From assembly GCA_016212095.1 (NCBI GenBank), contig JACRHH010000026.1, positions 1 to 54,192 of the forward strand: 54,192 nt of DNA. The letters are read 5' to 3'. Below, piece by piece: positions 1-54,192 of this stretch. How positions within the stretch are numbered: the stretch's first letter is position 1; every line of letters begins with the position of its first letter. Under the pieces are notes generated by a model, which worked only from the letters and a program-made list of their open reading frames with translations, ran no database searches and was not told the origin of the DNA. Source of the DNA: Nitrospirota bacterium. Its GTDB lineage: Bacteria; Nitrospirota; Thermodesulfovibrionia; SZUA-242. Position numbers and translations under genes: made by a program.

Positions 1-1848
1 AACCGCTCCGGTTTCATTCGTTACCGTCGTGGAACTGCCAAGATGATCCTTGTGGAAATAGTACGCGCCGTTTACGTCCAGCTTTGCGATGCGAAGATTT
101 CCGGCGAAGACGTATTTAACCGGCGCGCTGTTTGTCACCTCAAAAAGCTCGTTGTAATAATAGGTTTCGCCGGTGAGCGTGCTCTTGCGCGCCCTGACAT
201 TCTGGCCGTCATAAACGAACTCCACCGGAAGTGCGCTGCCGCGCGTGACGGAAACCGGCATATTCTCGGCGTTGTAGGTGATTGACCGGTTAACCACGCT
301 TCCCGGAGACGCATAATCGGACCCGGATGTCATATTGCCGTTGCCATCGTAGGCATAGTTGTAGCTTGCGCCGCCGACGGTAACGGACTTCGGCGCGTGG
401 ATTGGGAAGGAAGTGCCGAAGGTGCTTGCAACACTAACCTCGCGGTTCAGCGCGGTTGTGTCCGCGCTTACCTCGCCGCGAAGCCGGTGCAGGTAGTCGT
501 AGTCGTACTGGTATTCATTGTTTGCAAGCGTGTTTTTTACGCTCCAGATGTCGCCAGCTGCGGTGTACGTATAATTCCGCCACTGGACGTTGGCTTGCGT
601 AAGCGGATTCTGCGTTTTAGTTTCGTAAAGCCTGCCAGTGCCGTAATCATAGTCGAAGGTTGTAACCAGCTTGTTCCCGAACTCAAGTCGCCCGATCCTG
701 CCGCCCGGCTCATAACCGGAGACCGTTGCATATGTCTTGGCGTCCGCCGCCCCTTCAACCGTGTGAAGCAGATTGGTTCCGGGATAAAAGGTGTTCTTGA
801 GCGCATACCCGTCCGGATACGTAAGCTTGGTTGTCTTGCCGGAAAGGTCGTGTTCGTACAGCGTGTTGCTAAAGGGATTTCCGGCAATCGACTTCGAAAC
901 GCTCTTTACCCTCCCCATAGCGTCATATTCATTATAGGCAATGACGACGCCCGGTTTGGCTCCTGATTTTGTGCTGGTATTGTCGATTGAACCAAGCCTG
1001 CCGACACCGTTTGTCACTCCAGCTTTGTCGTAGGTATAGATTACGCTGTTCGTGTCCGATGTGCTGTAGGTTTTGGTCGTGAGCCTGTTGAGTTCGTCAT
1101 ACCCGAAAGTGGTTGTTTGATTCTTGCCGTCGATCTGGGTCAGCAGGTTGCTGTTGCTGTCGTACGTGTAGCTCCATAAACCCATGGCCGGATCGGACAT
1201 GCCGGTCTGCCGCCCCATGACGTCGTATGAAATTGTTGTGGTATTGCCGGCGTTGTCAACTATCTCGACCAGCTTCCCGGCGGAATTGTAGTCATAATAC
1301 GTGTGTTGCAGGACATCATTTTCGACATGCTCCACAACTTCATGCAACCTGCCGAGATGATCCGTGATCTCGTCCCTAATTCGATCGTCCGGATCGGTGA
1401 TCATGGTCGTCAGCCCGGTTGTTGCTCCGGTATAACTTCGCGAAGTTATGATATGAGCATATGTTTCGTCAAGCCTGTCTTGAGTTAATGCTCTGCCGAA
1501 GTAATCGAATGTGAATTGGGTGGAGGCAAAATTCGTGGGATACACCTTTGGAAACTCAACTACATCGCACGTTGACGCTGCAAAGAATGGCCCGTCAATG
1601 CGGTAGTTTCTGCCCATCTCATCGTAATATTTCATTGTGGTTACTGATTTGTCAGATTCGCCGCACGTGAACGTCTGAACAGACCGGCCCAGCCCGTCAA
1701 AATGCTCGTAGGAATTAATATAATTCCCCGCTGTATCCTCCTTCTGCTGCGTGAGGACATATCGTGGAACCGCACTGTCGTAATATGTTTTCAGCGTCTG
1801 CCCGCCGTCCGGATAAGCCCGGCATGAATTTTGTTGCCGACACCCACG
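1..1848 (-). pseudogene. RHS/YD-repeat protein, 5'-truncated and running off the left edge
   Basis: The minus-strand frame whose codons start at coordinates divisible by 3 is open for about 616 codons. It encodes many YD repeats, for example YNEYDAMGRV near 940 and YDELNRLT near 1100, and reaches the RHS-core-like HKDHLGSSTTVTNETG just before the left edge. RHS/YD proteins are very large secreted or surface proteins, often toxin-delivering or adhesive. The frame is closed upstream by the TAG at 1851-1849, which is the stop codon of the neighbouring toxin gene. The first in-frame ATG is at 1635, although YD-type sequence begins near 1815, and no ribosome binding site is visible. The natural N-terminus therefore appears lost, so this is read as a 5'-truncated remnant. 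The C-terminal end lies outside the window. The family call is firm; pseudogene status is an inference. Confidence 0.75.
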
Positions 1849-2112
1849 CTATGGCTTCCTGAGCACGTCATGCGTTCCAACCTTGCGGAGGACATAGACA
1901 TCGCCGTCCATCTCGTAAGTGAATCTGTAGTGATAGTCGATGTAACCTTCCCATATGCCGCTTGTCCCTCGAACCGGATGAAGGTTCAATGACGGATGAT
2001 CGAGATTGTCCAGCAGAAATTCAAGCTGTTTATCAACCTTGCCCTTGATGGCATCAGGCAGTTTCCAGTAATCCTTCTTGAATGTTCCGAGAATCCTCAG
2101 TCTCTTAGCCAC
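1849..2112 (-). CDS. RelE/ParE-superfamily toxin
   Basis: An 87-residue basic protein. An N-terminal helix (KRLRILGTFKKDYWKLP) is followed by the HPSLNLHPV...GIWEGYIDYHYRFTYE core typical of RelE/ParE/YafQ-fold toxins, where GxWExxxxxxYRF precedes the last strands. RelE members cleave mRNA on the ribosome and ParE members poison gyrase; the sequence does not say which applies. Its start lies inside the end of the upstream antitoxin gene (16-base overlap), indicating translational coupling. The stop codon is immediately followed, in the same frame, by the truncated RHS sequence. This suggests the module lies at a deletion or insertion junction. Confidence 0.8.
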   Translation of the reverse strand: MAKRLRILGTFKKDYWKLPDAIKGKVDKQLEFLLDNLDHPSLNLHPVRGTSGIWEGYIDYHYRFTYEMDGDVYVLRKVGTHDVLRKP

Positions 2113-2369
2113 TTGATCGCCCCGGCTGCATCATCGAATTCCTTGAGGTCTCCCGCCTTTTTTGCGGCTTCCGCCTCTTTTTCACCGGTCTGCCATTCCT
2201 CCGACCAGAAGTAAGCCTGAGCCTTGTCCACCACAATTACCGGCTTCACGATCAGAACGCCGTCTTTCTCAACAATATCAAGGGTATCGCCGATCTCAAC
2301 CCTCAGGCTCTTGCGAACATCATCGGGGATTACGATCTGAAACTTGTTTTTTACCTTGACCAACGACAT
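2097..2369 (-). CDS. AbrB/MazE/SpoVT-type antitoxin
   Basis: A 90-residue protein starting MSLVKVKNKFQIVIPDDVRK, the swapped-hairpin AbrB DNA-binding domain (residues 1 to about 50, with the VEIGDTLDIVEKDGVLIVKP strand pattern). An acidic C-terminal tail follows and presumably wraps the toxin. An ATG 18 bases upstream (2387) is possible. The ATG at 2369 is preferred because AAGGAG lies 6 bases before it and the AbrB fold begins there. Pairing of an AbrB-type antitoxin with a RelE-type toxin is inferred from the 16-base overlap. The protein probably autoregulates the operon by binding its promoter in the roughly 250-base gap upstream. Confidence 0.8.
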   Translation of the reverse strand: MSLVKVKNKFQIVIPDDVRKSLRVEIGDTLDIVEKDGVLIVKPVIVVDKAQAYFWSEEWQTGEKEAEAAKKAGDLKEFDDAAGAIKWLRD

Positions 2370-2620
2370 GTCGCGCTCCTTATTCAACTGATCAACTTTA
2401 CAACTATCCTACTTTCACCGTCGGCATCCGTCAAGCTTACGCGTTGAGGCCAACAGGAAATCTATCCCCTAACGAACATTTCGAGTCATGCCTGTTTGTT
2501 GTTAAAAAACTCCCGATCGCCAACCGGTTTCTTTCGCACGGTTTCATGCCGTTGCTCATCCAGTCCGTCAGTTGCTCCGGATCGCGCCCCATGAGAGCGC
2601 CCAACGGTGTTATCAATATT

Positions 2621-3442
2621 TTACGGTTCTATTACCGGCGATGCCGAGCGGTCGAATGGGTTTGTGCGCATTGCAAGCGAGAAAAGATACGGATACTCGC
2701 TTTTCAGATAGCGCATGTAGCCTATCCATTGACGAAGAAGCAGTCCGTATGCGCGGTGCATATCGCCCGCAAGATGCATGGTGTCATCGTGCGGAAGATT
2801 GTCGTATCCCACCCGGCACGACAGTTCCTCGGCCAGGTGAAACACTGCCCGAAGCAGATCCGTGAATGTTTCATGATCCAGAACCGACGGATTTTCGAGC
2901 AGGCGCACAAGAAAGTCGCGGTTTTGCGAAAGCAGCGTTCTCACCGTTTCGATGTCGATACTGTCCGCCTGCACCTGAAATCCGTGGGATTTCAGGTAGC
3001 CGTCCATCGCCTGAAAATCCTTTTCCGACCAGTTGCCGTTGATAATGAGCTTTTCACGCAGATTCCCGATCTCCGGATCGGCATCCGAAAACAGCACGAG
3101 CAGGCGCGTGCCCACTTCGCTGAAAAATACGCCGATCACGATATGCAGTTTATTCAGACGCGACTCCATCTCCCGGCGGCTGAGCATGATCTCGGTTGCG
3201 TTTGCAACAACGCCAAGGAATATGCCAACACCCGTGACAATGAGAATGACGGTCAGAATCTTTCCGGCGGTCGAGACGGGATGAACGTCGCCATAGCCCA
3301 CCGTTGCCACGGTCACGATAATGAAATAGAGCGAGTCCACAGCCGATCGGTTTTCAACAACCATGAAGCCCAGAGTGCCGAGCAGCATCACCACGACAAG
3401 CGCGGCAACGAAAACCTTCAGTCGAAAACGAATGTGTTGCAT
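2621..3442 (-). CDS. Two-transmembrane potassium channel with a non-RCK C-terminal domain
   Basis: 273 residues. TM1 is at about 8-30, then a pore loop with the K+ selectivity filter TVATVGYGD (residues about 47-55) and TM2 at about 64-88. This is the KcsA/MthK-type subunit plan, so four copies would form the pore in the inner membrane. The remaining 185 residues are cytoplasmic. They lack the Rossmann GxGxxG of RCK/TrkA-N gating domains and instead look helical, with ENPSVLDHETFTDLLRAVFHLAEEL as the most conserved-looking stretch. Channel identity is solid; the gating ligand is unknown. No partner gene adjoins it. Confidence 0.85.
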   Translation of the reverse strand: MQHIRFRLKVFVAALVVVMLLGTLGFMVVENRSAVDSLYFIIVTVATVGYGDVHPVSTAGKILTVILIVTGVGIFLGVVANATEIMLSRREMESRLNKLHIVIGVFFSEVGTRLLVLFSDADPEIGNLREKLIINGNWSEKDFQAMDGYLKSHGFQVQADSIDIETVRTLLSQNRDFLVRLLENPSVLDHETFTDLLRAVFHLAEELSCRVGYDNLPHDDTMHLAGDMHRAYGLLLRQWIGYMRYLKSEYPYLFSLAMRTNPFDRSASPVIEP

Positions 3443-3724
3443 GTCATGAGATTAGCATAAAATAATTCCGTTCATGCTTCAGACATGGGTGTGAAATTAT
3501 CAATACAATCCGCAACCGAGGTTATCGCGATAAAGCAAACAACCTGAGAGCAGCGTTCCATGCGGCAGCGCGCGGCTCCTGCTCAACTCTTGATTATGCT
3601 GTGAAGCTTGAAGCCGATCCGGAAGTTATTGAGATGCCTGATTGGAAGAAGTAATAACGAAATTTGGAAGAAGTAATAGCGAAATATTGGGGCGGTTCGC
3701 AAACCGCCCCTGCGGCAAAAGCAA
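3443..3724. other. Intergenic region with short direct repeats and a possible gene remnant
   Basis: Between the channel gene and purH. On the plus strand an open frame ends with VKLEADPEVIEMPDWKK and a stop at about 3651, without a recognisable start, so it could be the tail of a decayed gene. The last bases of that tail, TGGAAGAAGTAATARCGAAAT, occur twice 22 bases apart (from 3643 and from 3665). A GC-rich hairpin (listed separately) follows. Confidence 0.4.
3689..3710 (-). terminator. Hairpin downstream of purH
   Basis: GGGGCGGTT and AACCGCCCC form a perfect 9-bp stem around a 4-base loop, 15 bases beyond the purH stop codon. On the minus strand it is followed by AATATTTCG rather than a clean T run. 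It is a plausible but imperfect intrinsic terminator for the pst-phoU-purH transcript. Confidence 0.5.
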
Positions 3725-5017
3725 TCAGTGCCGGAACGCCCGCTGGCCGGTAAACACCATCGCCACCTTCGGGCTGGCCTCGTTGCATGCCTGAATCGAT
3801 TCAAAATCGCGGTCGGAACCGCCCGGATTCACGATGGCTGAAACACCCTGCGCGATGCAGACATCCACGCCGTCCCTAAACGGGAAGAAGGCGTCAGATA
3901 CCGCTACCGAGCCGATCAACCCGCCCTTCGCGCGTTTCGTCTGCTCGTCTATCTCACGAAGCGCAGCCGCGTCGCGCTTGCCCTGCGCGGCCTCAAGCTC
4001 AAACGTTTTGTACGGAACTCCGTGTTTTTTAAAGCAAAGAGCGTCGGCGTGCTTTGTGTAGGCCTTAAAGACAGCAATCTCGGCCACGCCCACCCTGTCC
4101 TGCTCGCCGGTTCCGATGCCGACGGTCACGCCGTCCTTCACGTAGATTACCGAGTTCGAGGTGATGCCCTGCTCCACAGACCAGCCAAACAGCATGTCGT
4201 CGAACTCGCGTTCGTCCGGCATCCTCTCGGTTTTGTAGGTCACGCCCTTGTAAACGGTTTCGGCGGGCAGGAAATCGGATTTTTTCAGCACGCGGTTAAG
4301 CGGAGATTGCTGGACGATCAGGCCGCCGTCGATCAGGCTCTTGAACTCGACAAACCGGCGGGTAGCGAATTCGGCCAGCCTGTCTATGCGGCTGATGCGC
4401 ACGATGCGGAGGTTTTTTCGCCTGGCCAGAATCTCAACCGCGCCGTCTTCATAATCGGGAGCGGCCACAACCTCAAGATAGTTTTCGCTCGCCATTTCGG
4501 CTGTCGCCATGTCCATCGGGCGGTTCACGATAAGCGCGCCGCCGAACGCCGCGATGCGATCCGCCATGTTGGCGCGGTTGAAAGCCTCGGCCAGCGTTGC
4601 GGCCTGCGCCGCTCCGCACGGGTTGTTGTGCTTGAGGATCACGGCGCACGGTTTTTCCATGAGATATTTAAGGATATTCAGGCCGTTGTCCACATCGGTC
4701 ATGTTCGTCTTGCCCGGATGCTTGCCCGACCGGATCATGTCTTCCTCGGTTATCGCGCTCACAAGTCCGTTTCCCGGCTCGATGAACCGGCAGCCGCCAA
4801 GCTCCAGATTACCGGAGACAAGCTCATACATCGCCGCCTCCTGCCCCGGATTCTCGCCATAGCGAAGCCCTTTTTCTATCAGCTCGCCAGTCTTGTCGTC
4901 GGGAATCTTCCACGACTTCTTACGGTAAAGAAGCTCCTGCCCCCCAAACGATATTTTCATGTCCTCCGGGAAATGATCGTCCATAACCGTCTTGTACATC
5001 TTTTTAAGATCAGACAT
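3725..5017 (-). CDS. purH: Stand-alone AICAR formyltransferase (PurH C-terminal domain only)
   Basis: A 430-residue protein matching only the transformylase half of PurH, which transfers a formyl group from 10-formyl-THF to AICAR in purine synthesis. Visible hallmarks are GLRYGENPGQEA near residue 50, the catalytic Lys-His motif KHNNPCGAA near 125, AAFGGALIVN, the YTKHADALC segment and DAFFPFRDG...VNPGGSDRD near the end. Bifunctional PurH is about 520 residues with an N-terminal MGS-like IMP cyclohydrolase domain, which is absent here. A separate cyclohydrolase must exist elsewhere. The gene starts 15 bases after phoU and probably shares the phosphate-operon transcript, although its role is unrelated. 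Confidence 0.85.
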   Translation of the reverse strand: MSDLKKMYKTVMDDHFPEDMKISFGGQELLYRKKSWKIPDDKTGELIEKGLRYGENPGQEAAMYELVSGNLELGGCRFIEPGNGLVSAITEEDMIRSGKHPGKTNMTDVDNGLNILKYLMEKPCAVILKHNNPCGAAQAATLAEAFNRANMADRIAAFGGALIVNRPMDMATAEMASENYLEVVAAPDYEDGAVEILARRKNLRIVRISRIDRLAEFATRRFVEFKSLIDGGLIVQQSPLNRVLKKSDFLPAETVYKGVTYKTERMPDEREFDDMLFGWSVEQGITSNSVIYVKDGVTVGIGTGEQDRVGVAEIAVFKAYTKHADALCFKKHGVPYKTFELEAAQGKRDAAALREIDEQTKRAKGGLIGSVAVSDAFFPFRDGVDVCIAQGVSAIVNPGGSDRDFESIQACNEASPKVAMVFTGQRAFRH

Positions 5018-5031
5018 CTTCCTGCCTCCGT

Positions 5032-5730
5032 TTATTCTGTTTGCGGTAAAACGCCATCAAAAGATTTCCTGCCCTCGCGGTGAATCTCGGTGTGCCGGAT
5101 GATCTTCCCCTCGATCAGATACACTACCATCTCGGCTATGTTCGTTGCGTGGTCGGCGATGCGCTCCAGGTATTTCGATACATAGCTTATCTTGACCGCC
5201 CGCCGCACCGTGCTTGAATCGCGGGTCATGATCGCGGTCAGTTCCTGAAACACGATCTCGTTCAGGTCGTCCACCTCATCGTCGCGCATTATCACATCGA
5301 GCGCCAGCTTCTTGTCGCCGTTCACGAAGGCGTCGATGGCGTCCCTGACCATGCCCTGGGCTATGCTTCCCATGTGCGGAATATCCACGTATGGCTTCAG
5401 CAGCGGCTCGGTGTTCAGTTCAAGCGCGCGTTCGGCGATGTTCACCGAATTGTCGCCGATGCGTTCGAGATCCGCCGTGATCTTGAGCGCCGTTGTGATG
5501 AACCGCAGATCGGACGCCATCGGCTGCGTGAGCGCCAGCACCTTTATGCACTCTTCATCGATCTGAACGTCGAGGCTGTTTATTTCGTGATCGTGATCGA
5601 TCACCCGGCGGGCGAGTTCGGAATCGCGGTTCACCAGCGAACGCACGGAATCCTTGATCGAGGCCTCAACCAGAACTCCCATCCGGATGAGCATGTCCCT
5701 TAGCTTTGCAAGCTCCCTGCTTCTTATCAT
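5032..5730 (-). CDS. phoU: Phosphate signalling protein PhoU
   Basis: 232 residues of two tandem three-helix PhoU repeats. The metal-cluster motifs are visible as ERIGDNSVNIAE (about residues 90-101) and ERIADHATNIAE (about 190-201), the E-x-x-x-D...N pattern of the family. PhoU links the Pst transporter to the PhoR kinase and damps PhoB phosphorylation when phosphate is plentiful. Its ATG shares one base with the pstB stop codon (TGATG), so the two are translationally coupled. Length and motifs are normal for the family. Confidence 0.95.
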   Translation of the reverse strand: MIRSRELAKLRDMLIRMGVLVEASIKDSVRSLVNRDSELARRVIDHDHEINSLDVQIDEECIKVLALTQPMASDLRFITTALKITADLERIGDNSVNIAERALELNTEPLLKPYVDIPHMGSIAQGMVRDAIDAFVNGDKKLALDVIMRDDEVDDLNEIVFQELTAIMTRDSSTVRRAVKISYVSKYLERIADHATNIAEMVVYLIEGKIIRHTEIHREGRKSFDGVLPQTE

Positions 5731-6500
5731 CAGCCAAACCTTCCTGTGATGTAGTCCTCGGTAAGCTTGTTCGAGGGTGTTGTGAAAATCCTGTCGGTGC
5801 TGTCTATCTCGATGAGTTCGCCGAGCATGAAGAATCCGGACGTGTCCGACACGCGGGCCGCCTGCTGCATGTTGTGGGTGACGATGATGATCGTGACCGC
5901 CTTCTTCAGCTCAACCACAAGCTCCTCGATCTTTGCTGTCGAGATCGGGTCGAGCGCCGAAGTGGGCTCGTCGAAAAGCAACACCTCCGGCTCCACGGCA
6001 AGCGCACGCGCGATGACAAGCCTCTGCTGCTGGCCGCCGGAGAGGCGATAGGCGCTTTCGTTTAGCTTGTCCTTCACCTCGTCCCAGAGGGCCGAGTGAT
6101 GAAGCGCGCGCTCGACGCGCTCCGAAAGATCGGCGCGTTTCTTTATTCCGCGAAGTCTCAGGCCGTAGGCCACGTTTTCGAATATGCTCATCGGAAACGG
6201 CGTGGGCTTCTGGAAGACCATGCCCACGCGGCTTCGAAGATCTATCAAATCTATGTCGCCGCCCAGAATGTTTCGGCCCTGGAATATGATCTCGCCCTCG
6301 TAGCGGTTTCCCGGATAGAGGTCGTGCATACGGTTGAAACAGCGCAGAAGCGTTGTCTTGCCGCAGCCCGACGGCCCGATGAACGCGTTTATCGAGTTGC
6401 GTCTAACCGCAAGCGAGATGCCTTTCAACGCGTGAACGCCGCCGGAATAGTAAAAATTGAGGTTCTTCACCTCGATTTCGATTTCATTGCCGTTGTTCAT
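5730..6500 (-). CDS. pstB: Phosphate ABC transporter ATPase PstB
   Basis: 256-residue ABC ATPase of the inner-membrane PstSCAB phosphate importer. Walker A is GPSGCGKTT (about 41-49), the Q-loop lies in [11 protein letters not shown], the signature is LSGGQQQRL (about 152-160), Walker B is [12 protein letters not shown] and the switch is [13 protein letters not shown]. The [11 protein letters not shown](F/Y)ENVAYGLR block is characteristic of PstB. The start overlaps the pstA stop (ATGA) and the stop overlaps the phoU start, so this sits inside a tightly coupled pstCAB-phoU operon. Confidence 0.96.
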
Positions 6501-7342
6501 TTATTTCCGTACTTCCAGCGTATGATACCCCGTCCGATGATGGTTATGGCAAGAATAAAAATCGTGATCACAAGCGACGCGGCCCAGGCCTGCGCCTTCC
6601 ATTCGTCGAACGGCCCCGTCGCGTACTGAAACACGGTGACAGTGAGCGACGCAATAGGCTTGCCCATGTCGGTTGCGAAGAAGGCGTTGTTGAACGACGT
6701 AAACAAAAGCGGCGCGGTTTCGCCCGCCACACGCGCAATCGAAAGCAGTATGCCGGTAAAGACGCCAACCGACGCCTGCCGGTAAACCACCTGCACGATA
6801 ACCTTGTAATACGGCGCGCCAAGCGCGAACGCCGCCTCGCGCAAGCGCCACGGAACAAGCGAAAGCATGTCCTCGGTTGTCCGCATCACAACCGGAATCA
6901 TTATCATCGCAAGCGCCACGGCTCCGGCCCAGCCGCTGAAATGCTTCACCGGCTTCACCATCACGGCGTAAACGAACGTGCCGATAACAATCGACGGCAC
7001 GCTGACCATGATGTCGGCCAGAATGCTGATGAACCGCGAAATCGCCCTGCCGCGCGCGTATTCTGCCAGAAACGTGCCGCCAAGCACGCCCATCGGCACG
7101 CCGATCAGCGTGGCGGTTCCTGTAATCATGAGCTGGCCCACGAACGCGTTCCGCAGGCCGCCGCCTTCGGTTCCGGGCGGAACCGGATCCTCGGTGAAAA
7201 GCGCCCAGTTCACTGCCGCGGTTCCGTGCTTCAGAACATCCCAAAGGATGAACCCAAGCCAGAACAGGCCAAAAAGCGCGGCCATGCCGCTAAGGGTGAG
7301 AGCAATCGCGCTTTGAAGCTTGCGGCTCCGCATCCGGGTCAT
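6497..7342 (-). CDS. pstA: Phosphate ABC transporter permease PstA
   Basis: 281 residues with about six membrane helices and the permease EAA-loop region around [20 protein letters not shown]. PstA and PstC form the membrane channel of the phosphate importer. The reading frame is open further upstream inside pstC. The ATG at 7342 is chosen because it forms an ATGA overlap with the pstC stop, and the hydrophobic N-terminal helix ([25 protein letters not shown] is spread over residues 9-33) begins just after it. The C-terminal ATGA overlap with pstB continues the coupling. Confidence 0.93.
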
Positions 7343-8304
7343 CGGTCGTGCTCCTCGGTTTTTCTGTTGATGAAGAATTTGGCGACGGCAAGCGTTATGA
7401 AACTGAGCGTAAAGAGAATAAGCGCCAGATGGTACAGGGCGGAAAGGTACATGTCTGTGTCGGCCTCGGTGAATTCGTTTGCAAGCGTGACCGTGATGGT
7501 CGATGCCGCGTCGAAGAGCGAGAGCGAAATCCGCTTGCTGTTTCCAAGCACGAACGCCACAGCCATCGTCTCGCCCAGAGCGCGGCCAAGCGACAGCACC
7601 GCGCCGCCGAAAACGCCGCGCTTCGAGTACGGAATCACCACGTCGCGGATAACCTCCCACCTGGTTGCGCCCACGCCGTAGGCCGATTCCTTGAGGATGG
7701 ACGGCGTCTGGTTGAAGGAATCGCGCGACACGCTGGCGATGAACGGAACCACCATTATGCTCAGCACCACGCTCGACGTGAACATGTCGATGCCGGTGGT
7801 GTTTCCGGAAAACAGATGGCCAACAACGGGAATTCCGCCGAAAATCTTCTGCATGAACGGCTCAACCGTTTTCCCCATAAGCGGCGCAAGCGTGAACAGG
7901 CCCCACATGCCGTAAACGATGCTTGGGATGGCGGCCAGAAGCTCGATAGCCGCGCCGATGGTTCCCTTGAGGGAATCAGGAGCGATTTCGGTGACGAAGA
8001 CGGCGATGCCAATGCCTATCGGCACAGCGAAAAAAAGCGCCAGCGCGGTTGTCACGGCTGTTCCGAATATGCTGGCCGCAGCGCCAAAGAGTTCCTTCAC
8101 CGGATCCCAGTCCGATGAAAACATGAACGAAAACGCGCCGAATTTGTTTATGGAAAGCGACGACTCGCGAACAAGCGACACGAATACGCCAAGCATTATC
8201 AGGCAGACCGTGAACGCGGCGAGGGCTGTCATCGACGCGAAAACAAGGTCAATGGGCGACCGCCCCTTGAGAAGCGCTGTCATTCGTTCCCGGATCATAG
8301 GCAT
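7339..8304 (-). CDS. pstC: Phosphate ABC transporter permease PstC
   Basis: 321-residue permease. The first helix is near residues 25-48, then SINKFGAFSFMFSSDWDPV, a PstC-like periplasmic loop, and the EAA-type segment ILKESAYGVGATRWEVIRDVV with the following GGAVLSLGRALGETMAVAFV. The exact start is uncertain, as ATGs at 8304, 8298 and 8283 are all possible and none has a strong Shine-Dalgarno. Upstream, a Pho-box-like repeat and a -10 sequence indicate its own phosphate-controlled promoter. That is expected because pstS lies over 1.2 kb away, beyond two opposite-strand genes. Confidence 0.92.
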   Translation of the reverse strand: MPMIRERMTALLKGRSPIDLVFASMTALAAFTVCLIMLGVFVSLVRESSLSINKFGAFSFMFSSDWDPVKELFGAAASIFGTAVTTALALFFAVPIGIGIAVFVTEIAPDSLKGTIGAAIELLAAIPSIVYGMWGLFTLAPLMGKTVEPFMQKIFGGIPVVGHLFSGNTTGIDMFTSSVVLSIMVVPFIASVSRDSFNQTPSILKESAYGVGATRWEVIRDVVIPYSKRGVFGGAVLSLGRALGETMAVAFVLGNSKRISLSLFDAASTITVTLANEFTEADTDMYLSALYHLALILFTLSFITLAVAKFFINRKTEEHDR

Positions 8305-8312
8305 AGACGGAA

Positions 8313-8345
8313 ATATTACACGGGGATTGTTACATGAATGTTACA
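8313..8345 (-). promoter_or_regulatory. Pho-box-like promoter of pstCAB-phoU
   Basis: Read on the minus strand, TGTAAC begins at 8345 and again at 8334, exactly 11 bp apart (TGTAACATTCA-TGTAACAATCC). This is the one-turn tandem spacing of PhoB binding sites, where the Pho box replaces the -35. A TAATAT -10 candidate lies at 8318-8313. The box is 9-41 bases upstream of the pstC start. The same arrangement precedes pstS, which strengthens the call. Confidence 0.65.
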
Positions 8346-8387
8346 GACAGCGGAATGGGCAACCGTGACGAGGCTGCCGGATCAGGC

Positions 8388-8415
8388 TTGCATTCAGGAT
8401 TTTATGTAATAAAAT
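8388..8415 (+). promoter_or_regulatory. Candidate sigma70 promoter for the small exported protein gene
   Basis: TTGCAT (8388-8393), a 16-base spacer and TAAAAT (8410-8415), 40 bases before the ATG at 8455 and diverging from the pstC promoter. This is a modest consensus match only. Confidence 0.35.
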
Positions 8416-8454
8416 TTTCGTATTCTGTTGCAACGGTTCAAACCGGAGGTCATG

Positions 8455-8922
8455 ATGAAACATTTCACAAAACTCGCACTTATTGCAATCGCCATCTTTG
8501 CCCTGTCCGTCAATGCATACGCCGAGACCGGCCTTGATGATTTCATTAAAAGCCTCGATGTTCAGGCCGAAGGCAACATCGGAGATTTTAAAGTTCAGCT
8601 TGGAGCCGCATTCGGCACACCCACTCCCAAAATAGATGTCCTGATAAGCAACGTCGAAAAGCCTGCCGATGCCTACATGTGTCTTCGATTGGCGGAACTG
8701 ACGGGAAAACCCGTTGACACCGTTCTTAAAGAGTACAAAACGAATAAAAACAAGGGTTGGGGTGTAATCGCCAAAAATCTAGGCATAAAACCCGGATCAA
8801 AAAACTTTCACGAATTGAAAAGAGGCAAGCTGTCAAAGGGCAAGGCAAACGGAGACGGACATGGACAAGACACGGGGAAACACGATCGCGACAAAGGTAA
8901 GGGAGGGAAAGGCAGGAAATAG
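8455..8922 (+). CDS. Small exported protein with a Lys/Gly-rich tail, function unknown
   Basis: 155 residues. The N-terminus MKHFTKLALIAIAIFALSVN with AYA|E is a clear Sec signal peptide (cleavage near residue 23). A region of about 90 residues follows (KPADAYMCLRLAELTGKPVD...), then a strongly basic low-complexity tail (KGKANGDGHGQDTGKHDRDK...). GGAGG at 8445-8449 favours the second of two adjacent ATGs (8455 rather than 8452). I do not recognise a named domain. The middle part, with GWGVIAKNLGIKPGS, resembles small periplasmic proteins of unknown role. It is transcribed against the pst genes and lies between pstC and pstS, so its transcription must be independent. Confidence 0.75.
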   Translation: MKHFTKLALIAIAIFALSVNAYAETGLDDFIKSLDVQAEGNIGDFKVQLGAAFGTPTPKIDVLISNVEKPADAYMCLRLAELTGKPVDTVLKEYKTNKNKGWGVIAKNLGIKPGSKNFHELKRGKLSKGKANGDGHGQDTGKHDRDKGKGGKGRK

Positions 8923-9009
8923 CCCCGCCTCTCCTTGGACAGTTCCGCCTGAACTCCTCAATTGAGTGGTTCAGGAACTAGCTAATAATCTGGTTAGTCA
9001 GGAGATACA

Positions 9010-9462
9010 ATGAAATTGCGTCATCTCTGGATAACAGTAATGATTACTGCACTCGCAGGCTGTGATGGATACATTGCTGTGAAAGGTACAGTGTATGAAT
9101 GGAACAATCCGCCGCGAAATGCTGCTGAGAAAATCATCGTTGATAAACAGGTGCCATTTGATTTTCTTGACGTTACGCCAATAGTCGGAGCAAAAGTCAC
9201 AGTTTTTCACGGCGGGGATTACGGTAAAAAGGAATTGGCAGAAGATACTATATGGCAAAGAAGCCAGACTACTAATAGCGAGGGGTTCTTTAACATTGGT
9301 GACGTTACAGCGCCAAGTAAATTTACCGCCATTATTCGTGCACAGAAAGAGGGGTATCAAAAAGTCGAAACGAAGTTTCTTCACGACAAATTAATGCATG
9401 AGGCAATCATATTGCTTATTAAGAACCCACTAGTTTCCACTCACGCTACGCAAACCCAATAA
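9010..9462 (+). CDS. Putative lipoprotein with a carboxypeptidase-regulatory-like fold
   Basis: 150 residues starting MKLRHLWITVMITALAGC. LAGC is a lipobox, so Cys18 would be lipidated and the protein membrane-anchored. The rest (VKGTVYEWNNPP...GAKVTVFHGGDYG...TTNSEGFFNIGDVTAP...KEGYQKV) has the strand pattern of the transthyretin-like/CarboxypepD_reg fold, an accessory extracellular domain. GGAGA at 9001-9005 supports the start. The fold assignment is inferred by eye. It follows the small exported protein gene on the same strand 87 bases downstream and may be co-transcribed with it. Its AT content is visibly higher than that of the pst genes on either side, which is compatible with acquisition. 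Confidence 0.7.
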   Translation: MKLRHLWITVMITALAGCDGYIAVKGTVYEWNNPPRNAAEKIIVDKQVPFDFLDVTPIVGAKVTVFHGGDYGKKELAEDTIWQRSQTTNSEGFFNIGDVTAPSKFTAIIRAQKEGYQKVETKFLHDKLMHEAIILLIKNPLVSTHATQTQ

Positions 9463-9478
9463 TTATGATTCTAACGAG

Positions 9479-9509
9479 GCGCGGCGAAGGGGATCAGCCT
9501 CCGCCGCGC
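9479..9509. terminator. Long GC-rich hairpin between two converging genes
   Basis: A 12-bp stem with one mismatch (left arm 9479-9490, right arm 9498-9509) around a 7-base loop, placed 16 bases after the plus-strand lipoprotein stop and 23 bases after the minus-strand pstS stop. There is no T run on either side. It may act as a bidirectional hairpin or mRNA stabiliser. Confidence 0.5.
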
Positions 9510-9532
9510 AAGCCGCCGCTATTCGAACGCAA

Positions 9533-10549
9533 TCAATAAATCCCGTTCTTCTTCCAGTAATCCCGAACCTTTGCCTTCAGCGCGTCGGGCAGCGGAACAT
9601 AGGTGAGTTTCTCCGCCTGCTTGTCGCCGTTTTTGAAGGCCCAGTCGAAGAATTTAGCCACCTTTTTGTTTACGTCCGCTTTCTCCTTCGCAAGAAGTAT
9701 GAACGTTGCGCCCGCTATCGGCCATGAGTTCTTTCCGGGCGCGTTAACAAGCCACGCATGGAAATGTTTCGCAGGATCGAAGTTGCCCGATGCTGCGGCA
9801 TCCCTGAAGGTTGCATCCGACGGCTCGACAAAATTCCCTGCCTGGTTTTTCAGCAGAACATGCGACATTTTGTTCTGCTTCGCGTATGCGAACTCGACAT
9901 ATCCAAGCCCGCCCTCGGTCTTGGCCACATAGCTTGCAACACCCTCGTTGCCCTTGCCGCCGATTCCGGTGGGCCATGCAACAGCCTTGCCGGCGCCGAC
10001 CTTGTTTTTCCATTCCGAACAGGTGGTTGCCAGATATTCTGTGAAAATCGCTGTGGTTCCTGAGCCATCAGACCTGTGAACAACGATTATTCTGGAGTCG
10101 GGGAGCTTCACGCCGGGGTTCAGCGCGGCAATCGCCGGGTCGTTCCAGCTTCTTATGCCGGTCATGAATATCTGGCAGAGGGTGTTGGAGTCGAGCTTCA
10201 GCGTGCCGGGTTTTATGCCCGGAACATTCACAACCGGCACAACACCGCCGATTACCGCGGGGAACTGAAGCAGGCTGTCCTTGGCGAGCGCATCGGTTGT
10301 TGTCGGATCGTCGGAAGCGCCGAAGTCAACGGTGCGGCTTACTATCTGCTTTACGCCGCCGCCTGAGCCGATAGACTGGTAGTTCAACTGAATGCCGAAT
10401 GCCTTGTTGTAATCGAACGCCCACGACGAGTAGAGCGGATAGGGAAACGACGCTCCCGCGCCGTTCAAGGTTTCGGCGGCGTTGCCGCCGGACGGACTTA
10501 AAAATACGGCGGCGACAATCGCCGCAAGAAGCATTCGCGCAATCTTCAT
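9533..10549 (-). CDS. pstS: Periplasmic phosphate-binding protein PstS
   Basis: 338 residues. The signal peptide [20 protein letters not shown] with GGNAA|ET is followed by the PstS signature [17 protein letters not shown]. Phosphate-contacting segments are [39 protein letters not shown] and GNEGVASYV. PstS captures phosphate for PstCAB. The frame is open upstream; the ATG at 10549 is chosen because GGAGG lies 8 bases before it and the signal peptide starts there. A Pho-box pair lies about 70 bases upstream. It is unusual in being separated from pstC by two opposite-strand genes. Confidence 0.95.
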
Positions 10550-10597
10550 GACTGCATCCTCCATATGGATTGTATTGCGCCGCCAATTCAGGCGGCA

Positions 10598-10635
10598 GAT
10601 ATACGGTACACGTTCAATGTTACGGAAATATTACA
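10598..10635 (-). promoter_or_regulatory. Pho-box-like promoter of pstS
   Basis: On the minus strand TGTAAT starts at 10635 and CGTAAC at 10624, again exactly 11 bp apart (TGTAATATTTC-CGTAACATTGA). A TATATC -10 candidate is at 10603-10598. It matches the pstC box in sequence and spacing. It lies 23 bases from the divergent ars -35 element, so the two control regions are adjacent. Confidence 0.6.
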
Positions 10636-10658
10636 GTCCGGCACGAACAGCTGGCCGC

Positions 10659-10686
10659 TTGACATATCCGCTTATCCGGATATATT
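10659..10686 (+). promoter_or_regulatory. arsR promoter with operator in the spacer
   Basis: A consensus -35 TTGACA (10659-10664), a 16-base spacer and TATATT -10 (10681-10686), 8 bases before the arsR ATG. The spacer is filled by the dyad CATATCCGCTTATCCGGATA (10663-10682), which recurs almost exactly upstream of arsB. ArsR bound there would block RNA polymerase until arsenite releases it. The leader is almost absent. Confidence 0.75.
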
Positions 10687-10694
10687 CTTTCGCC

Positions 10695-11045
10695 ATGAGA
10701 AACACAACGCGTCTGTTCAAAGCCTTGGCCGATGAAACCCGGATTCGAATAATGGCGCTCCTGCTGGCCTCCGGCGAGCTTTGCGTCTGCGAAATAACGG
10801 AGGCGCTCCAGCTTCCGCAGTCAACCGTATCGAGGCATCTGTCGAACCTGAAAAACGCCGGATGGCTCGATGACAGGCGCGAAGGAGTATGGATATATTA
10901 CAAGCTTAGGGATGATGGCGCTTCTTCCGGAGTGCTCAAACCGCTTGCCGCCGTCCTTGAAGAGTATCTTCCGGTGCTGCCTGCCGTTGCCGCCGATATT
11001 ACGCGGCTTGGCGTGGTGACGGCGAGAAAACCACGGTGCGGATGA
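10695..11045 (+). CDS. arsR: ArsR-family arsenic-responsive repressor
   Basis: 116 residues. The winged helix-turn-helix runs from about 5 to 90, with the DNA-recognition segment [20 protein letters not shown] and the arsenite-binding ELCVCEI motif whose two cysteines lie at the start of the DNA-binding helix. ArsR/SmtB proteins are dimeric repressors that leave DNA on metalloid binding. The frame is open far upstream, but the ATG at 10695 is where homology begins, directly after the promoter/operator. It is the first gene of an arsR-arsB-arsC set, with a second operator before arsB. Confidence 0.92.
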
Positions 11046-11060
11046 TTTTTTTCGGAACTG

Positions 11061-11080
11061 CATATCCGTTAATCCGGATA
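11061..11080 (+). promoter_or_regulatory. Second ArsR-type operator, upstream of arsB
   Basis: CATATCCGTTAATCCGGATA differs from the operator before arsR (CATATCCGCTTATCCGGATA) at only two central positions. It lies 15 bases after the arsR stop and 28 bases before the arsB start. It implies a second ArsR-controlled step between arsR and arsB. No strong -35/-10 pair is obvious. Confidence 0.6.
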
Positions 11081-11108
11081 CAGGAACCCGTTCCAATATG
11101 GAGGCTGC

Positions 11109-12179
11109 ATGACTGAATCCGTTTCCGGGAGGCTTTCGTTTCTCGACCGTCATCTCACACTGTGGATATTTGCCGCGATGCTAGCCGGAGTGGCGGCGGG
11201 CGCTTTCGTGCCCGGAGTTGAATCGTTCGTCAACCGTTTCAGCGTTGGAACCACAAACATTCCGATTGCGCTGGGACTGATACTGATGCTGTATCCGCAG
11301 TTTGCAAGGGTTCGTTACGAGAAGATGGGCGATGTGTTCAGAAACACAAGGGTTTTGATGCTCTCGCTTCTTCAGAACTGGGTGATCGGCCCGGCGCTGA
11401 TGTTCCTGCTTGCCGTCCTGTTTCTGCACGGCCATCCCGACTACATGGCCGGGCTGATAATGACCGGGCTTGCCCGCTGCATCGCAATGGTTATCGTCTG
11501 GAACAGGCTTGCCGGCGGCGATACGGAATATGCCGCCGGACTCGTGGCTATAAACAGCGTATTTCAGGTTCTTTTTTACAGCCTGTATGCCTGGCTGTTC
11601 ATCACGATTCTGCCTACGGCATTCGGTCTTCAGGGACGCATGGTCGAGGTCGGCATCGGCCAGATTGCAGAAAGCGTGTTCATCTATCTTGGGATGCCTT
11701 TTATCGCCGGAATCCTTACGCGATTCATCCTCATCAGGGCGCGCGGGCGGGAATGGTACGAGGCGAAATTCCTGCCGCTGATAAACCCGTTAACTCTTGC
11801 AGCTCTTCTTTTCACCATTGTTGTGATGTTCAGCCTGAAGGGCAATCTCATTCTGACACTCCCGCTGGATGTCGTCAGGATCGCGGTTCCGCTTGTCATC
11901 TATTTCATCGTGATGTTTCTTGCCTCCTTTTTCATCGGCAGGAAGTCTGGAGCCGGTTATCCGGTAACGGCAACGCTTGCCTTTACTGCGGCCAGCAACA
12001 ACTTCGAGCTTGCGATAGCCGTGACCGTGGCGGTCTTTGGGCTGAACTCCGGCGCCGCCTTTGCGGCTGTAATCGGCCCGCTGGTGGAGGTTCCGGTCAT
12101 GATCTGGCTGGTAAACGTGTCGCTATGGCTTCAGCGCAGGTATTTCATGCGGTCGATCGATTCGGAGGTTCAGCCATGA
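11109..12179 (+). CDS. arsB: ACR3-family arsenite efflux permease
   Basis: 356 residues with about ten membrane helices. ACR3-type features are [17 protein letters not shown], the conserved-cysteine segment [13 protein letters not shown] near residue 120, and [20 protein letters not shown] near 295. It exports arsenite across the inner membrane. It is of the ACR3 (BASS-like) type, not the E. coli ArsB type, whose members are about 430 residues. GGAGG at 11100-11104 sets the start. The stop overlaps the arsC start (ATGA), giving coupling. Confidence 0.93.
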
Positions 12180-12616
12180 TGGCCAGACCAGGAAAGGTTC
12201 TCTTTGTATGCATTCACAACAGCGCCAGAAGCCAGATGGCGGAGGCTTTTCTTAACTGTCTGTCGGATGGCGCGTTCGAGGCCTCAAGCGCCGGTCTTGA
12301 GCCAGGCACGCTCAATCCGGTTGTGGTCGAGGCGATGTCCGAGGCCGGAATTGACATATCGCGCAACAGGACAAAAGGCGTTTCCGAATTCATCAATAAT
12401 GGAATCGGCTTCGACTACGTGATTACCGTGTGCGATGACGCAAGCGCCGAAAGATGCCCGTTTTTCCCCGGCGGCGGCAAGCGGATTCACTGGAGCTTTC
12501 CGGATCCGTCTGCCCTCACCGGCCCGCACGAAAAGATGTTGATGGCTGTCCGCGCAATCCGCGACGACATCAGGGAGGCAATAATGCGGTTCATTCGGGA
12601 CGAATCAGACGCCTGA
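12176..12616 (+). CDS. arsC: Thioredoxin-type arsenate reductase
   Basis: 146 residues of the low-molecular-weight phosphatase fold. The N-terminal loop [10 protein letters not shown] is the C-x5-R catalytic P-loop. Two further cysteines, in [19 protein letters not shown], form the redox relay of the thioredoxin-coupled ArsC family. HWSFPDPSA carries the general-acid region. It reduces arsenate to arsenite for export by ArsB. GGAGG at 12164-12168 supports the ATG at 12176. The last 12 bases overlap the end of the converging phoR gene. Confidence 0.93.
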
Positions 12617-14383
12617 TCCTGCGCTTGCGGCGCCTACTGCGGCAGGAATGGTAACTTCCACCCTTGTTCCCCGCCCCTCCTCGCTTGCAATTCGCATGTT
12701 CCAGCCGTGCGCGCGAACAAGGTGCTTCACTATCGCAAGCCCAAGCCCCGTGCCGCCAAGCTCGCGCGAGCGCGATTCATCCACGCGGTAAAACCTCTCG
12801 CCAAGCCGCGGCAGGTGGCGCGGGGAAATTCCCATGCCGGTGTCCGTAACGGCAATTACAATCGCGCCATGACCTCGCCGGGAGCTCACGGTAACGCCGC
12901 CGTTTGTGGTGAACTTTATGCCGTTTTCAACAAGGTTCGTGAGAATCTGTGCAAGCCTGAATTCGTCGGCAGCCACCTCGCGCGCGTCGTCCGCGATGTC
13001 GCTTGCAAGCTCGATTCCCTTGCCCGCCGCCTTGCATTCGAGCGCCGCAAAGACGCCGTCCGTCACCCGCCCAAGCTCAACCGGAGCGATCTTCAATCCG
13101 ATCTCGCCGCGCTCTATGGTCGATATGGTAAGCAGGTCTTCAACCAGATTATTGATGCGCTCGCTGTTTGTTTTCACAATCCTCAGAAACCGCACCGCGT
13201 TTTCCCTGTCGTCCAGGGCGCCGTCCAGAAGCGTGTCGGCAAATCCGCTTATCGCGGCAACCGGCGTCCGGATCTCGTGAGAAACATTCGCAACGAAGTC
13301 GCGCCTCGACTGTTCGAGTTTTTTCAGGCGGGTAATGTCGTGGAACACGGCCACATAGGCGTGAGGTTCGCCGGATGTATGAAAAAACGGCGACACCTTG
13401 GCCGCCGCCATCCGCTCGTCGTTATGGTTCAGGCCGATCTCCCGTTCTCCGGGCTGAAGCGAACGCCGCACATCGTCCATAAGGGCAAAGAACTCAGGGC
13501 TTCGCACAATTTCAGCAACCGGATGGCCTTTCAGCGTCGAGCTTCCGAAGTAGTCCATGGCCGCCGGATTCGCAAGCGTCACAACTCCGTCGTGATCGAT
13601 GATGAGAAGCGATTCAGGCATGTTTTCAAGGATAATCCTCAGGCGTTCCTTTTCCTCTTCGTTCCGGCGCGTCGTCTCGTCGAAGCCTGTCGCTATGCTG
13701 TTGAGGCTTCCGGCAATACCCGACAGCGGCCCGCCCTCCTCCGGAATCAGACGGCTTGCAAGCTTGCCGCCTGCCAGCGAGGCGGCGAAGCCGTCGATTT
13801 CAGCAATGGCGCGTTCCAGTCCGAAGATCCGCCACGACACAACCGCTCCGGCAAGAAGGAAGAGCAGGCCCATCGCCACGATAATCCTGATCCTGATCGC
13901 AGCCACGCTCTCATAAACCTTGTCAAGCGGCGCTGCAAGACGCACGAACCCGTTGTCATTTCCAATTATTCGCGCCACATACAGAAAACGTCCGCCGGTG
14001 GTTCTGCTTTGATGGATGGAAGAGCCTGAGCCGGTCATTATGGCCTGCTGAATCTCCGGCCTGCCGGCATGATTTTCCATGGATGCCGGATCAGCCTCGG
14101 AATCGGCGGCCACAACGCCGTCGGATGCGATGAACGTTATGCGGGCCGTCTCAAACTTTTTCAGTTCGCCGACAAGCGCCACCAACCCGGGTTCCGGTAT
14201 TCCCGATGCGCGCTCCGCAATCAGGCCGGTTTCGGCAACAAGCCTCTCCCTGATGTTGGCAATCTGGAACTCGCCGACAACCTCGGTCAGGTAAACCACC
14301 GCAATCGCAACGGCAACAATCGAAACCGCAACCGACGCGATTACGGTGCCGATGAATATCCCTGAGGTTAATTTTCTATTCAT
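12605..14383 (-). CDS. phoR: Phosphate-regulon sensor kinase PhoR
   Basis: 592 residues. TM1 is at about 8-30, an extracytoplasmic sensor domain of about 130 residues precedes TM2 near 175-195, then a HAMP-like segment, a PAS domain (about 255-365, [18 protein letters not shown]) and HisKA with the phospho-acceptor His in [16 protein letters not shown]. The HATPase has N box [17 protein letters not shown] and [10 protein letters not shown]. It phosphorylates PhoB when phosphate is scarce. The start at 14383 overlaps the phoB stop by 8 bases. The large periplasmic domain is longer than in E. coli PhoR and like that of Gram-positive PhoR. Adjacency to pst and phoU supports the name. Confidence 0.85.
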
Positions 14384-15104
14384 CTGTCGCAAAATAGCCG
14401 AGGCCGCGCCTCGTGCGAATGAGCGCGGGCCGTGCCGGATCGGTCTCGATCTTCGCACGCAGCCTGCTGATATGCACATCCACTGTGCGCGGCTCCACGA
14501 ACGCCTCGTCGCTCCAGACCGCATCCAGAAGCTGATCGCGGCTGAACACCCTGCCCTTGCGCCGCGCGAGATAGAGAAGAAGCTTGAACTCGGTTGCGCT
14601 AAGCTCCACCAGTTCGCCGCCGCAAGCAGCCCTGCATGTAGCCGGATCGATTAAAACAGGGCCAAGCGAAACAGGCGGCCCCACGGATGCCTCGTCCTCC
14701 GGATTATTGTCAGCCGCCCTCGACACATCGGCCCGGCGCAGCAGGGCCGATACCCTTGCCGACAGCTCGCGCGGTGAAAACGGCTTGGTCATGTAGTCGT
14801 CGGCCCCCACGTTCAACCCCGCCACCTTGTCGGAAACATCGCCCTTGGCGGTAAGCATGATGACCGGAAGAGACGAAGTGCGCGGGTGATCCCTCAACCG
14901 GCGGCATATCTCGATGCCCCCGATACCGGGAAGCATGAGGTCGAGGATCAGAAGGTCGAACGGGTCGCGGCGCAGCTTTTCCAGCGCCCCGATGCCTTCA
15001 AGCGCGGTTACGGTTTCATGCCCCTCCTTCCGGAGCGTGTATGAAACAAGCTCCAGCAGATCGGGTTCGTCATCGACTATGAGAATGCGTTTGCGCACGG
15101 GCAT
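14376..15104 (-). CDS. phoB: Phosphate-regulon response regulator PhoB
   Basis: 242 residues of the OmpR/PhoB type. In the receiver domain (about 1-120) the acidic pair is in ILIVDDEPDL, the phospho-Asp in DLLILDLMLPG and the switch Lys in DYMTKPFSPREL. The C-terminal winged helix (about 145-240) shows VELSATEFKLLLYLARRKGR and RTVDVHISRLRAKIE. Phosphorylated PhoB would bind the 11-bp repeats before pstS and pstC. The frame extends far upstream, but the receiver fold starts at the ATG at 15104. A TATACT hexamer lies only 10 bases upstream, so the transcript may be nearly leaderless. Confidence 0.88.
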   Translation of the reverse strand: MPVRKRILIVDDEPDLLELVSYTLRKEGHETVTALEGIGALEKLRRDPFDLLILDLMLPGIGGIEICRRLRDHPRTSSLPVIMLTAKGDVSDKVAGLNVGADDYMTKPFSPRELSARVSALLRRADVSRAADNNPEDEASVGPPVSLGPVLIDPATCRAACGGELVELSATEFKLLLYLARRKGRVFSRDQLLDAVWSDEAFVEPRTVDVHISRLRAKIETDPARPALIRTRRGLGYFATDE

Positions 15105-15298
15105 TTGCCCACAAGTATAGTATGAAAAGATGGATTTGGCATGTCTGACTCTACACACCCCGCTTTTGTCATCCATAACCGCGCGGTTTTCGTTGTCAAT
15201 AAGATGTCCCGCCGGATTGATCGCGTAGCATTCGTTTTCACCGGCCATGTATGCGATAATGAATTGTTGCGATTTGAAGCCCATGGGGGAGGAATATG

Positions 15299-16006
15299 AT
15301 GCCGACGGTTGAAGCAAGAGTGGACAGTCTGGAAAGCATACTCGGTCAATTCATCGTTCATAGCGACGTGTCCTTGAGGCGGCTTGAACACGAAATGTCC
15401 GCGTTCAAGGACGAGATGTCCGCGTTCAAGGACGAGATGCGTGGTTTCAAGGAAGAAATGGCGCTTTTCAAGGACGAGATGGGGGTGTTCAAGGACGAGA
15501 TGGGGGTGTTCAAGGACGAGATGTCCTCGTTCAGGGACGAAACCCGTCAGGATCGCCGCGAGATGAACAAGCAGTGGGCCTATCTCGCAAAGAAGATGGG
15601 AACGCTGGAGGAAGACCTGATCGCCCCTGCGGTGCGGCCCGTGATCTCAAAATACTTCAATTGCGAGCCCTCGGCCCTGAGCGTTCGCAACCTCAGGCGC
15701 AAGGGCGGCGAGGATTTCGAGGTCGATCTGGTGGTTTCCTGCGCCGACAATGTATTCATGATCGAGGTAAAGTCCAGCCCAAAGTCGGAACATGTGCGGG
15801 AAATCATCGAAAAGGCGGCGCGGTTTACGGAATTCTATCCGGAATACGCGGGCAAAACGGTTATTCCGATGTTCGGCGGCATTCTGTTTCCGGAAAACGT
15901 TCTAAAGGCGGCGTCGCGAAAAGGCGTTTACGCCGTGGCCTACCGCGAGTGGGATTACGTTGACATCCTGAATTTCGACGCGGTGGCGGGGCGGAAGGGG
16001 CGCTGA
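15299..16006 (+). CDS. Coiled-coil protein with C-terminal PD-(D/E)XK nuclease-like domain (DUF3782 type)
   Basis: 235 residues. Residues about 33-85 are seven near-perfect heptads (MxxFKDE) predicted to form a coiled coil. The C-terminal part (about 100-225) has LEEDLIAPAVRPVISKYF followed by EDFEVDLVVSCADNVFMIEVKSS, an E/D...ExK arrangement of PD-(D/E)XK folds. Proteins of this plan are common, often multi-copy, in some lineages, and their function is not established. GGAGG at 15288-15292 favours the second of two adjacent ATGs. It is transcribed divergently from phoB. Confidence 0.75.
   Translation: MPTVEARVDSLESILGQFIVHSDVSLRRLEHEMSAFKDEMSAFKDEMRGFKEEMALFKDEMGVFKDEMGVFKDEMSSFRDETRQDRREMNKQWAYLAKKMGTLEEDLIAPAVRPVISKYFNCEPSALSVRNLRRKGGEDFEVDLVVSCADNVFMIEVKSSPKSEHVREIIEKAARFTEFYPEYAGKTVIPMFGGILFPENVLKAASRKGVYAVAYREWDYVDILNFDAVAGRKGR
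15395..15541 (+). repeat. Seven 21-bp in-frame tandem repeats
   Basis: Seven units of 21 bp each encode M-x-x-F-(K/R)-(D/E)-E. Units 1 and 2 (from 15395 and 15416) are identical, as are units 5 and 6 (from 15479 and 15500). Copy-number change would keep the reading frame and alter coiled-coil length. Confidence 0.9.
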
Positions 16007-16089
16007 GGGGGCCACTTCAGGGGAAGATGTAGAAACAGTTCGTATTCCGGAGGCGGGCTTCCGGCTTGCAGTTCGGCTTCCCCGGCGCG

Positions 16090-16395
16090 TTATGCCTCAA
16101 CCTCTTGCATCGGTTGTATGGTAATGGTCAACCCCATGCCATGCAGGATATTAAACAGGTTGGTGAGTTCCGGATTGCCTCGCCTGGAAAGCATTTGGTA
16201 GAGACTTTCGCGTTTTACGTGTGATCTTTCCGCAATTGCCGCCATGCCTCCGTTTGCCTGCGCCACTTCCCGCAATGCCGGCAACAAGGCGGCCTTGTCC
16301 CCTTCTTCCAGCACCGCGTTCAGATATGCAGCCGCATTCTCCGGGGATTTCAGCCATTCATGAAGGTCTGATTCATAGTCGGTCATATGTTTCAT
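16090..16395 (-). CDS. HTH antitoxin of the HI1420/HigA-like addiction-module family, without an adjacent toxin
   Basis: 101 residues. The middle shows the family block LLPALREVAQANGGMAAIAE followed by a helix-turn-helix with VKRESLYQMLSRRGNPELTN and the tail LGLTITIQP-like GMGLTITIQP. This family normally follows a RelE-like toxin gene of about 100 codons. Here no such gene lies upstream (to 16489) or downstream, so it may be an orphan or a relic. AGGAG 9 bases before the ATG supports the start at 16395. Confidence 0.8.
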   Translation of the reverse strand: MKHMTDYESDLHEWLKSPENAAAYLNAVLEEGDKAALLPALREVAQANGGMAAIAERSHVKRESLYQMLSRRGNPELTNLFNILHGMGLTITIQPMQEVEA

Positions 16396-16462
16396 CTTCT
16401 TTGCTCCTGATGGAAAAGCGAAGCCATATCAGGTTAAGCAATTATTTCAGCTACTGGAACGG

Positions 16463-16468
16463 TATAAT
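16463..16468 (+). promoter_or_regulatory. -10 element of the HicB-like gene
   Basis: A perfect TATAAT 20 bases before the ATG. The -35 at the expected spacing is poor. A GGAGGA Shine-Dalgarno follows at 16477-16482. Confidence 0.45.
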
Positions 16469-16488
16469 CTTCAAATGGAGGATGAAGC

Positions 16489-16707
16489 ATGAAAGATTAT
16501 CACTTTAATCTGTTTTACAGCGATGAAGACGAGGGATACATTGCAGACATCCCCGACTTGAAGCATTGCTCCGCCTTTGGCAAAACAGAGGAAGAAGCCT
16601 TGCGGGAAGTGCTGAAAGCAAAAGAAGCATGGCTTGAGTCCGCCCGTGCCAACGCAAAACCAATACCAACTCCTCATTTCCGGCCACTTATTTATCAGGT
16701 CGCGTAA
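16489..16707 (+). CDS. HicB-family antitoxin-like protein
   Basis: 72 residues. FNLFYSDEDEGYIADIPDLKHCSAFGKTEEEALREVLKAKEAWLE is the HicB partial-RNase-H fold (strand-strand-helix with DIPDL and G-T-EEAL). The C-terminal DNA-binding domain of longer HicB proteins is absent, so this is the short form. No HicA (about 60-residue dsRBD-like toxin) sits beside it. The following genes encode a different possible TA pair. Confidence 0.8.
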   Translation: MKDYHFNLFYSDEDEGYIADIPDLKHCSAFGKTEEEALREVLKAKEAWLESARANAKPIPTPHFRPLIYQVA

Positions 16708-16739
16708 TTTATTACCTGATCGAATTGCATAATATCGGC

Positions 16740-17069
16740 ATGGCTGGAAACGATGATATTGTTTTGTTGGTGCGTGAGGCTGCCGGAAAAAGGCGGCTAT
16801 ATTTGTCTCATGCGCTTCGGCAAATGGAAAGGCCGGATCGCATGATAACCACAGCGGAAGTCAGGCTGGCAATCGAACACGGTGAGGTCATCGAAAACTA
16901 TCCGGAAGACGCCAGAGGGCACAGTTGCCTTATACTTGGTTACGGGAAATCCGCCCGTGCAATTCATGTTGTCTGCGCTCCAAAGGAGGATTACCTGGCC
17001 ATAATCACGGCCTATGTTCCCGATGAAAATTGCTGGTGCAATGGATTCAGAACGAGGAGAAAGCTATGA
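16740..17069 (+). CDS. DUF4258-like protein, possible toxin
   Basis: 109 residues. RRLYLSHALRQMERPDRMITTAEVRLAIEHGEVIENYPEDARGHSCLILGY...IHVVCAPKEDYLAIITAY matches the DUF4258 pattern (S/T-x-H-A...I...G-E-V-I-E-x-Y...LI...H-V-V...I-I-T-A-Y), a small RelE-like fold. A TTG 15 bases upstream is in frame, but the ATG at 16740 is more natural. Its stop overlaps the next gene's ATG (ATGA), so the two form an operon resembling a toxin followed by its antitoxin. Toxicity is inferred from context only. Confidence 0.7.
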   Translation: MAGNDDIVLLVREAAGKRRLYLSHALRQMERPDRMITTAEVRLAIEHGEVIENYPEDARGHSCLILGYGKSARAIHVVCAPKEDYLAIITAYVPDENCWCNGFRTRRKL

Positions 17070-17278
17070 AATGCATGTATTGCCGGGGCGAGATGAAAAA
17101 GGATGCAACGCCTTTTCATATTGATAGAAATGGCTGTCATCTGACGCTGGACAATATTCCGGCATGGGTATGTTCCCAGTGCGGCGAGCCATATTTCGAG
17201 GAGAGAGAGGTTGACGCAATCCAGGAACTGATCGAGTCAATCGAACAGAAAACCCGGTCATTTGCCCTGACCGCATGA
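17066..17278 (+). CDS. YgiT-type zinc-finger protein, possible antitoxin
   Basis: 70 residues. Two CxxC pairs, MKCMYCRGEM at the N-terminus and VCSQCGEPYFEE near residue 38, define the MqsA/YgiT N-terminal zinc-binding domain. The helix-turn-helix half of MqsA is missing. The ATG at 17066 overlaps the preceding stop (ATGA). Pairing of short YgiT zinc fingers with DUF4258 proteins is a recurrent arrangement that suggests a toxin-antitoxin unit. Confidence 0.8.
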   Translation: MKCMYCRGEMKKDATPFHIDRNGCHLTLDNIPAWVCSQCGEPYFEEREVDAIQELIESIEQKTRSFALTA

Positions 17279-17302
17279 CGGCAGACAAAGGATTGCCGGG
17301 AT

Positions 17303-19309
17303 TTAAGTCTTCAACAAATCCCCCGCGAACGTCACATAATCGTCATCCTTCGGCAGCTTGCCCGTCCATTTGGCGAAAAACGCTATTCGGCCCTTCCATT
17401 CATATTCCGGCGGCGGGCTTCCGGCGGGCGTCCCGGCGAATGTTTCCCTGAACGCAAACGCGAGGCTTTTTTCGGCGAACAGCGCCGGGAAACCGGCTTC
17501 CCTTGCCGATAGCGACAGATCGGCCTCGGCCATGCGGTCGTCGATGCGGGCATCGAAACCGCCTGATTTCTCGTAGATTTTCCGCGACACGCCAACGATT
17601 CCGCCGCCAGCGGCAACCCGTTTTTCCTGCGGCGTTTCCGCGTTGGTGATTCTTCGCGGCACATGGTTGAAGTCGAAGGTCAGGCCCATGGCGTATGGCG
17701 ACATGTCCGGGTTCTTTATCGGCATCCCGGCGACGCCGGTTCTGGCCGCCTCGATGAACCCCTCGTCTTTGTAGTACAGAACGCCCGGCCTGATGAACAC
17801 GAAGACATCGCCAAGCGCGGCCCCGGCTCCCTTCCGCCACAAGGCGGCCAGCGAACGCTCATGCGCCTCGACAACCCGAACATCGCCGGTTACGCCGGAC
17901 ATAAGAGCCAGGATGTCCGGATTGTTCACGACAATCACCGTTTCCCAGTCGGGCAGCTTCACGTTTTCGGAAAGCGACGTGAGCGTGGCAAGAAGCGCCT
18001 CGACGTCGTCGCCGGACGGCACGATGAAGCTCGTTCTGCCTGAAACGGCTTCGGCATTGGAAACTGGCGCTACTGCGTCGTCATTGGCTCTCACGCTGAA
18101 AATGTGTTTCATCACCTCGACTGCCCTTTCAGGCGCAACGTCGTTAATCCGGTGGAAACAGTCGCTTGTGAATTCGCGCACATGCGTTGCGTGGTCTTCC
18201 GGAACGCCATGCTCGATCGTTTTCCGCAGCGCGCTCCAGTCGCCAATCGGCCAGACGCTCTGCGCGATGCCCTGATCGTAATAATGATCCGGCGCGCCGT
18301 CGGTTCCCGGAAGCGAGAATAGCGGTTTTCCAAACGAAAGCGCCTCAACCGCGAGCGTGGTCTTGCCAAGCGTCACGCAATAATCGGCCATCTGAAGCAG
18401 CTTGTACGGATCGTAGGTCTGCGTCACCCGGCATTCGGGGAAGTGTTCAAGAAACATCGCCTCGGTAGCTTCCTTGTAGCTCTGGAACGAAACCTTCGGA
18501 TGCCATTTGAAGACCGGCACAACGTCGGGGGCTTCGAGCGGACGAATCAAGTCCTCCCAAAACTTCAGCGCCTGAATAACGCCCCACTGGATGCCCACAA
18601 GAAAGAGCACCACTTTCTTGCCCTTGGGAATGTTCAGGTCTTTTTTGATCTGCGCAACTATGGCCGGATCGCGCATCGAGCGCTTCACCTCGGCCAGATG
18701 GGTGTTGCCTGTAAGCACGAACTTCTCCGGAGCCGACTTCATTTTGGCAAGCAGGTTCACCGTGCCGTTGCCCCAGAGAAGAAGCGCGGTCGAATATTCC
18801 GTATGCGCGCTGAAGCTGAGCCTGTCTTCGTAGCAATCGCCCTCCTGAAGGGTGACATACGGAACGCCGTGCCTGGCCGACAGATGCCCGATGATCTTGC
18901 CCCAGCGGTTTCGCTCGTGGAGGGCCAGAAACATGTCGGGCTTCTCCCTTGCGATGAACTCCTCCAGCAACACGTAGTCCTCAAAACCGTTCGGGATGAG
19001 CGAGGACTGCATCACGAACGGCCAGTGGCGAAGACCGTCCCAGTCGAAGCACCGGTTCACCCATTTGTCGAAGAAGGCCACGTTCATCTCCTCGATGCGC
19101 CGCCGCGTTTCCGGCGTGGCATAACTCTGGAGCAGGCGGCATTCCTTGCCGCGCCGAATCAGATCCATCTCGTAGGGAAAGTCGGCAAGCGTTGTGAAGA
19201 AAACGATCTTCGCGCCGCTTTTTTCGGCCAGACCGGTGATCGGCCAGAGAAACCGCGTATGATGTGGAAGCGCCACGAAACAGGCTATTTTCTTACCCTT
19301 GAGATGCAT
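17303..19309 (-). CDS. Two-domain glycosyltransferase: CDP-glycerol-transferase/epimerase-like GT-B fold plus GT2-like domain
   Basis: 668 residues. Residues 1 to about 415 have a GT-B look: MHLKGKKIACFVALPHHTRF at the start, PYVTLQEGDCYEDRL mid-domain, and a nucleotide-binding half with PVFKWHPK and LLQMADYCVTLGKTTLAVEALSFGKPLFSLPG, as in polysaccharide or teichoic-type transferases. Residues about 445-640 resemble a GT2 fold (TSFIVPSGDDVEALLATL, AAGGGIVGVSRKIYEKSGGFD). A GTPAGSPPPEYEWKGRIAFF tail follows. It is the last gene of the glycan operon and overlaps the preceding gene by 17 bases. The acceptor and sugar are unknown. Confidence 0.7.
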   Translation of the reverse strand: MHLKGKKIACFVALPHHTRFLWPITGLAEKSGAKIVFFTTLADFPYEMDLIRRGKECRLLQSYATPETRRRIEEMNVAFFDKWVNRCFDWDGLRHWPFVMQSSLIPNGFEDYVLLEEFIAREKPDMFLALHERNRWGKIIGHLSARHGVPYVTLQEGDCYEDRLSFSAHTEYSTALLLWGNGTVNLLAKMKSAPEKFVLTGNTHLAEVKRSMRDPAIVAQIKKDLNIPKGKKVVLFLVGIQWGVIQALKFWEDLIRPLEAPDVVPVFKWHPKVSFQSYKEATEAMFLEHFPECRVTQTYDPYKLLQMADYCVTLGKTTLAVEALSFGKPLFSLPGTDGAPDHYYDQGIAQSVWPIGDWSALRKTIEHGVPEDHATHVREFTSDCFHRINDVAPERAVEVMKHIFSVRANDDAVAPVSNAEAVSGRTSFIVPSGDDVEALLATLTSLSENVKLPDWETVIVVNNPDILALMSGVTGDVRVVEAHERSLAALWRKGAGAALGDVFVFIRPGVLYYKDEGFIEAARTGVAGMPIKNPDMSPYAMGLTFDFNHVPRRITNAETPQEKRVAAGGGIVGVSRKIYEKSGGFDARIDDRMAEADLSLSAREAGFPALFAEKSLAFAFRETFAGTPAGSPPPEYEWKGRIAFFAKWTGKLPKDDDYVTFAGDLLKT

Positions 19310-20483
19310 GTTTCATTATCCTTTCAACAGCGCCGGAGAGCGTGACGGCCTTGCTCCTTCTTTCGTTGGCATCCTCCAGAATCCGCGCCAGTTCCTGCCG
19401 CGTCTGCACGAACGACACGCCGCGCGAGATCGGCGGGCTTTCGCGAAGCGGATTGTAGACAACTCCGGCCTTGCCGTATCTTGCGGCGAATTCCAGCGGA
19501 ACGATGTGGGTGGTAGAGATAATCACGTCGCTGAACATGAGCGCCTTGACGATGCCGCCAGCCTGCACCACAAAGAACTTTTTCAGGCTTTTTTCGAGCG
19601 CCGGGCGCAGCATGACCTCGAACAGTTCGTTTTCGTGATATTCGCGCACCGCGAAGTTCACGAAGCAGAATATCAGCTCCTTTTCGAACTTCGCGCTTCC
19701 GATGGTCTCGAAAATCTCGTTTAACTGCGGCCTGTTACGCGGATTGTTCACAACCGTGACAACCAGCCTGCCGGGCGCGAAATCGAACTTGTGCTCGCCG
19801 AAAAGCATGTTCTTGTACGAGTCTTCAACGGTTCCCATCGCGTATGCGTCAATGAAGTCGTCCACAACGAAGACCTTCTCCGGGCTGAATCCGCACCGTC
19901 CCACATATTCGCGCTCGAAATCGTCGCGCGCTATCAGATAATCGAACAGCCGCCAGAAGACAATCGGGGCGTCGTACACCGGGAAAAGCTGGTAGCCCGC
20001 AATCGGAACCTTGTGTTCCTTCGCGTAATAGACCACGTTGGTTATGAAAACATCGTTCTTCGACGAGCCCGACTCCTCGGTGGACGGAACCGGCATAAGC
20101 ACCAGATCGTATTTTTCGGTGATTCGCGGGAACAGGTTCACGTTCACGTTCCAGAGGAAGTCGTCGAAGCCCACCTGTTTCCAGAACTTGAAATCGGTTC
20201 CGGGAACCTCGATGTCGTGATAGAGCTTGATGAAGGTTCTGGCGAAGTTGTCGCGGTGCATCATGCTCCAGAAGCGGTCTTCCGATTTGTGCGTCAGCAC
20301 GCGCGCGCCTTCCGTGTTGCCGAGCTTCTCCCGCGCCTTGCCGACAAGGTCGTCTTCATAAGACAGCAGATCAACCGAATGACCTGCCTTTGCAAGCGCG
20401 CCAACCATGTTCAGCATCCGCCCGTCGGTCGAGGCCAGTTCTTTCGGCCCCACCGGCATCAGGATTTTAAGCCTCTTGCTCAT
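19293..20483 (-). CDS. Putative GT-B glycosyltransferase
   Basis: 396 residues. The N-terminus MSKRLKILMPVGPKELASTD with GRMLNMVGALAKAGHSVDLLSYE is the typical first Rossmann half of family-4-like transferases. The second half has RLVVTVVNNPRNRPQLNEIF and ALMFSDVIISTTHIVPLEFAARYGKAGVVYNP, where E-F-A-A and G resemble the nucleotide-sugar site. The frame is open 45 bases upstream, but the fold begins at the ATG at 20483, inside the end of the TPR gene (17-base overlap). The exact family is uncertain. Confidence 0.65.
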   Translation of the reverse strand: MSKRLKILMPVGPKELASTDGRMLNMVGALAKAGHSVDLLSYEDDLVGKAREKLGNTEGARVLTHKSEDRFWSMMHRDNFARTFIKLYHDIEVPGTDFKFWKQVGFDDFLWNVNVNLFPRITEKYDLVLMPVPSTEESGSSKNDVFITNVVYYAKEHKVPIAGYQLFPVYDAPIVFWRLFDYLIARDDFEREYVGRCGFSPEKVFVVDDFIDAYAMGTVEDSYKNMLFGEHKFDFAPGRLVVTVVNNPRNRPQLNEIFETIGSAKFEKELIFCFVNFAVREYHENELFEVMLRPALEKSLKKFFVVQAGGIVKALMFSDVIISTTHIVPLEFAARYGKAGVVYNPLRESPPISRGVSFVQTRQELARILEDANERRSKAVTLSGAVERIMKHASQG

Positions 20484-21045
20484 TTTTTCCGGCCTGTCCG
20501 GCATCCTCTGCCTCCGCGTCGATTTCATTCATGATGCCGCATACCCGTCCGAAAAGCGGGCTGTTTGTGGCCGCAAGCATTTTTTCTACCACCGCCTTCA
20601 TCTCGGCCTTGCCAGCGGATTTCCTGTACGATTTCGGAACTAGCGTTTTAAACAGCTCTTCGAGTGTTGCCTCGTTCGCGAAGTCGCAGGCAAGGCCTTC
20701 CGCGCCGCCGGTGACCAGCGCCGCGATGTAAGTGATTACGGCGCTGAACATCTCCTCGTGCCGCCCCTGCCCCCACATGTGGAGAATGTTCATGAAGAGG
20801 AAATCCGGATGGTTCGGCCTGAGCGCCAGGCCCTCCTGAACGTATTTCAGAGCGCCGCCCGGATCGTTTCGTTCGAAATGCGTCTTGCCCAGAAGCGCCA
20901 GAATCCGCAGGTAAACCGGGTTGTCGGCCCGCTTGTCCTCGTCCGGCACGCCCGCAAGCGCCTTGAAAAGACTCTCCTGCGCCCTGTCGGTCAGCTTGGC
21001 GTTGATGTAGGTGACTGCTGTTTCCAGATTGGCAAGATAGCTCAT
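20467..21045 (-). CDS. TPR-containing protein of the glycan operon
   Basis: 192 residues. At least two TPR-like helix pairs lie in residues about 5-90, best seen in VYLRILALLGKTHFERNDPG and GALKYVQEGLALRPNHPDF. The C-terminal half is helical and ends in an acidic tail. No enzymatic motif is visible; it is probably a scaffold for glycan-assembly enzymes. AAAGGAA before the ATG at 21045 supports the start. It overlaps the next gene by 17 bases. Confidence 0.65.
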   Translation of the reverse strand: MSYLANLETAVTYINAKLTDRAQESLFKALAGVPDEDKRADNPVYLRILALLGKTHFERNDPGGALKYVQEGLALRPNHPDFLFMNILHMWGQGRHEEMFSAVITYIAALVTGGAEGLACDFANEATLEELFKTLVPKSYRKSAGKAEMKAVVEKMLAATNSPLFGRVCGIMNEIDAEAEDAGQAGKNEQEA

Positions 21046-21055
21046 TCGATTCCTT

Positions 21056-21763
21056 TCAACGCACGAAAAGCACGTTCTTGAGACCTTTGCTCATAAGGCT
21101 GTAACGCTCGGCAACCGCAAAACCGGCTTCGAGCATGAATCCGTTCACTGCGGATGCCGCTCCCGGATCGGACTCGTCAATCTCGATCATGACGGTCTGA
21201 AGCCTCGGATCCCTGAATGTGCGCCTGCCGCCCGCAACCACGTCCATCTCGCCACCATCCACATCGATTTTCATGTGATTCGGAAACGGCAGCCCGTAAT
21301 GCTCCACAAGATGATCGAGCGTGGAGTACAGAACCGCAACGCTGTGTTTCACTCCCGAACGGATGTTGCCGTGCGTGGAGCCGAAGTCGGTGCTCGACAG
21401 CCCCATCATGCCCATGTGATCGCTTGACGACAGCGCCACGCTCAGCGGAATGATTCTTCCGGAAAGCCTGTTTAAAAGCATGTTTTCGCTCAGCTTGAAG
21501 AAATTCGGGTAGGCCGGTTCGAACGCAACCACCCGGTCGGTTTCGCCGCTCATCAGCGACGCGGCGATAAGCGAGTATGAGCCGACGTTCGCGCCCACAT
21601 CGTAGAACACGCCCTTGTGAGCGGTCTGCCTTATCCAGTCCGCGGTGCATGGCTCCTTGGCGCACGCATGGGCGCGGAAGGTCTTTTCATACTGCGAATC
21701 AACGGTTATGAAAAGATCGCGGTCGGGAAAATCCAGCCTGGCAATGTTCGGTTCGTCTTGCAT
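21056..21763 (-). CDS. FkbM-family methyltransferase
   Basis: 235 residues. VFYDVGANVGSYSLIAASLM is the SAM-binding motif I in the FkbM form (D-V-G-A-N-x-G-x-Y/F-S), followed by RVVAFEPAYPNFFKLSENM (motif II). MKIDVDGGEMDVVAGGRRTF is the family's I-D-V-x-G-x-E block. These enzymes O-methylate sugars or other hydroxyls, and within this operon a glycan hydroxyl is the likely target. Length is normal. Confidence 0.88.
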   Translation of the reverse strand: MQDEPNIARLDFPDRDLFITVDSQYEKTFRAHACAKEPCTADWIRQTAHKGVFYDVGANVGSYSLIAASLMSGETDRVVAFEPAYPNFFKLSENMLLNRLSGRIIPLSVALSSSDHMGMMGLSSTDFGSTHGNIRSGVKHSVAVLYSTLDHLVEHYGLPFPNHMKIDVDGGEMDVVAGGRRTFRDPRLQTVMIEIDESDPGAASAVNGFMLEAGFAVAERYSLMSKGLKNVLFVR

Positions 21764-21768
21764 GTTGT

Positions 21769-22488
21769 TTACCGCGCTTCAGGCGGCTCCTTTCGTCTTT
21801 CGAGCAGGATTTCGGCCAGCATGAAATCGTGGGGATTGTTTATATCCACCGATTCCTCCGCGTCCATGATAAACGGCACAACAATTTCGCCAACCGGCGT
21901 TCGCTTTTCGCGTATCACCGTCGGCCTGTAGATGTAGATGCTCGCGTTCTGAATAAAAACCTCCGGCAGCAGATGATACGAGAGCGTATGCGTGGCCGAA
22001 TTCCCTGCATTGATAAACGGTTTCAGGTATTCGCCGTGGCGCACCCACATCTTGTACGGATGCTCCGTGCATTTCCGCGCGGAACGAAGCGAATCCGCCT
22101 CCGGATGCGCCATCATCGCCTCGATAGCGCCATCGATGGATTCCGCGCGCCTGAACGGCGAAGTCGGATACAGAAGCACGATCAGATCGGGAATGTAGTT
22201 TTCGTTGTTTTGAAGCCAGTCTAGCGCATGTTCCAGAAACTCCATCTCTGTGGAATCCGCGCCCGCCAGACTTTCGGGCCGCATGAACGGAACCTCAGCG
22301 CCGTGCGCTCGCGCCGCCGCCGCAATGTCCTCGGAGTCGGTCGAAACGATTACTCGCGTCACATAGCGGGAAGCCCGCGCCGCCTCGATCGTCCAGGCGA
22401 TCAAGGGTTTTCCGCCAAGCTCGCGGATGTTCTTTCCGGGAACCCGCTTCGATCCGGCGCGAGCCGGTATGAGCGCCAGGATGTTCAT
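21769..22488 (-). CDS. neuA: CMP-nonulosonate cytidylyltransferase (NeuA-like)
   Basis: 239 residues. The N-terminal ALIPARAGSKRVPGKNIREL is the CTP-binding signature of acylneuraminate cytidylyltransferases, followed by GGKPLIAWTIEAA, RVIVSTDSEDIA and LLYPTSPFRR. The end DINNPHDFMLAEILLE (D-I-x-x-x-x-D) carries the metal-binding residues. It activates a nonulosonic or related keto-acid sugar as CMP-sugar. It belongs with the NeuB-type synthase and KdsC-type phosphatase at the far end of the same operon. Which acid (Neu5Ac, Leg, Pse, KDN) cannot be decided from this gene. It overlaps the transketolase stop (ATGA). Confidence 0.85.
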   Translation of the reverse strand: MNILALIPARAGSKRVPGKNIRELGGKPLIAWTIEAARASRYVTRVIVSTDSEDIAAAARAHGAEVPFMRPESLAGADSTEMEFLEHALDWLQNNENYIPDLIVLLYPTSPFRRAESIDGAIEAMMAHPEADSLRSARKCTEHPYKMWVRHGEYLKPFINAGNSATHTLSYHLLPEVFIQNASIYIYRPTVIREKRTPVGEIVVPFIMDAEESVDINNPHDFMLAEILLERRKEPPEAR

Positions 22489-24416
22489 GATGATGTCAAC
22501 AGAGGGCTTAAGCCCTCTGTGGTAGCAGCAGCCACACTCGCCGCGATGCCTTCCGCGTCGAGGTGGTGATGAGCGAGTACCTCAGCCGGAAGTCCGCAAA
22601 CCGGGTAATCATCCACCGCCAGCTTGCGGAAAGTGCGTGACTGAATCAGGCTGGTCTCGCTCAAGGCATTGAGAAGACTGTCGCCAAGGCCGCCATGCGG
22701 GCTGTGATTGTCCAGCGCAAACACCGCGCGGCAGCCGGAAACCGCTTCCGCAAGCCATCCGGCATCTATGCGGTTCAGCCACGGCATGTTCACCACTCGA
22801 AGCGAAAAGCCTTTATTCGCAAGCAGTTCAGCAGCCTTCACCGCTTCGAAAACCATAACCGGCCCGTATACGAAAATTACGCCGTCGCCGCCGTCACGAA
22901 GCATTACGCCGCGCCCGGCGGTCAGCCGGTAATCATCAGGCAGTTTTACCGGCCCCGGCGATGAGAATATCGAAAGCCGGATCATGCAGTTTTCCTTCGC
23001 CTCATCCGCGCACCACTCGATAAGCTGTTTCGTCTCGTCGGCGCAGCACGGCTCGGCGATCACGCAGTTTGGAAGCGCGCCAAAGAGCGAGGCGTCGCGC
23101 ACGCCCTGATGCGAGCGGCCCGCGCCAGCCGGAAGCACCCCGGCGTAGTTGCAGACATAGATGATCTTTGTGTTTTCGGTGGCGTTTGCGTATATCTGCT
23201 CGTTTGCCCGCGAGGCAAGAAAGACCGAAAACGAGTGAACGATGGGCAGAAAGCCCGAAAGCGCAAGGCCGCCGGCAGTCGAAACCATATCCTGTTCCGA
23301 TATGCCGCATTCGATGAACCTGCCGGGAAACGCCGCCTCGAACGGGCGGGTTCCGCAGTCGGCGGACAGATCGGCGTTCAGCGCCACGATGTCTTCGCGC
23401 CTTTTGCCAAGCTCAAGCAGCGCCTCGCCGTATGCCGCAACAACGCGCTCCGTCGATACGGGATAAGCCGTTGAAATTGCCGGATTTGCCGGCCTGAATA
23501 CCGGCTTGCTGATGCCCAGCGTGTCGAACGCCGCATGCAGGCGGCCCGATATTTCGTTGATGGCCCGTTCATATGAATCGTCATCCGGCGCGCCGGAGTG
23601 CCATTTGTACAGGCCGCCGTCAATAGTCTCCATGAACGACACGCCCTTGCCCTTTACCGTGTCGGCGATTATCATCTTCGGCCCGGAAGCGTTTTTAAGC
23701 AGGCGGAACGCGGCATCGAGGGCGCTGAAATCGTGGCCGTCGCATCGGGCAACCGTCCAGCCGAAATCCCGTACCTTCGCCTCAAGGTTCTTCAGCTCCA
23801 GCACGTCGCAGACCGGCCTGTCGGTCTGAACCTTGTTCGCGTCAACTATCGCCCAGAGGTTGTCGATGCCGTGATGCGCCGACGACTGGAGCGATTCCCA
23901 AATCTGGCCTTCCTGGAGCTCGCCGTCGCCGGTAAGCACTATCACCCTGCCGCCGTCGCCGCGCAGGCGTTTCGCAATAGCAATGCCCTTGCCCTTCGAG
24001 ATGCCCATGCCGAGCGAGCCGGTGTTGGCCTCGATGCCGGGCGTGGTCACTTCGGGATGGCCTTCAAGTCCGCCAAGCCGCCTGAGTTGCTGAAGTTTTT
24101 CATCGTCGATCATTCCGGCGGCGGCCATCACGGCATACTGGCCTGGGCAGTCGTGGCCCTTCGACGAGTAGAAAACATCGCGGCCCGGATGCGTTACGCC
24201 AAGCCTCAGCAGGTTCATCTCCTCGAAGTAGAGAAACACGAAGATGTCCATCGAGCTAAGGCTGCTTCCGATATGGCCCGAACCGGCCAGCTTTATGGAC
24301 GAAAGAGCGTTGATGCGGCAGATGTCCGCGATCAGCCGCAGCTTTTCGTGGCGCGCTGCCCCGGATTCGAGCACGCGAAATATTTCGGCGCGCGGTATGA
24401 AGGATATATGGTTCAT
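22485..24416 (-). CDS. Transketolase, single-chain
   Basis: 643 residues. The thiamine-diphosphate N-terminal half has GSGHIGSSLSSMDI, SKGHDCPGQYAVMA, the ThDP/Mg motif VLTGDGELQEGQIWE and LWAIVDANKVQTD. The pyrimidine-binding half follows near residue 330 with FIECGISEQDMVSTAGGLAL, then the C-terminal domain. Split transketolases are common in polysaccharide clusters, but here both halves are fused. It could supply or rearrange a ketose or aldose precursor for the unusual sugar. The ATG at 24416 with upstream AAAGGA is preferred over a TTG at 24449. The nearby GC-rich repeats separate it from the aldehyde dehydrogenase. Confidence 0.85.
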   Translation of the reverse strand: MNHISFIPRAEIFRVLESGAARHEKLRLIADICRINALSSIKLAGSGHIGSSLSSMDIFVFLYFEEMNLLRLGVTHPGRDVFYSSKGHDCPGQYAVMAAAGMIDDEKLQQLRRLGGLEGHPEVTTPGIEANTGSLGMGISKGKGIAIAKRLRGDGGRVIVLTGDGELQEGQIWESLQSSAHHGIDNLWAIVDANKVQTDRPVCDVLELKNLEAKVRDFGWTVARCDGHDFSALDAAFRLLKNASGPKMIIADTVKGKGVSFMETIDGGLYKWHSGAPDDDSYERAINEISGRLHAAFDTLGISKPVFRPANPAISTAYPVSTERVVAAYGEALLELGKRREDIVALNADLSADCGTRPFEAAFPGRFIECGISEQDMVSTAGGLALSGFLPIVHSFSVFLASRANEQIYANATENTKIIYVCNYAGVLPAGAGRSHQGVRDASLFGALPNCVIAEPCCADETKQLIEWCADEAKENCMIRLSIFSSPGPVKLPDDYRLTAGRGVMLRDGGDGVIFVYGPVMVFEAVKAAELLANKGFSLRVVNMPWLNRIDAGWLAEAVSGCRAVFALDNHSPHGGLGDSLLNALSETSLIQSRTFRKLAVDDYPVCGLPAEVLAHHHLDAEGIAASVAAATTEGLSPLLTSS

Positions 24417-24432
24417 GATTTGTTCGATCCTT

Positions 24433-24590
24433 TCAACGCCTTTGATCAACTCCCCCCAGCCCCCCTCATTGAGGGGGGTGGCAAAGCCGGGGGGAGTTCT
24501 CTAACTCAATCTTCCGCCCCCGTGGCAAAGCCGGGGGGAGTTCTCTAACTCAATCTTCCGCCCCCGTGGCAAAGCCGGGGGGAGTTTTGC
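24433..24590. repeat. 44-bp tandem repeats and a GC-rich imperfect palindrome
   Basis: GTGGCAAAGCCGGGGGGAGT begins at 24478, 24522 and 24566, so a 44-bp unit is present 2.6 times. It is preceded by a CCCCCCTCATTGAGGGGGG palindrome (about 24459-24478), which with the flanking CTCCCCCC and GGGGGGAG can fold into a long hairpin. The repeats overlap the 3' end of the aldehyde dehydrogenase gene and shift frame between copies. Confidence 0.9.
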
Positions 24591-26072
24591 CTCTTCCACA
24601 AACTGCACGTTCTGAATCCTCGCGCTGTAATCCACATACAATGTTTTCACCTCGGAAAACGCCTCTATCGCGGCCCAGCCCGCTTCGCGGTAGCCCAGCC
24701 CCGACTGCTTCACGCCGCCGAACGGCATATGCGGCTCCGAGCCGAACGTCGGCGCGTTGATGTAGCAAACGCCCGCCTCGGCGTCGTCGAAGAACGAAAA
24801 CGCCCGGTTAACGTCGCGGGTAAACAGCGACGCCGAAAGCGCGAGGGTGGAATCGTTGAGCATGCCGATTGCATCTTCGTATGACGCGGCACGAAACAGA
24901 ACCAGCACCGGGCCGAAGACTTCCTCCCTCGCGATTTCCATGTCGGGCGTCACGTTTTCGATGATCGTGGGCGCGACATAATACCCCCTGCCGTATGCGC
25001 CGCCGGACAGCCTTTCGCCGCCGCATAGAATCCTCGCTCCGCCTGCCTTCGCCCGTTCGACATATCCAAGCACGCGGTTCATCTGCCGTTCGCTGATTAG
25101 CGGCGTGATGTCTGATGAATCATCGCTTCCCGGCCCAACCCGCTGGCCGCTGGTGCGCGAAAGGAGTTTTTCCAGGAATGCATCGTAAACCGCCTCATGA
25201 ACGATAACCCGCGAAGTGGCGGTGCAGCGCTGCCCGGAAATAGAGAACGCGCCGCAGACAACGCCGTCGGCTGCAAGGTCGAGGTCGGCGTCATCCATAA
25301 CCAGCACCGCGTTTTTGCCGCCAAGCTCAAGCGAGGCCTTCGCCAGCCGGGCCGCGCAGTTGGCGCCGATTATCCTGCCTGTTGCGCTTGAGCCGGTGAA
25401 CGAGATCATGTCAACGCCCGGATGCCGCACAAGCGCGTCGCCGGCCTCCGCTCCGAAGCCGTGAACCAGATTCAACACTCCGGGCGGCAGGCCCGCTTCC
25501 TCCATTATCCGGGCAAAATGAACTGCGGTTTCAGGCGTGTTTTCTTCCGATTTCAGCACCACCGCGTTGCCGCAGACCAGCGCCGGAAACGTCTTCCAGC
25601 AGGTTATAGCCATCGGAAAGTTCCACGACGTAATCACGCCAACCACGCCAACCGGATAGCGTTTCGTCATGGCGAAACGCTTCCGCAGGCCGGAATGCGC
25701 GGTTTTGCCGAACCAGCGCCGCCCTTCCTCAGCCGCGTAGTAGGCCATGTCGATTCCGGACTGAACATCGCCGAGCGCGCCCTTTACGGTTTTGCCGTTT
25801 TCGCGCGAAATCACCCGCGCAAGCTCTTCCTTTTTTGCCTCCATGATCCGCCCGGCGGCGCGAAGTATCTTTCCACGTTCCGGCGGCGGCACGCTTTTCC
25901 ATGCTGCAAGCGCGGCTCGCGCGGCGCCGACGGCGCTGTCCACGTCTTCAGCCCGCGAGCGCGGAAAAATGCCAAGCACCTCGCCGGTGTCGGACGGATT
26001 TATATTTTCGAACGTCGCGCCCGAAGACGCGCCAACCCAGTTGCCGCCGATCAGATTTGCGAATTCCGTCAT
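24501..26072 (-). CDS. NAD(P)-dependent aldehyde dehydrogenase
   Basis: 523 residues of the ALDH superfamily. VVGVITSWNFPMAITCWKTF (cofactor site), LELGGKNAVLV (catalytic Glu), and the nucleophile Cys in GAFSISGQRCTATSRVIVHE are visible, as is REEVFGPVLVLF. It oxidises an aldehyde to the acid; the substrate is unknown, and the nearest general type is succinate-semialdehyde/benzaldehyde-like. The last roughly 30 residues (after IQNVQFVEEA) are encoded by the 44-bp repeats and are probably non-homologous. The start overlaps the GT2 stop (TAATG). In this operon it may oxidise a sugar aldehyde. Confidence 0.88.
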   Translation of the reverse strand: MTEFANLIGGNWVGASSGATFENINPSDTGEVLGIFPRSRAEDVDSAVGAARAALAAWKSVPPPERGKILRAAGRIMEAKKEELARVISRENGKTVKGALGDVQSGIDMAYYAAEEGRRWFGKTAHSGLRKRFAMTKRYPVGVVGVITSWNFPMAITCWKTFPALVCGNAVVLKSEENTPETAVHFARIMEEAGLPPGVLNLVHGFGAEAGDALVRHPGVDMISFTGSSATGRIIGANCAARLAKASLELGGKNAVLVMDDADLDLAADGVVCGAFSISGQRCTATSRVIVHEAVYDAFLEKLLSRTSGQRVGPGSDDSSDITPLISERQMNRVLGYVERAKAGGARILCGGERLSGGAYGRGYYVAPTIIENVTPDMEIAREEVFGPVLVLFRAASYEDAIGMLNDSTLALSASLFTRDVNRAFSFFDDAEAGVCYINAPTFGSEPHMPFGGVKQSGLGYREAGWAAIEAFSEVKTLYVDYSARIQNVQFVEEAKLPPALPRGRKIELENSPRLCHGGGRLS

Positions 26073-27214
26073 TATCGTTTTGCCGCCTCCTGATTTCTTG
26101 TTGCCGCCATCGCCCGAAGCGCTGTTTCGTTTCTCGGCTGCGCCGCGAGTATGTCGCTCCAGATGCCGATCGCCGCGTTTTTATGCCCAAGCCGAAGCTT
26201 CGCCTCGGCCAGCTTGTTCAGCACGCCGATGTTGCCCGGAAACGCAAGCGCCAGTTCCGATGCGTAACGGTGAGCGTCTTTTGCCAACCCATATCGCGCA
26301 AGCTCGTCAACCATGGCCAGCTCGTCAGCGCAGTTCATTACATCGTTCAACGGCGCGCCGAGGCCGGGCCGGTAGAGAACATCGAGCCGGGTTTCGGCGA
26401 AGGTATCGGCTGCAAGCGGGATCAGCCGCTTGCGATGCTCCGGAATGATCGTCGATTCGCGCAGATACTTCTCCATTATCAGCCATGTTCGCGTATATGC
26501 AAGCGGGTCGGCGGCCTCGAACCTCATCGACTGCTCCCCTGAATGGCGTTCCAGCATCGGCCTGTCGTGAACCGTGCGGTCGTGCAGGAATTCGTCCACG
26601 TAGCGAAATCTTGTGGCAAGCGCGATCTGGCACATCAACAGGCGGTCGGCGGCGGGAACGTCGGGGGCCGGTATTCGCACCGCGTTTTTGATGATTTCGG
26701 CGCGGAAAAGCCCGTAGATGAAAAAATGAAACGGCGTGTTGGCCGAGGCCATGCCCATCAGGAGCATCAGATGCGACATGACGCTGGGGTTGGTCGCGCC
26801 CTCGAACCTGTGCGCCTGAAACAGCGTGCCGTCTTCCCGCAGCCGCCGCAGCGCCGACATCGCAACGCCCGCCTGCGGATGCCTGTCCAGCTCCTTCACA
26901 AGGCGGTCAATGAATTTTGGATGCCACCAGTCATCGGCGGCGGCCCACATGAAGTAGCGGCCTTCGGCCAGTTCCACCACGCGGTTGAAGTTGAAGATTA
27001 TTCCCTTGTTTGTTTCGTTCCTGAAATAGCGTATCCGCCTGTCGCGATTGGCGTATTCGAGGCAGATGCGCTCCGTGCCATCGGTTGAGGCGTTGTCGGA
27101 AATAACTATCTCGAAGTCGCGGAAGTTTTGGCCCAGAAGCGAATCGAGCGCGCGGCGGATTTTCGCTTCCTCGTTATAGACCGGCAGGCCGACAGTCGTT
27201 GTTGCCTTAGCCAT
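26072..27214 (-). CDS. GT2 glycosyltransferase with C-terminal TPR-like region
   Basis: 380 residues. The GT-A fold starts at VGLPVYNEEAKIRRALDSLL, with EIVISDNASTDGTERIC (nucleotide-binding Asp) and the DXD-equivalent in YFMWAAADDWWHP. The last 90 residues (LARYGLAKDAHRYASELALA...) are helical and TPR-like. It would transfer a sugar from a nucleotide donor to the growing glycan. The ATG at 27214 lies inside the end of the radical SAM gene (8-base overlap). A 46-codon relic related to its N-terminus lies at 28297-28437. Confidence 0.85.
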   Translation of the reverse strand: MAKATTTVGLPVYNEEAKIRRALDSLLGQNFRDFEIVISDNASTDGTERICLEYANRDRRIRYFRNETNKGIIFNFNRVVELAEGRYFMWAAADDWWHPKFIDRLVKELDRHPQAGVAMSALRRLREDGTLFQAHRFEGATNPSVMSHLMLLMGMASANTPFHFFIYGLFRAEIIKNAVRIPAPDVPAADRLLMCQIALATRFRYVDEFLHDRTVHDRPMLERHSGEQSMRFEAADPLAYTRTWLIMEKYLRESTIIPEHRKRLIPLAADTFAETRLDVLYRPGLGAPLNDVMNCADELAMVDELARYGLAKDAHRYASELALAFPGNIGVLNKLAEAKLRLGHKNAAIGIWSDILAAQPRNETALRAMAATRNQEAAKR

Positions 27215-28295
27215 GGCGCGTGACCGCTTCAAGCTGTTTCAGAATGCCGGGGAAAAGATTTTCGGGCCTGAAATTGTTGATTATGAATGGCGCGGGGCAG
27301 TGTTCGCAGATGATACCCGCATTGTCATCAACCGCCTTGCCCACAAGCCCCATGCTCGACCGGTAGTTGACGTCGGGCGAGCGCCGCGCAAGCGACCGGG
27401 CCGCCCTGTATCGCTGCGTATTGAACGCCGCAATCACGTCCGGCTCCGCGTCCATCCTGCCGAAATCGTGTTTTTCGTGAGCCACGCTGCAACATGGCGA
27501 TACGCTTCCGTTTGGGTTATGCACCATCGCAAACCAGAGCCATGAGCATCCGGCGGTTTCGGCGTCCGGCGGGATGCACCTGTCGTAATTCGTCTTTACG
27601 TCGAACTGCCTGTTTATGCGCGGAGGATTGATCCCGGCTTCGGCGTCATGTGGCAGAAGGGCGGGCGTGAATGTCACGGCGTCCACGCCGTGCTCAAGCA
27701 GGAATGCCTCGGCGCGCTCCATCTCATGCTCGTTATGCTCGAATATATGGAAAAAGACCTTCAACAACGGGGTCTTTGCGCCAAGCTTTCTTTTTGCCGC
27801 AGCCAGCTTTCCAACATTGGCAAGCGCCAGTTCGAGGTTTCCGCCGCGCCTGTACCGTCCATACGTTTCCTGCGTGATGCCGTCGATTCCGATCTTGAGC
27901 AGCGCCAGTCCGCCGGAAACGATTTCATCCGCCGTTTCATCCGTCATCCGCACGTTCAGGTTGCTGCTTGCATGAACCACTATTTCCCTCGATGCGGCCA
28001 TGCGAACCATCTCCGGAAAGTCGGGGTGAAGAAGCGGTTCCCCCTTGTTGTACATATACAGGATGTGCATGTAATCGCCCCAGACATCCATCAGCCTGCG
28101 GAAGCCGTCCAGCGGGATGAACGCCCTTTCGCGGATTGGAGCCCTGAGACCGGTTGGGCACGACGGACACCTGAGGTTGCAGTTGGTTGTCGGCTCGATG
28201 TATCCGACAACCGGGTAATGATCGGCAACCACGTCTCCACGGCGGAAGCTTTCAATAGCCTTGACAACGTTTTCCCTGAATCCGGCGCTTCTCAC
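27207..28295 (-). CDS. Radical SAM protein with SPASM-type C-terminus
   Basis: 362 residues. The N-terminal motif TNCNLRCPSCPTG is the C-x3-C-x2-C [4Fe-4S]/SAM cluster site. YMYNKGEPLLHPDF (G-E-P) and LLKIGIDGITQETYGRYRRG support the TIM-barrel fold. The C-terminal half has CSWLWFAMVHNPNGSVSPCCSVAHEKHDFG and a further CEHCPAPF, the SPASM auxiliary-cluster pattern. Such enzymes perform radical chemistry on sugars or peptides; the substrate is unknown. The GTG start at 28295 immediately follows the GT2 relic's stop. Confidence 0.85.
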   Translation of the reverse strand: MRSAGFRENVVKAIESFRRGDVVADHYPVVGYIEPTTNCNLRCPSCPTGLRAPIRERAFIPLDGFRRLMDVWGDYMHILYMYNKGEPLLHPDFPEMVRMAASREIVVHASSNLNVRMTDETADEIVSGGLALLKIGIDGITQETYGRYRRGGNLELALANVGKLAAAKRKLGAKTPLLKVFFHIFEHNEHEMERAEAFLLEHGVDAVTFTPALLPHDAEAGINPPRINRQFDVKTNYDRCIPPDAETAGCSWLWFAMVHNPNGSVSPCCSVAHEKHDFGRMDAEPDVIAAFNTQRYRAARSLARRSPDVNYRSSMGLVGKAVDDNAGIICEHCPAPFIINNFRPENLFPGILKQLEAVTRHG

Positions 28296-28296
28296 A

Positions 28297-28437
28297 TCAA
28301 TGCTCCCATCTCCTGCAATTTATTCCCCGGTTGGTTTCATTTCCGCAGTTGCGTATTCGCGGCAGTGAGTCAAGCGCTTCCGATACAAGCTTCTCCCCGT
28401 TGTAAACAGGCAGGCCAATGGCAATGTTGGAGGGCAT
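28297..28437 (-). pseudogene. GT2 glycosyltransferase relic (46 codons)
   Basis: A short open frame MPSNIAIGLPVYNGEKLVSE...ALDSL then jumps to PRIRNCGNETNRGIN and stops. The first part is the N-terminus of a GT2 enzyme, and the second matches a site about 40 residues further along (compare RRIRYFRNETNKGI in the complete GT2 at 26072-27214). The catalytic middle and C-terminal half are gone. The start still overlaps the aminotransferase stop (TGATG) and the stop lies 1 base from the next gene's GTG, so operon coupling survived the deletion. Confidence 0.75.
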
Positions 28438-29579
28438 CAGGAACATCCCTCCAGAGCCGACAATAGCGCATCGCAGACATAATCTACATCGTCGGCCTTG
28501 AGATTCATCGCGCCTGGAAGATTTATTCCGCGTGGCGAGATGCTGTAGCCTTGCGCGTTTCGATTGCGCGCCTTCACCGCTTCCGGATGGTTGCGGTAGG
28601 CGGGAAGCGAGCTTAGCGGATGGAAAAACGGGCGGCAATCAACTCCCCTTGCATCCATCAGGGCCATGAGCCGTTCCTTGCCCATTTCCCGGCGTTCGTC
28701 AATCACCGCCGTTGTCATCCAGTACGAGTTCCTCGTGCCGGTCGGCTCATGGTTCAGGGCGATGTCGCTTCGTCCTCCAAGCCTGTCCGTGTACATTCGG
28801 AAAATTTCCCGCTTCCTGCCGACAAGCTCATCGATGCGCTCCAGTTGGGCAAGACCCATTGCTGCCTGCATCGACGACATTCTGTACTTGTATGCCACCT
28901 CGGCGTTAAAAAACATCCGGTCTCCGGGAGGCCTGCCGTGATCCCGAAGGAAAAGAATGCGTTCGAACAGGGCTGTGTCGTCTGTCACAAGCATTCCGCC
29001 CTCTCCGGTAGTAAGCGTTTTCGATCCGTGAAAGCTGAACACGCCAACCTTGCCAAGGCTTCCGGCCCGCTGCCCCCGATATTCCGAGCCTACGGCCTCT
29101 GCCGCGTCCTCGATCACCGCAATGCCGTGCCGGGCGGCAAGCGCCGAAATGCTGTCGAAATCGCACATGCCCCCATAGAGATCAACCGCGATGATCGCCT
29201 TTGTCACTGGGGTTATCAGGCTCTCGATCGACTGCGGATCGACGCACCATGTAACCGGATCGATGTCGGCAAACACGGGGGTTGCGCCCATGTAGGCAAC
29301 CGGCGCTGCTGTCGCTATCCATGTGATATCCGGCACGATCACCTCGTCGCCCGGCCCCACTCCAAGCGCGGCAAGCGAAAGATGAATTGCCGATGTGCAG
29401 GACGGAAGCGCAACCGCGTGGCGAACGCCGACGTACCCGGCGAACGCGCGCTCGAACATCCCGGCGTAACGGCCCGCGTTTTCGTACCAGTCGTTTGCCG
29501 CCGCGTCCGCAACATACGAGATCTCGCGCCCCGTGATCCATGGCCCGGCAACCGGAATTTTTTTTGTGAGAGATGTCAT
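28437..29579 (-). CDS. DegT/DnrJ/EryC1/StrS-family PLP aminotransferase
   Basis: 380 residues. ALPSCTSAIHLSLAALGVGP, DEVIVPDITWIAT and GVFSFHGSKTLTTGEGGML, in which the Lys binds PLP, mark the sugar aminotransferase family, as does the C-terminal RPFFHPLSSLP. It transfers an amino group to a keto nucleotide-sugar, of the perosamine/aminodeoxysugar type. It points to an amino-deoxyhexose in the glycan. The ATG at 29579 forms an ATGA overlap with the preceding gene and is preferred to an in-frame ATG 9 bases upstream. Confidence 0.9.
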   Translation of the reverse strand: MTSLTKKIPVAGPWITGREISYVADAAANDWYENAGRYAGMFERAFAGYVGVRHAVALPSCTSAIHLSLAALGVGPGDEVIVPDITWIATAAPVAYMGATPVFADIDPVTWCVDPQSIESLITPVTKAIIAVDLYGGMCDFDSISALAARHGIAVIEDAAEAVGSEYRGQRAGSLGKVGVFSFHGSKTLTTGEGGMLVTDDTALFERILFLRDHGRPPGDRMFFNAEVAYKYRMSSMQAAMGLAQLERIDELVGRKREIFRMYTDRLGGRSDIALNHEPTGTRNSYWMTTAVIDERREMGKERLMALMDARGVDCRPFFHPLSSLPAYRNHPEAVKARNRNAQGYSISPRGINLPGAMNLKADDVDYVCDALLSALEGCS

Positions 29580-30256
29580 TTCAGGCATTTCAGAAAACCA
29601 TCCGGCGCGGTTGTTACCAGCAGGCGGTTTTCAAGCTCATAATCGATTGCAAACCGCCGGTTTGTCCGAAGAAACTCGTGAACAGCCGTCTTGGGGCTGT
29701 TGCCCCTGCCCCAAGGCCTGTCCGGAAAGAAGCCGTCGGGCATATCCTCAATCGCGGTGTCGAGCACCACAAGATAACTGCCCGCCGTAACAAGTCCGGA
29801 GTAAAGCTCAAGTTCCCGAAGCACATGATCGCGCGTATGCATCGAATCGAGAATCACAAGCACGGAAGCCTTCTCTTGCGCCATGGCTGCAACGCGGCTG
29901 AAAACAGCCGGATCGACGGACGAGCCTTCCACCAGCCGGATGCGCCTGAACATCGGATGCGCCTCGATCCTGGCGCGATTTTCGGGCCGGATGTCAATGT
30001 CGATTCCCACAACCTCGCCGCCGCCGGTCATCTCCAGAATGGAGGCCGAAAGCACGAGCGAGCCGCCGTGCGCCACGCCTGTTTCAATTATCAGCTCCGG
30101 CCTTACCTTCCAGATGATCTCCTGAATCGCGAGGATGTCTTGCGGGAACTGGATGATTGGCACGCCCAGCCATGTGAAGTTGTACGAATAGCGATGCGTG
30201 TTGGCGGCGGTGAGCCATGCAAGCGACAGCGGCTTGATGCAGGTGTCGGCCATCAC
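29576..30256 (-). CDS. CmcI-like (cephalosporin hydroxylase/rhamnosyl O-methyltransferase) SAM methyltransferase
   Basis: 226 residues. PIIQFPQDILAIQEIIWKVRPELIIETGVAHGGSLV is the family-defining block, with ETGVAHGGS as the SAM motif. VVGIDIDIRPENRARIEAHP and VLVILDSMHTRDHVLRELELY carry the acidic metal or SAM contacts. Despite the family name, members near glycan clusters are thought to be O-methyltransferases. Overlap of 4 bases at each end ties it to its neighbours. Confidence 0.85.
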   Translation of the reverse strand: MMADTCIKPLSLAWLTAANTHRYSYNFTWLGVPIIQFPQDILAIQEIIWKVRPELIIETGVAHGGSLVLSASILEMTGGGEVVGIDIDIRPENRARIEAHPMFRRIRLVEGSSVDPAVFSRVAAMAQEKASVLVILDSMHTRDHVLRELELYSGLVTAGSYLVVLDTAIEDMPDGFFPDRPWGRGNSPKTAVHEFLRTNRRFAIDYELENRLLVTTAPDGFLKCLK

Positions 30257-31785
30257 GCGCCTCTTGCCGGCCTGGCTGGCGCGAAGTGAAGCGACGCCCG
30301 GAACGACAGCCTGTTTTTGATGACCGAAACGTATTCGCCCAGCAGTGTGGGCAGAAAGAAGACGGCAAGCAATCGCGGCGTTGCCTTGAAAAGCCTGAGC
30401 CTGGATGCGATTCTGGCAATGGCCCGGTGAACCGGCCCCTTGAGCGAAAGGGAAAGAAGTATTGCGTACCAGTCTGCGGTGCGGCGCGAAAGCGGCTGCG
30501 GCCTCTGCTTTTCGATCATGTCGCGCATCGGGCTTCCCGGAAACGGCTCAAGCTTGTAGATGAAGGTGGAGCCATACGGAAGGCTGTATGCGAAGGCCAG
30601 CGATTCGCGAAGCTGCGCCTCGGTTTCGAACGGGTTGCGGTAGATGAAATGATAGGCGAATTTTATCTTGAGGTCGGCGAGCGTCCGGGCGAAACGCACG
30701 ATCTTCTCCGGTGAAAGCATTCGCTTGTAAACATGTTCGCGTATCTCCTGCGAGCCCGACTGAACGCCAACCATCGTTACGCAGAGCCCAGCCTCATGCA
30801 GCCTGGAGATGATCTCCGGATCGTGGAATTCTGGCCGGACAAAGCCGAAGAACGGAAGCCCGATCTCTTTCGGATAGCGTTCGAGAAACGATGCAACCCA
30901 GCGCCTGTCGGTCGGGAAAACCTCGTCCTTGAACCTGATGAACCCCGCCCCGCGCTCCTTCGCAAGCCGAACCTCCTCCAATACCACATCGAGGCTGCGA
31001 AGCCGGTATTTCGGACAGGCCGCGCCCGCGAACTCCTTGTATATGCTTCCGTATTTGCTCGACATGCAGTACGTGCAGTTCATAGGACAGCCGCGCGCCG
31101 CAAAGCAGTCGTAGACCTTGTTGTTGTAGAATTCCGCCCCGCGCCGCACTGTTCCGGCATCAACCAGATACTTGTTCTCCGGATCGAAATCCGGAAACGG
31201 AAGCGCGTTCATCCGGTCTGCTGACAGCGGCGCGACAACGACGTTACGGACAATGCTTCCATCGCGCATATGGATGAGATTCGGGATGTCATCAAAACCC
31301 TCGCCGCCATTAATCGCCTTGCATATGCGGCTTACCGCCTCCTCGCCCTCTCCGAAGCAGACGTAGTCGCAGAACTCCAGCCATTTCTCCGGCTCAAGCG
31401 TCGGCCCCCATCCCCCGGCAATTATCGGCACGCCCGGAAGCGCGGCTCTAACCATCGGCACAAACTCCCGGCAGATCGGATGCGCAAAGCTGCGCGTGCT
31501 AATGCAGACAACCGAGGGGCTTGTTTCGGCTATAAGGGCTATGGATGCATCGAAATCCGCCTTCGTGACCGGATCGACGGCGTAGTAGCTGCCGCGCATC
31601 AGGCCGTTGTAAAAGTACTGATAGGTCGAATATTCGTCCTTGTCCCGCCAGACGGGAATGTAGGATTTCTCGCTTTTAATCAGCACTGTGTGCGGCTCAA
31701 CGCCGCACTGGCGCGCAACGGAGGAAAGCAGGCGAAGCCCGTAACATATCATGTCGTAGAATGTCACGAACACTACTCGCTTCAT
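30253..31785 (-). CDS. Cobalamin-binding-type radical SAM protein
   Basis: 510 residues. The N-terminal Rossmann-like B12-binding domain spans about 1-140, with IIAGGWGPTLEPEKWLEFCD and VCFGEGEEA. The radical SAM core has CFAARGCPMNCTYCMS (C-x3-C-x2-C near residues 231-238), FIRFKDEVFPTDRRW and LCVTMVGVQSGSQEIREHV. These enzymes often methylate unreactive carbons or phosphorus. In this operon C-methylation or another radical step on a sugar or lipid is possible, but nothing in the sequence fixes the substrate. The ATG at 31785 overlaps the preceding stop (ATGA). Confidence 0.85.
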   Translation of the reverse strand: MKRVVFVTFYDMICYGLRLLSSVARQCGVEPHTVLIKSEKSYIPVWRDKDEYSTYQYFYNGLMRGSYYAVDPVTKADFDASIALIAETSPSVVCISTRSFAHPICREFVPMVRAALPGVPIIAGGWGPTLEPEKWLEFCDYVCFGEGEEAVSRICKAINGGEGFDDIPNLIHMRDGSIVRNVVVAPLSADRMNALPFPDFDPENKYLVDAGTVRRGAEFYNNKVYDCFAARGCPMNCTYCMSSKYGSIYKEFAGAACPKYRLRSLDVVLEEVRLAKERGAGFIRFKDEVFPTDRRWVASFLERYPKEIGLPFFGFVRPEFHDPEIISRLHEAGLCVTMVGVQSGSQEIREHVYKRMLSPEKIVRFARTLADLKIKFAYHFIYRNPFETEAQLRESLAFAYSLPYGSTFIYKLEPFPGSPMRDMIEKQRPQPLSRRTADWYAILLSLSLKGPVHRAIARIASRLRLFKATPRLLAVFFLPTLLGEYVSVIKNRLSFRASLHFAPARPARGA

Positions 31786-32489
31786 GGCCGCTTCTTCCCG
31801 AAAATAACATGGTAGCCATCGGGCCTGCCGTCGCATGTATCGAGAAAATATTCGCCCACATGCGTCTCGGCAAAAGGCTCGAAACGGTCAAGAATTTCCT
31901 GCTTGTTCTGAAACAGGTGGTATTTCATGCCTGCCCTGCCCGGATCGGGGAATGAATCGGTGAGCATGAGGCAGTTGTCGCCGATCATGCGGGAATGCGC
32001 CGGATTCGTGAAGAAATGCCGATGATTTATGGTTGTAAATAAAAAATGCCCGCGAGGCGCAAGAACCCGGAAAACCTCCCACAGCATGGTGTCCATTGCC
32101 TGCCTGCCCGCATTGAAATGCAGGGATTCGAGCCCGATGACAATGTTCATGCTGTTATCGGGGAAAGGCAGGTTCGGCGGATCGAACAGGCCAAATGAAT
32201 AGCTCTCCGAGCCAATGCCGCGTTTTCCTGCCATGCGTATTGCTTCATCGAAACATGCGTCCGTTACGTCGATGCCCGAATAAGCGAATCCCTCGGACGC
32301 AAAAAGCCATAGATCTGGCGCGGTTGCGCAGCCTATGTCGAGAACGCTGCCGCCGGAGAGTTCAGGCTTGACATGCCGGAAGTACCAGCCGACAACATAG
32401 GAATGCGGAAAGTTGTTTCTTGGGCCGCCCTTCGCTAAAAGCCCGCGCCATGCGGCGGTGTTTTCGTTTGCAAGCGTGTCTGCCGTCAT
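31782..32489 (-). CDS. Class I SAM-dependent methyltransferase
   Basis: 235 residues. VLDIGCATAPDLWLFASEGF is motif I (Methyltransf_11/25 type), YSGIDVTDACFDEAIR motif II and LPFPDNSMNIVIGLESLHF motif IV, with LAPRGHFLFTTI motif VI. The substrate is unknown, probably a glycan component. ATGA overlaps on both sides. Confidence 0.8.
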   Translation of the reverse strand: MTADTLANENTAAWRGLLAKGGPRNNFPHSYVVGWYFRHVKPELSGGSVLDIGCATAPDLWLFASEGFAYSGIDVTDACFDEAIRMAGKRGIGSESYSFGLFDPPNLPFPDNSMNIVIGLESLHFNAGRQAMDTMLWEVFRVLAPRGHFLFTTINHRHFFTNPAHSRMIGDNCLMLTDSFPDPGRAGMKYHLFQNKQEILDRFEPFAETHVGEYFLDTCDGRPDGYHVIFGKKRP

Positions 32490-33145
32490 GACGCCTGTTG
32501 CGCCACACGCGCCGGGTTGCCGTAAACCACCGCGTGTTCGGGAACATCCCTTGTTACAACCGCGCCCGCGCCTACAATCGCGCCCGCGCCGATTGTTATT
32601 CGCGGAAGCACCGTGGCCCCTGCCCCGATGGTCGCGTAATCGCCCACCTGCGCCTCACCAGCCAAGACCGCGCCCGGACAGACATGAATGCCATTGCCCA
32701 AAACGCAGTCATGATCCACTACCGCGCCGGTGTTAACGATACATGCCTCGCCCAGCACGACATTCACGCATACCGCCGCCTTGGCCAGAATCTGGCTTCC
32801 GGCTCCCATGGAGGCGCTGCCCGCGATGAATGCCGCCGGATGGACAACAGAGGCGGGCTTAATGCCTCGTTCAGCAAGGAATTGCTGAATGCCGTGCCTG
32901 TCCCTGCCGCGAACTCCGCCAATCGCAACCAGCGCGCCGATACCGGCGGCATCATCGACGCCTTCAAGCCAGCGGCCAAATCCCTCCTGCCCGTAATATA
33001 TGGGAACGTCGGCAAATGGCGGCCTGACCGATGAATCGTTGTCGAAAACCGCAACCAGTTCGCATCCCAAATGCCCCAGACATTCACGCAGCACCCTGGC
33101 CTGTCCGGTCGCGCCCCAGAATATGATCCGTCTGCCGCCTACCAC
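32486..33145 (-). CDS. NeuD-family sugar O/N-acetyltransferase (left-handed beta-helix)
   Basis: 219 residues. The N-terminal Rossmann-like domain (RRIIFWGATGQARVLREC) and the C-terminal hexapeptide repeats (VVLGEACIVNTGAVVDHDCV, GAVLAGEAQVGDYATIGAGA) define the NeuD/PglD/PerB family. These transfer acetyl from acetyl-CoA to an aminosugar, and the neighbouring DegT aminotransferase could make the amine. The start is read as GTG at 33145, with AAGGGA about 9 bases upstream and a 7-base overlap with the epimerase gene; no ATG fits. Confidence 0.82.
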   Translation of the reverse strand: MVGGRRIIFWGATGQARVLRECLGHLGCELVAVFDNDSSVRPPFADVPIYYGQEGFGRWLEGVDDAAGIGALVAIGGVRGRDRHGIQQFLAERGIKPASVVHPAAFIAGSASMGAGSQILAKAAVCVNVVLGEACIVNTGAVVDHDCVLGNGIHVCPGAVLAGEAQVGDYATIGAGATVLPRITIGAGAIVGAGAVVTRDVPEHAVVYGNPARVAQQAS

Positions 33146-33657
33146 GTCATGTCCCTTTCGGAGATGATTCGCTCCGCGGCCTCCGGCCAAACAACGCCAA
33201 GCGCCGGATCGTCCCATCGAATGCCGCGAGCAGCTTCCGGTTGAAACGGCTGCGACATCAGATAGAGAACCAGCGTATCGTCGGCAAGAGTCTGGTAGCC
33301 ATGGGCAAAACCTTCGGGAATATAAAGCATCTTGCAGTCGTCGGCCTTAAGCTCGACGCCGAACCATCTGCGGCAGGTCGGCGAATTTTCGCGCAGATCG
33401 ACTATCACATCAAACATCGCGCCCCTCACGCAGCATGCGATCTTGGCCTCGGAATGCGGCGCAATCTGGTAATGAAGGCCGCGAAGCGTGCCCGCCTTCC
33501 TGTTCCACGAGAAATCCGTCTGCACCGGAACAAACCCGATGCCGCGCGCGGAAAACTCGTCGTGGCAGAAACCGCGCGCGAAATAGCCGCGCCCGTCGAA
33601 GGCGGGAGGCGATTCGATCAGGAAAGCGCCAGCAAGTGATGTCTCTGCAAAGCGCAT
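33139..33657 (-). CDS. dTDP-4-dehydrorhamnose 3,5-epimerase-like protein (RmlC/RfbC)
   Basis: 172 residues of the RmlC cupin. GYFARGFCHDEFSARGI, FVPVQTDFSWNRKAGTLRGLHYQ with the catalytic-His segment (LRGLHYQ), GAMFDVIVDLRENSPT and MLYIPEGFAHGYQTL are classical. It epimerises C3 and/or C5 of a 4-keto-deoxy nucleotide-sugar. No rmlA, rmlB or rmlD lies in the window. The partner C-methyltransferase suggests a branched deoxysugar rather than rhamnose. The ATG at 33657 shares one base with the preceding stop. Confidence 0.9.
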   Translation of the reverse strand: MRFAETSLAGAFLIESPPAFDGRGYFARGFCHDEFSARGIGFVPVQTDFSWNRKAGTLRGLHYQIAPHSEAKIACCVRGAMFDVIVDLRENSPTCRRWFGVELKADDCKMLYIPEGFAHGYQTLADDTLVLYLMSQPFQPEAARGIRWDDPALGVVWPEAAERIISERDMTW

Positions 33658-34943
33658 CAGATTATCGTCACTTCGGGCGCAAGCGTCACAAACTTCCCGC
33701 CCCATCGCCGGATTTTCTTCATCGATTCAACGATTTCATCCTTCAGGTTCCAGGGCAGAATCACCAGATAGTCGGGCTTTTCCATAAATATGCGTTCCGG
33801 ATGAAACACAGGAATGCGGCTTCCCGGCAGATACCTGCCCTGCTTGTACGGATTCCTGTCCACCGTGAACGCGATCAGGTCGCGCCCTATGCCGCAGTAG
33901 TTCAGCATGGTGTTGCCCTTGGCCGGAGCGCCATAGGCCGCCACTTTTCTCCCCGAATTCCTTGCTTCCGCAAGAAATTCGACAATTTCGCCTTTGAGCC
34001 CGGCACCCCGGTTCCCGAAGTTCAGATACGGGGCGAGGCTGTTGTAGCCGTCCTTTTCTTCGCGCTCGATGAGCATTCCGACAGCTTCGGCAACCGGCGC
34101 GGCGCTGCTGCCGGAATGACGCGCGTAAATCCGTAGCGAGCCGCCATGCGTCGGCAGCTCCCGGACGTCGAATATCTCAAGGCCATGCGCTCCGAGAATC
34201 TTCCGGGTCATGGTGAAAGAGAAGTAAGAAAAATGCTCATGATATATGGTGTCGAACTGCATTCCCTCGATCAGCCTGGGCAGGTGCGGGAATTCCAGGC
34301 AGAGAACGCCGGAAGGCTTGAGTATGGTTTTGAAGCCGCCAACGAAATCGTGGATGTCGGGAACATGGGCAAGAACATTGATCGCGATCACAAGATCGGC
34401 GCCGATGCCCCCGGCAACCAGTTCACTGGCGGTCTCCTGCCCGAAAAAGGCAACCTTCGTGGGAACGCCTCCGGCAATTGCCGCAGCCGCAACGTTCGCC
34501 GCCGGATCGATGCCGAGGCACGGAATGCCGGCCTTCACAAAATTTCGCAGCAGGTAGCCGTCGTTGCTTGCCACCTCAACCACAAACGACCGGCTGCCAA
34601 GCTGCATCGAGCCTATCGCGTCGGACGCAAATGATGACGCATGAGTCAGCCATGAGTCCGAGTATGACGAGAAATAGGCGTATTGGCTGAATATGCGTTC
34701 AGGAAGTTCGGACGCCCCGGCCTGAAGCAGACGGCAGGATTCGCATAGATACAGCCCCAGCGCATATGCCGGTTCATCTAGTGGCAGATCATCTTCGGAC
34801 AGAAACGAATTGGCAAGCGGCGTGGCTCCAAGATCGAGAACAAGCCTCAGGTGATTGCCGCCGCAGAGACGGCAACATTTCAGCGGCTCGAAACGCATGT
34901 CGGCAACAGGCCCCGGTTGGTTTTCAGCTACCAGCAACTCCAT
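33657..34943 (-). CDS. Sugar C-methyltransferase (three-domain NovU/TylC3 type)
   Basis: 428 residues. The N-terminal zinc-binding domain (about 18-80) has CCRLCGG and LYLCESCRLLQ. The central SAM domain shows VVEVASNDGYLLRNFVKAGI and the C-terminal domain RKVAAYGAPAKGNTMLNYCG with GRYLPGSRIPVF. This architecture belongs to nucleotide-deoxysugar C3-methyltransferases. Together with the RmlC-like epimerase and SDR it predicts a C-methylated branched sugar. The start at 34943 overlaps the SDR gene by 16 bases; an internal ATG at 34898 is possible. Confidence 0.88.
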   Translation of the reverse strand: MELLVAENQPGPVADMRFEPLKCCRLCGGNHLRLVLDLGATPLANSFLSEDDLPLDEPAYALGLYLCESCRLLQAGASELPERIFSQYAYFSSYSDSWLTHASSFASDAIGSMQLGSRSFVVEVASNDGYLLRNFVKAGIPCLGIDPAANVAAAAIAGGVPTKVAFFGQETASELVAGGIGADLVIAINVLAHVPDIHDFVGGFKTILKPSGVLCLEFPHLPRLIEGMQFDTIYHEHFSYFSFTMTRKILGAHGLEIFDVRELPTHGGSLRIYARHSGSSAAPVAEAVGMLIEREEKDGYNSLAPYLNFGNRGAGLKGEIVEFLAEARNSGRKVAAYGAPAKGNTMLNYCGIGRDLIAFTVDRNPYKQGRYLPGSRIPVFHPERIFMEKPDYLVILPWNLKDEIVESMKKIRRWGGKFVTLAPEVTII

Positions 34944-35737
34944 CCCCCGTCGATAACCATGTTCGCTCCGGTCATGTACGACGACGCCCGCGACGCAAGA
35001 AAAAGCACCGCGCCGTTGTATTCGTCGGCGTTCGCCATGCGGCCAAGCGGCGTCTTCGCCGCGTAGTTTCGAAGAAACGTATCGTCCTGATTATTGAAAA
35101 CCCCGCCGAGCGTAAGCGTATTCACCCGAACATTCTTTTTCGCCCAATACGTTGCCAGATAGCGGGTGAGGTTGATGATTCCGGCCTTCGTCACCGAATA
35201 GCTCACCGGCTTGAAGAACGGCTTGTCCTTGTATTCGTAGATGCGCTGATCCGGCGAGAGCATACCGTAGATGCTTGATATGTTGATTATGCTTCCGCCG
35301 CCGGTTGCTGCCATGTTTCCGCCCACAACCTGACAGCAGAGAACCACGCCTTTTAAGTTCACGTCCAGCATCGCATCCAGCGACGCCTCCGGATATGTCT
35401 CGAACGGCCCGGTTTCCTGCAATGTTTCCAACTCCGAGGCGTTCGGCGGCGCGTCTATGGCGGCGTTGTTGACCAGAATCGACGGACTCCCGAACGCGCT
35501 GACCGTCTGCCGGAGCGCTTCTTCCAGCGAATCGCGGCGTGTAACATCAGCGCGTATCTGTATGAATCTGCCGGATGAAATATCCCGAACCGTTGATTTC
35601 GGGTTTTCGGGCCAGACATCCCATCCAGCTACCGACGCGCCGGCGGCAAGCAGCGCGCGGACGTACTGGCCGCCAAGCTGGCCGGACGATCCGGTGATGA
35701 TCGCTACGCTTCCTTCAAGATCGAACAGGTTATTCAT
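34928..35737 (-). CDS. Short-chain dehydrogenase/reductase
   Basis: 269 residues. The nucleotide-binding AIITGSSGQLGGQYVRALL is a slightly altered TGxxxGxG, followed by ILVNNAAID, the Ser in IINISSIYG and the catalytic YSVTKAG (Y-x-x-x-K). AAGGAGG sets the ATG at 35737. It probably reduces or oxidises a keto group on a sugar nucleotide in this pathway. It overlaps the GT41 gene by 8 bases. Confidence 0.88.
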   Translation of the reverse strand: MNNLFDLEGSVAIITGSSGQLGGQYVRALLAAGASVAGWDVWPENPKSTVRDISSGRFIQIRADVTRRDSLEEALRQTVSAFGSPSILVNNAAIDAPPNASELETLQETGPFETYPEASLDAMLDVNLKGVVLCCQVVGGNMAATGGGSIINISSIYGMLSPDQRIYEYKDKPFFKPVSYSVTKAGIINLTRYLATYWAKKNVRVNTLTLGGVFNNQDDTFLRNYAAKTPLGRMANADEYNGAVLFLASRASSYMTGANMVIDGGWSCW

Positions 35738-37553
35738 GCGCCTCCTTGCACCACTCTTTCCATGCCATCCGGTAAGCGTCTTCAAGCCGTTGCGCGAAGT
35801 CGGCGGCGTCGCAGAGCGGCGAAGTAGTCAGCATGTTCCGAAGCGACATGCGAAGATCGGCGCGAAAGTTTTCCTTCGAAGCAAGCTCCGCCGCGATGCT
35901 CACGTATTCGTCCTCGCTTTTGGCTATCAGGCCCGGAAGCCCCGCCGATGTTAGCGCGCTTGCGGAAAGCCGTCCGGCGCGGGTTTCTCCCCGGAGAGTG
36001 ACCACCGGAACCCCCATCCAGAGCGTCTCGCAGGTTGTGGCGTGTCCGCTCCACGGGGATGTGTCCAAGGCAATGTCTATCTCGTTGTAAATGTTCATGT
36101 ATCCGGAAATTTCATGCTGCGTCGCAGGAAGCTCGCTCCCCAGGTCAAGCCTTGCGGGAGGGATTCCATTGGCCGCGAACATTCCCTCGATACGTTTCAG
36201 AACGCTGCCGCGAAGGGTGTTTCTGAAGATCAGCATTCGCGAGCCCGGAACGGCCAGAAGCACGCGGCTCCAGAGGGCGATCACGCGGTCGTTTATCTTG
36301 GTGAGATCGTTCAGCGAGCCGAATGTGACGAATCCATTTTTCGATGACGGCGATGGGCCGGTGTCTGGCGCGAATTTGCCAGGCGCGGCTTGCTGCCATG
36401 GCCGGAAACACGCGAAACCGTCGTCAAGACGGATCAGCCGTTCGGTGAAAAGCGCGTCGGTTCCGGGCGGATTCAACACCGCGTCGGTAATCATCCAGTC
36501 CATCGAGTCAAGCCCGGTGGTGTTCGGGTAGCCAAGCCACGTTATCTGCACCGGCGCGGCGCGTTTCGCAAAAACCGGAAGGCGGTTGCCGGATGAATGC
36601 CCGGCAAGATCGACCAGAATGTCGATTTCATCCTCGCGAATCAGGTGGGCCGTTTCGGCGGACGAAAGCCCCGACGTTCTTCTCCACCGGCCCGCGGCCA
36701 GCCTGATTCCGGCTGTCACATCGTCTGGCCTGGCAACATCAGAGTAGCAGTAGCATTCAACCTCGCCTGCGTCGTGGTTTGCCATTACCGGCCCTATGAA
36801 CGACGCAACCGGATGCGAGCGGAAATCGGGCGAGATATATCCGACGCGAAGGCGCCGAAGTGGCGTCCGGTCGCGTGTCTTGAACAACTCCGCACATTCA
36901 GCTTTTGGCAGGCAATGCATCATGGTTCCCCATTTGCGGTGCTTTTCGGCTATCTTCTCGGCTGAAAGTCCGGGATGGAAATTGAGGGTGTAAAGGTAGT
37001 TGTCCCACGCCGGGCCGAAGCCGGGCTTGAGGTCGATGGCCTTGCGGAAAGAATCTATCGCTTCGTCGATCAGGCCCGCGTCCTTGAGCGCGTTGCCCAG
37101 ATTGGTGTGAAGCGACACCACCTCAGGGCGTTTGACAATCGCGGCCAGAAAGCAGGAAACCGCCTCATCCAGCATTCCGGCCTCGTGATGCCAGACGCCC
37201 AGATTGATCCGTGCCGGAATGAACTCCGGATCGGCCTTTATCGCGGCCCTGCACGCGGCCATGGCTTCGGAAAGCCGTCCCGAACCGGCAAGCGAAATGG
37301 CGAGGCTGTTCAGGTAGACCGGATTCTCCGCATCCTCCCTGAGCGCGCGGCCTATCAATTCCGCCGCGCCGGAATTATCGCCGCGAAGATGACGGATGAC
37401 TCCGAGCATATGAAGCGCCTCCGCAACAGGTTCCCGCTCAACGATGCCGTTGCAGAGCGCCTCGGCATCGGCATACGAACCGGCGTGAAAGAGCCGCCGG
37501 GCCTCGTCTATGCCGCCGCCTGTCCTGTTCATGACCGGAGAGCCGCCGCTCAT
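35730..37553 (-). CDS. TPR protein with GT41 (O-GlcNAc-transferase/SPINDLY-like) domain
   Basis: 607 residues. Residues about 15-200 are four to five TPRs (e.g. LHTNLGNALKDAGLIDEAID). Residues about 235-600 match GT41, with RVGYISPDFRSHPVASFIGP, DILVDLAGHSSGNRLPVFAKRAAPVQITWLGYPNTTG, and the sugar-nucleotide site around DIALDTSPWSGHATTCETLWMGVPVVTLRG. Members glycosylate proteins or other acceptors on hydroxyls. This hints that the sugar may end up on a protein. The ATG at 37553 overlaps the previous stop (ATGA). Confidence 0.88.
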   Translation of the reverse strand: MSGGSPVMNRTGGGIDEARRLFHAGSYADAEALCNGIVEREPVAEALHMLGVIRHLRGDNSGAAELIGRALREDAENPVYLNSLAISLAGSGRLSEAMAACRAAIKADPEFIPARINLGVWHHEAGMLDEAVSCFLAAIVKRPEVVSLHTNLGNALKDAGLIDEAIDSFRKAIDLKPGFGPAWDNYLYTLNFHPGLSAEKIAEKHRKWGTMMHCLPKAECAELFKTRDRTPLRRLRVGYISPDFRSHPVASFIGPVMANHDAGEVECYCYSDVARPDDVTAGIRLAAGRWRRTSGLSSAETAHLIREDEIDILVDLAGHSSGNRLPVFAKRAAPVQITWLGYPNTTGLDSMDWMITDAVLNPPGTDALFTERLIRLDDGFACFRPWQQAAPGKFAPDTGPSPSSKNGFVTFGSLNDLTKINDRVIALWSRVLLAVPGSRMLIFRNTLRGSVLKRIEGMFAANGIPPARLDLGSELPATQHEISGYMNIYNEIDIALDTSPWSGHATTCETLWMGVPVVTLRGETRAGRLSASALTSAGLPGLIAKSEDEYVSIAAELASKENFRADLRMSLRNMLTTSPLCDAADFAQRLEDAYRMAWKEWCKEAHE

Positions 37554-38254
37554 CCCGGCACGAGCAGCCGTTCCCTCAAGCGTTTCCATTCCAGAAACCT
37601 CCGCCGGTTTTCCTCCCAGCCGCTTCTAAGCTCGCCAAGACCCCAGTGGTAGAATTCGATGCCGTCAAACGTCCGGTTGACATAGCCCCGGCGCGAGGCT
37701 TCCCAGGTTATCGAGATGTCGTAGAAATCCCAGCCTCCAAACGATGATTCGTCCCACCTCAGCTCATCGAGCAGCGACCGTCTGCAGAACAGTATCACGC
37801 CGTCCAGAACTTCCACCGGGCCGAACGGGCCATAGATGTTCCGCCACCTGACAACGCCCTGCTTCTCGCGTTTCTGATGCCCCGCCGCGCCGGACAGCAA
37901 CAACTCGGCGGGCTCGTTTCCGTGATCCCACCAGCAGGCATTCTCCGGCAGCTTTATTGCTCCGGCGGCGCCGACAAATCCGGTTTCAGGATCGTCGAGC
38001 AACAGCTCCAGCCGTTCCACGTCGATGCCGGCAACGTCCAGATCCTCATGCGCGAAACAGACGTAATCGCTTCCGGATGAAAGTTCGATTCCCCTGTTGT
38101 AGGCGGCAAAGATGGATTCGGCGCCCTCGATGAATACAGGAGCGGCGGCGCTGCCAAAGCATTTTCCAATCCACCGCTCTGTGTTCATTCCAAGCGCGTC
38201 GTTTCTGGATGAGACAACAACGCTCCATCTAATGGCATTGTTTTCCCGGCTCAT
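37550..38254 (-). CDS. Glycosyltransferase-like protein (GT2-related)
   Basis: 234 residues. It starts RWSVVVSSRNDALGMNTERW. Then ESIFAAYNRGIELSSGSDYVCFAHEDLDV is the GT2-like donor site with H-E-D in place of DXD, and EVLDGVILFCRRSLLDELRWDESSFGGWDFYDIS gives the acceptor helix. It has the shortened form of Glyco_tranf_2_5-type proteins. ATGA overlaps at both ends put it in the operon. Confidence 0.75.
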   Translation of the reverse strand: MSRENNAIRWSVVVSSRNDALGMNTERWIGKCFGSAAAPVFIEGAESIFAAYNRGIELSSGSDYVCFAHEDLDVAGIDVERLELLLDDPETGFVGAAGAIKLPENACWWDHGNEPAELLLSGAAGHQKREKQGVVRWRNIYGPFGPVEVLDGVILFCRRSLLDELRWDESSFGGWDFYDISITWEASRRGYVNRTFDGIEFYHWGLGELRSGWEENRRRFLEWKRLRERLLVPG

Positions 38255-38748
38255 CGCATACCCTTTCCGGCGGCAACTATCATGTCGCAGAACTCGCGGA
38301 CAGCGCCGTATCCACCCTTGCGCATTGTCACATGCCGCGAAACGCGGATCACCTCAGGGTATGCGTCAGCCACGCACGCGGGAAGCCCGACGATTTCAAG
38401 GCACTCGATGTCGTTAATGTCGTTGCCAAGGTACGCAATCTTGTCCAGCGGTATGCCAAGCTTGCCTGTCTCCTCCATCAGGACAACAGCCTTGTTGTCG
38501 CAGCCCTGAATGCACGGCAGCCTGAGTTTGGCGCAGCGGGCCGACACCACCGGATTCACCTCCTTCGAGATGACCATCATCTGCAAACCGGCCTTTCGCG
38601 CCGCCTCAAGCCCCATGCCGTCGGCGCGCGAGCAGACCACGCCCTCGGTTCCATCCTGAAGCACGATCACGCGGTTGTCGGTGAACACGCCGTCGAAATC
38701 AAAGACGATCAGTTCGATCTGCCGGGCGATTTCGGGGATGTCTTTCAT
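38251..38748 (-). CDS. KdsC-type HAD phosphatase
   Basis: 165 residues of cap-less HAD fold. IELIVFDFDGVFTDNRV is motif I (D-x-D), MVISKE motif II, KAVVLME the Lys motif and IAYLGNDINDIECLE motif IV. KdsC-like enzymes remove the phosphate from KDO-8-P, and close relatives act on KDN-9-P or sit fused to NeuA. Its place right after the NeuB-type gene suggests a nonulosonate-phosphate substrate. The start lies 5 bases after the neuB stop. Confidence 0.85.
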   Translation of the reverse strand: MKDIPEIARQIELIVFDFDGVFTDNRVIVLQDGTEGVVCSRADGMGLEAARKAGLQMMVISKEVNPVVSARCAKLRLPCIQGCDNKAVVLMEETGKLGIPLDKIAYLGNDINDIECLEIVGLPACVADAYPEVIRVSRHVTMRKGGYGAVREFCDMIVAAGKGMR

Positions 38749-38753
38749 TGCCC

Positions 38754-39800
38754 CTACGCCAACACTTCCGGCGCAAACTGCTTGTCCTCGGCCAGATCGG
38801 CCTTCATCGTTTTTCCAACAATGTCGTTGAACATGTACGGCGGCATTCCGCCGTCCGGCGACTTGATCGCGATGTCGTCGGCTGTGATGACGGTTCCGGC
38901 CTGAAGATTGCGCGCGGCATACAGGCTCTTTCCCATCTTGTTGCGGGCGTCGCGCTCGAATTTCTTCACTATCTTTGTTCCGTCGCCCAGAGCCTTGTCC
39001 ACGCGGCGAAGATCGCGGATAACCTTGTAAAGCCCGGTTGGCTCAAGCGAAAACCTGTGATCGGTTCCCTTCCATGCCCGGTTCAGCGTGAAATGCTTCT
39101 CCACCACCACCGCGCCCAGCATGTAGGCAACCACCGGGGCCAGAATGCCGTAGTCGTGACCCGAAAATCCGATCAGGGCAGCCGGGAACTCTTTCCGCAT
39201 GGTGTCTATGAATTTCAGGTTCAGGTCTTCGTACTCGGCGGGATAGGCGGCTGTGCAGTGCAGAAGGCAGAGCTGGTTGTTATGCTTCAGCACAGCCTCG
39301 TAGGCCATGCGGATTTCATCCATCGAGGCCGCGCCGGTTGATACGAACATTGGTTTGCCGAATTTGGCGATGTACTCAAGAAGCGGCGTGTTTGTGAGGT
39401 CGCCGGAGGCTATCTTGTATGAGCCGATGCCGAGCTTTTCCAGAAAGTCGGCGCTTTTGAAGTCGAAGGCTGTACACATGAACTCCACGTCGTTTTCGTC
39501 GGCGCATTTTTTCAGCTCGACGTACTCGTCCCAGCCGAATTCGAGAAACTCGCGGTGCTCGCCGTATGTCTCGCCGTAGCTGTTCTCGTTGTCGTAAGGC
39601 TTGTAGTACATCGCCTTGGTGAACATGCTCTTGTTGTCGCGCTTCTGGAACTTTACGGCGTCAACGCCCATTCCGGCGGCGGTTTTTATCATCTTGAGGG
39701 CGGTCTTCAGGTCTCCCTGATGGTTGTTTCCGATCTCCGCGATGATGTAGCACGGCCCGCCTTCAGTCACCCTGCTCCTGCCGAAAGTAATCGTCTTCAT
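38754..39800 (-). CDS. neuB: NeuB-family nonulosonate synthase
   Basis: 348 residues. The TIM barrel shows CYIIAEIGNNHQGDLKTAL, VDAVKFQKRDN, MCTAFDFKSADFLEKLGIGSYKIASGDL, MFVSTGAASMDEI, LLHCTAAYP and VVEKHFTLNRAWKGTDHRFSLEP, the PEP/metal sites of the family. The C-terminal SAF (antifreeze-like) domain is at about 285-348. It condenses phosphoenolpyruvate with a six-carbon mannose derivative. AGGAGG 6 bases before the ATG at 39800 sets the start, 63 bases downstream of the longest frame. It is the first gene of the 22.5-kb operon. Confidence 0.9.
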   Translation of the reverse strand: MKTITFGRSRVTEGGPCYIIAEIGNNHQGDLKTALKMIKTAAGMGVDAVKFQKRDNKSMFTKAMYYKPYDNENSYGETYGEHREFLEFGWDEYVELKKCADENDVEFMCTAFDFKSADFLEKLGIGSYKIASGDLTNTPLLEYIAKFGKPMFVSTGAASMDEIRMAYEAVLKHNNQLCLLHCTAAYPAEYEDLNLKFIDTMRKEFPAALIGFSGHDYGILAPVVAYMLGAVVVEKHFTLNRAWKGTDHRFSLEPTGLYKVIRDLRRVDKALGDGTKIVKKFERDARNKMGKSLYAARNLQAGTVITADDIAIKSPDGGMPPYMFNDIVGKTMKADLAEDKQFAPEVLA

Positions 39801-40189
39801 CTGCGCCTCCTGAGGTTCCATTTTTCCTGGCAACGTCAAACGGTTGACTCGGCGGAAGCCCAAGTTCAGGCCGCCGCCAATGTAATAACGTTCCTACACC
39901 ATGTATTAACGGCCCGAATCAGCCAAATTCCAGTCCTGGCTGGCGCATGATGCTGTAAGGTTATTGACGCCAACATTCATTGCAATGTGTTGTTTAGCAA
40001 AAGAAGTGCCATATGATGCGGGGAACGATTTACGACGTGTAACGGCCTGGAAACCGGCAAATAATTCCGGCGTGTGGTCAGGATCTGCCGCAGACAGGGC
40101 GGGTGCGGAAAAGACAATGGATCGTTACGCTCTGCCGGGTTTTGCAAAACCGGCTGCGGCTTGATGATTTCTGCGAACCGCCTGTTTCG
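39801..40189. other. Intergenic region upstream of the glycan operon
   Basis: It holds the neuB ribosome binding site and, somewhere within it, presumably the operon promoter, but no convincing -35/-10 pair stands out. Short frames on both strands here have no recognisable protein features, and I see no gene. Confidence 0.4.
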
Positions 40190-40269
40190 GGCTAACATAA
40201 AGGTGAGGGGCGCGCCGAAGGCGCGTCCCGGCGACCGGAGAGGGAGCGGACTTGAGCGTTGGGTTAGGC
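40190..40269 (-). repeat. attC-like recombination site 3
   Basis: On the minus strand the 80 bases start GCCTAACCCAACGCTCAAGT and end TTTATGTTAGCC. The outer boxes fit the attC plan RYYYAAC...GTTRRRY with one mismatch, and a GGGACGCGCC/GGCGCGCCCC hairpin fills the centre. The antitoxin gene's last bases lie in its 5' box, as is usual for cassette genes ending in attC. Confidence 0.5.
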
Positions 40270-40524
40270 TGCACGCGCAAGTGGAACCTCCCAGCCGGGA
40301 AATACGAGCACAGCAGGATGGCACTGGAGAGCACGAGCAAAAACCTTTGCGCGCTCGACACCCAAATTTACTCTACCGTTTTCAATGGCTGAGATAGTGG
40401 CTTGAGGGATACCCGTAAGTTCGGAAAGCTGGCTTTGGCTCAACTCCTGGAGTTCACGCAAAATGCGAACTGACTCTCCCACCGAGACTTCAACTCGTTT
40501 CTTTGCGGGACGAAACTCTTTCAT
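40264..40524 (-). CDS. XRE-type HTH antitoxin (HigA-like)
   Basis: 86 residues. The helix-turn-helix domain spans about 18-75 (VRILRELQELSQSQLSELTG then IPQATISAIENGRVNLGVERA). The pair toxin-then-antitoxin on one transcript is the HigBA order. Its Shine-Dalgarno AGGAGG lies in the last codons of the toxin gene, 1 base separates the toxin stop from this ATG, and the stop falls in an attC-like box. Confidence 0.88.
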   Translation of the reverse strand: MKEFRPAKKRVEVSVGESVRILRELQELSQSQLSELTGIPQATISAIENGRVNLGVERAKVFARALQCHPAVLVFPGWEVPLARAA

Positions 40525-40525
40525 A

Positions 40526-40810
40526 TCATGGCCTCCTGTAATCGTGGGCGGTTACTTGAACAACTTGAATCAGCAATACATTGGCAACAATGCGGTAAAT
40601 CACCCGCCACTGGAGCCCTAGCCAGGAAGAACGATGGCCTTTCCATTCACCTGACAGCGCCTCGTCGTGAAATCCCTTGATAAGGCGCAATCCCTGCGGC
40701 CCCGATATTCTGGCAATGTCTTTCCACTTCTCGTAACGTTTCAGAACTTCAACAGGAACGGAGCCGGAAAGCTGTTTGTCAACGCGGCGGTGTTCTTCGA
40801 TTTCCCACAT
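40526..40810 (-). CDS. RelE/HigB-superfamily toxin
   Basis: 94 residues. IEEHRRVDKQLSGSVPVEVLKRYEKWKDIA is the N-terminal helical part and GEWKGHRSSWLGLQWRVIYRIVANVLLIQVVQVTAHDYRR the catalytic strands with the family's L-G-x-x-W-R-V-x-Y-R and C-terminal H-x-Y. It is probably an mRNA-cleaving toxin. It sits first in a two-gene cassette with its own promoter. Confidence 0.85.
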   Translation of the reverse strand: MWEIEEHRRVDKQLSGSVPVEVLKRYEKWKDIARISGPQGLRLIKGFHDEALSGEWKGHRSSWLGLQWRVIYRIVANVLLIQVVQVTAHDYRRP

Positions 40811-40815
40811 GCCAC

Positions 40816-40845
40816 ATTATGGCCATATCATAAATGGTATGTCAA
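40816..40845 (-). promoter_or_regulatory. Promoter of the HigBA-like module
   Basis: On the minus strand TTGACA (40845-40840), an 18-base spacer and CATAAT (40821-40816), ending 6 bases before the toxin ATG. The spacer contains an imperfect dyad (CCATTTATGATATGG), a plausible operator for antitoxin autoregulation. Confidence 0.65.
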
Positions 40846-40866
40846 GGGCGACGATTCTTGGGTGGG

Positions 40867-40917
40867 GCCTAACGTGGAGCTAACCGGCGTTGCGCTTTTG
40901 CGGTGTCCGGGTTGAAC
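40867..40917 (-). repeat. attC-like recombination site 2
   Basis: On the minus strand it begins GTTCAACCCGG and ends CCACGTTAGGC. Both outer boxes fit attC (RYYYAAC and GTTRRRY). At 51 bp it is slightly shorter than typical sites. The preceding antitoxin gene ends inside it at 40880. Confidence 0.5.
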
Positions 40918-41203
40918 GTCGGGGCTGGCTGGTTTGCGGCTCCACAAGACGCCCCGTGACGTACTTGTGAAGGACGCTGGACATCAGTGTTTGATAAGGG
41001 ATTGCTTCTTCTGCGGCCTTGGCCTGAATGTCATCAAGATCGCGGGAAGAGATGCGAATATTAACCCGCTTGTCTTTAGCCAGAGATGCGGAAGCCATTG
41101 CAGCAAAGCGTGCAATTTCACTGTTGCCCTTTGGAGAGGGTTGCCATTCTCCTCTTTCAAAGGAAGCCAGAATTTCTTCCTCAAGTTTTCTTTCTTTGTC
41201 CAT
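40880..41203 (-). CDS. BrnA/CopG-like antitoxin
   Basis: 107 residues. KRVNIRISSRDLDDIQAKAAEEAIPYQTLMSSVLHKYVTGRL is a ribbon-helix-helix/BrnA-type C-terminal DNA-binding domain. The N-terminal part (ILASFERGEWQPSP) is the usual toxin-binding arm of this group. The ATG at 41203 is chosen for the GAGGAG 7 bases before it and lies 1 base past the toxin stop. The last 20 residues are encoded in the attC-like site and are likely non-conserved. Confidence 0.8.
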   Translation of the reverse strand: MDKERKLEEEILASFERGEWQPSPKGNSEIARFAAMASASLAKDKRVNIRISSRDLDDIQAKAAEEAIPYQTLMSSVLHKYVTGRLVEPQTSQPRRSTRTPQKRNAG

Positions 41204-41204
41204 T

Positions 41205-41483
41205 TCAACGCTCCTCATCAAGGTAGATGCGAGTAGCTTTCCTGCTCGGTATGATTGTTTTCAGGAAGACTTCTTGCTTCGTCTCCACAAACGGCACCAG
41301 ATAGGCGTAGCCACGAATACGAACCACAAACATGCGTTGGTTCGGATATTGATCTGTGTTTGGATGATCCAGCACTACAAGAAGTCCGCCATTCGACATG
41401 GCCGACAACACCTCCTCAAAAGATACACCTCGCTCTGCTTTGAGGCGGATATTTTTCTCGGTATTCCAGCTCACAGGCTTCAT
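41205..41483 (-). CDS. BrnT-like toxin
   Basis: 92 residues. VSWNTEKNIRLKAERGVSFEEVLSAM is the BrnT N-terminal pattern (W-x-x-x-K-N...R-G-V-S-F-E-E), followed by HPNTDQYPNQRMFVVRIRGYAYLVPFVE and TIIPSRKATRIY, the RelE-like strands. BrnT proteins are RNase-type toxins neutralised by BrnA. It is the first gene of a two-gene unit with promoter and flanking attC-like sites. Confidence 0.85.
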   Translation of the reverse strand: MKPVSWNTEKNIRLKAERGVSFEEVLSAMSNGGLLVVLDHPNTDQYPNQRMFVVRIRGYAYLVPFVETKQEVFLKTIIPSRKATRIYLDEER

Positions 41484-41490
41484 GCGGTGA

Positions 41491-41520
41491 ATAATACACC
41501 TGTGTGCCTTATGGCATCAA
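41491..41520 (-). promoter_or_regulatory. Promoter of the BrnT/BrnA-like module
   Basis: TTGATG (41520-41515), an 18-base spacer and TATTAT (41496-41491), ending 7 bases before the toxin ATG. The -10 is embedded in GGTGTATTATTCACC, a dyad that could be the operator. Confidence 0.6.
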
Positions 41521-41523
41521 GTG

Positions 41524-41613
41524 GCCTAACGCCAAGCCTGATCCGAGCCCGCCGAGGACTTCAGGGAAAAGCAACAGGCGTGGTCGGGCGTCGGCTCGAT
41601 GCTTTTGTTATCC
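41524..41613 (-). repeat. attC-like recombination site 1
   Basis: On the minus strand the 90 bases start GGATAACAAAAGCATCGAGCC and end GATCAGGCTTGGCGTTAGGC (each within 21 bases of an end). The right box GTTAGGC is canonical, and inner arms CATCGAGCC and GGCTCGGAT pair with one bulge, as in attC L boxes. It lies 49 bases after the AIPR gene's stop and 4 bases before the next promoter. Confidence 0.6.
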
Positions 41614-41661
41614 CTTTTGTAATAATCCTTGCCGCATAGCGGCCCACCGTGCATAGTTCTC

Positions 41662-43389
41662 TTAGACACCATCCGCCGTGCATCTGACCGTCTCTTGTTT
41701 TGTGATTTTCACGCTGTTGTACACTTTTTCGCATTTGGTGACGTTCTGAAAAAGTGAACGCAGGTAGCCTGCGGCGTACTCCCCCTCGCAGTAAGTGAAA
41801 ACTTTATCGACTGTGGCAGCCAAGATACCGTCAAATCCTTCCCAGTCGAATTTGGGCAGGCATTCGTTCAATTCCTTGTCCCACCCGATATCTCTGACAG
41901 CAATTTGTGTCACCAAGAGGCTACCATTCGACATTACCTGCGCCTTCCGACCCGACCGGTCTTGCTCCGGGAGTGTCTTTTGCAAATTCTCAAGGTATGC
42001 ATAAGCGTGTCGCTTTATGATGACGCCGTTGATCACCGAGAAGCCAGTTGTGGACGGATTGAAGAGAATCTTGTAGGGTGCCCTGTCGGGAATGTAAAAT
42101 CGACCAACTTCTTTCCGGAAGACCGCTGTCAGGTTAGGCTGTTTAGAGACGACAACCATCGACTCAATCGCCTCATCGAGTCCAAAGGACTTCTCTGATG
42201 GCGCAAACGAGCTATCCCGCTTGACTTGATAGCGGAAGCCCTGCAGACGTATCTGCCTCTGAAGATCATCCTGAACGGGGTCTTGGGAGATGAAGTCTTT
42301 TGACAGTATCTCGTTCTGGGTATTGTTAGTTCGCGTAATCTCCTTCTTCAGAGATTCCGTGTCGCCAGATACAGCGATGACTCGGATGGGCACTTCAATT
42401 GTTGAGAGGTCAGCACCGGATTTTGCCAGATCTCCCAATACGCTGACTGTTTGGGCGCCGTTGACAACGCTCGCGCCTTCGGCCTTGAAGTACCCGAAGT
42501 CGCGATTGTCTCGGTTCTCTTTGGTCTTTTCGACGGACTCTGCAAGGAGTGTGATCCCGTTATTGAAGTACCAAAAGTACTCCGGGCGCCTTTTCGCCGT
42601 ATCCGCGATTTGGTCGTTCACTGGTGTTGAGCCAAGCATCTTCCGAATGTTTGAGTCAAGGAGTCGGTCACCATGTTCCTGCCACCATTCGCCGATTTTG
42701 GTCCCGTTAATTCTTCCGAAGTATGACTTCAGCGGCTCCGCCACCTGGCCCCATTCCTTTAGGTGGAATTCCAAATTGAGCGACGTTGCGGTACTATCAC
42801 TCGAAAGTATGTTGAAGATCGTGGGCCGGCTAAGACTATGATAGCGGAAAACTGGATCGTCGGTGGGATCGTCAAAATCATTCAGTCCCGAAATTAATTC
42901 GTCTACAATCTCTTGGCCGTGCTTCGCCAGCTCTGGTTTTCCCGTGTGCGCCAGGACAATGTCGAATTTCACACCAAAAGTGCTAACAGCTGTGAGTTCT
43001 GCTGTTTTCGTCTGAACTTTGGAGTTGAATTTGCTCAGTTTCCCGTCGAGGAAGTCGTGGATTCCATCCCGGAACGTTCGGAGTTCATTGGCAGATGGCT
43101 CACCGACACCGTCTTGGATGAACTTTGCTTGGACTATCGTAAGGCGTTTCGTGATCTGATTGTAGTATATGGCGTCCAGGCCATTGTCATCTCCTCCGTC
43201 AACAACCGCTTTCCCGGCAATCACTTCCGTGCATTCGCCGAGGTGGTGCGCAGCGAATGCCGCAATGCACCGTGTAGTCAATTTCGTCTCGAACTCTTTG
43301 TCAGAAGTGCTCAGGTCGGACGTGTCGATATGGGTGGCATACAGCTCACGCAGTCTCGATGCGATCTGCTTCACTATAACCTTGCTCAT
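41662..43389 (-). CDS. AIPR-family abortive-infection phage resistance protein
   Basis: 575 residues. The N-terminal third holds a PD-(D/E)XK-like core (GGDDNGLDAIYYNQITKRLT then IVQAKF, i.e. D...Q-x-K). RPEYFWYFNNGITLLAESVE (about 272-291) and EGASVVNGAQTVSVLGDLAK are the hallmark AIPR motifs. Members confer phage abortive infection in some hosts; the mechanism is probably nucleolytic. GGGAGA before the ATG at 43389 supports the start. Its codon use is more AT-rich than the glycan operon. Lying upstream of attC-like site 1, it could itself be a cassette. Confidence 0.88.
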   Translation of the reverse strand: MSKVIVKQIASRLRELYATHIDTSDLSTSDKEFETKLTTRCIAAFAAHHLGECTEVIAGKAVVDGGDDNGLDAIYYNQITKRLTIVQAKFIQDGVGEPSANELRTFRDGIHDFLDGKLSKFNSKVQTKTAELTAVSTFGVKFDIVLAHTGKPELAKHGQEIVDELISGLNDFDDPTDDPVFRYHSLSRPTIFNILSSDSTATSLNLEFHLKEWGQVAEPLKSYFGRINGTKIGEWWQEHGDRLLDSNIRKMLGSTPVNDQIADTAKRRPEYFWYFNNGITLLAESVEKTKENRDNRDFGYFKAEGASVVNGAQTVSVLGDLAKSGADLSTIEVPIRVIAVSGDTESLKKEITRTNNTQNEILSKDFISQDPVQDDLQRQIRLQGFRYQVKRDSSFAPSEKSFGLDEAIESMVVVSKQPNLTAVFRKEVGRFYIPDRAPYKILFNPSTTGFSVINGVIIKRHAYAYLENLQKTLPEQDRSGRKAQVMSNGSLLVTQIAVRDIGWDKELNECLPKFDWEGFDGILAATVDKVFTYCEGEYAAGYLRSLFQNVTKCEKVYNSVKITKQETVRCTADGV

Positions 43390-43887
43390 TCTATTTCATT
43401 TCTCCCTCGGTTTTGACCGAACTGCGCGGGCTTTTCCCTCTCTTCGTGCTCCTATCGATGATCATACTGGCTCATTGCCATCAACTTTCAACTCTCTCCT
43501 ATGCCTATGGATAACCAGTGATTAACCGGTTAACTCGTTATCCACAACCAGTTGCATGATTTTTTTACCATCGCTGCTCTTTTCCCAAGCAAACCTGCAA
43601 ATTCTAACTTGTTATTCACGCAAAAGGGGGAGATAACGAGTTTCTCGTTATCCAAGCTTGAAATCCTAGAACTGGAAGATCATCCCCCACTGCACCCCCT
43701 CGGCGTTATTCTCGGATGCGGTTAACTTAGCCGCCGGTTTGGGCGGATGTCAAGGGAAAACGCCGTTCCCGGACGGTTGCACTATTCAAGGATCACAATC
43801 CGAAGGCTGTCCAGCAAAAGCCGCTTGTTATTATCCTAAATCTCTCCAAGATGACCAAGAAACCGCCGGTTGTTTGCGGAACCGAAC
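43390..43887. other. Intergenic region with TTATCCA-type repeats
   Basis: No gene is seen. Two inverted repeats share the end GTTATCC: GGATAAC...GTTATCC with a central TTAACCGGTTAA (43509-43543), and a perfect hairpin GATAACGAG-ttt-CTCGTTATC (43632-43652). TTATCCACA (43538-43546) equals the DnaA-box consensus, and TTATTCACG lies at about 43611. The region is AT-richer than its surroundings. It may hold the AIPR operator. Confidence 0.5.
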
Positions 43888-46647
43888 CTAGAACGCATGT
43901 CCCAGGCTGAAATGAATCTCGAACCTGCTCTCGCCCGGTTCCGGGGCGAATTTTTGCCCGTAATCGAGCCTGAACGGCCCGACCGGCGTGTTGTAGCGGA
44001 TGCCGCCTCCATATGTGTACTTGAAACCCACCGGATTGACGTCCTCGGTTTTCTGCCAGACGTTTCCTCCATCCACAAAGCCCACCAGCCCCAGCCCCTT
44101 CCAGACATCAACCCGCAGCTCGGCGTTTCCGAGCGCGTACACGTTTCCGCCTGTCGGGGTTCCGTCATCGGCCTTCGGGCCGAGGGTGTCGCGGGCGTAT
44201 CCCCTCACGCTCGAACCGCCGCCCAGGAAAAAGCGCTCGACAATAGGAAGCTCCTTGTCGCGCCCCATGCCGTGGGCAAAGCCGCCCTTGAAGGACAGCG
44301 CCGCCACAAGCGGACGCGCCAGATGAAAATACCAACTGCTCTGGCCCGTCAGCTTGATGAATTCGGTCTCCGACATCAGGGCCTTGCTTGCGATCTTGAC
44401 CACGGCGGCGTTCAGCGAGCCGTGGCGCGGATTGAACGGATTGCTTCTGGTGTCGCGCGCAAGTGACGGGCTGAGGCTGCTTATTCCAAGCGTGCCGACG
44501 TCGTCACGGCTCAGAATCTCGCCCGGTCTCACGTTGAATGTATCCACAAACGAGTATTCATACTCCAGCGAGCCCTTGACCGTCTCGGAAAAATCGCGGT
44601 CTATTCCGGCGATGAATGCGCTGCGGTCGCTCTCGTATCGAATCTCGCGGGTGTCGGCGTCCAGCTTCCTCATGTTCTCGCGTATGAGCGCCGCCCGGAA
44701 CGGAAGCTTGTAACTGGTCAGAAGCCACGGGTCTTCATAGCGAAGAATCCATCGCCGCTCCACCGCGCTTGCCTCGCCGCGCAGTGAAAGCCTTCGGTTC
44801 AGGCCGCCCAGATTCCGGTGGCCTATCTCCACAAATCCGCGCGCAAGGTCGTAGTCGCCATATCCCACGCCGAAATCAACGGAGCCAAACGGGGCCTCGG
44901 TTACCCGCACAACCATGTCCTGGCTGTTGGGGCTTGCGCCCTCGCGCGCCGTCTCGATGTCAACGGACGAGAATATCCGCATCTTGTGAAGCGCCCGTTT
45001 GCCCTCCAGCACCTTGCGGTAGTCGAAATATTCGCCTTCCGAAACCCCGAATTCGCGCTGGATTATTCCGTCCAGGGTGCGGTGGTTTCCGGCGACTATC
45101 GTCTTGCCGAAGCGGAACTGGCGGCCTTCGGAGACCTGGAACACTATATCCACCTTCCGCATGTCATCCGAAAAATTACGCTGAAGATTCACCGACGCGT
45201 CAACGAATCCCGCCGAGCCGAACTTCTCGATCAACCGCATCCGCGCGTCGGATACGTCGGTCTCGTTGTATGTCCGGCCGATCTCCAGCCCAAGCGTATC
45301 GTGAATCTCCGATTCGTCGAAGGCCGTCACTCCCTCCAGCGCAACGCTTCTTATCGTTGTGCGCGGCCCCTCGCCGATTGTGACCGTAACCGATGCCTCG
45401 CCGGGCTTGAAGTCGAGATTGCGAGTGGAGACCATTGCCTCGGCCTTGAGCCAGCCAAGCGCGTTGTACAGCGAGATGATTCTGGCGATGCCCGCGCCAA
45501 GCCGCGCTTCGCTGTACGGATCGCCTTCCGGATAATCGAACGCCTCGCGAATTTTCTCTTCGGGCAGCGTGGCTCCGGTGAATTCAATCCTGCGCAGTAT
45601 TATCCTTGGCCCCTCGTAAATAAAAAAAACCACGACGCGCTCATCGCGCTCTTCCTCGACTGTGGCCGCAGCCTGCGCAAACGGATACCCGCGCTTGTGG
45701 TAAAGCGAGACATATCTGAGCGCCGCCTCCTCTATCGTTTCGTCGGAGAACGGTTCGACAGCTTCATCCATCCGGTATTCCGAAAGGAGTTCGTGTTCAT
45801 TGACCGCCTCGATCCCGTCGAACCTCACCCTGAACAGCGGCCCGTCGTCGAACACCACGCGAAGCGTCCCGTCCCTGAACGACCAATCCGGTTTGCGAGC
45901 CGCATAATGGCCGTCCAATTTCATGTCGGCATAAAGCCCATCAAGCGCGGCGCCGAGAGCCGCGCTGTTGAACCTGTCGCCGGCGGCAAACGGAATATGC
46001 ATCGCCACCCGCTCCCTGTCGCCGTTTCCCTCCAGTTCGATCCGTTGAACCAGCCTGGGCTCGCCTTCCGCAATCAAAATCTCAACGTCAACCACTCCCG
46101 AACCGGCTGCCGCTTCAGCCTTGATTGCAACCCTCGCATCGGGAAACCCGTATTCATCGTATGCCTTCTCAATCCGGCGCTCGACGTCGGATCTTCTGTC
46201 CGCATGGAATTCCGCGCCACGCCTGTAGCCGGACAACTTCATGATTTCCTTGTTCGGGAGGGCGAAATTGCCGTTTACAGTCACACCGGCAATTCGTGTC
46301 TTTTCAGTCACAACCACAAGTATCGGCACGCCGCCCTCATCGGGATCAAGCGCCTCAACCCTCACATCGGTGAATATGCCCTTCCTGAAAACGCGGGAAA
46401 TGCCGCGCCGCACGCGCTCCATCGTGATCTTCATTCCGGGATGCAGGCCAAACAGCTCCAGAAAATAGTCTTCGTCCATGCCGGTCAAGCCCTGAACCGC
46501 AACAACGGAAACCGGCCTGCCGAGATAATTTTGAGGTTCAGCGGCAGACGCGGGACATGCGGGCAGGAACGTGACGATCAGCCAGACAACCGCCACCAGC
46601 GCAAGCATACGGCGGATGGCCGATGCCGTTGTCCTGCGCTCATTCAT
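43888..46647 (-). CDS. BamA/TamA-type outer-membrane assembly protein
   Basis: 919 residues. A signal anchor/peptide at about 10-36 (VAVVWLIVTFLPACPASAAE) is followed by five or more POTRA repeats (about 45-560). A C-terminal 16-strand barrel holds the VRGY loop motif in GGGSSVRGYARDTLGPK, GGGIRYNTPVGPFRLDYG near the end and the C-terminal Phe (FSLGHAF) used as the assembly signal. It inserts or exports outer-membrane proteins. The sequence is longer than E. coli BamA (about 810), and it could be a second BamA/TamA paralogue. AAAGGAGG supports the start. No bam partners adjoin. Confidence 0.88.
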   Translation of the reverse strand: MNERRTTASAIRRMLALVAVVWLIVTFLPACPASAAEPQNYLGRPVSVVAVQGLTGMDEDYFLELFGLHPGMKITMERVRRGISRVFRKGIFTDVRVEALDPDEGGVPILVVVTEKTRIAGVTVNGNFALPNKEIMKLSGYRRGAEFHADRRSDVERRIEKAYDEYGFPDARVAIKAEAAAGSGVVDVEILIAEGEPRLVQRIELEGNGDRERVAMHIPFAAGDRFNSAALGAALDGLYADMKLDGHYAARKPDWSFRDGTLRVVFDDGPLFRVRFDGIEAVNEHELLSEYRMDEAVEPFSDETIEEAALRYVSLYHKRGYPFAQAAATVEEERDERVVVFFIYEGPRIILRRIEFTGATLPEEKIREAFDYPEGDPYSEARLGAGIARIISLYNALGWLKAEAMVSTRNLDFKPGEASVTVTIGEGPRTTIRSVALEGVTAFDESEIHDTLGLEIGRTYNETDVSDARMRLIEKFGSAGFVDASVNLQRNFSDDMRKVDIVFQVSEGRQFRFGKTIVAGNHRTLDGIIQREFGVSEGEYFDYRKVLEGKRALHKMRIFSSVDIETAREGASPNSQDMVVRVTEAPFGSVDFGVGYGDYDLARGFVEIGHRNLGGLNRRLSLRGEASAVERRWILRYEDPWLLTSYKLPFRAALIRENMRKLDADTREIRYESDRSAFIAGIDRDFSETVKGSLEYEYSFVDTFNVRPGEILSRDDVGTLGISSLSPSLARDTRSNPFNPRHGSLNAAVVKIASKALMSETEFIKLTGQSSWYFHLARPLVAALSFKGGFAHGMGRDKELPIVERFFLGGGSSVRGYARDTLGPKADDGTPTGGNVYALGNAELRVDVWKGLGLVGFVDGGNVWQKTEDVNPVGFKYTYGGGIRYNTPVGPFRLDYGQKFAPEPGESRFEIHFSLGHAF

Positions 46648-46803
46648 GGCTCGCCTCCTTTGGATTAGTAACAGGAATTAGGACTTTAACATGATTTTGG
46701 GGGCAAGGTGACATGAATTGCATCCGGAAGACCGCGAGTAATTGTACGAAGCGTTCGGGGCGATTGACTACCCTTTCGCCTATTCTTTATAATTCCAGAC
46801 TTC

Positions 46804-46878
46804 GGGCGATTGGCTCAGCGGAAGAGCACTGCCTTCACACGGCAGGGGTCGCAGGTTCGAACCCCGCATCGCCCACCA
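46804..46878 (+). tRNA. tRNA-Val (anticodon CAC)
   Basis: GGGCGAT/ATCGCCC form the acceptor stem, GCTC/GAGC the D stem and CTGCC/GGCAG the anticodon stem with loop TTCACAC, giving CAC, which reads GTG (Val). The T loop is TTCGAAC. CCA is encoded (46876-46878). The T stem GCAGG/CCCGC carries one A-C mismatch. The neighbouring recombinase genes suggest this gene is an integration site. Confidence 0.93.
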
Positions 46879-46890
46879 TTAACATTAAGA

Positions 46891-46918
46891 AGGGAGCCTT
46901 TGAAAAGGCTCCCTTTTT
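46891..46918 (+). terminator. Intrinsic terminator after tRNA-Val
   Basis: AGGGAGCCTT and AAGGCTCCCT pair perfectly (10 bp) around TGAA and are followed by TTTTT. It lies 12 bases after the tRNA. Confidence 0.9.
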
Positions 46919-46991
46919 CAATGGGTTGAAAAGATACATGGTAACCCGCCAAGCCTTCTGAATCGCTCCTGTCATATCAATTTATTTTGAT

Positions 46992-47031
46992 TGTGCCCAT
47001 TCTGTGCCCGTATTGTGCCCGCTCTGTGCCC
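46992..47031. repeat. Four 11-bp direct repeats (TGTGCCCNNNN)
   Basis: TGTGCCC begins at 46992, 47003, 47014 and 47025, exactly 11 bp apart, so all copies face the same side of the helix. Such phasing is typical of protein-binding iterons. The stretch lies between tRNA-Val and the cargo genes, where recombinase arm sites are expected. No gene occupies 46919-47226. Confidence 0.85.
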
Positions 47032-47061
47032 ACCCATAAATTCACGACGCCTACCACATAT

Positions 47062-47090
47062 CGGCAGGTATCACATTTTGACGCCTGCCG
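47062..47090. repeat. Inverted repeat near the presumed element end
   Basis: CGGCAGG (47062-47068) and CCTGCCG (47084-47090) form a 7-bp dyad with a 15-base centre, flanked by near-matching ATAT/TATG. It may be a recombinase core or regulatory site. No other assignment is possible from the sequence. Confidence 0.45.
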
Positions 47091-47226
47091 TATGCGCCAA
47101 GAAAATCAATTCACATCACGCGCAATGAAAAATGCGGATAATCAGACGGGCTCCTTCGGTGTGTACTCCAATAGGTCTTCTATGGAACTGAGCTTCCCCC
47201 GTTATTTCGTCGTCCACGGACTCACA

Positions 47227-47820
47227 TCACCCGCTCCCACGCCCTTTCCCCTGCCTCCCCCTCCGTTTCTCATTAATCCTCCTGTTCCTGCTGCTCTTGT
47301 TCTCCTTCGCCTTGGCCTCATATTCCTTCGACTTGCTGTCCCACACAAACATCGGCAGCTCGGCACGTATGGCCGTTATCTGCGGATCGTCGGCATCGGG
47401 ATTGCGGCGTTCCCTGATTTTATGCATCCATTCGGCGAGTTCTTTAAGCTCATCTTGCGACAACGCCTTTGACTGCACCAGCGTCCAGCCGCGCCGGGTG
47501 AGACAGAGATCGCCCTGTTCGTTGAGGTAGCGCTTCGCAAGCTCAATTCGGCGGAGAAACTTTTTGTCACTTGCAGAAGCGGCGGCAGATTCCATTGCAG
47601 CCGGATCAATTCCTGCCGCGCGTAAACTTTCGGCTTTTGCTGAAGACAGCTTCCCAAGCTTGAGCCGGCTTTTCAGGCTGCGCACCCATACCGAAAGGCT
47701 TGCCGTATCGCCATGCTCCGGCGGAATTACGTTGCCTTCGGCGGCGATCCATGCCTTAAGCTCGCCAAGCATCCGCTCCCAAAGATCTTTGCGTTTTACC
47801 CCTCGTTTATCGAAACTCAT
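47227..47820 (-). CDS. Protein with helicase-associated-type domain, cargo gene
   Basis: 197 residues from the ATG at 47820; an upstream in-frame TTG at 47832 is less likely. Residues about 15-70 (WERMLGELKAWIAAEGNVIP, then LSVWVRSLKSRLKLGKLSSAKAESLRAAGI) follow the helicase-associated (HA) domain pattern W...L..w...G....p...L..W....R....G.L. The rest is charged and ends in an Arg/Gly/Lys-rich tail. HA domains are thought to bind nucleic acid. The role is unknown, perhaps in element maintenance. It is the gene closest to the tRNA end of the element. Confidence 0.65.
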   Translation of the reverse strand: MSFDKRGVKRKDLWERMLGELKAWIAAEGNVIPPEHGDTASLSVWVRSLKSRLKLGKLSSAKAESLRAAGIDPAAMESAAASASDKKFLRRIELAKRYLNEQGDLCLTRRGWTLVQSKALSQDELKELAEWMHKIRERRNPDADDPQITAIRAELPMFVWDSKSKEYEAKAKENKSSRNRRINEKRRGRQGKGRGSG

Positions 47821-47900
47821 CGGTTCAGGCAACTCGCTTCAACAATTAAGCACATAATCCAATTACACGCATACAAAATCCGGAGGCTTAAGAGTTGCTG

Positions 47901-48125
47901 TCAAGGCCGCCCTTGACTTGAAACGACCCGTTTTCTCTTCAATCCCAATTCCGATGCCGCTTCCTGAAACGAGCGCCCCTGCTGGTTTCGAGGATCTGAC
48001 TTGGCCTTGCGTAATGCCAACAGATCGTGATAGTCATCCAGTTCTTGCCGCATACGAAGGAAATCCTTATAAGGAATTACGGCAAACTCTTTCTTGCCCT
48101 GTTTTTCGATCACTTGTGCTTCCAT
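47901..48125 (-). CDS. Phd/RelB-type antitoxin
   Basis: 74 residues. KEFAVIPYKDFLRMRQELDDYHDLLALRKAKSDPRN resembles Phd/YefM-type antitoxins (V-I-P-x-x-x-F-x-x-L...L...D...AL). The basic C-terminal region (LKRKR) may contact the toxin or DNA. The start is 4 bases after the stop of the RelE-like gene, so the toxin is encoded first, the reverse of the usual order. Confidence 0.7.
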   Translation of the reverse strand: MEAQVIEKQGKKEFAVIPYKDFLRMRQELDDYHDLLALRKAKSDPRNQQGRSFQEAASELGLKRKRVVSSQGRP

Positions 48126-48129
48126 TTGA

Positions 48130-48378
48130 TTAGCGGTATGCCTCCTTTCGATGAAGAATCCGGTAAATGATGGCCTTGTTCCCTGCTACTTCGAAAAGAA
48201 TCCGGAAGTTTCCGACCCTGAGCCGATACTCTGGAGAAAAATTGGTTAACTTCTTGATATCACCCACCAGTCCGTCTTCAAGTCCGAAGATAGCATCTGC
48301 AATATCTTGGGCATCAGCTTTCGAAATGGCTGACAAATCTTTCTCCGCCCGTTTACGGATTTCGATGTCATATCGCAT
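48130..48378 (-). CDS. RelE/ParE toxin
   Basis: 82 residues. MRYDIEIRKRAEKDLSAISK starts the RelE fold and LTNFSPEYRLRVGNFRILFE with the following IIYRILHRKEAYR contains the family's Y-R-L-R-V-G-x-F-R-x-x-F and C-terminal H-R-K-x-x-Y-R. Length is typical. It lies 66 bases beyond the end of the large recombinase gene and may be read from the same transcript. Confidence 0.9.
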   Translation of the reverse strand: MRYDIEIRKRAEKDLSAISKADAQDIADAIFGLEDGLVGDIKKLTNFSPEYRLRVGNFRILFEVAGNKAIIYRILHRKEAYR

Positions 48379-48444
48379 GGTTGATTATAGCGCAGAATCC
48401 ATAACCAGCAGAAACACCCGGTCATAAATATCCGTCATCGCTCA

Positions 48445-51400
48445 TCACTTATTCAGTCCCAACTCCGCCCCGAATGCAATCAGTGCCATCTGCATGGCGA
48501 AGGTAAACACATTGCTGGCCTCCCGCCTGGCGTCGATGTCTTTTGGAGGCTTCAGCACCTTGACGCCAACTGCTCCATCACTGCCTGTGGTGTATTTACC
48601 GGAAGGCACGCTTCCGATGGCAATGTTTATCTTTGCTCCGGCAAGCGCCTTGCGCCATGTTTCCATTGACGCCGAAGCATCCTTCCCCCGCACAGGATAA
48701 TGCGTAAGAACAATCTCCTTTCGGCTTACCGGCATTGCGGCAAGGAACTGAAGCCAGGCAACAAGGTCGCTGCTGTTTCCGGCAAGAACATTGTTCTGCG
48801 TCGATCGAAAGGATCTCAAAAACACCCTTAATCCGTGGTAAAGCAGGGCCATCTGCCTGGAGTCGGCAAGCTTTTCGCAGGCGTTCAGGATTTTGTCTGC
48901 CAGCCTGAGATCGTTATTGCCGTGCGGCTTGGCAGGTATCAGGCGCTTCGACACGGCTTGCGAATTTCTGCTCAGCATGGCGGATGTCTTTTTCGCCATG
49001 ACTTTCCACCTCTCAAACGATTCAAGACCGATTCCGTACACCTCCAAAACTCTATCCGCCTCCATGCCCTCATGCAGATGTTTTTCGAGCGCTGCATGTA
49101 TCCGCCTCCACGAGTATCGCTCTGCCGATGACTCACCGGCAATAACGATCTTTTTTGCCCCAGTGTTTCTTGCGCTATCGTCAAGCGGCTCCCTGAGAGA
49201 TTCCGAAACCGTTACGTCGAGGTTTTTGACCATGCCTTTAACATGCGGCCCGATAATCCATCGCTTATTGGCAAGTTTCCCCTGATTTCTGTAGATGGTG
49301 GCTGTCGATAGCCCGGTGATCTTTTGTATGGTCGGCTCGCCTATTTCCGGCTGGGCATCTTCCTGCCAGAGCGCTCTGCCAAGCATGAAGTCGCACAGAT
49401 GCGTGTAGTTGAGAAGCGTGGTTGCCGGAGACGCATGGCCGCAGAGCATCGAAACGCTGTATAGCGCCGGGCGGCCAAGATGCTCGTTGCCAAGCAGTCC
49501 CTTTATTATTTTGTCGCGCGATTTGTCCTTGTAATTATTCATGAACGGAAACCTCGGCAGACCCGAAGCATCGGGATTGCCAACGAGGCACAGCAGCAGC
49601 CAGTTTGCAAACGAATGGCGGAGATGATGAAACCGCAGCCTGTCGTCTCCGGTAACGGCCCGAAGCGCTTTATGTATCTGCGGAAATATCGTCTCTTCCG
49701 GAATAGGAAGGCGGCTTCCGGGCTCGGCGAACACCGGCGCGGTTATGTCCTCATCTTCCTTCCTGCGTTTCTTAATCCAGTCAACGAACATCCGAAGTTC
49801 ATCGCTGTCCAGCAGCAAATACATCGGAACCCGCCTGACCGAATCTGATGATTTCAATAAAGCGTACCGGCTGCTTCGCACAAGAAGCTCCGGCTGTTTA
49901 TCGCCGTGAACATCGCAAAGCCGGATATTGCGCGCCTCGTTTCTCCGAAGCCCGCAGCGAAAACCGAGTATCGTTATCAGCAATCTCACCATCGAAATCC
50001 TGTCGGCGTTTCCGTCCGGATTAAGCAATGCCAAGGTTTTCTTGTGCATCGCCGGTGAGATGAGGTTTGCATCAACTGAAGCCTCAGGCGGCCCAAGCTT
50101 TCTTGAGGCTATGTTGTTGAAATCAACCGGCGGGGCTCCGTAGCGATCCATCAGGAAAAGATGAAACCTGTAAAGCGTCAGTCCGCAAAGATACCGCTGC
50201 GATACATCCTTGATTTTGTTTACCACGCTCAAATACAGCTCGCGATAATCATCGCCTTCGAATGAAGCCAGATCGGCATCAATAGCTTCGGCGATAAGGT
50301 GTCCACCGATCGCGCGTATGTATCCGCGAATCGTACCCGGCCTCACCTGCGCCTTGGTTGTCCATGAGGGTATGCTGGTCTTCCGCATCAAATGCTTAAC
50401 CGTCCAACTGGCCAGAAGATGCAATACCGGTAAAAACATATGGCTCTTGTCCCTGACGAATTTTTCAACGCGGCTTCTGACGTCAGAGTTTTGCTCCCTT
50501 GTTATCTGGCCGGGCGGAACAATCGTATTCAGCAGCTCCTTTAACAGGCTATGCTGTTTGTCGGTGTCTTCGCCCGCGTAATCAGACGGAATGGAGAGGT
50601 TTTTCGCATCCGTGGGCGCGTTATCGAGATCGTTCCCGCCACCTGTAACGGTGTGCACCGCCTTTCCCGTCCGAAGCCGCGTCCACGCGGAAGGCGAAAG
50701 TGAAACGGCTTTCGTATCTCCCTTGGCGTAGGCAACAAGGTATTGCGGCAGATAAAGGCTTAGGCGAACAGATGCCCACTGAGCCAGTGTCTTTATGTCC
50801 GGCGCTGATTTGCGGTTTTCGCCAATCTCTTTCCAGAAGGCGGAAAGATATTCATCGGAGCTTGAATCAGGCTTGTCGGGATTACCGGCAAGCCAGCGCA
50901 GCATGAGCGCCTGCGTAAGCGGATCGGCAAACCACCTTCGAATTATCCTGAACGTTTCGCTTTTCTCCCCGGTTTCAAACGTGTATTTGTTCGCCGCCGC
51001 TTTTTCGATGTCCACCCAGAAAATATCGCCGTCCAGTCTTGCGCGCGACGGAATCGAGCCAAGCCATGCCTCAATCCATTCAAGATCGAGAAGTCCGCCG
51101 TACACCACGGCAGAATATAGCAGCAGGCCTATTTCCGAACTACCACCCGATTGAAAGGATTGGGAGAAAATATGTTCGAGAACTTTTCCTTCAATTGCCC
51201 GCAGTGCTGCCAGCCCACGGAAATAATCCGGAGTGAACGTCGGCGGATCGGGAGTTATTGCAACCGGCGGAGCTGGTACGTATGCTTTCCAGCCAAGTGT
51301 GCGCTTTCCGTCTTCCACTATCCTGACAAGAAACTGCATCCTGTGCTTGAAAACATAGATGTCGTTATCGTCTTTGAGTTTTGCCCTTATAGCCTCGACA

Positions 51401-51564
51401 TCGGCGCGGGTTATCTCCAGATCGCGCACGCCCGCAAACATATCGGGCTGAAGATGTTTCAGTACGGTGAGTGCTTTTTGTTGCTCATGCCGTCGCTGTT
51501 CGCTTGGACTTTTCTTTTCGCCCGGAATTATCAGGCGGCTCCAATAGCCATAATCCAAGGACAT
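48445..51564 (-). CDS. Very large tyrosine recombinase (1039 aa)
   Basis: The catalytic domain lies at about residues 505-730. The first Arg is in GFRCGLRRNEARNIR (about 535-550), HLRH in LRFHHLRHSFANWLL (about 645), and the GH...Y end in LCGHASPATTLLNYTHL (about 710-725). This matches R-HxxR-H-Y of phage-type integrases. About 500 N-terminal residues and about 300 C-terminal residues surround it; the latter include a possible helix-turn-helix (GEPTIQKITGLSTATIYRNQ). It is much larger than usual integrases (300-450). It follows the second recombinase by 4 bases, as in multi-recombinase mobile elements (Tn554 or recombinase-in-trio type). Confidence 0.8.
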   Translation of the reverse strand: MSLDYGYWSRLIIPGEKKSPSEQRRHEQQKALTVLKHLQPDMFAGVRDLEITRADVEAIRAKLKDDNDIYVFKHRMQFLVRIVEDGKRTLGWKAYVPAPPVAITPDPPTFTPDYFRGLAALRAIEGKVLEHIFSQSFQSGGSSEIGLLLYSAVVYGGLLDLEWIEAWLGSIPSRARLDGDIFWVDIEKAAANKYTFETGEKSETFRIIRRWFADPLTQALMLRWLAGNPDKPDSSSDEYLSAFWKEIGENRKSAPDIKTLAQWASVRLSLYLPQYLVAYAKGDTKAVSLSPSAWTRLRTGKAVHTVTGGGNDLDNAPTDAKNLSIPSDYAGEDTDKQHSLLKELLNTIVPPGQITREQNSDVRSRVEKFVRDKSHMFLPVLHLLASWTVKHLMRKTSIPSWTTKAQVRPGTIRGYIRAIGGHLIAEAIDADLASFEGDDYRELYLSVVNKIKDVSQRYLCGLTLYRFHLFLMDRYGAPPVDFNNIASRKLGPPEASVDANLISPAMHKKTLALLNPDGNADRISMVRLLITILGFRCGLRRNEARNIRLCDVHGDKQPELLVRSSRYALLKSSDSVRRVPMYLLLDSDELRMFVDWIKKRRKEDEDITAPVFAEPGSRLPIPEETIFPQIHKALRAVTGDDRLRFHHLRHSFANWLLLCLVGNPDASGLPRFPFMNNYKDKSRDKIIKGLLGNEHLGRPALYSVSMLCGHASPATTLLNYTHLCDFMLGRALWQEDAQPEIGEPTIQKITGLSTATIYRNQGKLANKRWIIGPHVKGMVKNLDVTVSESLREPLDDSARNTGAKKIVIAGESSAERYSWRRIHAALEKHLHEGMEADRVLEVYGIGLESFERWKVMAKKTSAMLSRNSQAVSKRLIPAKPHGNNDLRLADKILNACEKLADSRQMALLYHGLRVFLRSFRSTQNNVLAGNSSDLVAWLQFLAAMPVSRKEIVLTHYPVRGKDASASMETWRKALAGAKINIAIGSVPSGKYTTGSDGAVGVKVLKPPKDIDARREASNVFTFAMQMALIAFGAELGLNK

Positions 51565-51568
51565 AGAA

Positions 51569-53992
51569 TTATTTCGACAGGCCGGACATCGGCTTCCAGC
51601 CCAGTTCCTGCATCATTTCGGGAAGATGTCTGGCCAGTTCGTTACGGTAGTCAATCGGCGACATGCCGGAATAACGCCCCCAAGGCTCTTGCCCGATATG
51701 CGAATGCCCCATGAAGGCGTTAATCACATCCACATTGCATCCGCGCTCAAAAAGCGTGGAACGAAGATAATGGCGGTGGGCGTTCATCGGCAGGGAATAG
51801 ACATCGCTCACCTGTCTTGCCAGCAGGCCCGGCGAAACCTGCTCGAAAGCTCTGTTTGGCTGAATTATAAATGTTTCGGGAAAGCTGTCTGATCGTCGCC
51901 CCGAATCGACTTTGCCAGCAAGCCGGTGGTACAGCTTGACATTCACCTCCGGCGCTAAATTTTTAAAAACAGCCAGATGACGCCTGTAATGCCTGATCTG
52001 CGTCCGGCACGATTCCGGCAGCCACACTATGCGCGTATTGTAATAAGTGCGGCGATATTCTCCACGCCGTAATTCCTCGCCCTCCTTGTCGCTCAACATC
52101 GCAAAGCCGCTTGCCTCGTCCATCTCGGTCTCCTCGAAAAGCGGATCGACAACAGCTCGATACCCGGTCGCAAAGCTGAGCATGAATACCGTGTACAGCG
52201 TCATGCGGTTATGAACCTCGATGATCCTTGGCAGTCCGCGAGGCATATTTCGCGAATTGGCCAATTCCGATTGAAGTTTCCGGACAAGCGCGGTAATGTC
52301 GTCAAGCTCCGGAACCATCCGGCTTCCGATATGCAAGCCTGTTCCGGCGGCTTCAGTGGATTGGAGTTTCCCTTCTTTCATTGGTATGATGTGCGATCCG
52401 TGCTCCTTGACCCTTGCGGCAATTTCCGCCCAGGTTTCCCTGTATATCCGGTTCAGATCGAATGCCGATATGCGCGTGTAGTGCAGGCCGGAACCCGATA
52501 GAACATGGTTCCGTCCGGTGATGAGGCTTGCGGCTACTATGTCTGAATCTTGATGACGGGCCAGCTTGTTGAATATGAACCTTTCAACTCGCGAAATGGA
52601 TAGTCTGGAGCCGTATTCGCTATTGAGATATTTAAAAAACAGTTTGATACGGTTCGCGTAGTGCTCCAATCCCTTATCAAACGGCTTACAGAAAGGTGAA
52701 TTCCGTTTGATGTTCGATCCGGACACGGTATTCATTATTTCGAAATATTCAATTAATCTGTATTCCAGACCCACGCCGCTTGATATCCGCACAAATTGAA
52801 ACTCAGATGCTTGATTGTCCGCCAATTCCGGTCTTGCCGGCCTGATAAACCATGAGGCGCTATCCATGCTGAAGTACCACGCGTCCGGGTCACGGTCACG
52901 GATTTCATGCAAATTGTCGTCTCGCTCAATCACACGCAGGTGCGGCAGGGATTGTAGCTCACAGCTTGTCAGCGTCAATGTCATCAGCGCGGCCTTGATA
53001 TCTGTATCCATCTCTGATGTCTTGCCGCATTGCTTCATCCAAAAGTGGCTATTTACCAATCCGGAAATTACCAGACTTGCCTCGTAATCTGTCAGTGTTT
53101 CATAACTTCCGGAAAGCACCTGGTTTCTCTTTGATATCGCGTCCTTGGCATTGCCGCAGTACCGGGCGTAGATGGCGGCGGACATGCCTCGCGTCGGCTT
53201 TTCAGCATTGTCGGCAATTTCAACGATTTCAATGTTGGCGGCATACTCCGTGTGTGTGGCTCCGGACTGTCTCAGCGCTTGAGAATATTTCTTTCCGACG
53301 GGCATGGACATTGTTCTTATGACTTGTCTTCTCTGGGCCTGATATGTCTTCTTCTTGGCATCAACCGGGCTTGGCAATTCGTCGCCTCCAGCCTCGTCGA
53401 ACGTGGCTTCCATTATGGCGGGGCGCTCATGTGTCGGCTCATTTCCATGGCGAGTTCTTTTTACAGGAGATGTTATTTGAATCGCAATCTCCATGAAGCG
53501 AAGTATGTGTTCGTACTTTTTAATGCTGTTTTGTTTGGAAGCATTCGCGTGGTCGGTTTCAATTGAGTCAGATGTTTCTTTGAAAATGAGATCAAGTAAG
53601 TCGCTTTCATTTTTGTCGAAGTTGTTAATAGAGTCGGATATTTCCTTATAGTATTTTTCAATCCCGGCGGCCTTTTCAGGGAAATCCCGTAATAGTGAAG
53701 ATTGCTCTTTGTATGATAATTGTCGTACATCGAGAAAAGCGTAGTATTTTCTGCTATTGAACGCTTCAGTATCTTCATCGCTCAACCCGGAATCATACGT
53801 TTTTCGATACAGCATTAGCGCGACAAGGCTTTCCGCCTGTAACAGCCGGTAAGCTGATTTATGCGAGGATTTTGTCGGACTGCAACAAACCGCAGCATAC
53901 GCCGGATTGGATTGGAGATACATACGAAGCGGCGGGCTGCCGGGATCGGAAACCGGGAAATCGAGATCTTTGATGCCAAGACCAAGTTCCAC
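51569..53992 (-). CDS. Second large tyrosine recombinase, 5' end probably cut by an IS
   Basis: 807 residues from a GTG at 53992. The catalytic motifs sit at the C-terminal end: first Arg in FATGYRAVVDPL (about 615-626), HxxR in MNAHRHYLRSTLFERG (about 738-745), and GH...Y in FMGHSHIGQEPWGRYS (about 760-775). The frame stays open upstream to about 54067, and 53993-54052 encodes plausible protein (LDDLPQWIKAVQIIADKR). No ATG exists, and an IS630-like element begins at about 54055, so the true N-terminus is likely missing. It is the first gene of the recombinase pair. Confidence 0.75.
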   Translation of the reverse strand: MELGLGIKDLDFPVSDPGSPPLRMYLQSNPAYAAVCCSPTKSSHKSAYRLLQAESLVALMLYRKTYDSGLSDEDTEAFNSRKYYAFLDVRQLSYKEQSSLLRDFPEKAAGIEKYYKEISDSINNFDKNESDLLDLIFKETSDSIETDHANASKQNSIKKYEHILRFMEIAIQITSPVKRTRHGNEPTHERPAIMEATFDEAGGDELPSPVDAKKKTYQAQRRQVIRTMSMPVGKKYSQALRQSGATHTEYAANIEIVEIADNAEKPTRGMSAAIYARYCGNAKDAISKRNQVLSGSYETLTDYEASLVISGLVNSHFWMKQCGKTSEMDTDIKAALMTLTLTSCELQSLPHLRVIERDDNLHEIRDRDPDAWYFSMDSASWFIRPARPELADNQASEFQFVRISSGVGLEYRLIEYFEIMNTVSGSNIKRNSPFCKPFDKGLEHYANRIKLFFKYLNSEYGSRLSISRVERFIFNKLARHQDSDIVAASLITGRNHVLSGSGLHYTRISAFDLNRIYRETWAEIAARVKEHGSHIIPMKEGKLQSTEAAGTGLHIGSRMVPELDDITALVRKLQSELANSRNMPRGLPRIIEVHNRMTLYTVFMLSFATGYRAVVDPLFEETEMDEASGFAMLSDKEGEELRRGEYRRTYYNTRIVWLPESCRTQIRHYRRHLAVFKNLAPEVNVKLYHRLAGKVDSGRRSDSFPETFIIQPNRAFEQVSPGLLARQVSDVYSLPMNAHRHYLRSTLFERGCNVDVINAFMGHSHIGQEPWGRYSGMSPIDYRNELARHLPEMMQELGWKPMSGLSK

Positions 53993-54110
53993 TCTTTTAT
54001 CCGCTATTATCTGAACAGCCTTAATCCACTGTGGCAGGTCATCAAGGCCACCTAGTGAACCGTGCGGTTAATTCATTAAGCATTCACATTTCCGTGGTAG
54101 AGTATCCGGC

Positions 54111-54192
54111 ATGGGAAAACGGCCAAGGGAATTTACAATTGTGGAAGCGGATCGTGAGGAGCTGGGGCGGTGGCTGCGGGCCGGAACCACGG
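54111..54192 (+). CDS. IS630-like transposase, 5' end only (runs off the right edge)
   Basis: 27 residues are visible: MGKRPREFTIVEADREELGR followed by WLRAGTT, which matches the N-terminal helix that precedes the helix-turn-helix of IS630-family transposases (V-x-A-D-R-x-x-L-x-x-x-x-R-A-x-T-T). Most of the gene lies outside. The element may start at the TA at 54053-54054, the usual IS630 target dinucleotide, which would place it inside the recombinase gene. Terminal repeats cannot be confirmed with one end. Confidence 0.6.
   Translation, partial: MGKRPREFTIVEADREELGRWLRAGTT

Follow-up and report, generated by a model that had tools for sequence, protein, structure and literature searches.

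This locus raises two questions: whether it holds a short integron cassette array that lacks an integrase, and whether its AIPR-family gene belongs to that array as a cassette. An array of this kind had been proposed by eye (hereafter the sequence-only reading) from three attC-like sites alternating with two toxin-antitoxin operons, the first of which follows the AIPR gene. We analyzed the whole 54,192-bp stretch (the window) together with the 2.97-Mb assembly it comes from, and its features are listed in Table 1.

Table 1. Features of the array and of its upstream neighbour, with positions in the window.
Feature	Positions	Strand	Details
BamA/Omp85 gene	43888..46647	minus	Upstream neighbour, outside the unit
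attI-like leader	43509..43753	minus	245 bp, repeated in genome; ends at crossover core G^TTATCC (43515-43509)
AIPR-family gene	41662..43389	minus	575 aa; cassette A (43514-41530); PF10592 119.3 bits
attC1	41613-41524	minus	R'' GGATAAC (41613-41607), R' GTTAGGC; R1 36.5 bits, E 2.5e-6; R2 38.5 bits, E 1.1e-6
Promoter-like TTGATG-N18-TATTAT	41520-41491	minus	Start of cassette B; 9/12 positions
BrnT-like toxin gene	41205..41483	minus	92 aa; cassette B (41529-40873); PF04365 33.2 bits, just below cut-off 34.5
CopG-like antitoxin gene	40880..41221	minus	113 aa; cassette B; stop inside attC2; PF12441 24.2 bits, below cut-off 28
attC2	40930-40867	minus	Degenerate R'' AGCCAGC (40930-40924), R' GTTAGGC; R1 22.9 bits, E 0.0033; R2 20.9 bits, E 0.012
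Promoter-like TTGACA-N18-CATAAT	40845-40816	minus	Start of cassette C; 11/12 positions
RelE/YafQ-like toxin gene	40526..40810	minus	94 aa; cassette C (40872-40196); PF15738 23 bits, below cut-off 30; TIGR02385 31.7 bits, above cut-off 27.9
HTH_3 antitoxin gene	40264..40524	minus	86 aa; cassette C; TAA stop inside R'' of attC3; PF01381 53.2 bits
attC3	40269-40190	minus	R'' GCCTAAC, R' GTTAGCC; lowest-scoring of three; R1 15.8 bits, E 0.13; R2 12.9 bits, E 0.8

Cassette genes and attC sites

The two toxin-antitoxin operons and the AIPR gene were confirmed, all in one orientation, and both TTGAYR-N18-NATNAT promoter-like sites ascribed to the operons were found. Four promoter-like sites were found in the region; shuffled sequences average 3.4 (sd 1.5), and a count of four is thus not unusual. 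The AIPR protein matched the PADLOC AbiU profile with 85.5 bits, over residues 100-387 only, and MzaE with 59.2 bits (cut-off 1050); the profile comparison gave no full-length match to AbiU or to the MZA anti-phage system protein. We infer a defence role solely from the family name, on which the AIPR gene is likely an anti-phage gene.

The attC sites were searched with two covariance models. R1 was built from 22 sites, none from the window, taken from loci with an integrase in other members of the phylum; these came from 9 of 20 stretches and were chosen by script and by eye, which biases R1 towards palindromic GC-rich sites. R2 was built from 38 sites, all found by R1, and is therefore not independent of it. 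Among the 14 R1 matches in the window, attC1, attC2, and attC3 ranked first to third, the next best reaching 11.6 bits, and across 51 kb from elsewhere in the same genome R1 gave no more than 11.2 bits. With R2, attC1 came first, attC2 second, and attC3 fourth, within the background. All three proposed sites were thus recovered on the minus strand. The outer boxes read by eye were correct for attC1 and attC3, but the GTTCAAC assigned to attC2 aligns to the inner arm, the outer box in the model being AGCCAGC. In control genomes of family f10 (eight genomes, ~15 Mb), picked post hoc and none with an IntI match, R1 gave a single match at E<=0.5 under stricter filters.

attC1 and attC2 are each above chance without other support. 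The score of attC3 alone does not confirm it, and its support is mainly positional, since the stop codon of the antitoxin gene lies inside its R'' and this R'' and the beginning of its cassette are complementary at 7/7 positions. Rfam models found nothing in 39900-43900, neither at the gathering score nor at E<=1. attC1 folds as a bulged hairpin with close energies on the two strands (-13.5 vs -13.1 kcal/mol, as raw folding energies). A ranking of R''/R' pairs by free energy was dropped, as it could not tell attC sites from background.

Cassette boundaries and the repeated leader

Cassette A starts at the G^TTATCC core, which is complementary at 7/7 positions to the R'' of attC1 and occurs as a single GTTATCC on that strand within the 498-bp spacer preceding the AIPR gene. 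This start was first spotted as the complement of R'', and the leader alignment then fixed its position. The AIPR gene is thereby bounded at both ends by a G^TT core, which bears out, as judged from these motifs, its proposed status as a gene with cassette-type boundaries. The sequence gives G^TT core boundaries for cassettes A and C; the cores of attC1 and attC2 enclose a 657-bp cassette, the start of which matches the degenerate R'' of attC2 at 3/7 positions. Over nine cassettes of the genome, 30 of 36 variable positions of R'' are complementary to the beginning of the cassette that carries it, compared with 16 of 36 for R' of the same site (permutation P 0.0003), and the complementary partners lie up to 2 kb apart. 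As the start of the C1 cassette had been located through the complement of its own R'', the statistics were rerun without it and without the putative C21-C10 cassette, which was pieced together from two contig ends (P 0.005); leaving out C2 as well gave P 0.03.

The sequence-only reading had closed the element at 43389 and overlooked the leader, which extends the unit upstream to ~43753. The leader comprises a 5' promoter-like TTGACA-N18-TAAGTT, which scored under the threshold of our promoter scan, a GGATAACGAGAAACTCGTTATC hairpin, and a ATAACGAG..AAC..GTTAATCAC box. The same leader precedes other cassettes in the genome. Its 3' box occurs in four genome copies with <=2 mismatches, GTT follows 2-3 bases beyond in all four, and an attC lies downstream in three, the contig of the fourth ending 445 bases on. 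Like an attI, the leader therefore ends at the G^TT of the first cassette. A promoter-like TTGACW-N18-TAnnnT is kept in five copies. Apart from the four copies with the 3' box, two are decayed, C36 having a box one base shorter without GTT and C5 retaining GTT, and no attC-like site was found behind either; C15 consists of the 5' part only.

The leaders lie 135 (C20), 51 (C26), 74 (C21), and ~230 bases (C2) behind other genes. The upstream neighbours (BamA, BtuR-type, PheT, and HDOD) are unrelated to one another. The best homology between the flanks of the loci has E 0.009 over 21 bases, and nothing common to the left or right flanks that could represent a transposon end was found. In a comparison of three leader copies with 29 intI-upstream regions of other genomes (1 of 30 was too short and was skipped), based on simple shuffles and on the best eight matches of each, there was no clear DNA likeness (best z 3.8 over three comparison sets). 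A likeness seen by eye to the attI region of G002, a genome of the same family (GATAAC..GTTATC, GTGAATAA), was not upheld by alignment scores and was discarded as evidence. The leader thus adjoins no intI and has no recognized kinship to an intI-linked attI. Only a 30-bp match to it was found in 60 relatives, and its pattern had no exact match in the genome contig collection, our own genome excluded. Its start was also considered as a porin C-terminus, a reading rejected because the C21 copy has no stop. We read the leader as an attI-like platform, dispersed without an integrase.

Integrase absence and origin of the array

No integron integrase scored over the family cut-off in the assembly, the best of the 11 candidates, all scored, reaching 67.9 bits vs 265; 14 control genomes likewise gave only sub-cut-off matches. 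Within the phylum, an integrase is present in 66 of the 295 genomes searched, and G002 carries two IntI genes over the cut-off. Since attC sites occur here with no integrase over the cut-off, the array is assigned to the CALINs, with attC1 and attC2 providing at least two nearby sites and attC3 being marginal; with no intI beside the attI-like leader, it is not a complete integron. The proposed array without integrase is supported by the model matches, the lack of an integrase over the cut-off, the single orientation, the gene stops inside attC sites, and the complementarity of cassette starts to R''. We consider a CALIN headed by an attI-like leader very probable, while counting against it that attC3 lies at R2 background, that the R'' of attC2 is degenerate, and that the BrnT- and CopG-like proteins fall below Pfam cut-offs.

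On the minus strand, the order would be attI-like leader, cassette A, attC1, cassette B, attC2, cassette C, and attC3. A former IntI would have folded the attC sites as single strands and, acting in trans, attached circular cassettes at the G^TT of the leader, and its loss would have fixed the array; the cassettes would have been mobile units. Transcription of the AIPR gene would probably start in the leader. The two toxin-antitoxin pairs each have a promoter-like site and may make the array resist loss.

On C1, C2, C10, and C26, more attC sites adjoin genes that are small or of toxin type. The C2 site (134 nt) was missed by R1, found by the R'' rule, and then gave a weak R2 match (16.8 bits, E 0.16). 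As the whole-genome search, in which 150 of 2175 candidates were scored, missed sites found later, the attC count for the genome is a minimum.

Toxin-antitoxin and AIPR genes are common in genomic islands, and the sites could be chance palindromes or terminators in an ordinary island of this type. The position of attC3 within R2 background would fit such a reading, as would the stem of attC1, which is also terminator-like on the plus strand (41582-41604), in a region where terminator-like sites are commoner than in shuffles (10 vs 4.8, sd 2.1). It is nevertheless highly improbable, given that attC1 and attC2 score well above background in one orientation, that gene stops lie inside attC2 and attC3, and that cassette starts complement distant R'' boxes. 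An ordinary integron whose intI is merely absent from the assembly, for example beyond a contig end, is improbable too, if less so. With the genome split into 39 contigs, an integrase could sit in a gap; the arrays on C21 and C10 each end near a contig end, and the integrases of G002 show that the family has them. The stated completeness is nonetheless 100%, the best integrase score is far from the cut-off, and the leaders follow other genes so closely that the leader loci themselves lack intI.

The main rival to the attI-like platform concerns how the array arose and leaves its status as a CALIN unaltered. The leader could be a dispersed repeat that served as a favoured secondary (attG-type) target, the array arising from off-target insertion by a trans-acting IntI. 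This is quite possible, although short of even chances: the upstream neighbours are unrelated and leave no space for intI, the flanks lack homology, and the leader does not clearly resemble intI-upstream regions. Three copies (C36, C5, and C15) have no proven cassette, the C1 array starts without a leader, and an excerpt of PMC8618304 names off-target insertion among the ways in which CALINs arise. The regular GTT behind the four box copies, with attC behind three, speaks against it, and the promoter-like stretch kept in five copies would be expected of a platform more than of a random target. Turning to the platform, we tentatively propose, on the doubtful side of even, that a promoter-like stretch with an attI-like site forms a dispersed element without integrase, copies of which, behind unrelated genes, each took cassettes in trans from a now-lost integrase. 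One integron would thereby have given many small, individually expressed arrays.

Relatives and known systems

The nearest genomes compared, G001 and G002, belong to other genera and are too distant to reveal an empty site; both carry a 175-180-aa gene behind BamA, differing from this genome. AIPR loci were located at 35 other places, and the ~1.5-kb flanks of the 29 that were examined contained no attC (E<=1, default filters). A search of 84,980 species genomes gave 28 pattern-matching stretches and no AIPR relative, and all 110 plasmid records matching AIPR were below 60% identity. Among the open-access papers searched, as judged from their listings, none on AIPR as a cassette was found.

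The default threshold of IntegronFinder is two attC sites, according to an excerpt of PMC12444791. Compared with known CALINs, the array described here has a repeated attI-like leader upstream, which recurs before other cassettes of the same genome. Toxin-antitoxin cassettes, described in part of PMC11551772 as stabilising arrays, are common to this locus and to sedentary chromosomal integrons of the Vibrio superintegron type; in contrast to the latter, no intI was found in the present genome, and its arrays hold one to three cassettes across several loci. In E. coli, attG insertions are scattered over numerous loci (PMC12444791, in the portion available). As with attG-inserted cassettes, cassettes occur here at places without attI or attC, and the leaderless C1 array could be such an insertion; attG sites are unrelated, whereas here arrays begin at copies of one conserved stretch. 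The deltaattI-type cassettes, as far as an excerpt of PMC12901181 describes them, have attI-derived sequence beside cassettes, away from an intact platform. They resemble this locus in having attI-type sequence adjoining cassettes without an intact platform, but there the attI piece follows the gene and acts as the cassette's own site, whereas the present leader precedes the first cassette.

Three origins have been proposed for integrase-less arrays, namely off-target insertion, loss of intI, and rearrangement (PMC8618304, in part). With leader-headed arrays and one leaderless array in a single genome, these routes become separable by sequence, and they are testable with the integrase of the same-family genome. 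With this array, AIPR also joins the candidate defence genes that cassettes may carry.

Gene content and setting of the array

Contig C20 (54,192 bases), which the window covers in full, belongs to a genome of 2.97 Mb assembled in 39 contigs, with completeness given as 100%. Gene calls and profile matches placed an AIPR-family gene, a BrnT-like/CopG-like pair and a RelE-like/HTH pair (cassettes A, B and C) in this order on the minus strand, behind BamA and before NeuB, thus corroborating the gene content proposed by the sequence-only reading. In the genomes examined from the family's two other genera, the gene after BamA encodes 175-180 aa without a Pfam match; in one of them (G002), ribosomal protein L21 comes next. 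In the studied genome, the array occupies the place of the 175-180-aa gene, with NeuB next; the region was therefore rearranged, and an empty site is not demonstrable in these relatives.

An integron integrase gene over the family cut-off was found in 66 of the 295 genomes of the phylum that were searched. None was found in the studied genome, where the best TIGR02249 match among the candidates, 11 of 11 of which were scored, reached 67.9 bits against a cut-off of 265, in line with an array without integrase. Matches below the cut-off were also present in all 14 control genomes and would be expected from related Xer-type recombinases.

Earlier work (PMC8618304, PMC11551772 and PMC12444791) has established clusters of attC sites lacking an integrase (CALINs), array-stabilising toxin-antitoxin cassettes and cassettes with phage-resistance functions. 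For AIPR as a defence cassette in integrons, an open-access library gave a single match, a paper on Listeria proteomics by its title. The AIPR protein matched PF10592 (119.3 bits, residues 244-393) and AbiU in PADLOC (85.5 bits), and no relative of solved structure was found by sequence at E≤0.001. AIPR matches at E≤1e-10 were present in 31 of 395 genomes of the phylum, its own included, the nearest being 37% identical. Among 35 other places, the flanks of 29 were examined and none contained an attC site (E≤1), so the gene seems rarely to be a cassette in this phylum. A further AIPR-family member is encoded on C5 of the studied genome (PF10592, 185.4 bits); it shares 29% identity with the first in a partial-length comparison, and no attC was found around it on a 17.5-kb stretch.

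Support for the attC sites and cassette boundaries

A covariance model, R1, was derived from 22 attC sites found in 9 of 20 stretches around integron integrase genes of the phylum; the sites were oriented by the 5' inner arm, which carries an extra base, and aligned, and the model has 20 base pairs. A second model, R2, was built on 38 sites that R1 found in the same loci. On the window (unfiltered, E≤10), R1 gave 14 matches, the top three being attC1, attC2 and attC3 (36.5, 22.9 and 15.8 bits) and the fourth scoring 11.6 bits. The best background match was 11.2 bits in five further stretches of the genome (51 kb), one of which contains the C2 attC site that R1 misses. With R2, the three sites scored 38.5, 20.9 and 12.9 bits, the last slightly under the leader palindrome (13.0) and near background (12.1). 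Given the scores of both models, attC1 and attC2 are secure and attC3 is not; two of the three sites proposed by eye thus stand on score alone, and the remaining one ranked third only with R1. At E≤0.5, R1 gave a single match overall in eight genomes of family f10, chosen post hoc and none with an IntI match, and at least one match in 28 of the 41 genomes searched.

In a circular cassette, the R'' outer box pairs with the core made by the cassette's own 5' end. The R'' of attC1, the site of the AIPR cassette, is GGATAAC; the upstream spacer of 498 bp has a single copy of the complement GTTATCC on that strand, at 43515-43509. The start of cassette C agreed with its own R'' at 7/7 positions and that of cassette B at 3/7, B departing from the rule because its R'' is degenerate. 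Nine cassettes of the genome offered 36 variable positions for comparison; R'' agreed with its own cassette start at 30 of these, versus 16 for R' of the same site. Permutation of the starts gave P 0.0003 for the nine cassettes, 0.002 without C1-A, 0.005 when the inferred C21-C10 cassette was also removed, and 0.03 without C2 too. Two integrons with intI in G002, of the same family, each have a first cassette start that, by eye, complements its attC R'' in full, a positive example of this boundary rule.

Repeated leader and further arrays

The stretch of 212 bases before the start of the AIPR cassette is repeated elsewhere in the genome. Further searches located full or partial copies of this attI-like leader on C26, C21, C2, C36, C15 and C5, and one 3-mismatch match to its 5' part on C7. 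The 3' box ATAACGAGnnAACnnGTTAAnCAC occurs four times at ≤2 mismatches (C2, C20, C21 and C26), with no occurrence of the reversed-pattern control; GTT lies 2 or 3 bases past the box in all four copies, which diverge beyond it. An attC site is found behind three of the four boxes, and the C21 contig stops 445 bases past the junction. The 3' box is one base shorter on C5 and C36, and no attC was found behind the C5 copy. A promoter-like TTGACW-N18-TAnnnT is common to the 5' ends of five copies; in the C20 leader, this stretch is under the promoter-scan threshold. The genes before leaders encode BamA, a BtuR-type corrinoid adenosyltransferase, PheT and an HDOD protein, and the leaders start 135 (C20), 51 (C26), 74 (C21) and about 230 (C2) bases behind the preceding gene, leaving no room for intI there. 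The palindrome of the C2 leader scores like that of C20 (10.4 and 12.3 bits).

Features of the window, of other contigs and of G002
Feature	Stretch	Coordinates	Strand	Remarks
BamA	window	46647-43888	minus	upstream of array
tRNA-Val	window	46804-46878		close to BamA start
Helicase-associated domain gene	window	47227-47832		past tRNA-Val
Leader palindrome, 35 bp	window	43509-43543	plus (scores)	leader end; weak attC-model scores, 11.1 (R1) and 13.0 (R2) bits
attC1	window	41613-41524	minus	
attC2	window	40930-40867	minus	
attC3	window	40269-40190	minus	
Leader copy, C36	L137	1545-1765		decayed/partial; before HNH gene; without GTT
Leader copy, C15	L138	1240-1320		5' part only
Leader copy, C5	L139	15660-15800		decayed/partial; before HARE-HTH gene; GTT at same place
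Second AIPR gene, C5	L139	1349-3031		
C26 array				163-aa gene, one attC (37.6 bits), DUF1801
C2 array				DUF2059 gene, 134-nt attC; R'' ACATAAC vs start GTTATGT, 7/7
C21 end	L127	6466-6913		gene starting at GTTGGGC, running toward contig end
C10 end	L079	5815-6948		33 residues, attC (R'' GCCCAAC), BrnT cassette (78.3 bits), second attC
C1 array	L078	4347-6317		343-aa gene, attC, PIN-domain gene with small partner, attC; starts at GTTAGCT, no leader
Long attC, 133 nt	L078	5398-5530		inner arm ACGAGTGCCACAGGACnCTTTT
Long attC, 134 nt	L128	5898-6031		inner arm ACGAGTGCCACAGGACnCTTTT
Integron with intI, G002	L051	15740-17138		
Integron with intI, G002	L052	11164-12820		

The inner arm common to the two long attC sites is confined to them in this genome (≤3 mismatches). 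The C1 array may be an off-target insertion, since its start has no leader. The R'' of the first C10 attC agrees with the C21 start at 7/7 positions. At the contig end toward which the C21 gene runs, a transposase-like start can be read by eye (22 residues without a Pfam match), and the first 33 residues of C10 match integrase-core families below the cut-off (18 bits); the two contig ends may therefore hold the halves of a single cassette that an insertion sequence interrupted.

No description of repeated attI-like leaders without integrase was found in an open-access library. In 60 relatives, nothing beyond a 30-bp match to the leader was detected, and its exact core pattern was missing from genome_contigs and viral_contigs, where the records of the studied genome were possibly left out. 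The cassette at the C21 leader lacks an attC on the same contig, and the case for an insertion sequence at the two contig ends is weak; both points slightly lower our confidence in the following reading. We propose only tentatively, as a possible though not the probable history of this genome, that an attI-like platform was dispersed without integrase and that its copies were loaded with cassettes in trans by a now-lost integrase.

Follow-up and report, generated by a model that had tools for sequence, protein, structure and literature searches.

A closely coupled pair of giant recombinase-fold genes near a tRNA-Val gene in a Nitrospirota bacterium, and its relatives in genomic islands and plasmids

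The window analyzed here is an entire contig (C20; 54,192 bp) from a Nitrospirota genome of 2.97 Mb in 39 contigs, and its right-hand end carries a tRNA gene, a short repeat array, cargo genes, and two adjacent genes for very large proteins, termed here B and A (Table 1). An earlier note on this DNA had listed a tRNA, an iteron array, an HA protein, RelE/Phd cargo, and a tandem pair of recombinases; all of these were confirmed, with the toxin matching ParE. B matches the Phage_integrase family at residues 521 to 657 only (E = 1.8e-11 in Pfam), and A scores just 0.042 in the same library. The long N- and C-terminal regions of both proteins, which had been described as devoid of recognized domains, remained so in searches of four libraries (Pfam, NCBIfam, PHROGs, and PADLOC), which likewise returned no informative family beyond Phage_integrase for sampled A and B proteins. 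On the other side of a bamA-like gene (43888 to 46647) from the tRNA-Val element, the minus strand encodes HigBA-like and BrnTA-like toxin-antitoxin pairs together with an AIPR/AbiU-like gene (40264 to 43389), which make up a small defense cluster.

Table 1. Annotated features at the right-hand end of the 54,192-bp window
Feature	Position	Strand	Evidence or remark
tRNA-Val (CAC)	46804..46878	+	ARAGORN; candidate attachment site, 3' end towards island
Four TGTGCCC copies at 11-bp spacing	46992..47031	+	Putative integrase arm-type sites; gene of this conventional integrase absent here
HA (helicase-associated) domain protein, cargo	47227..47832	-	PF03457, E = 4.4e-13
Phd/YefM-like antitoxin, cargo, weak match	47901..48125	-	E = 0.026
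ParE-type toxin, cargo	48130..48378	-	PF05016, E = 1.5e-9; 66 bp from B stop
Recombinase B, 1,039 aa	48445..51564	-	PF00589; R540, K571, H646, R649, H710, and Y720 present
Recombinase-fold partner A, 827 codons left	51569..54052	-	R632, K656, R760, and H783 kept
TA of CTAG target, IS insertion point in gene A	54053..54054		
IS630/Tc1-like IS left end: terminal repeat GTGAACCGTGCGGTTAATT, then transposase start	54055..54192	+	Contig stops within IS

The contig stops at position 54192 because of an IS repeat and not because of the size of gene A. The reading frame of A stays open upstream of a GTG at 53992 as far as the TA at 54053-54054, within a CTAG at 54052 to 54055, and from there an IS630/Tc1-like element takes over, beginning with its left end. 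Contigs C17, C24, C26, and C32 of this genome likewise start or stop at such a left end, and contigs C15, C29, and C37 start with a right end of the element, so that the assembled ends number five left (C20 included) versus only three right. A multicopy IS of this type, with CTAG as its target, lies behind many of the contig breaks in the genome. In alignments to relatives, homologs of A are ~40 to 80 N-terminal residues longer than the window copy, which holds 827 codons of an estimated 870 to 910. The sizes given in the earlier note thus hold for B (1,039 aa); the figure for A (at least 807) has to be replaced by the 827 codons that remain of a gene truncated by the IS. Since the IS630-like copy splits A, this copy of the pair is probably immobile. 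Of the contigs that open with a right end, C29 supplies an in-frame ATG five codons upstream when joined to A, but this is probably due to chance, as the homologs are ~40 to 80 residues longer; neither C15 nor C37 gives a start codon. A parallel to the window is found in the Acinetobacter baumannii plasmid pOCUAc18-1 (L199:16058-23767), where A is split by an IS630 element and B by an IS3 element (ISAba19).

A and B constitute a real, conserved, and closely coupled gene unit. When 84,980 species genomes were scanned, a query built from two aligned sequences recovered 74 loci, mostly from Proteobacteria, with some from Nitrospirota, Acidobacteria, and other groups; about nine weak matches from Bacteroidetes/Ignavibacteria are proteins of ordinary size, and the same scan using B alone gave no matches. 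Of the 73 loci scored, 55 have an A-type gene along with B, the gap between the two is −135 to +10 bp in 47 of 49 complete pairs, and the median lengths are 842 aa for A and 1,095 aa for B. Single polypeptides combining both are encoded in an Algiphilus MAG (L218:5439-11180; 1,913 aa) and in Thiomicrorhabdus marina (L247:4860-10283; 1,807 aa); such a fusion could in principle arise from a sequencing frameshift, yet these are two independent cases. Searches with tblastn placed B on plasmids of Sphingobium, Vibrio, Ketogulonicigenium, Aeromonas, Sphingomonas, and Acinetobacter, where it is directly preceded by a large A-type gene or by an unnamed large gene. A small gene (~80 to 430 aa) with no confident domain often stands before A, and in some Nitrospirota a ParB_N-like gene lies in or beside the recombinase operon (L040:4592-5542 and L042:784-1827). 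No relatives of B were detected in IMG/VR and none of A in annotated phages. The pair is widespread but apparently unnamed; a literature search that left out most subscription journals found no paper describing it.

The R-K-H-R-H-Y residue set, together with the PF00589 match, places B in the tyrosine recombinase superfamily. Its R540, K571, R649, H710, and Y720 are invariant in all 73 sequences, and the box-II His (H646) is present in 70 of them. The A family likewise keeps R632, K656, R760, and H783 without exception (72/72), with the box-II His changed to Asn in 67 of 72 sequences. The position of the nucleophile is occupied by Tyr in 21 of the 72, Phe in 23, His in 7, and Asp in 6, and it is directly followed by Ser in 69; the A family retains its phosphate-binding residues but has no conserved nucleophilic Tyr, the window copy being among those that keep the Tyr (Y794). 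AlphaFold models of A and B are of modest confidence (mean pLDDT of 55 and 61, respectively). In Foldseek searches, the modest-confidence model of A resembles the integrase 3nkh in its C-terminal half (probability, 1.00; E = 5e-3), so that A models as an integrase fold, and the B model resembles XerH, Tn1549 Int, and Cre. From these patterns we infer that B would cleave DNA and that A would serve mainly as a binding or architectural partner.

On balance, we consider it probable that A and B are the two large subunits of a single heteromeric tyrosine-recombinase machine situated at one end of genomic islands. In such a machine, B would cut and rejoin DNA, and A would bind core DNA, largely without cleaving it, and order or orient the synapse. 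A quite different possibility is that the pair is island cargo with another job, such as DNA-end control, defense, or regulation, and no longer recombines. The lack of a conserved nucleophile in A would fit with this, as would the location of several A-B relatives among restriction-type genes, but the core catalytic residues of B are kept in 73 of 73 sequences, the pair stands at island ends, and no PADLOC model matches either protein; we regard this possibility as improbable.

Among the multirecombinase systems that have been described, A-B works most like GInt. GInt islands (ginABCD) carry, in this order, the recombinase genes ginA, ginB, and ginC and then ginD; the third recombinase is degenerate and lacks the first Arg, and the element is flanked by imperfect direct repeats of 10 to 17 bp (PMC5385486). 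Like GInt, the A-B islands have a recombinase operon at the island end, cargo right after its last gene, and one subunit with an incomplete active site. The cargo indeed begins promptly: in the window, the ParE gene lies 66 bp from the B stop, and on Acinetobacter plasmids the cargo changes within ~50 to 290 bp past B. However, A-B is no GInt, as the systems differ in the number of recombinases, in gene order, and in the kind of degenerate subunit. There are two large recombinases in the order (small gene)-A-B, the degenerate one comes first, and it has the first Arg in 72 of 72 sequences, having lost the conserved Tyr instead. Moreover, the far end of A-B islands may be occupied by a conventional Arm integrase.

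The remaining systems share single features with A-B. The strand-biased circularizing integrative elements (SEs; intA-tfp-intB-srap; PMC10214605) also place a recombinase-fold protein with an incomplete motif ahead of a large catalytic one, but pSEA1 (NZ_AP024167), an SE carrier present in the searched collection, was matched by neither A nor B of the window, and no Vibrio alfacsensis record was recovered at E = 1e-5. The Gamma-Mobile-Trio (GMT) islands resemble A-B islands in bearing recombinases and being rich in defense cargo. The GmtY model (NF040693; 441 positions) stayed below its cutoff throughout the present genome, and in Marinobacter bryozoorum it matches two other loci and not A-B. 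Judged by sequence similarity, A and B are thus neither SE nor GMT recombinases. Tn554 and its long actinobacterial relatives (PMC3414803) have two adjacent tyrosine recombinases, one of them long with an unrecognized N-terminal extension, but, as described, the partner of the long protein has an ordinary size and each of the two has the catalytic motif (PMC3414803), whereas A and B are both giant and A is without the conserved Tyr. Recombinase-in-trio (RIT) elements are similar in comprising several adjacent recombinases, three in their case; archetypal RIT proteins, however, are 315 to 410 aa long, and none of them lacks the catalytic tyrosine (PMC10214605), in contrast to the two large recombinases of A-B, with their median lengths of 842 and 1,095 aa and a Tyr that is not conserved in A.

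The genomic settings of the relatives bear on how the pair is related to tRNA genes. No tRNA stands beside A-B in any of the 19 loci checked, and one occurs near the pair in 5 of 59 loci, usually kilobases off; taken broadly, therefore, A-B is not a tRNA element, with Polynucleobacter as the exception. On Acinetobacter plasmids, the flank upstream of the module is constant and the DNA becomes variable within ~50 to 290 bp after B, and these modules have no Arm-DNA-bind_2 integrase; conserved blocks are visible at the module ends. Such observations would be expected if A-B were an autonomous GInt-like module, with the operon at its own 5' end, cargo behind B, and a target of its own, that is nested in, or lies beside, conventional tRNA islands, so that the tRNA-Val and the array in the window would have no connection to it. 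In one genome (G117), a dispersed repeat of up to ~240 bp, with many further sites in the genus, directly adjoins the module at its 3' end (L040:11288-11530). An apparent empty site in genus g105 was rejected, since the supposed flank proved to be a dispersed repeat; no empty site and no excision were observed.

The Polynucleobacter islands speak against an autonomous module. In five genomes with differing cargo, the operon follows the 5' half of a tRNA-Val(GAC) gene that ends in the anticodon loop, and A-B lies ~165 to 310 bp from this attachment fragment. Three islands (11.7, 29.5, and 66.5 kb) are complete, with the far end on the same contig and marked by an intact tRNA-Val, and all follow a constant plan: tRNA fragment, A, B, cargo, Arm-DNA-bind_2 integrase, and intact tRNA-Val. 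A threonyl-tRNA-synthetase-like gene lies beyond the intact tRNA-Val in the two islands inspected for it, and one locus (L254) has a tRNA repeat of 22 + 15 bp. The comparison of insertion sites in relatives proposed in the earlier note reveals, in Polynucleobacter, islands in a tRNA-Val gene with A-B at one end and a third recombinase, broadly in line with its prediction. As grounds for rejecting its reading, the note had named the lack of a direct repeat of the tRNA end together with occurrence of the same recombinases at non-tRNA sites, and the 0 of 19 and 5 of 59 loci beside or near a tRNA go halfway toward this.

The strong enrichment of Arm-type integrases in the vicinity of A-B likewise does not sit easily with an autonomous module. 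An Arm-DNA-bind_2 integrase was found near the pair in 27 of 55 loci, mostly convergent and 0.6 to 1 kb past B; in Acidithiobacillus it is on the opposite side, upstream of A. By comparison, 733 kb of other loci gave no strong Arm-type match. Within the flanks searched, which extend for ~8 kb at most, such an integrase is missing from half of the A-B loci, and this, like the Acidithiobacillus arrangement, counts against the heteromeric-machine reading. Two genomes of the Nitrospirota group (G141 and G351) have A, B, cargo, integrase, and tRNA-Thr in this order, the 3' end of the tRNA facing the island. The Polynucleobacter islands resemble conventional tRNA islands with an Arm-DNA-bind_2 integrase in their tRNA target, in their attachment at a tRNA fragment, and in having the integrase near the tRNA. 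Such conventional islands are not known to have a giant A-B pair at their far end. Weighing both sides, we think it rather unlikely that A-B is an autonomous module. We tentatively suggest that A-B and a conventional Arm integrase could together define distinct "two-ended" islands, with the heteromeric giant recombinase at one end and a standard integrase serving the tRNA end; the A half of the former would have a phosphate-gripping site with no dedicated Tyr and a near-invariant Ser alongside.

The tRNA-Val end of the window has to be read against these islands. The array starts 114 bp past the 3' end of the tRNA, and four TGTGCCC copies at an exact 11-bp spacing are not expected by chance (0 in 100 shuffles). 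Among 396 genomes of the phylum, the only other exact array (G011; L190:1377-2578) lies between the 3' end of a tRNA-Lys and a convergent conventional integrase (PF00589; E = 1.5e-31). IMG/VR yielded 54 matches to the array, of which 1 is near a detected integrase; arrays there being so rarely close to an integrase, the arm-site reading is drawn from the single case of G011. The TGTGCCC array is possibly a general arm-site signature of tRNA islands. In the window, it is most likely the arm-site array of a different, conventional integrase, and, by the arrangement in G011, the tRNA end probably belongs to an integrase that has been lost. As the array looks like conventional-integrase arm sites, the giant pair need not recognize tRNA-Val. 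That the sole other genome with the array pairs it with a conventional integrase is also in keeping with an autonomous A-B module, and the array could be part of an unrelated island.

The attR repeat of the tRNA 3' end anticipated in the earlier note was not found: the 3' end (31 and 21 bp, with up to 3 mismatches) and the 5' half of tRNA-Val each occur once in the assembly, and the contig ends in the IS. Nor was a third recombinase found, there being no integrase or remnant at 46878 to 48500 beside the tRNA and no third integrase elsewhere in the assembly. With no tRNA duplicate in the assembly, the far end of the island would be missing or unassembled. Synteny around tRNA-Val was considered as a guide to the other flank and dismissed, since the neighbors are not conserved in genomes of the same family. 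The absence of a duplicated tRNA fragment would also follow if tRNA-Val and A-B marked separate insertions, unrelated to each other and neighbors by chance. This seems rather unlikely, as only cargo-type genes (HA and ParE/Phd) lie between tRNA-Val and A-B, and the polarity of A, B, cargo, and tRNA is the same as in G141/G351 and Polynucleobacter. Anchoring of the window element at the tRNA is plausible, and the proposal that this is one end of an integrated element with paired recombinases is partly borne out by the islands of relatives, though not by an att repeat in this genome. Under the heteromeric-machine interpretation, a conventional integrase would serve the tRNA end, and the window island would run from tRNA-Val, with the arm-site array still present and the integrase gene lost, past the HA gene and the ParE/Phd pair as cargo to B and then A.

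Islands that need several recombinases are known (GInt, SE, and Tn554), and the A-B family offers a natural experiment on why more than one is required: one giant subunit has every catalytic residue, and its sister keeps the charge pocket without the nucleophile, the two being nearly always together and sometimes fused. The Polynucleobacter islands, which are complete and have defined ends, make the division of labor between A, B, and the integrase at the tRNA end directly testable. Naming the A-B pair would also serve the annotation of proteins that are now labeled "hypothetical protein" or "site-specific integrase."
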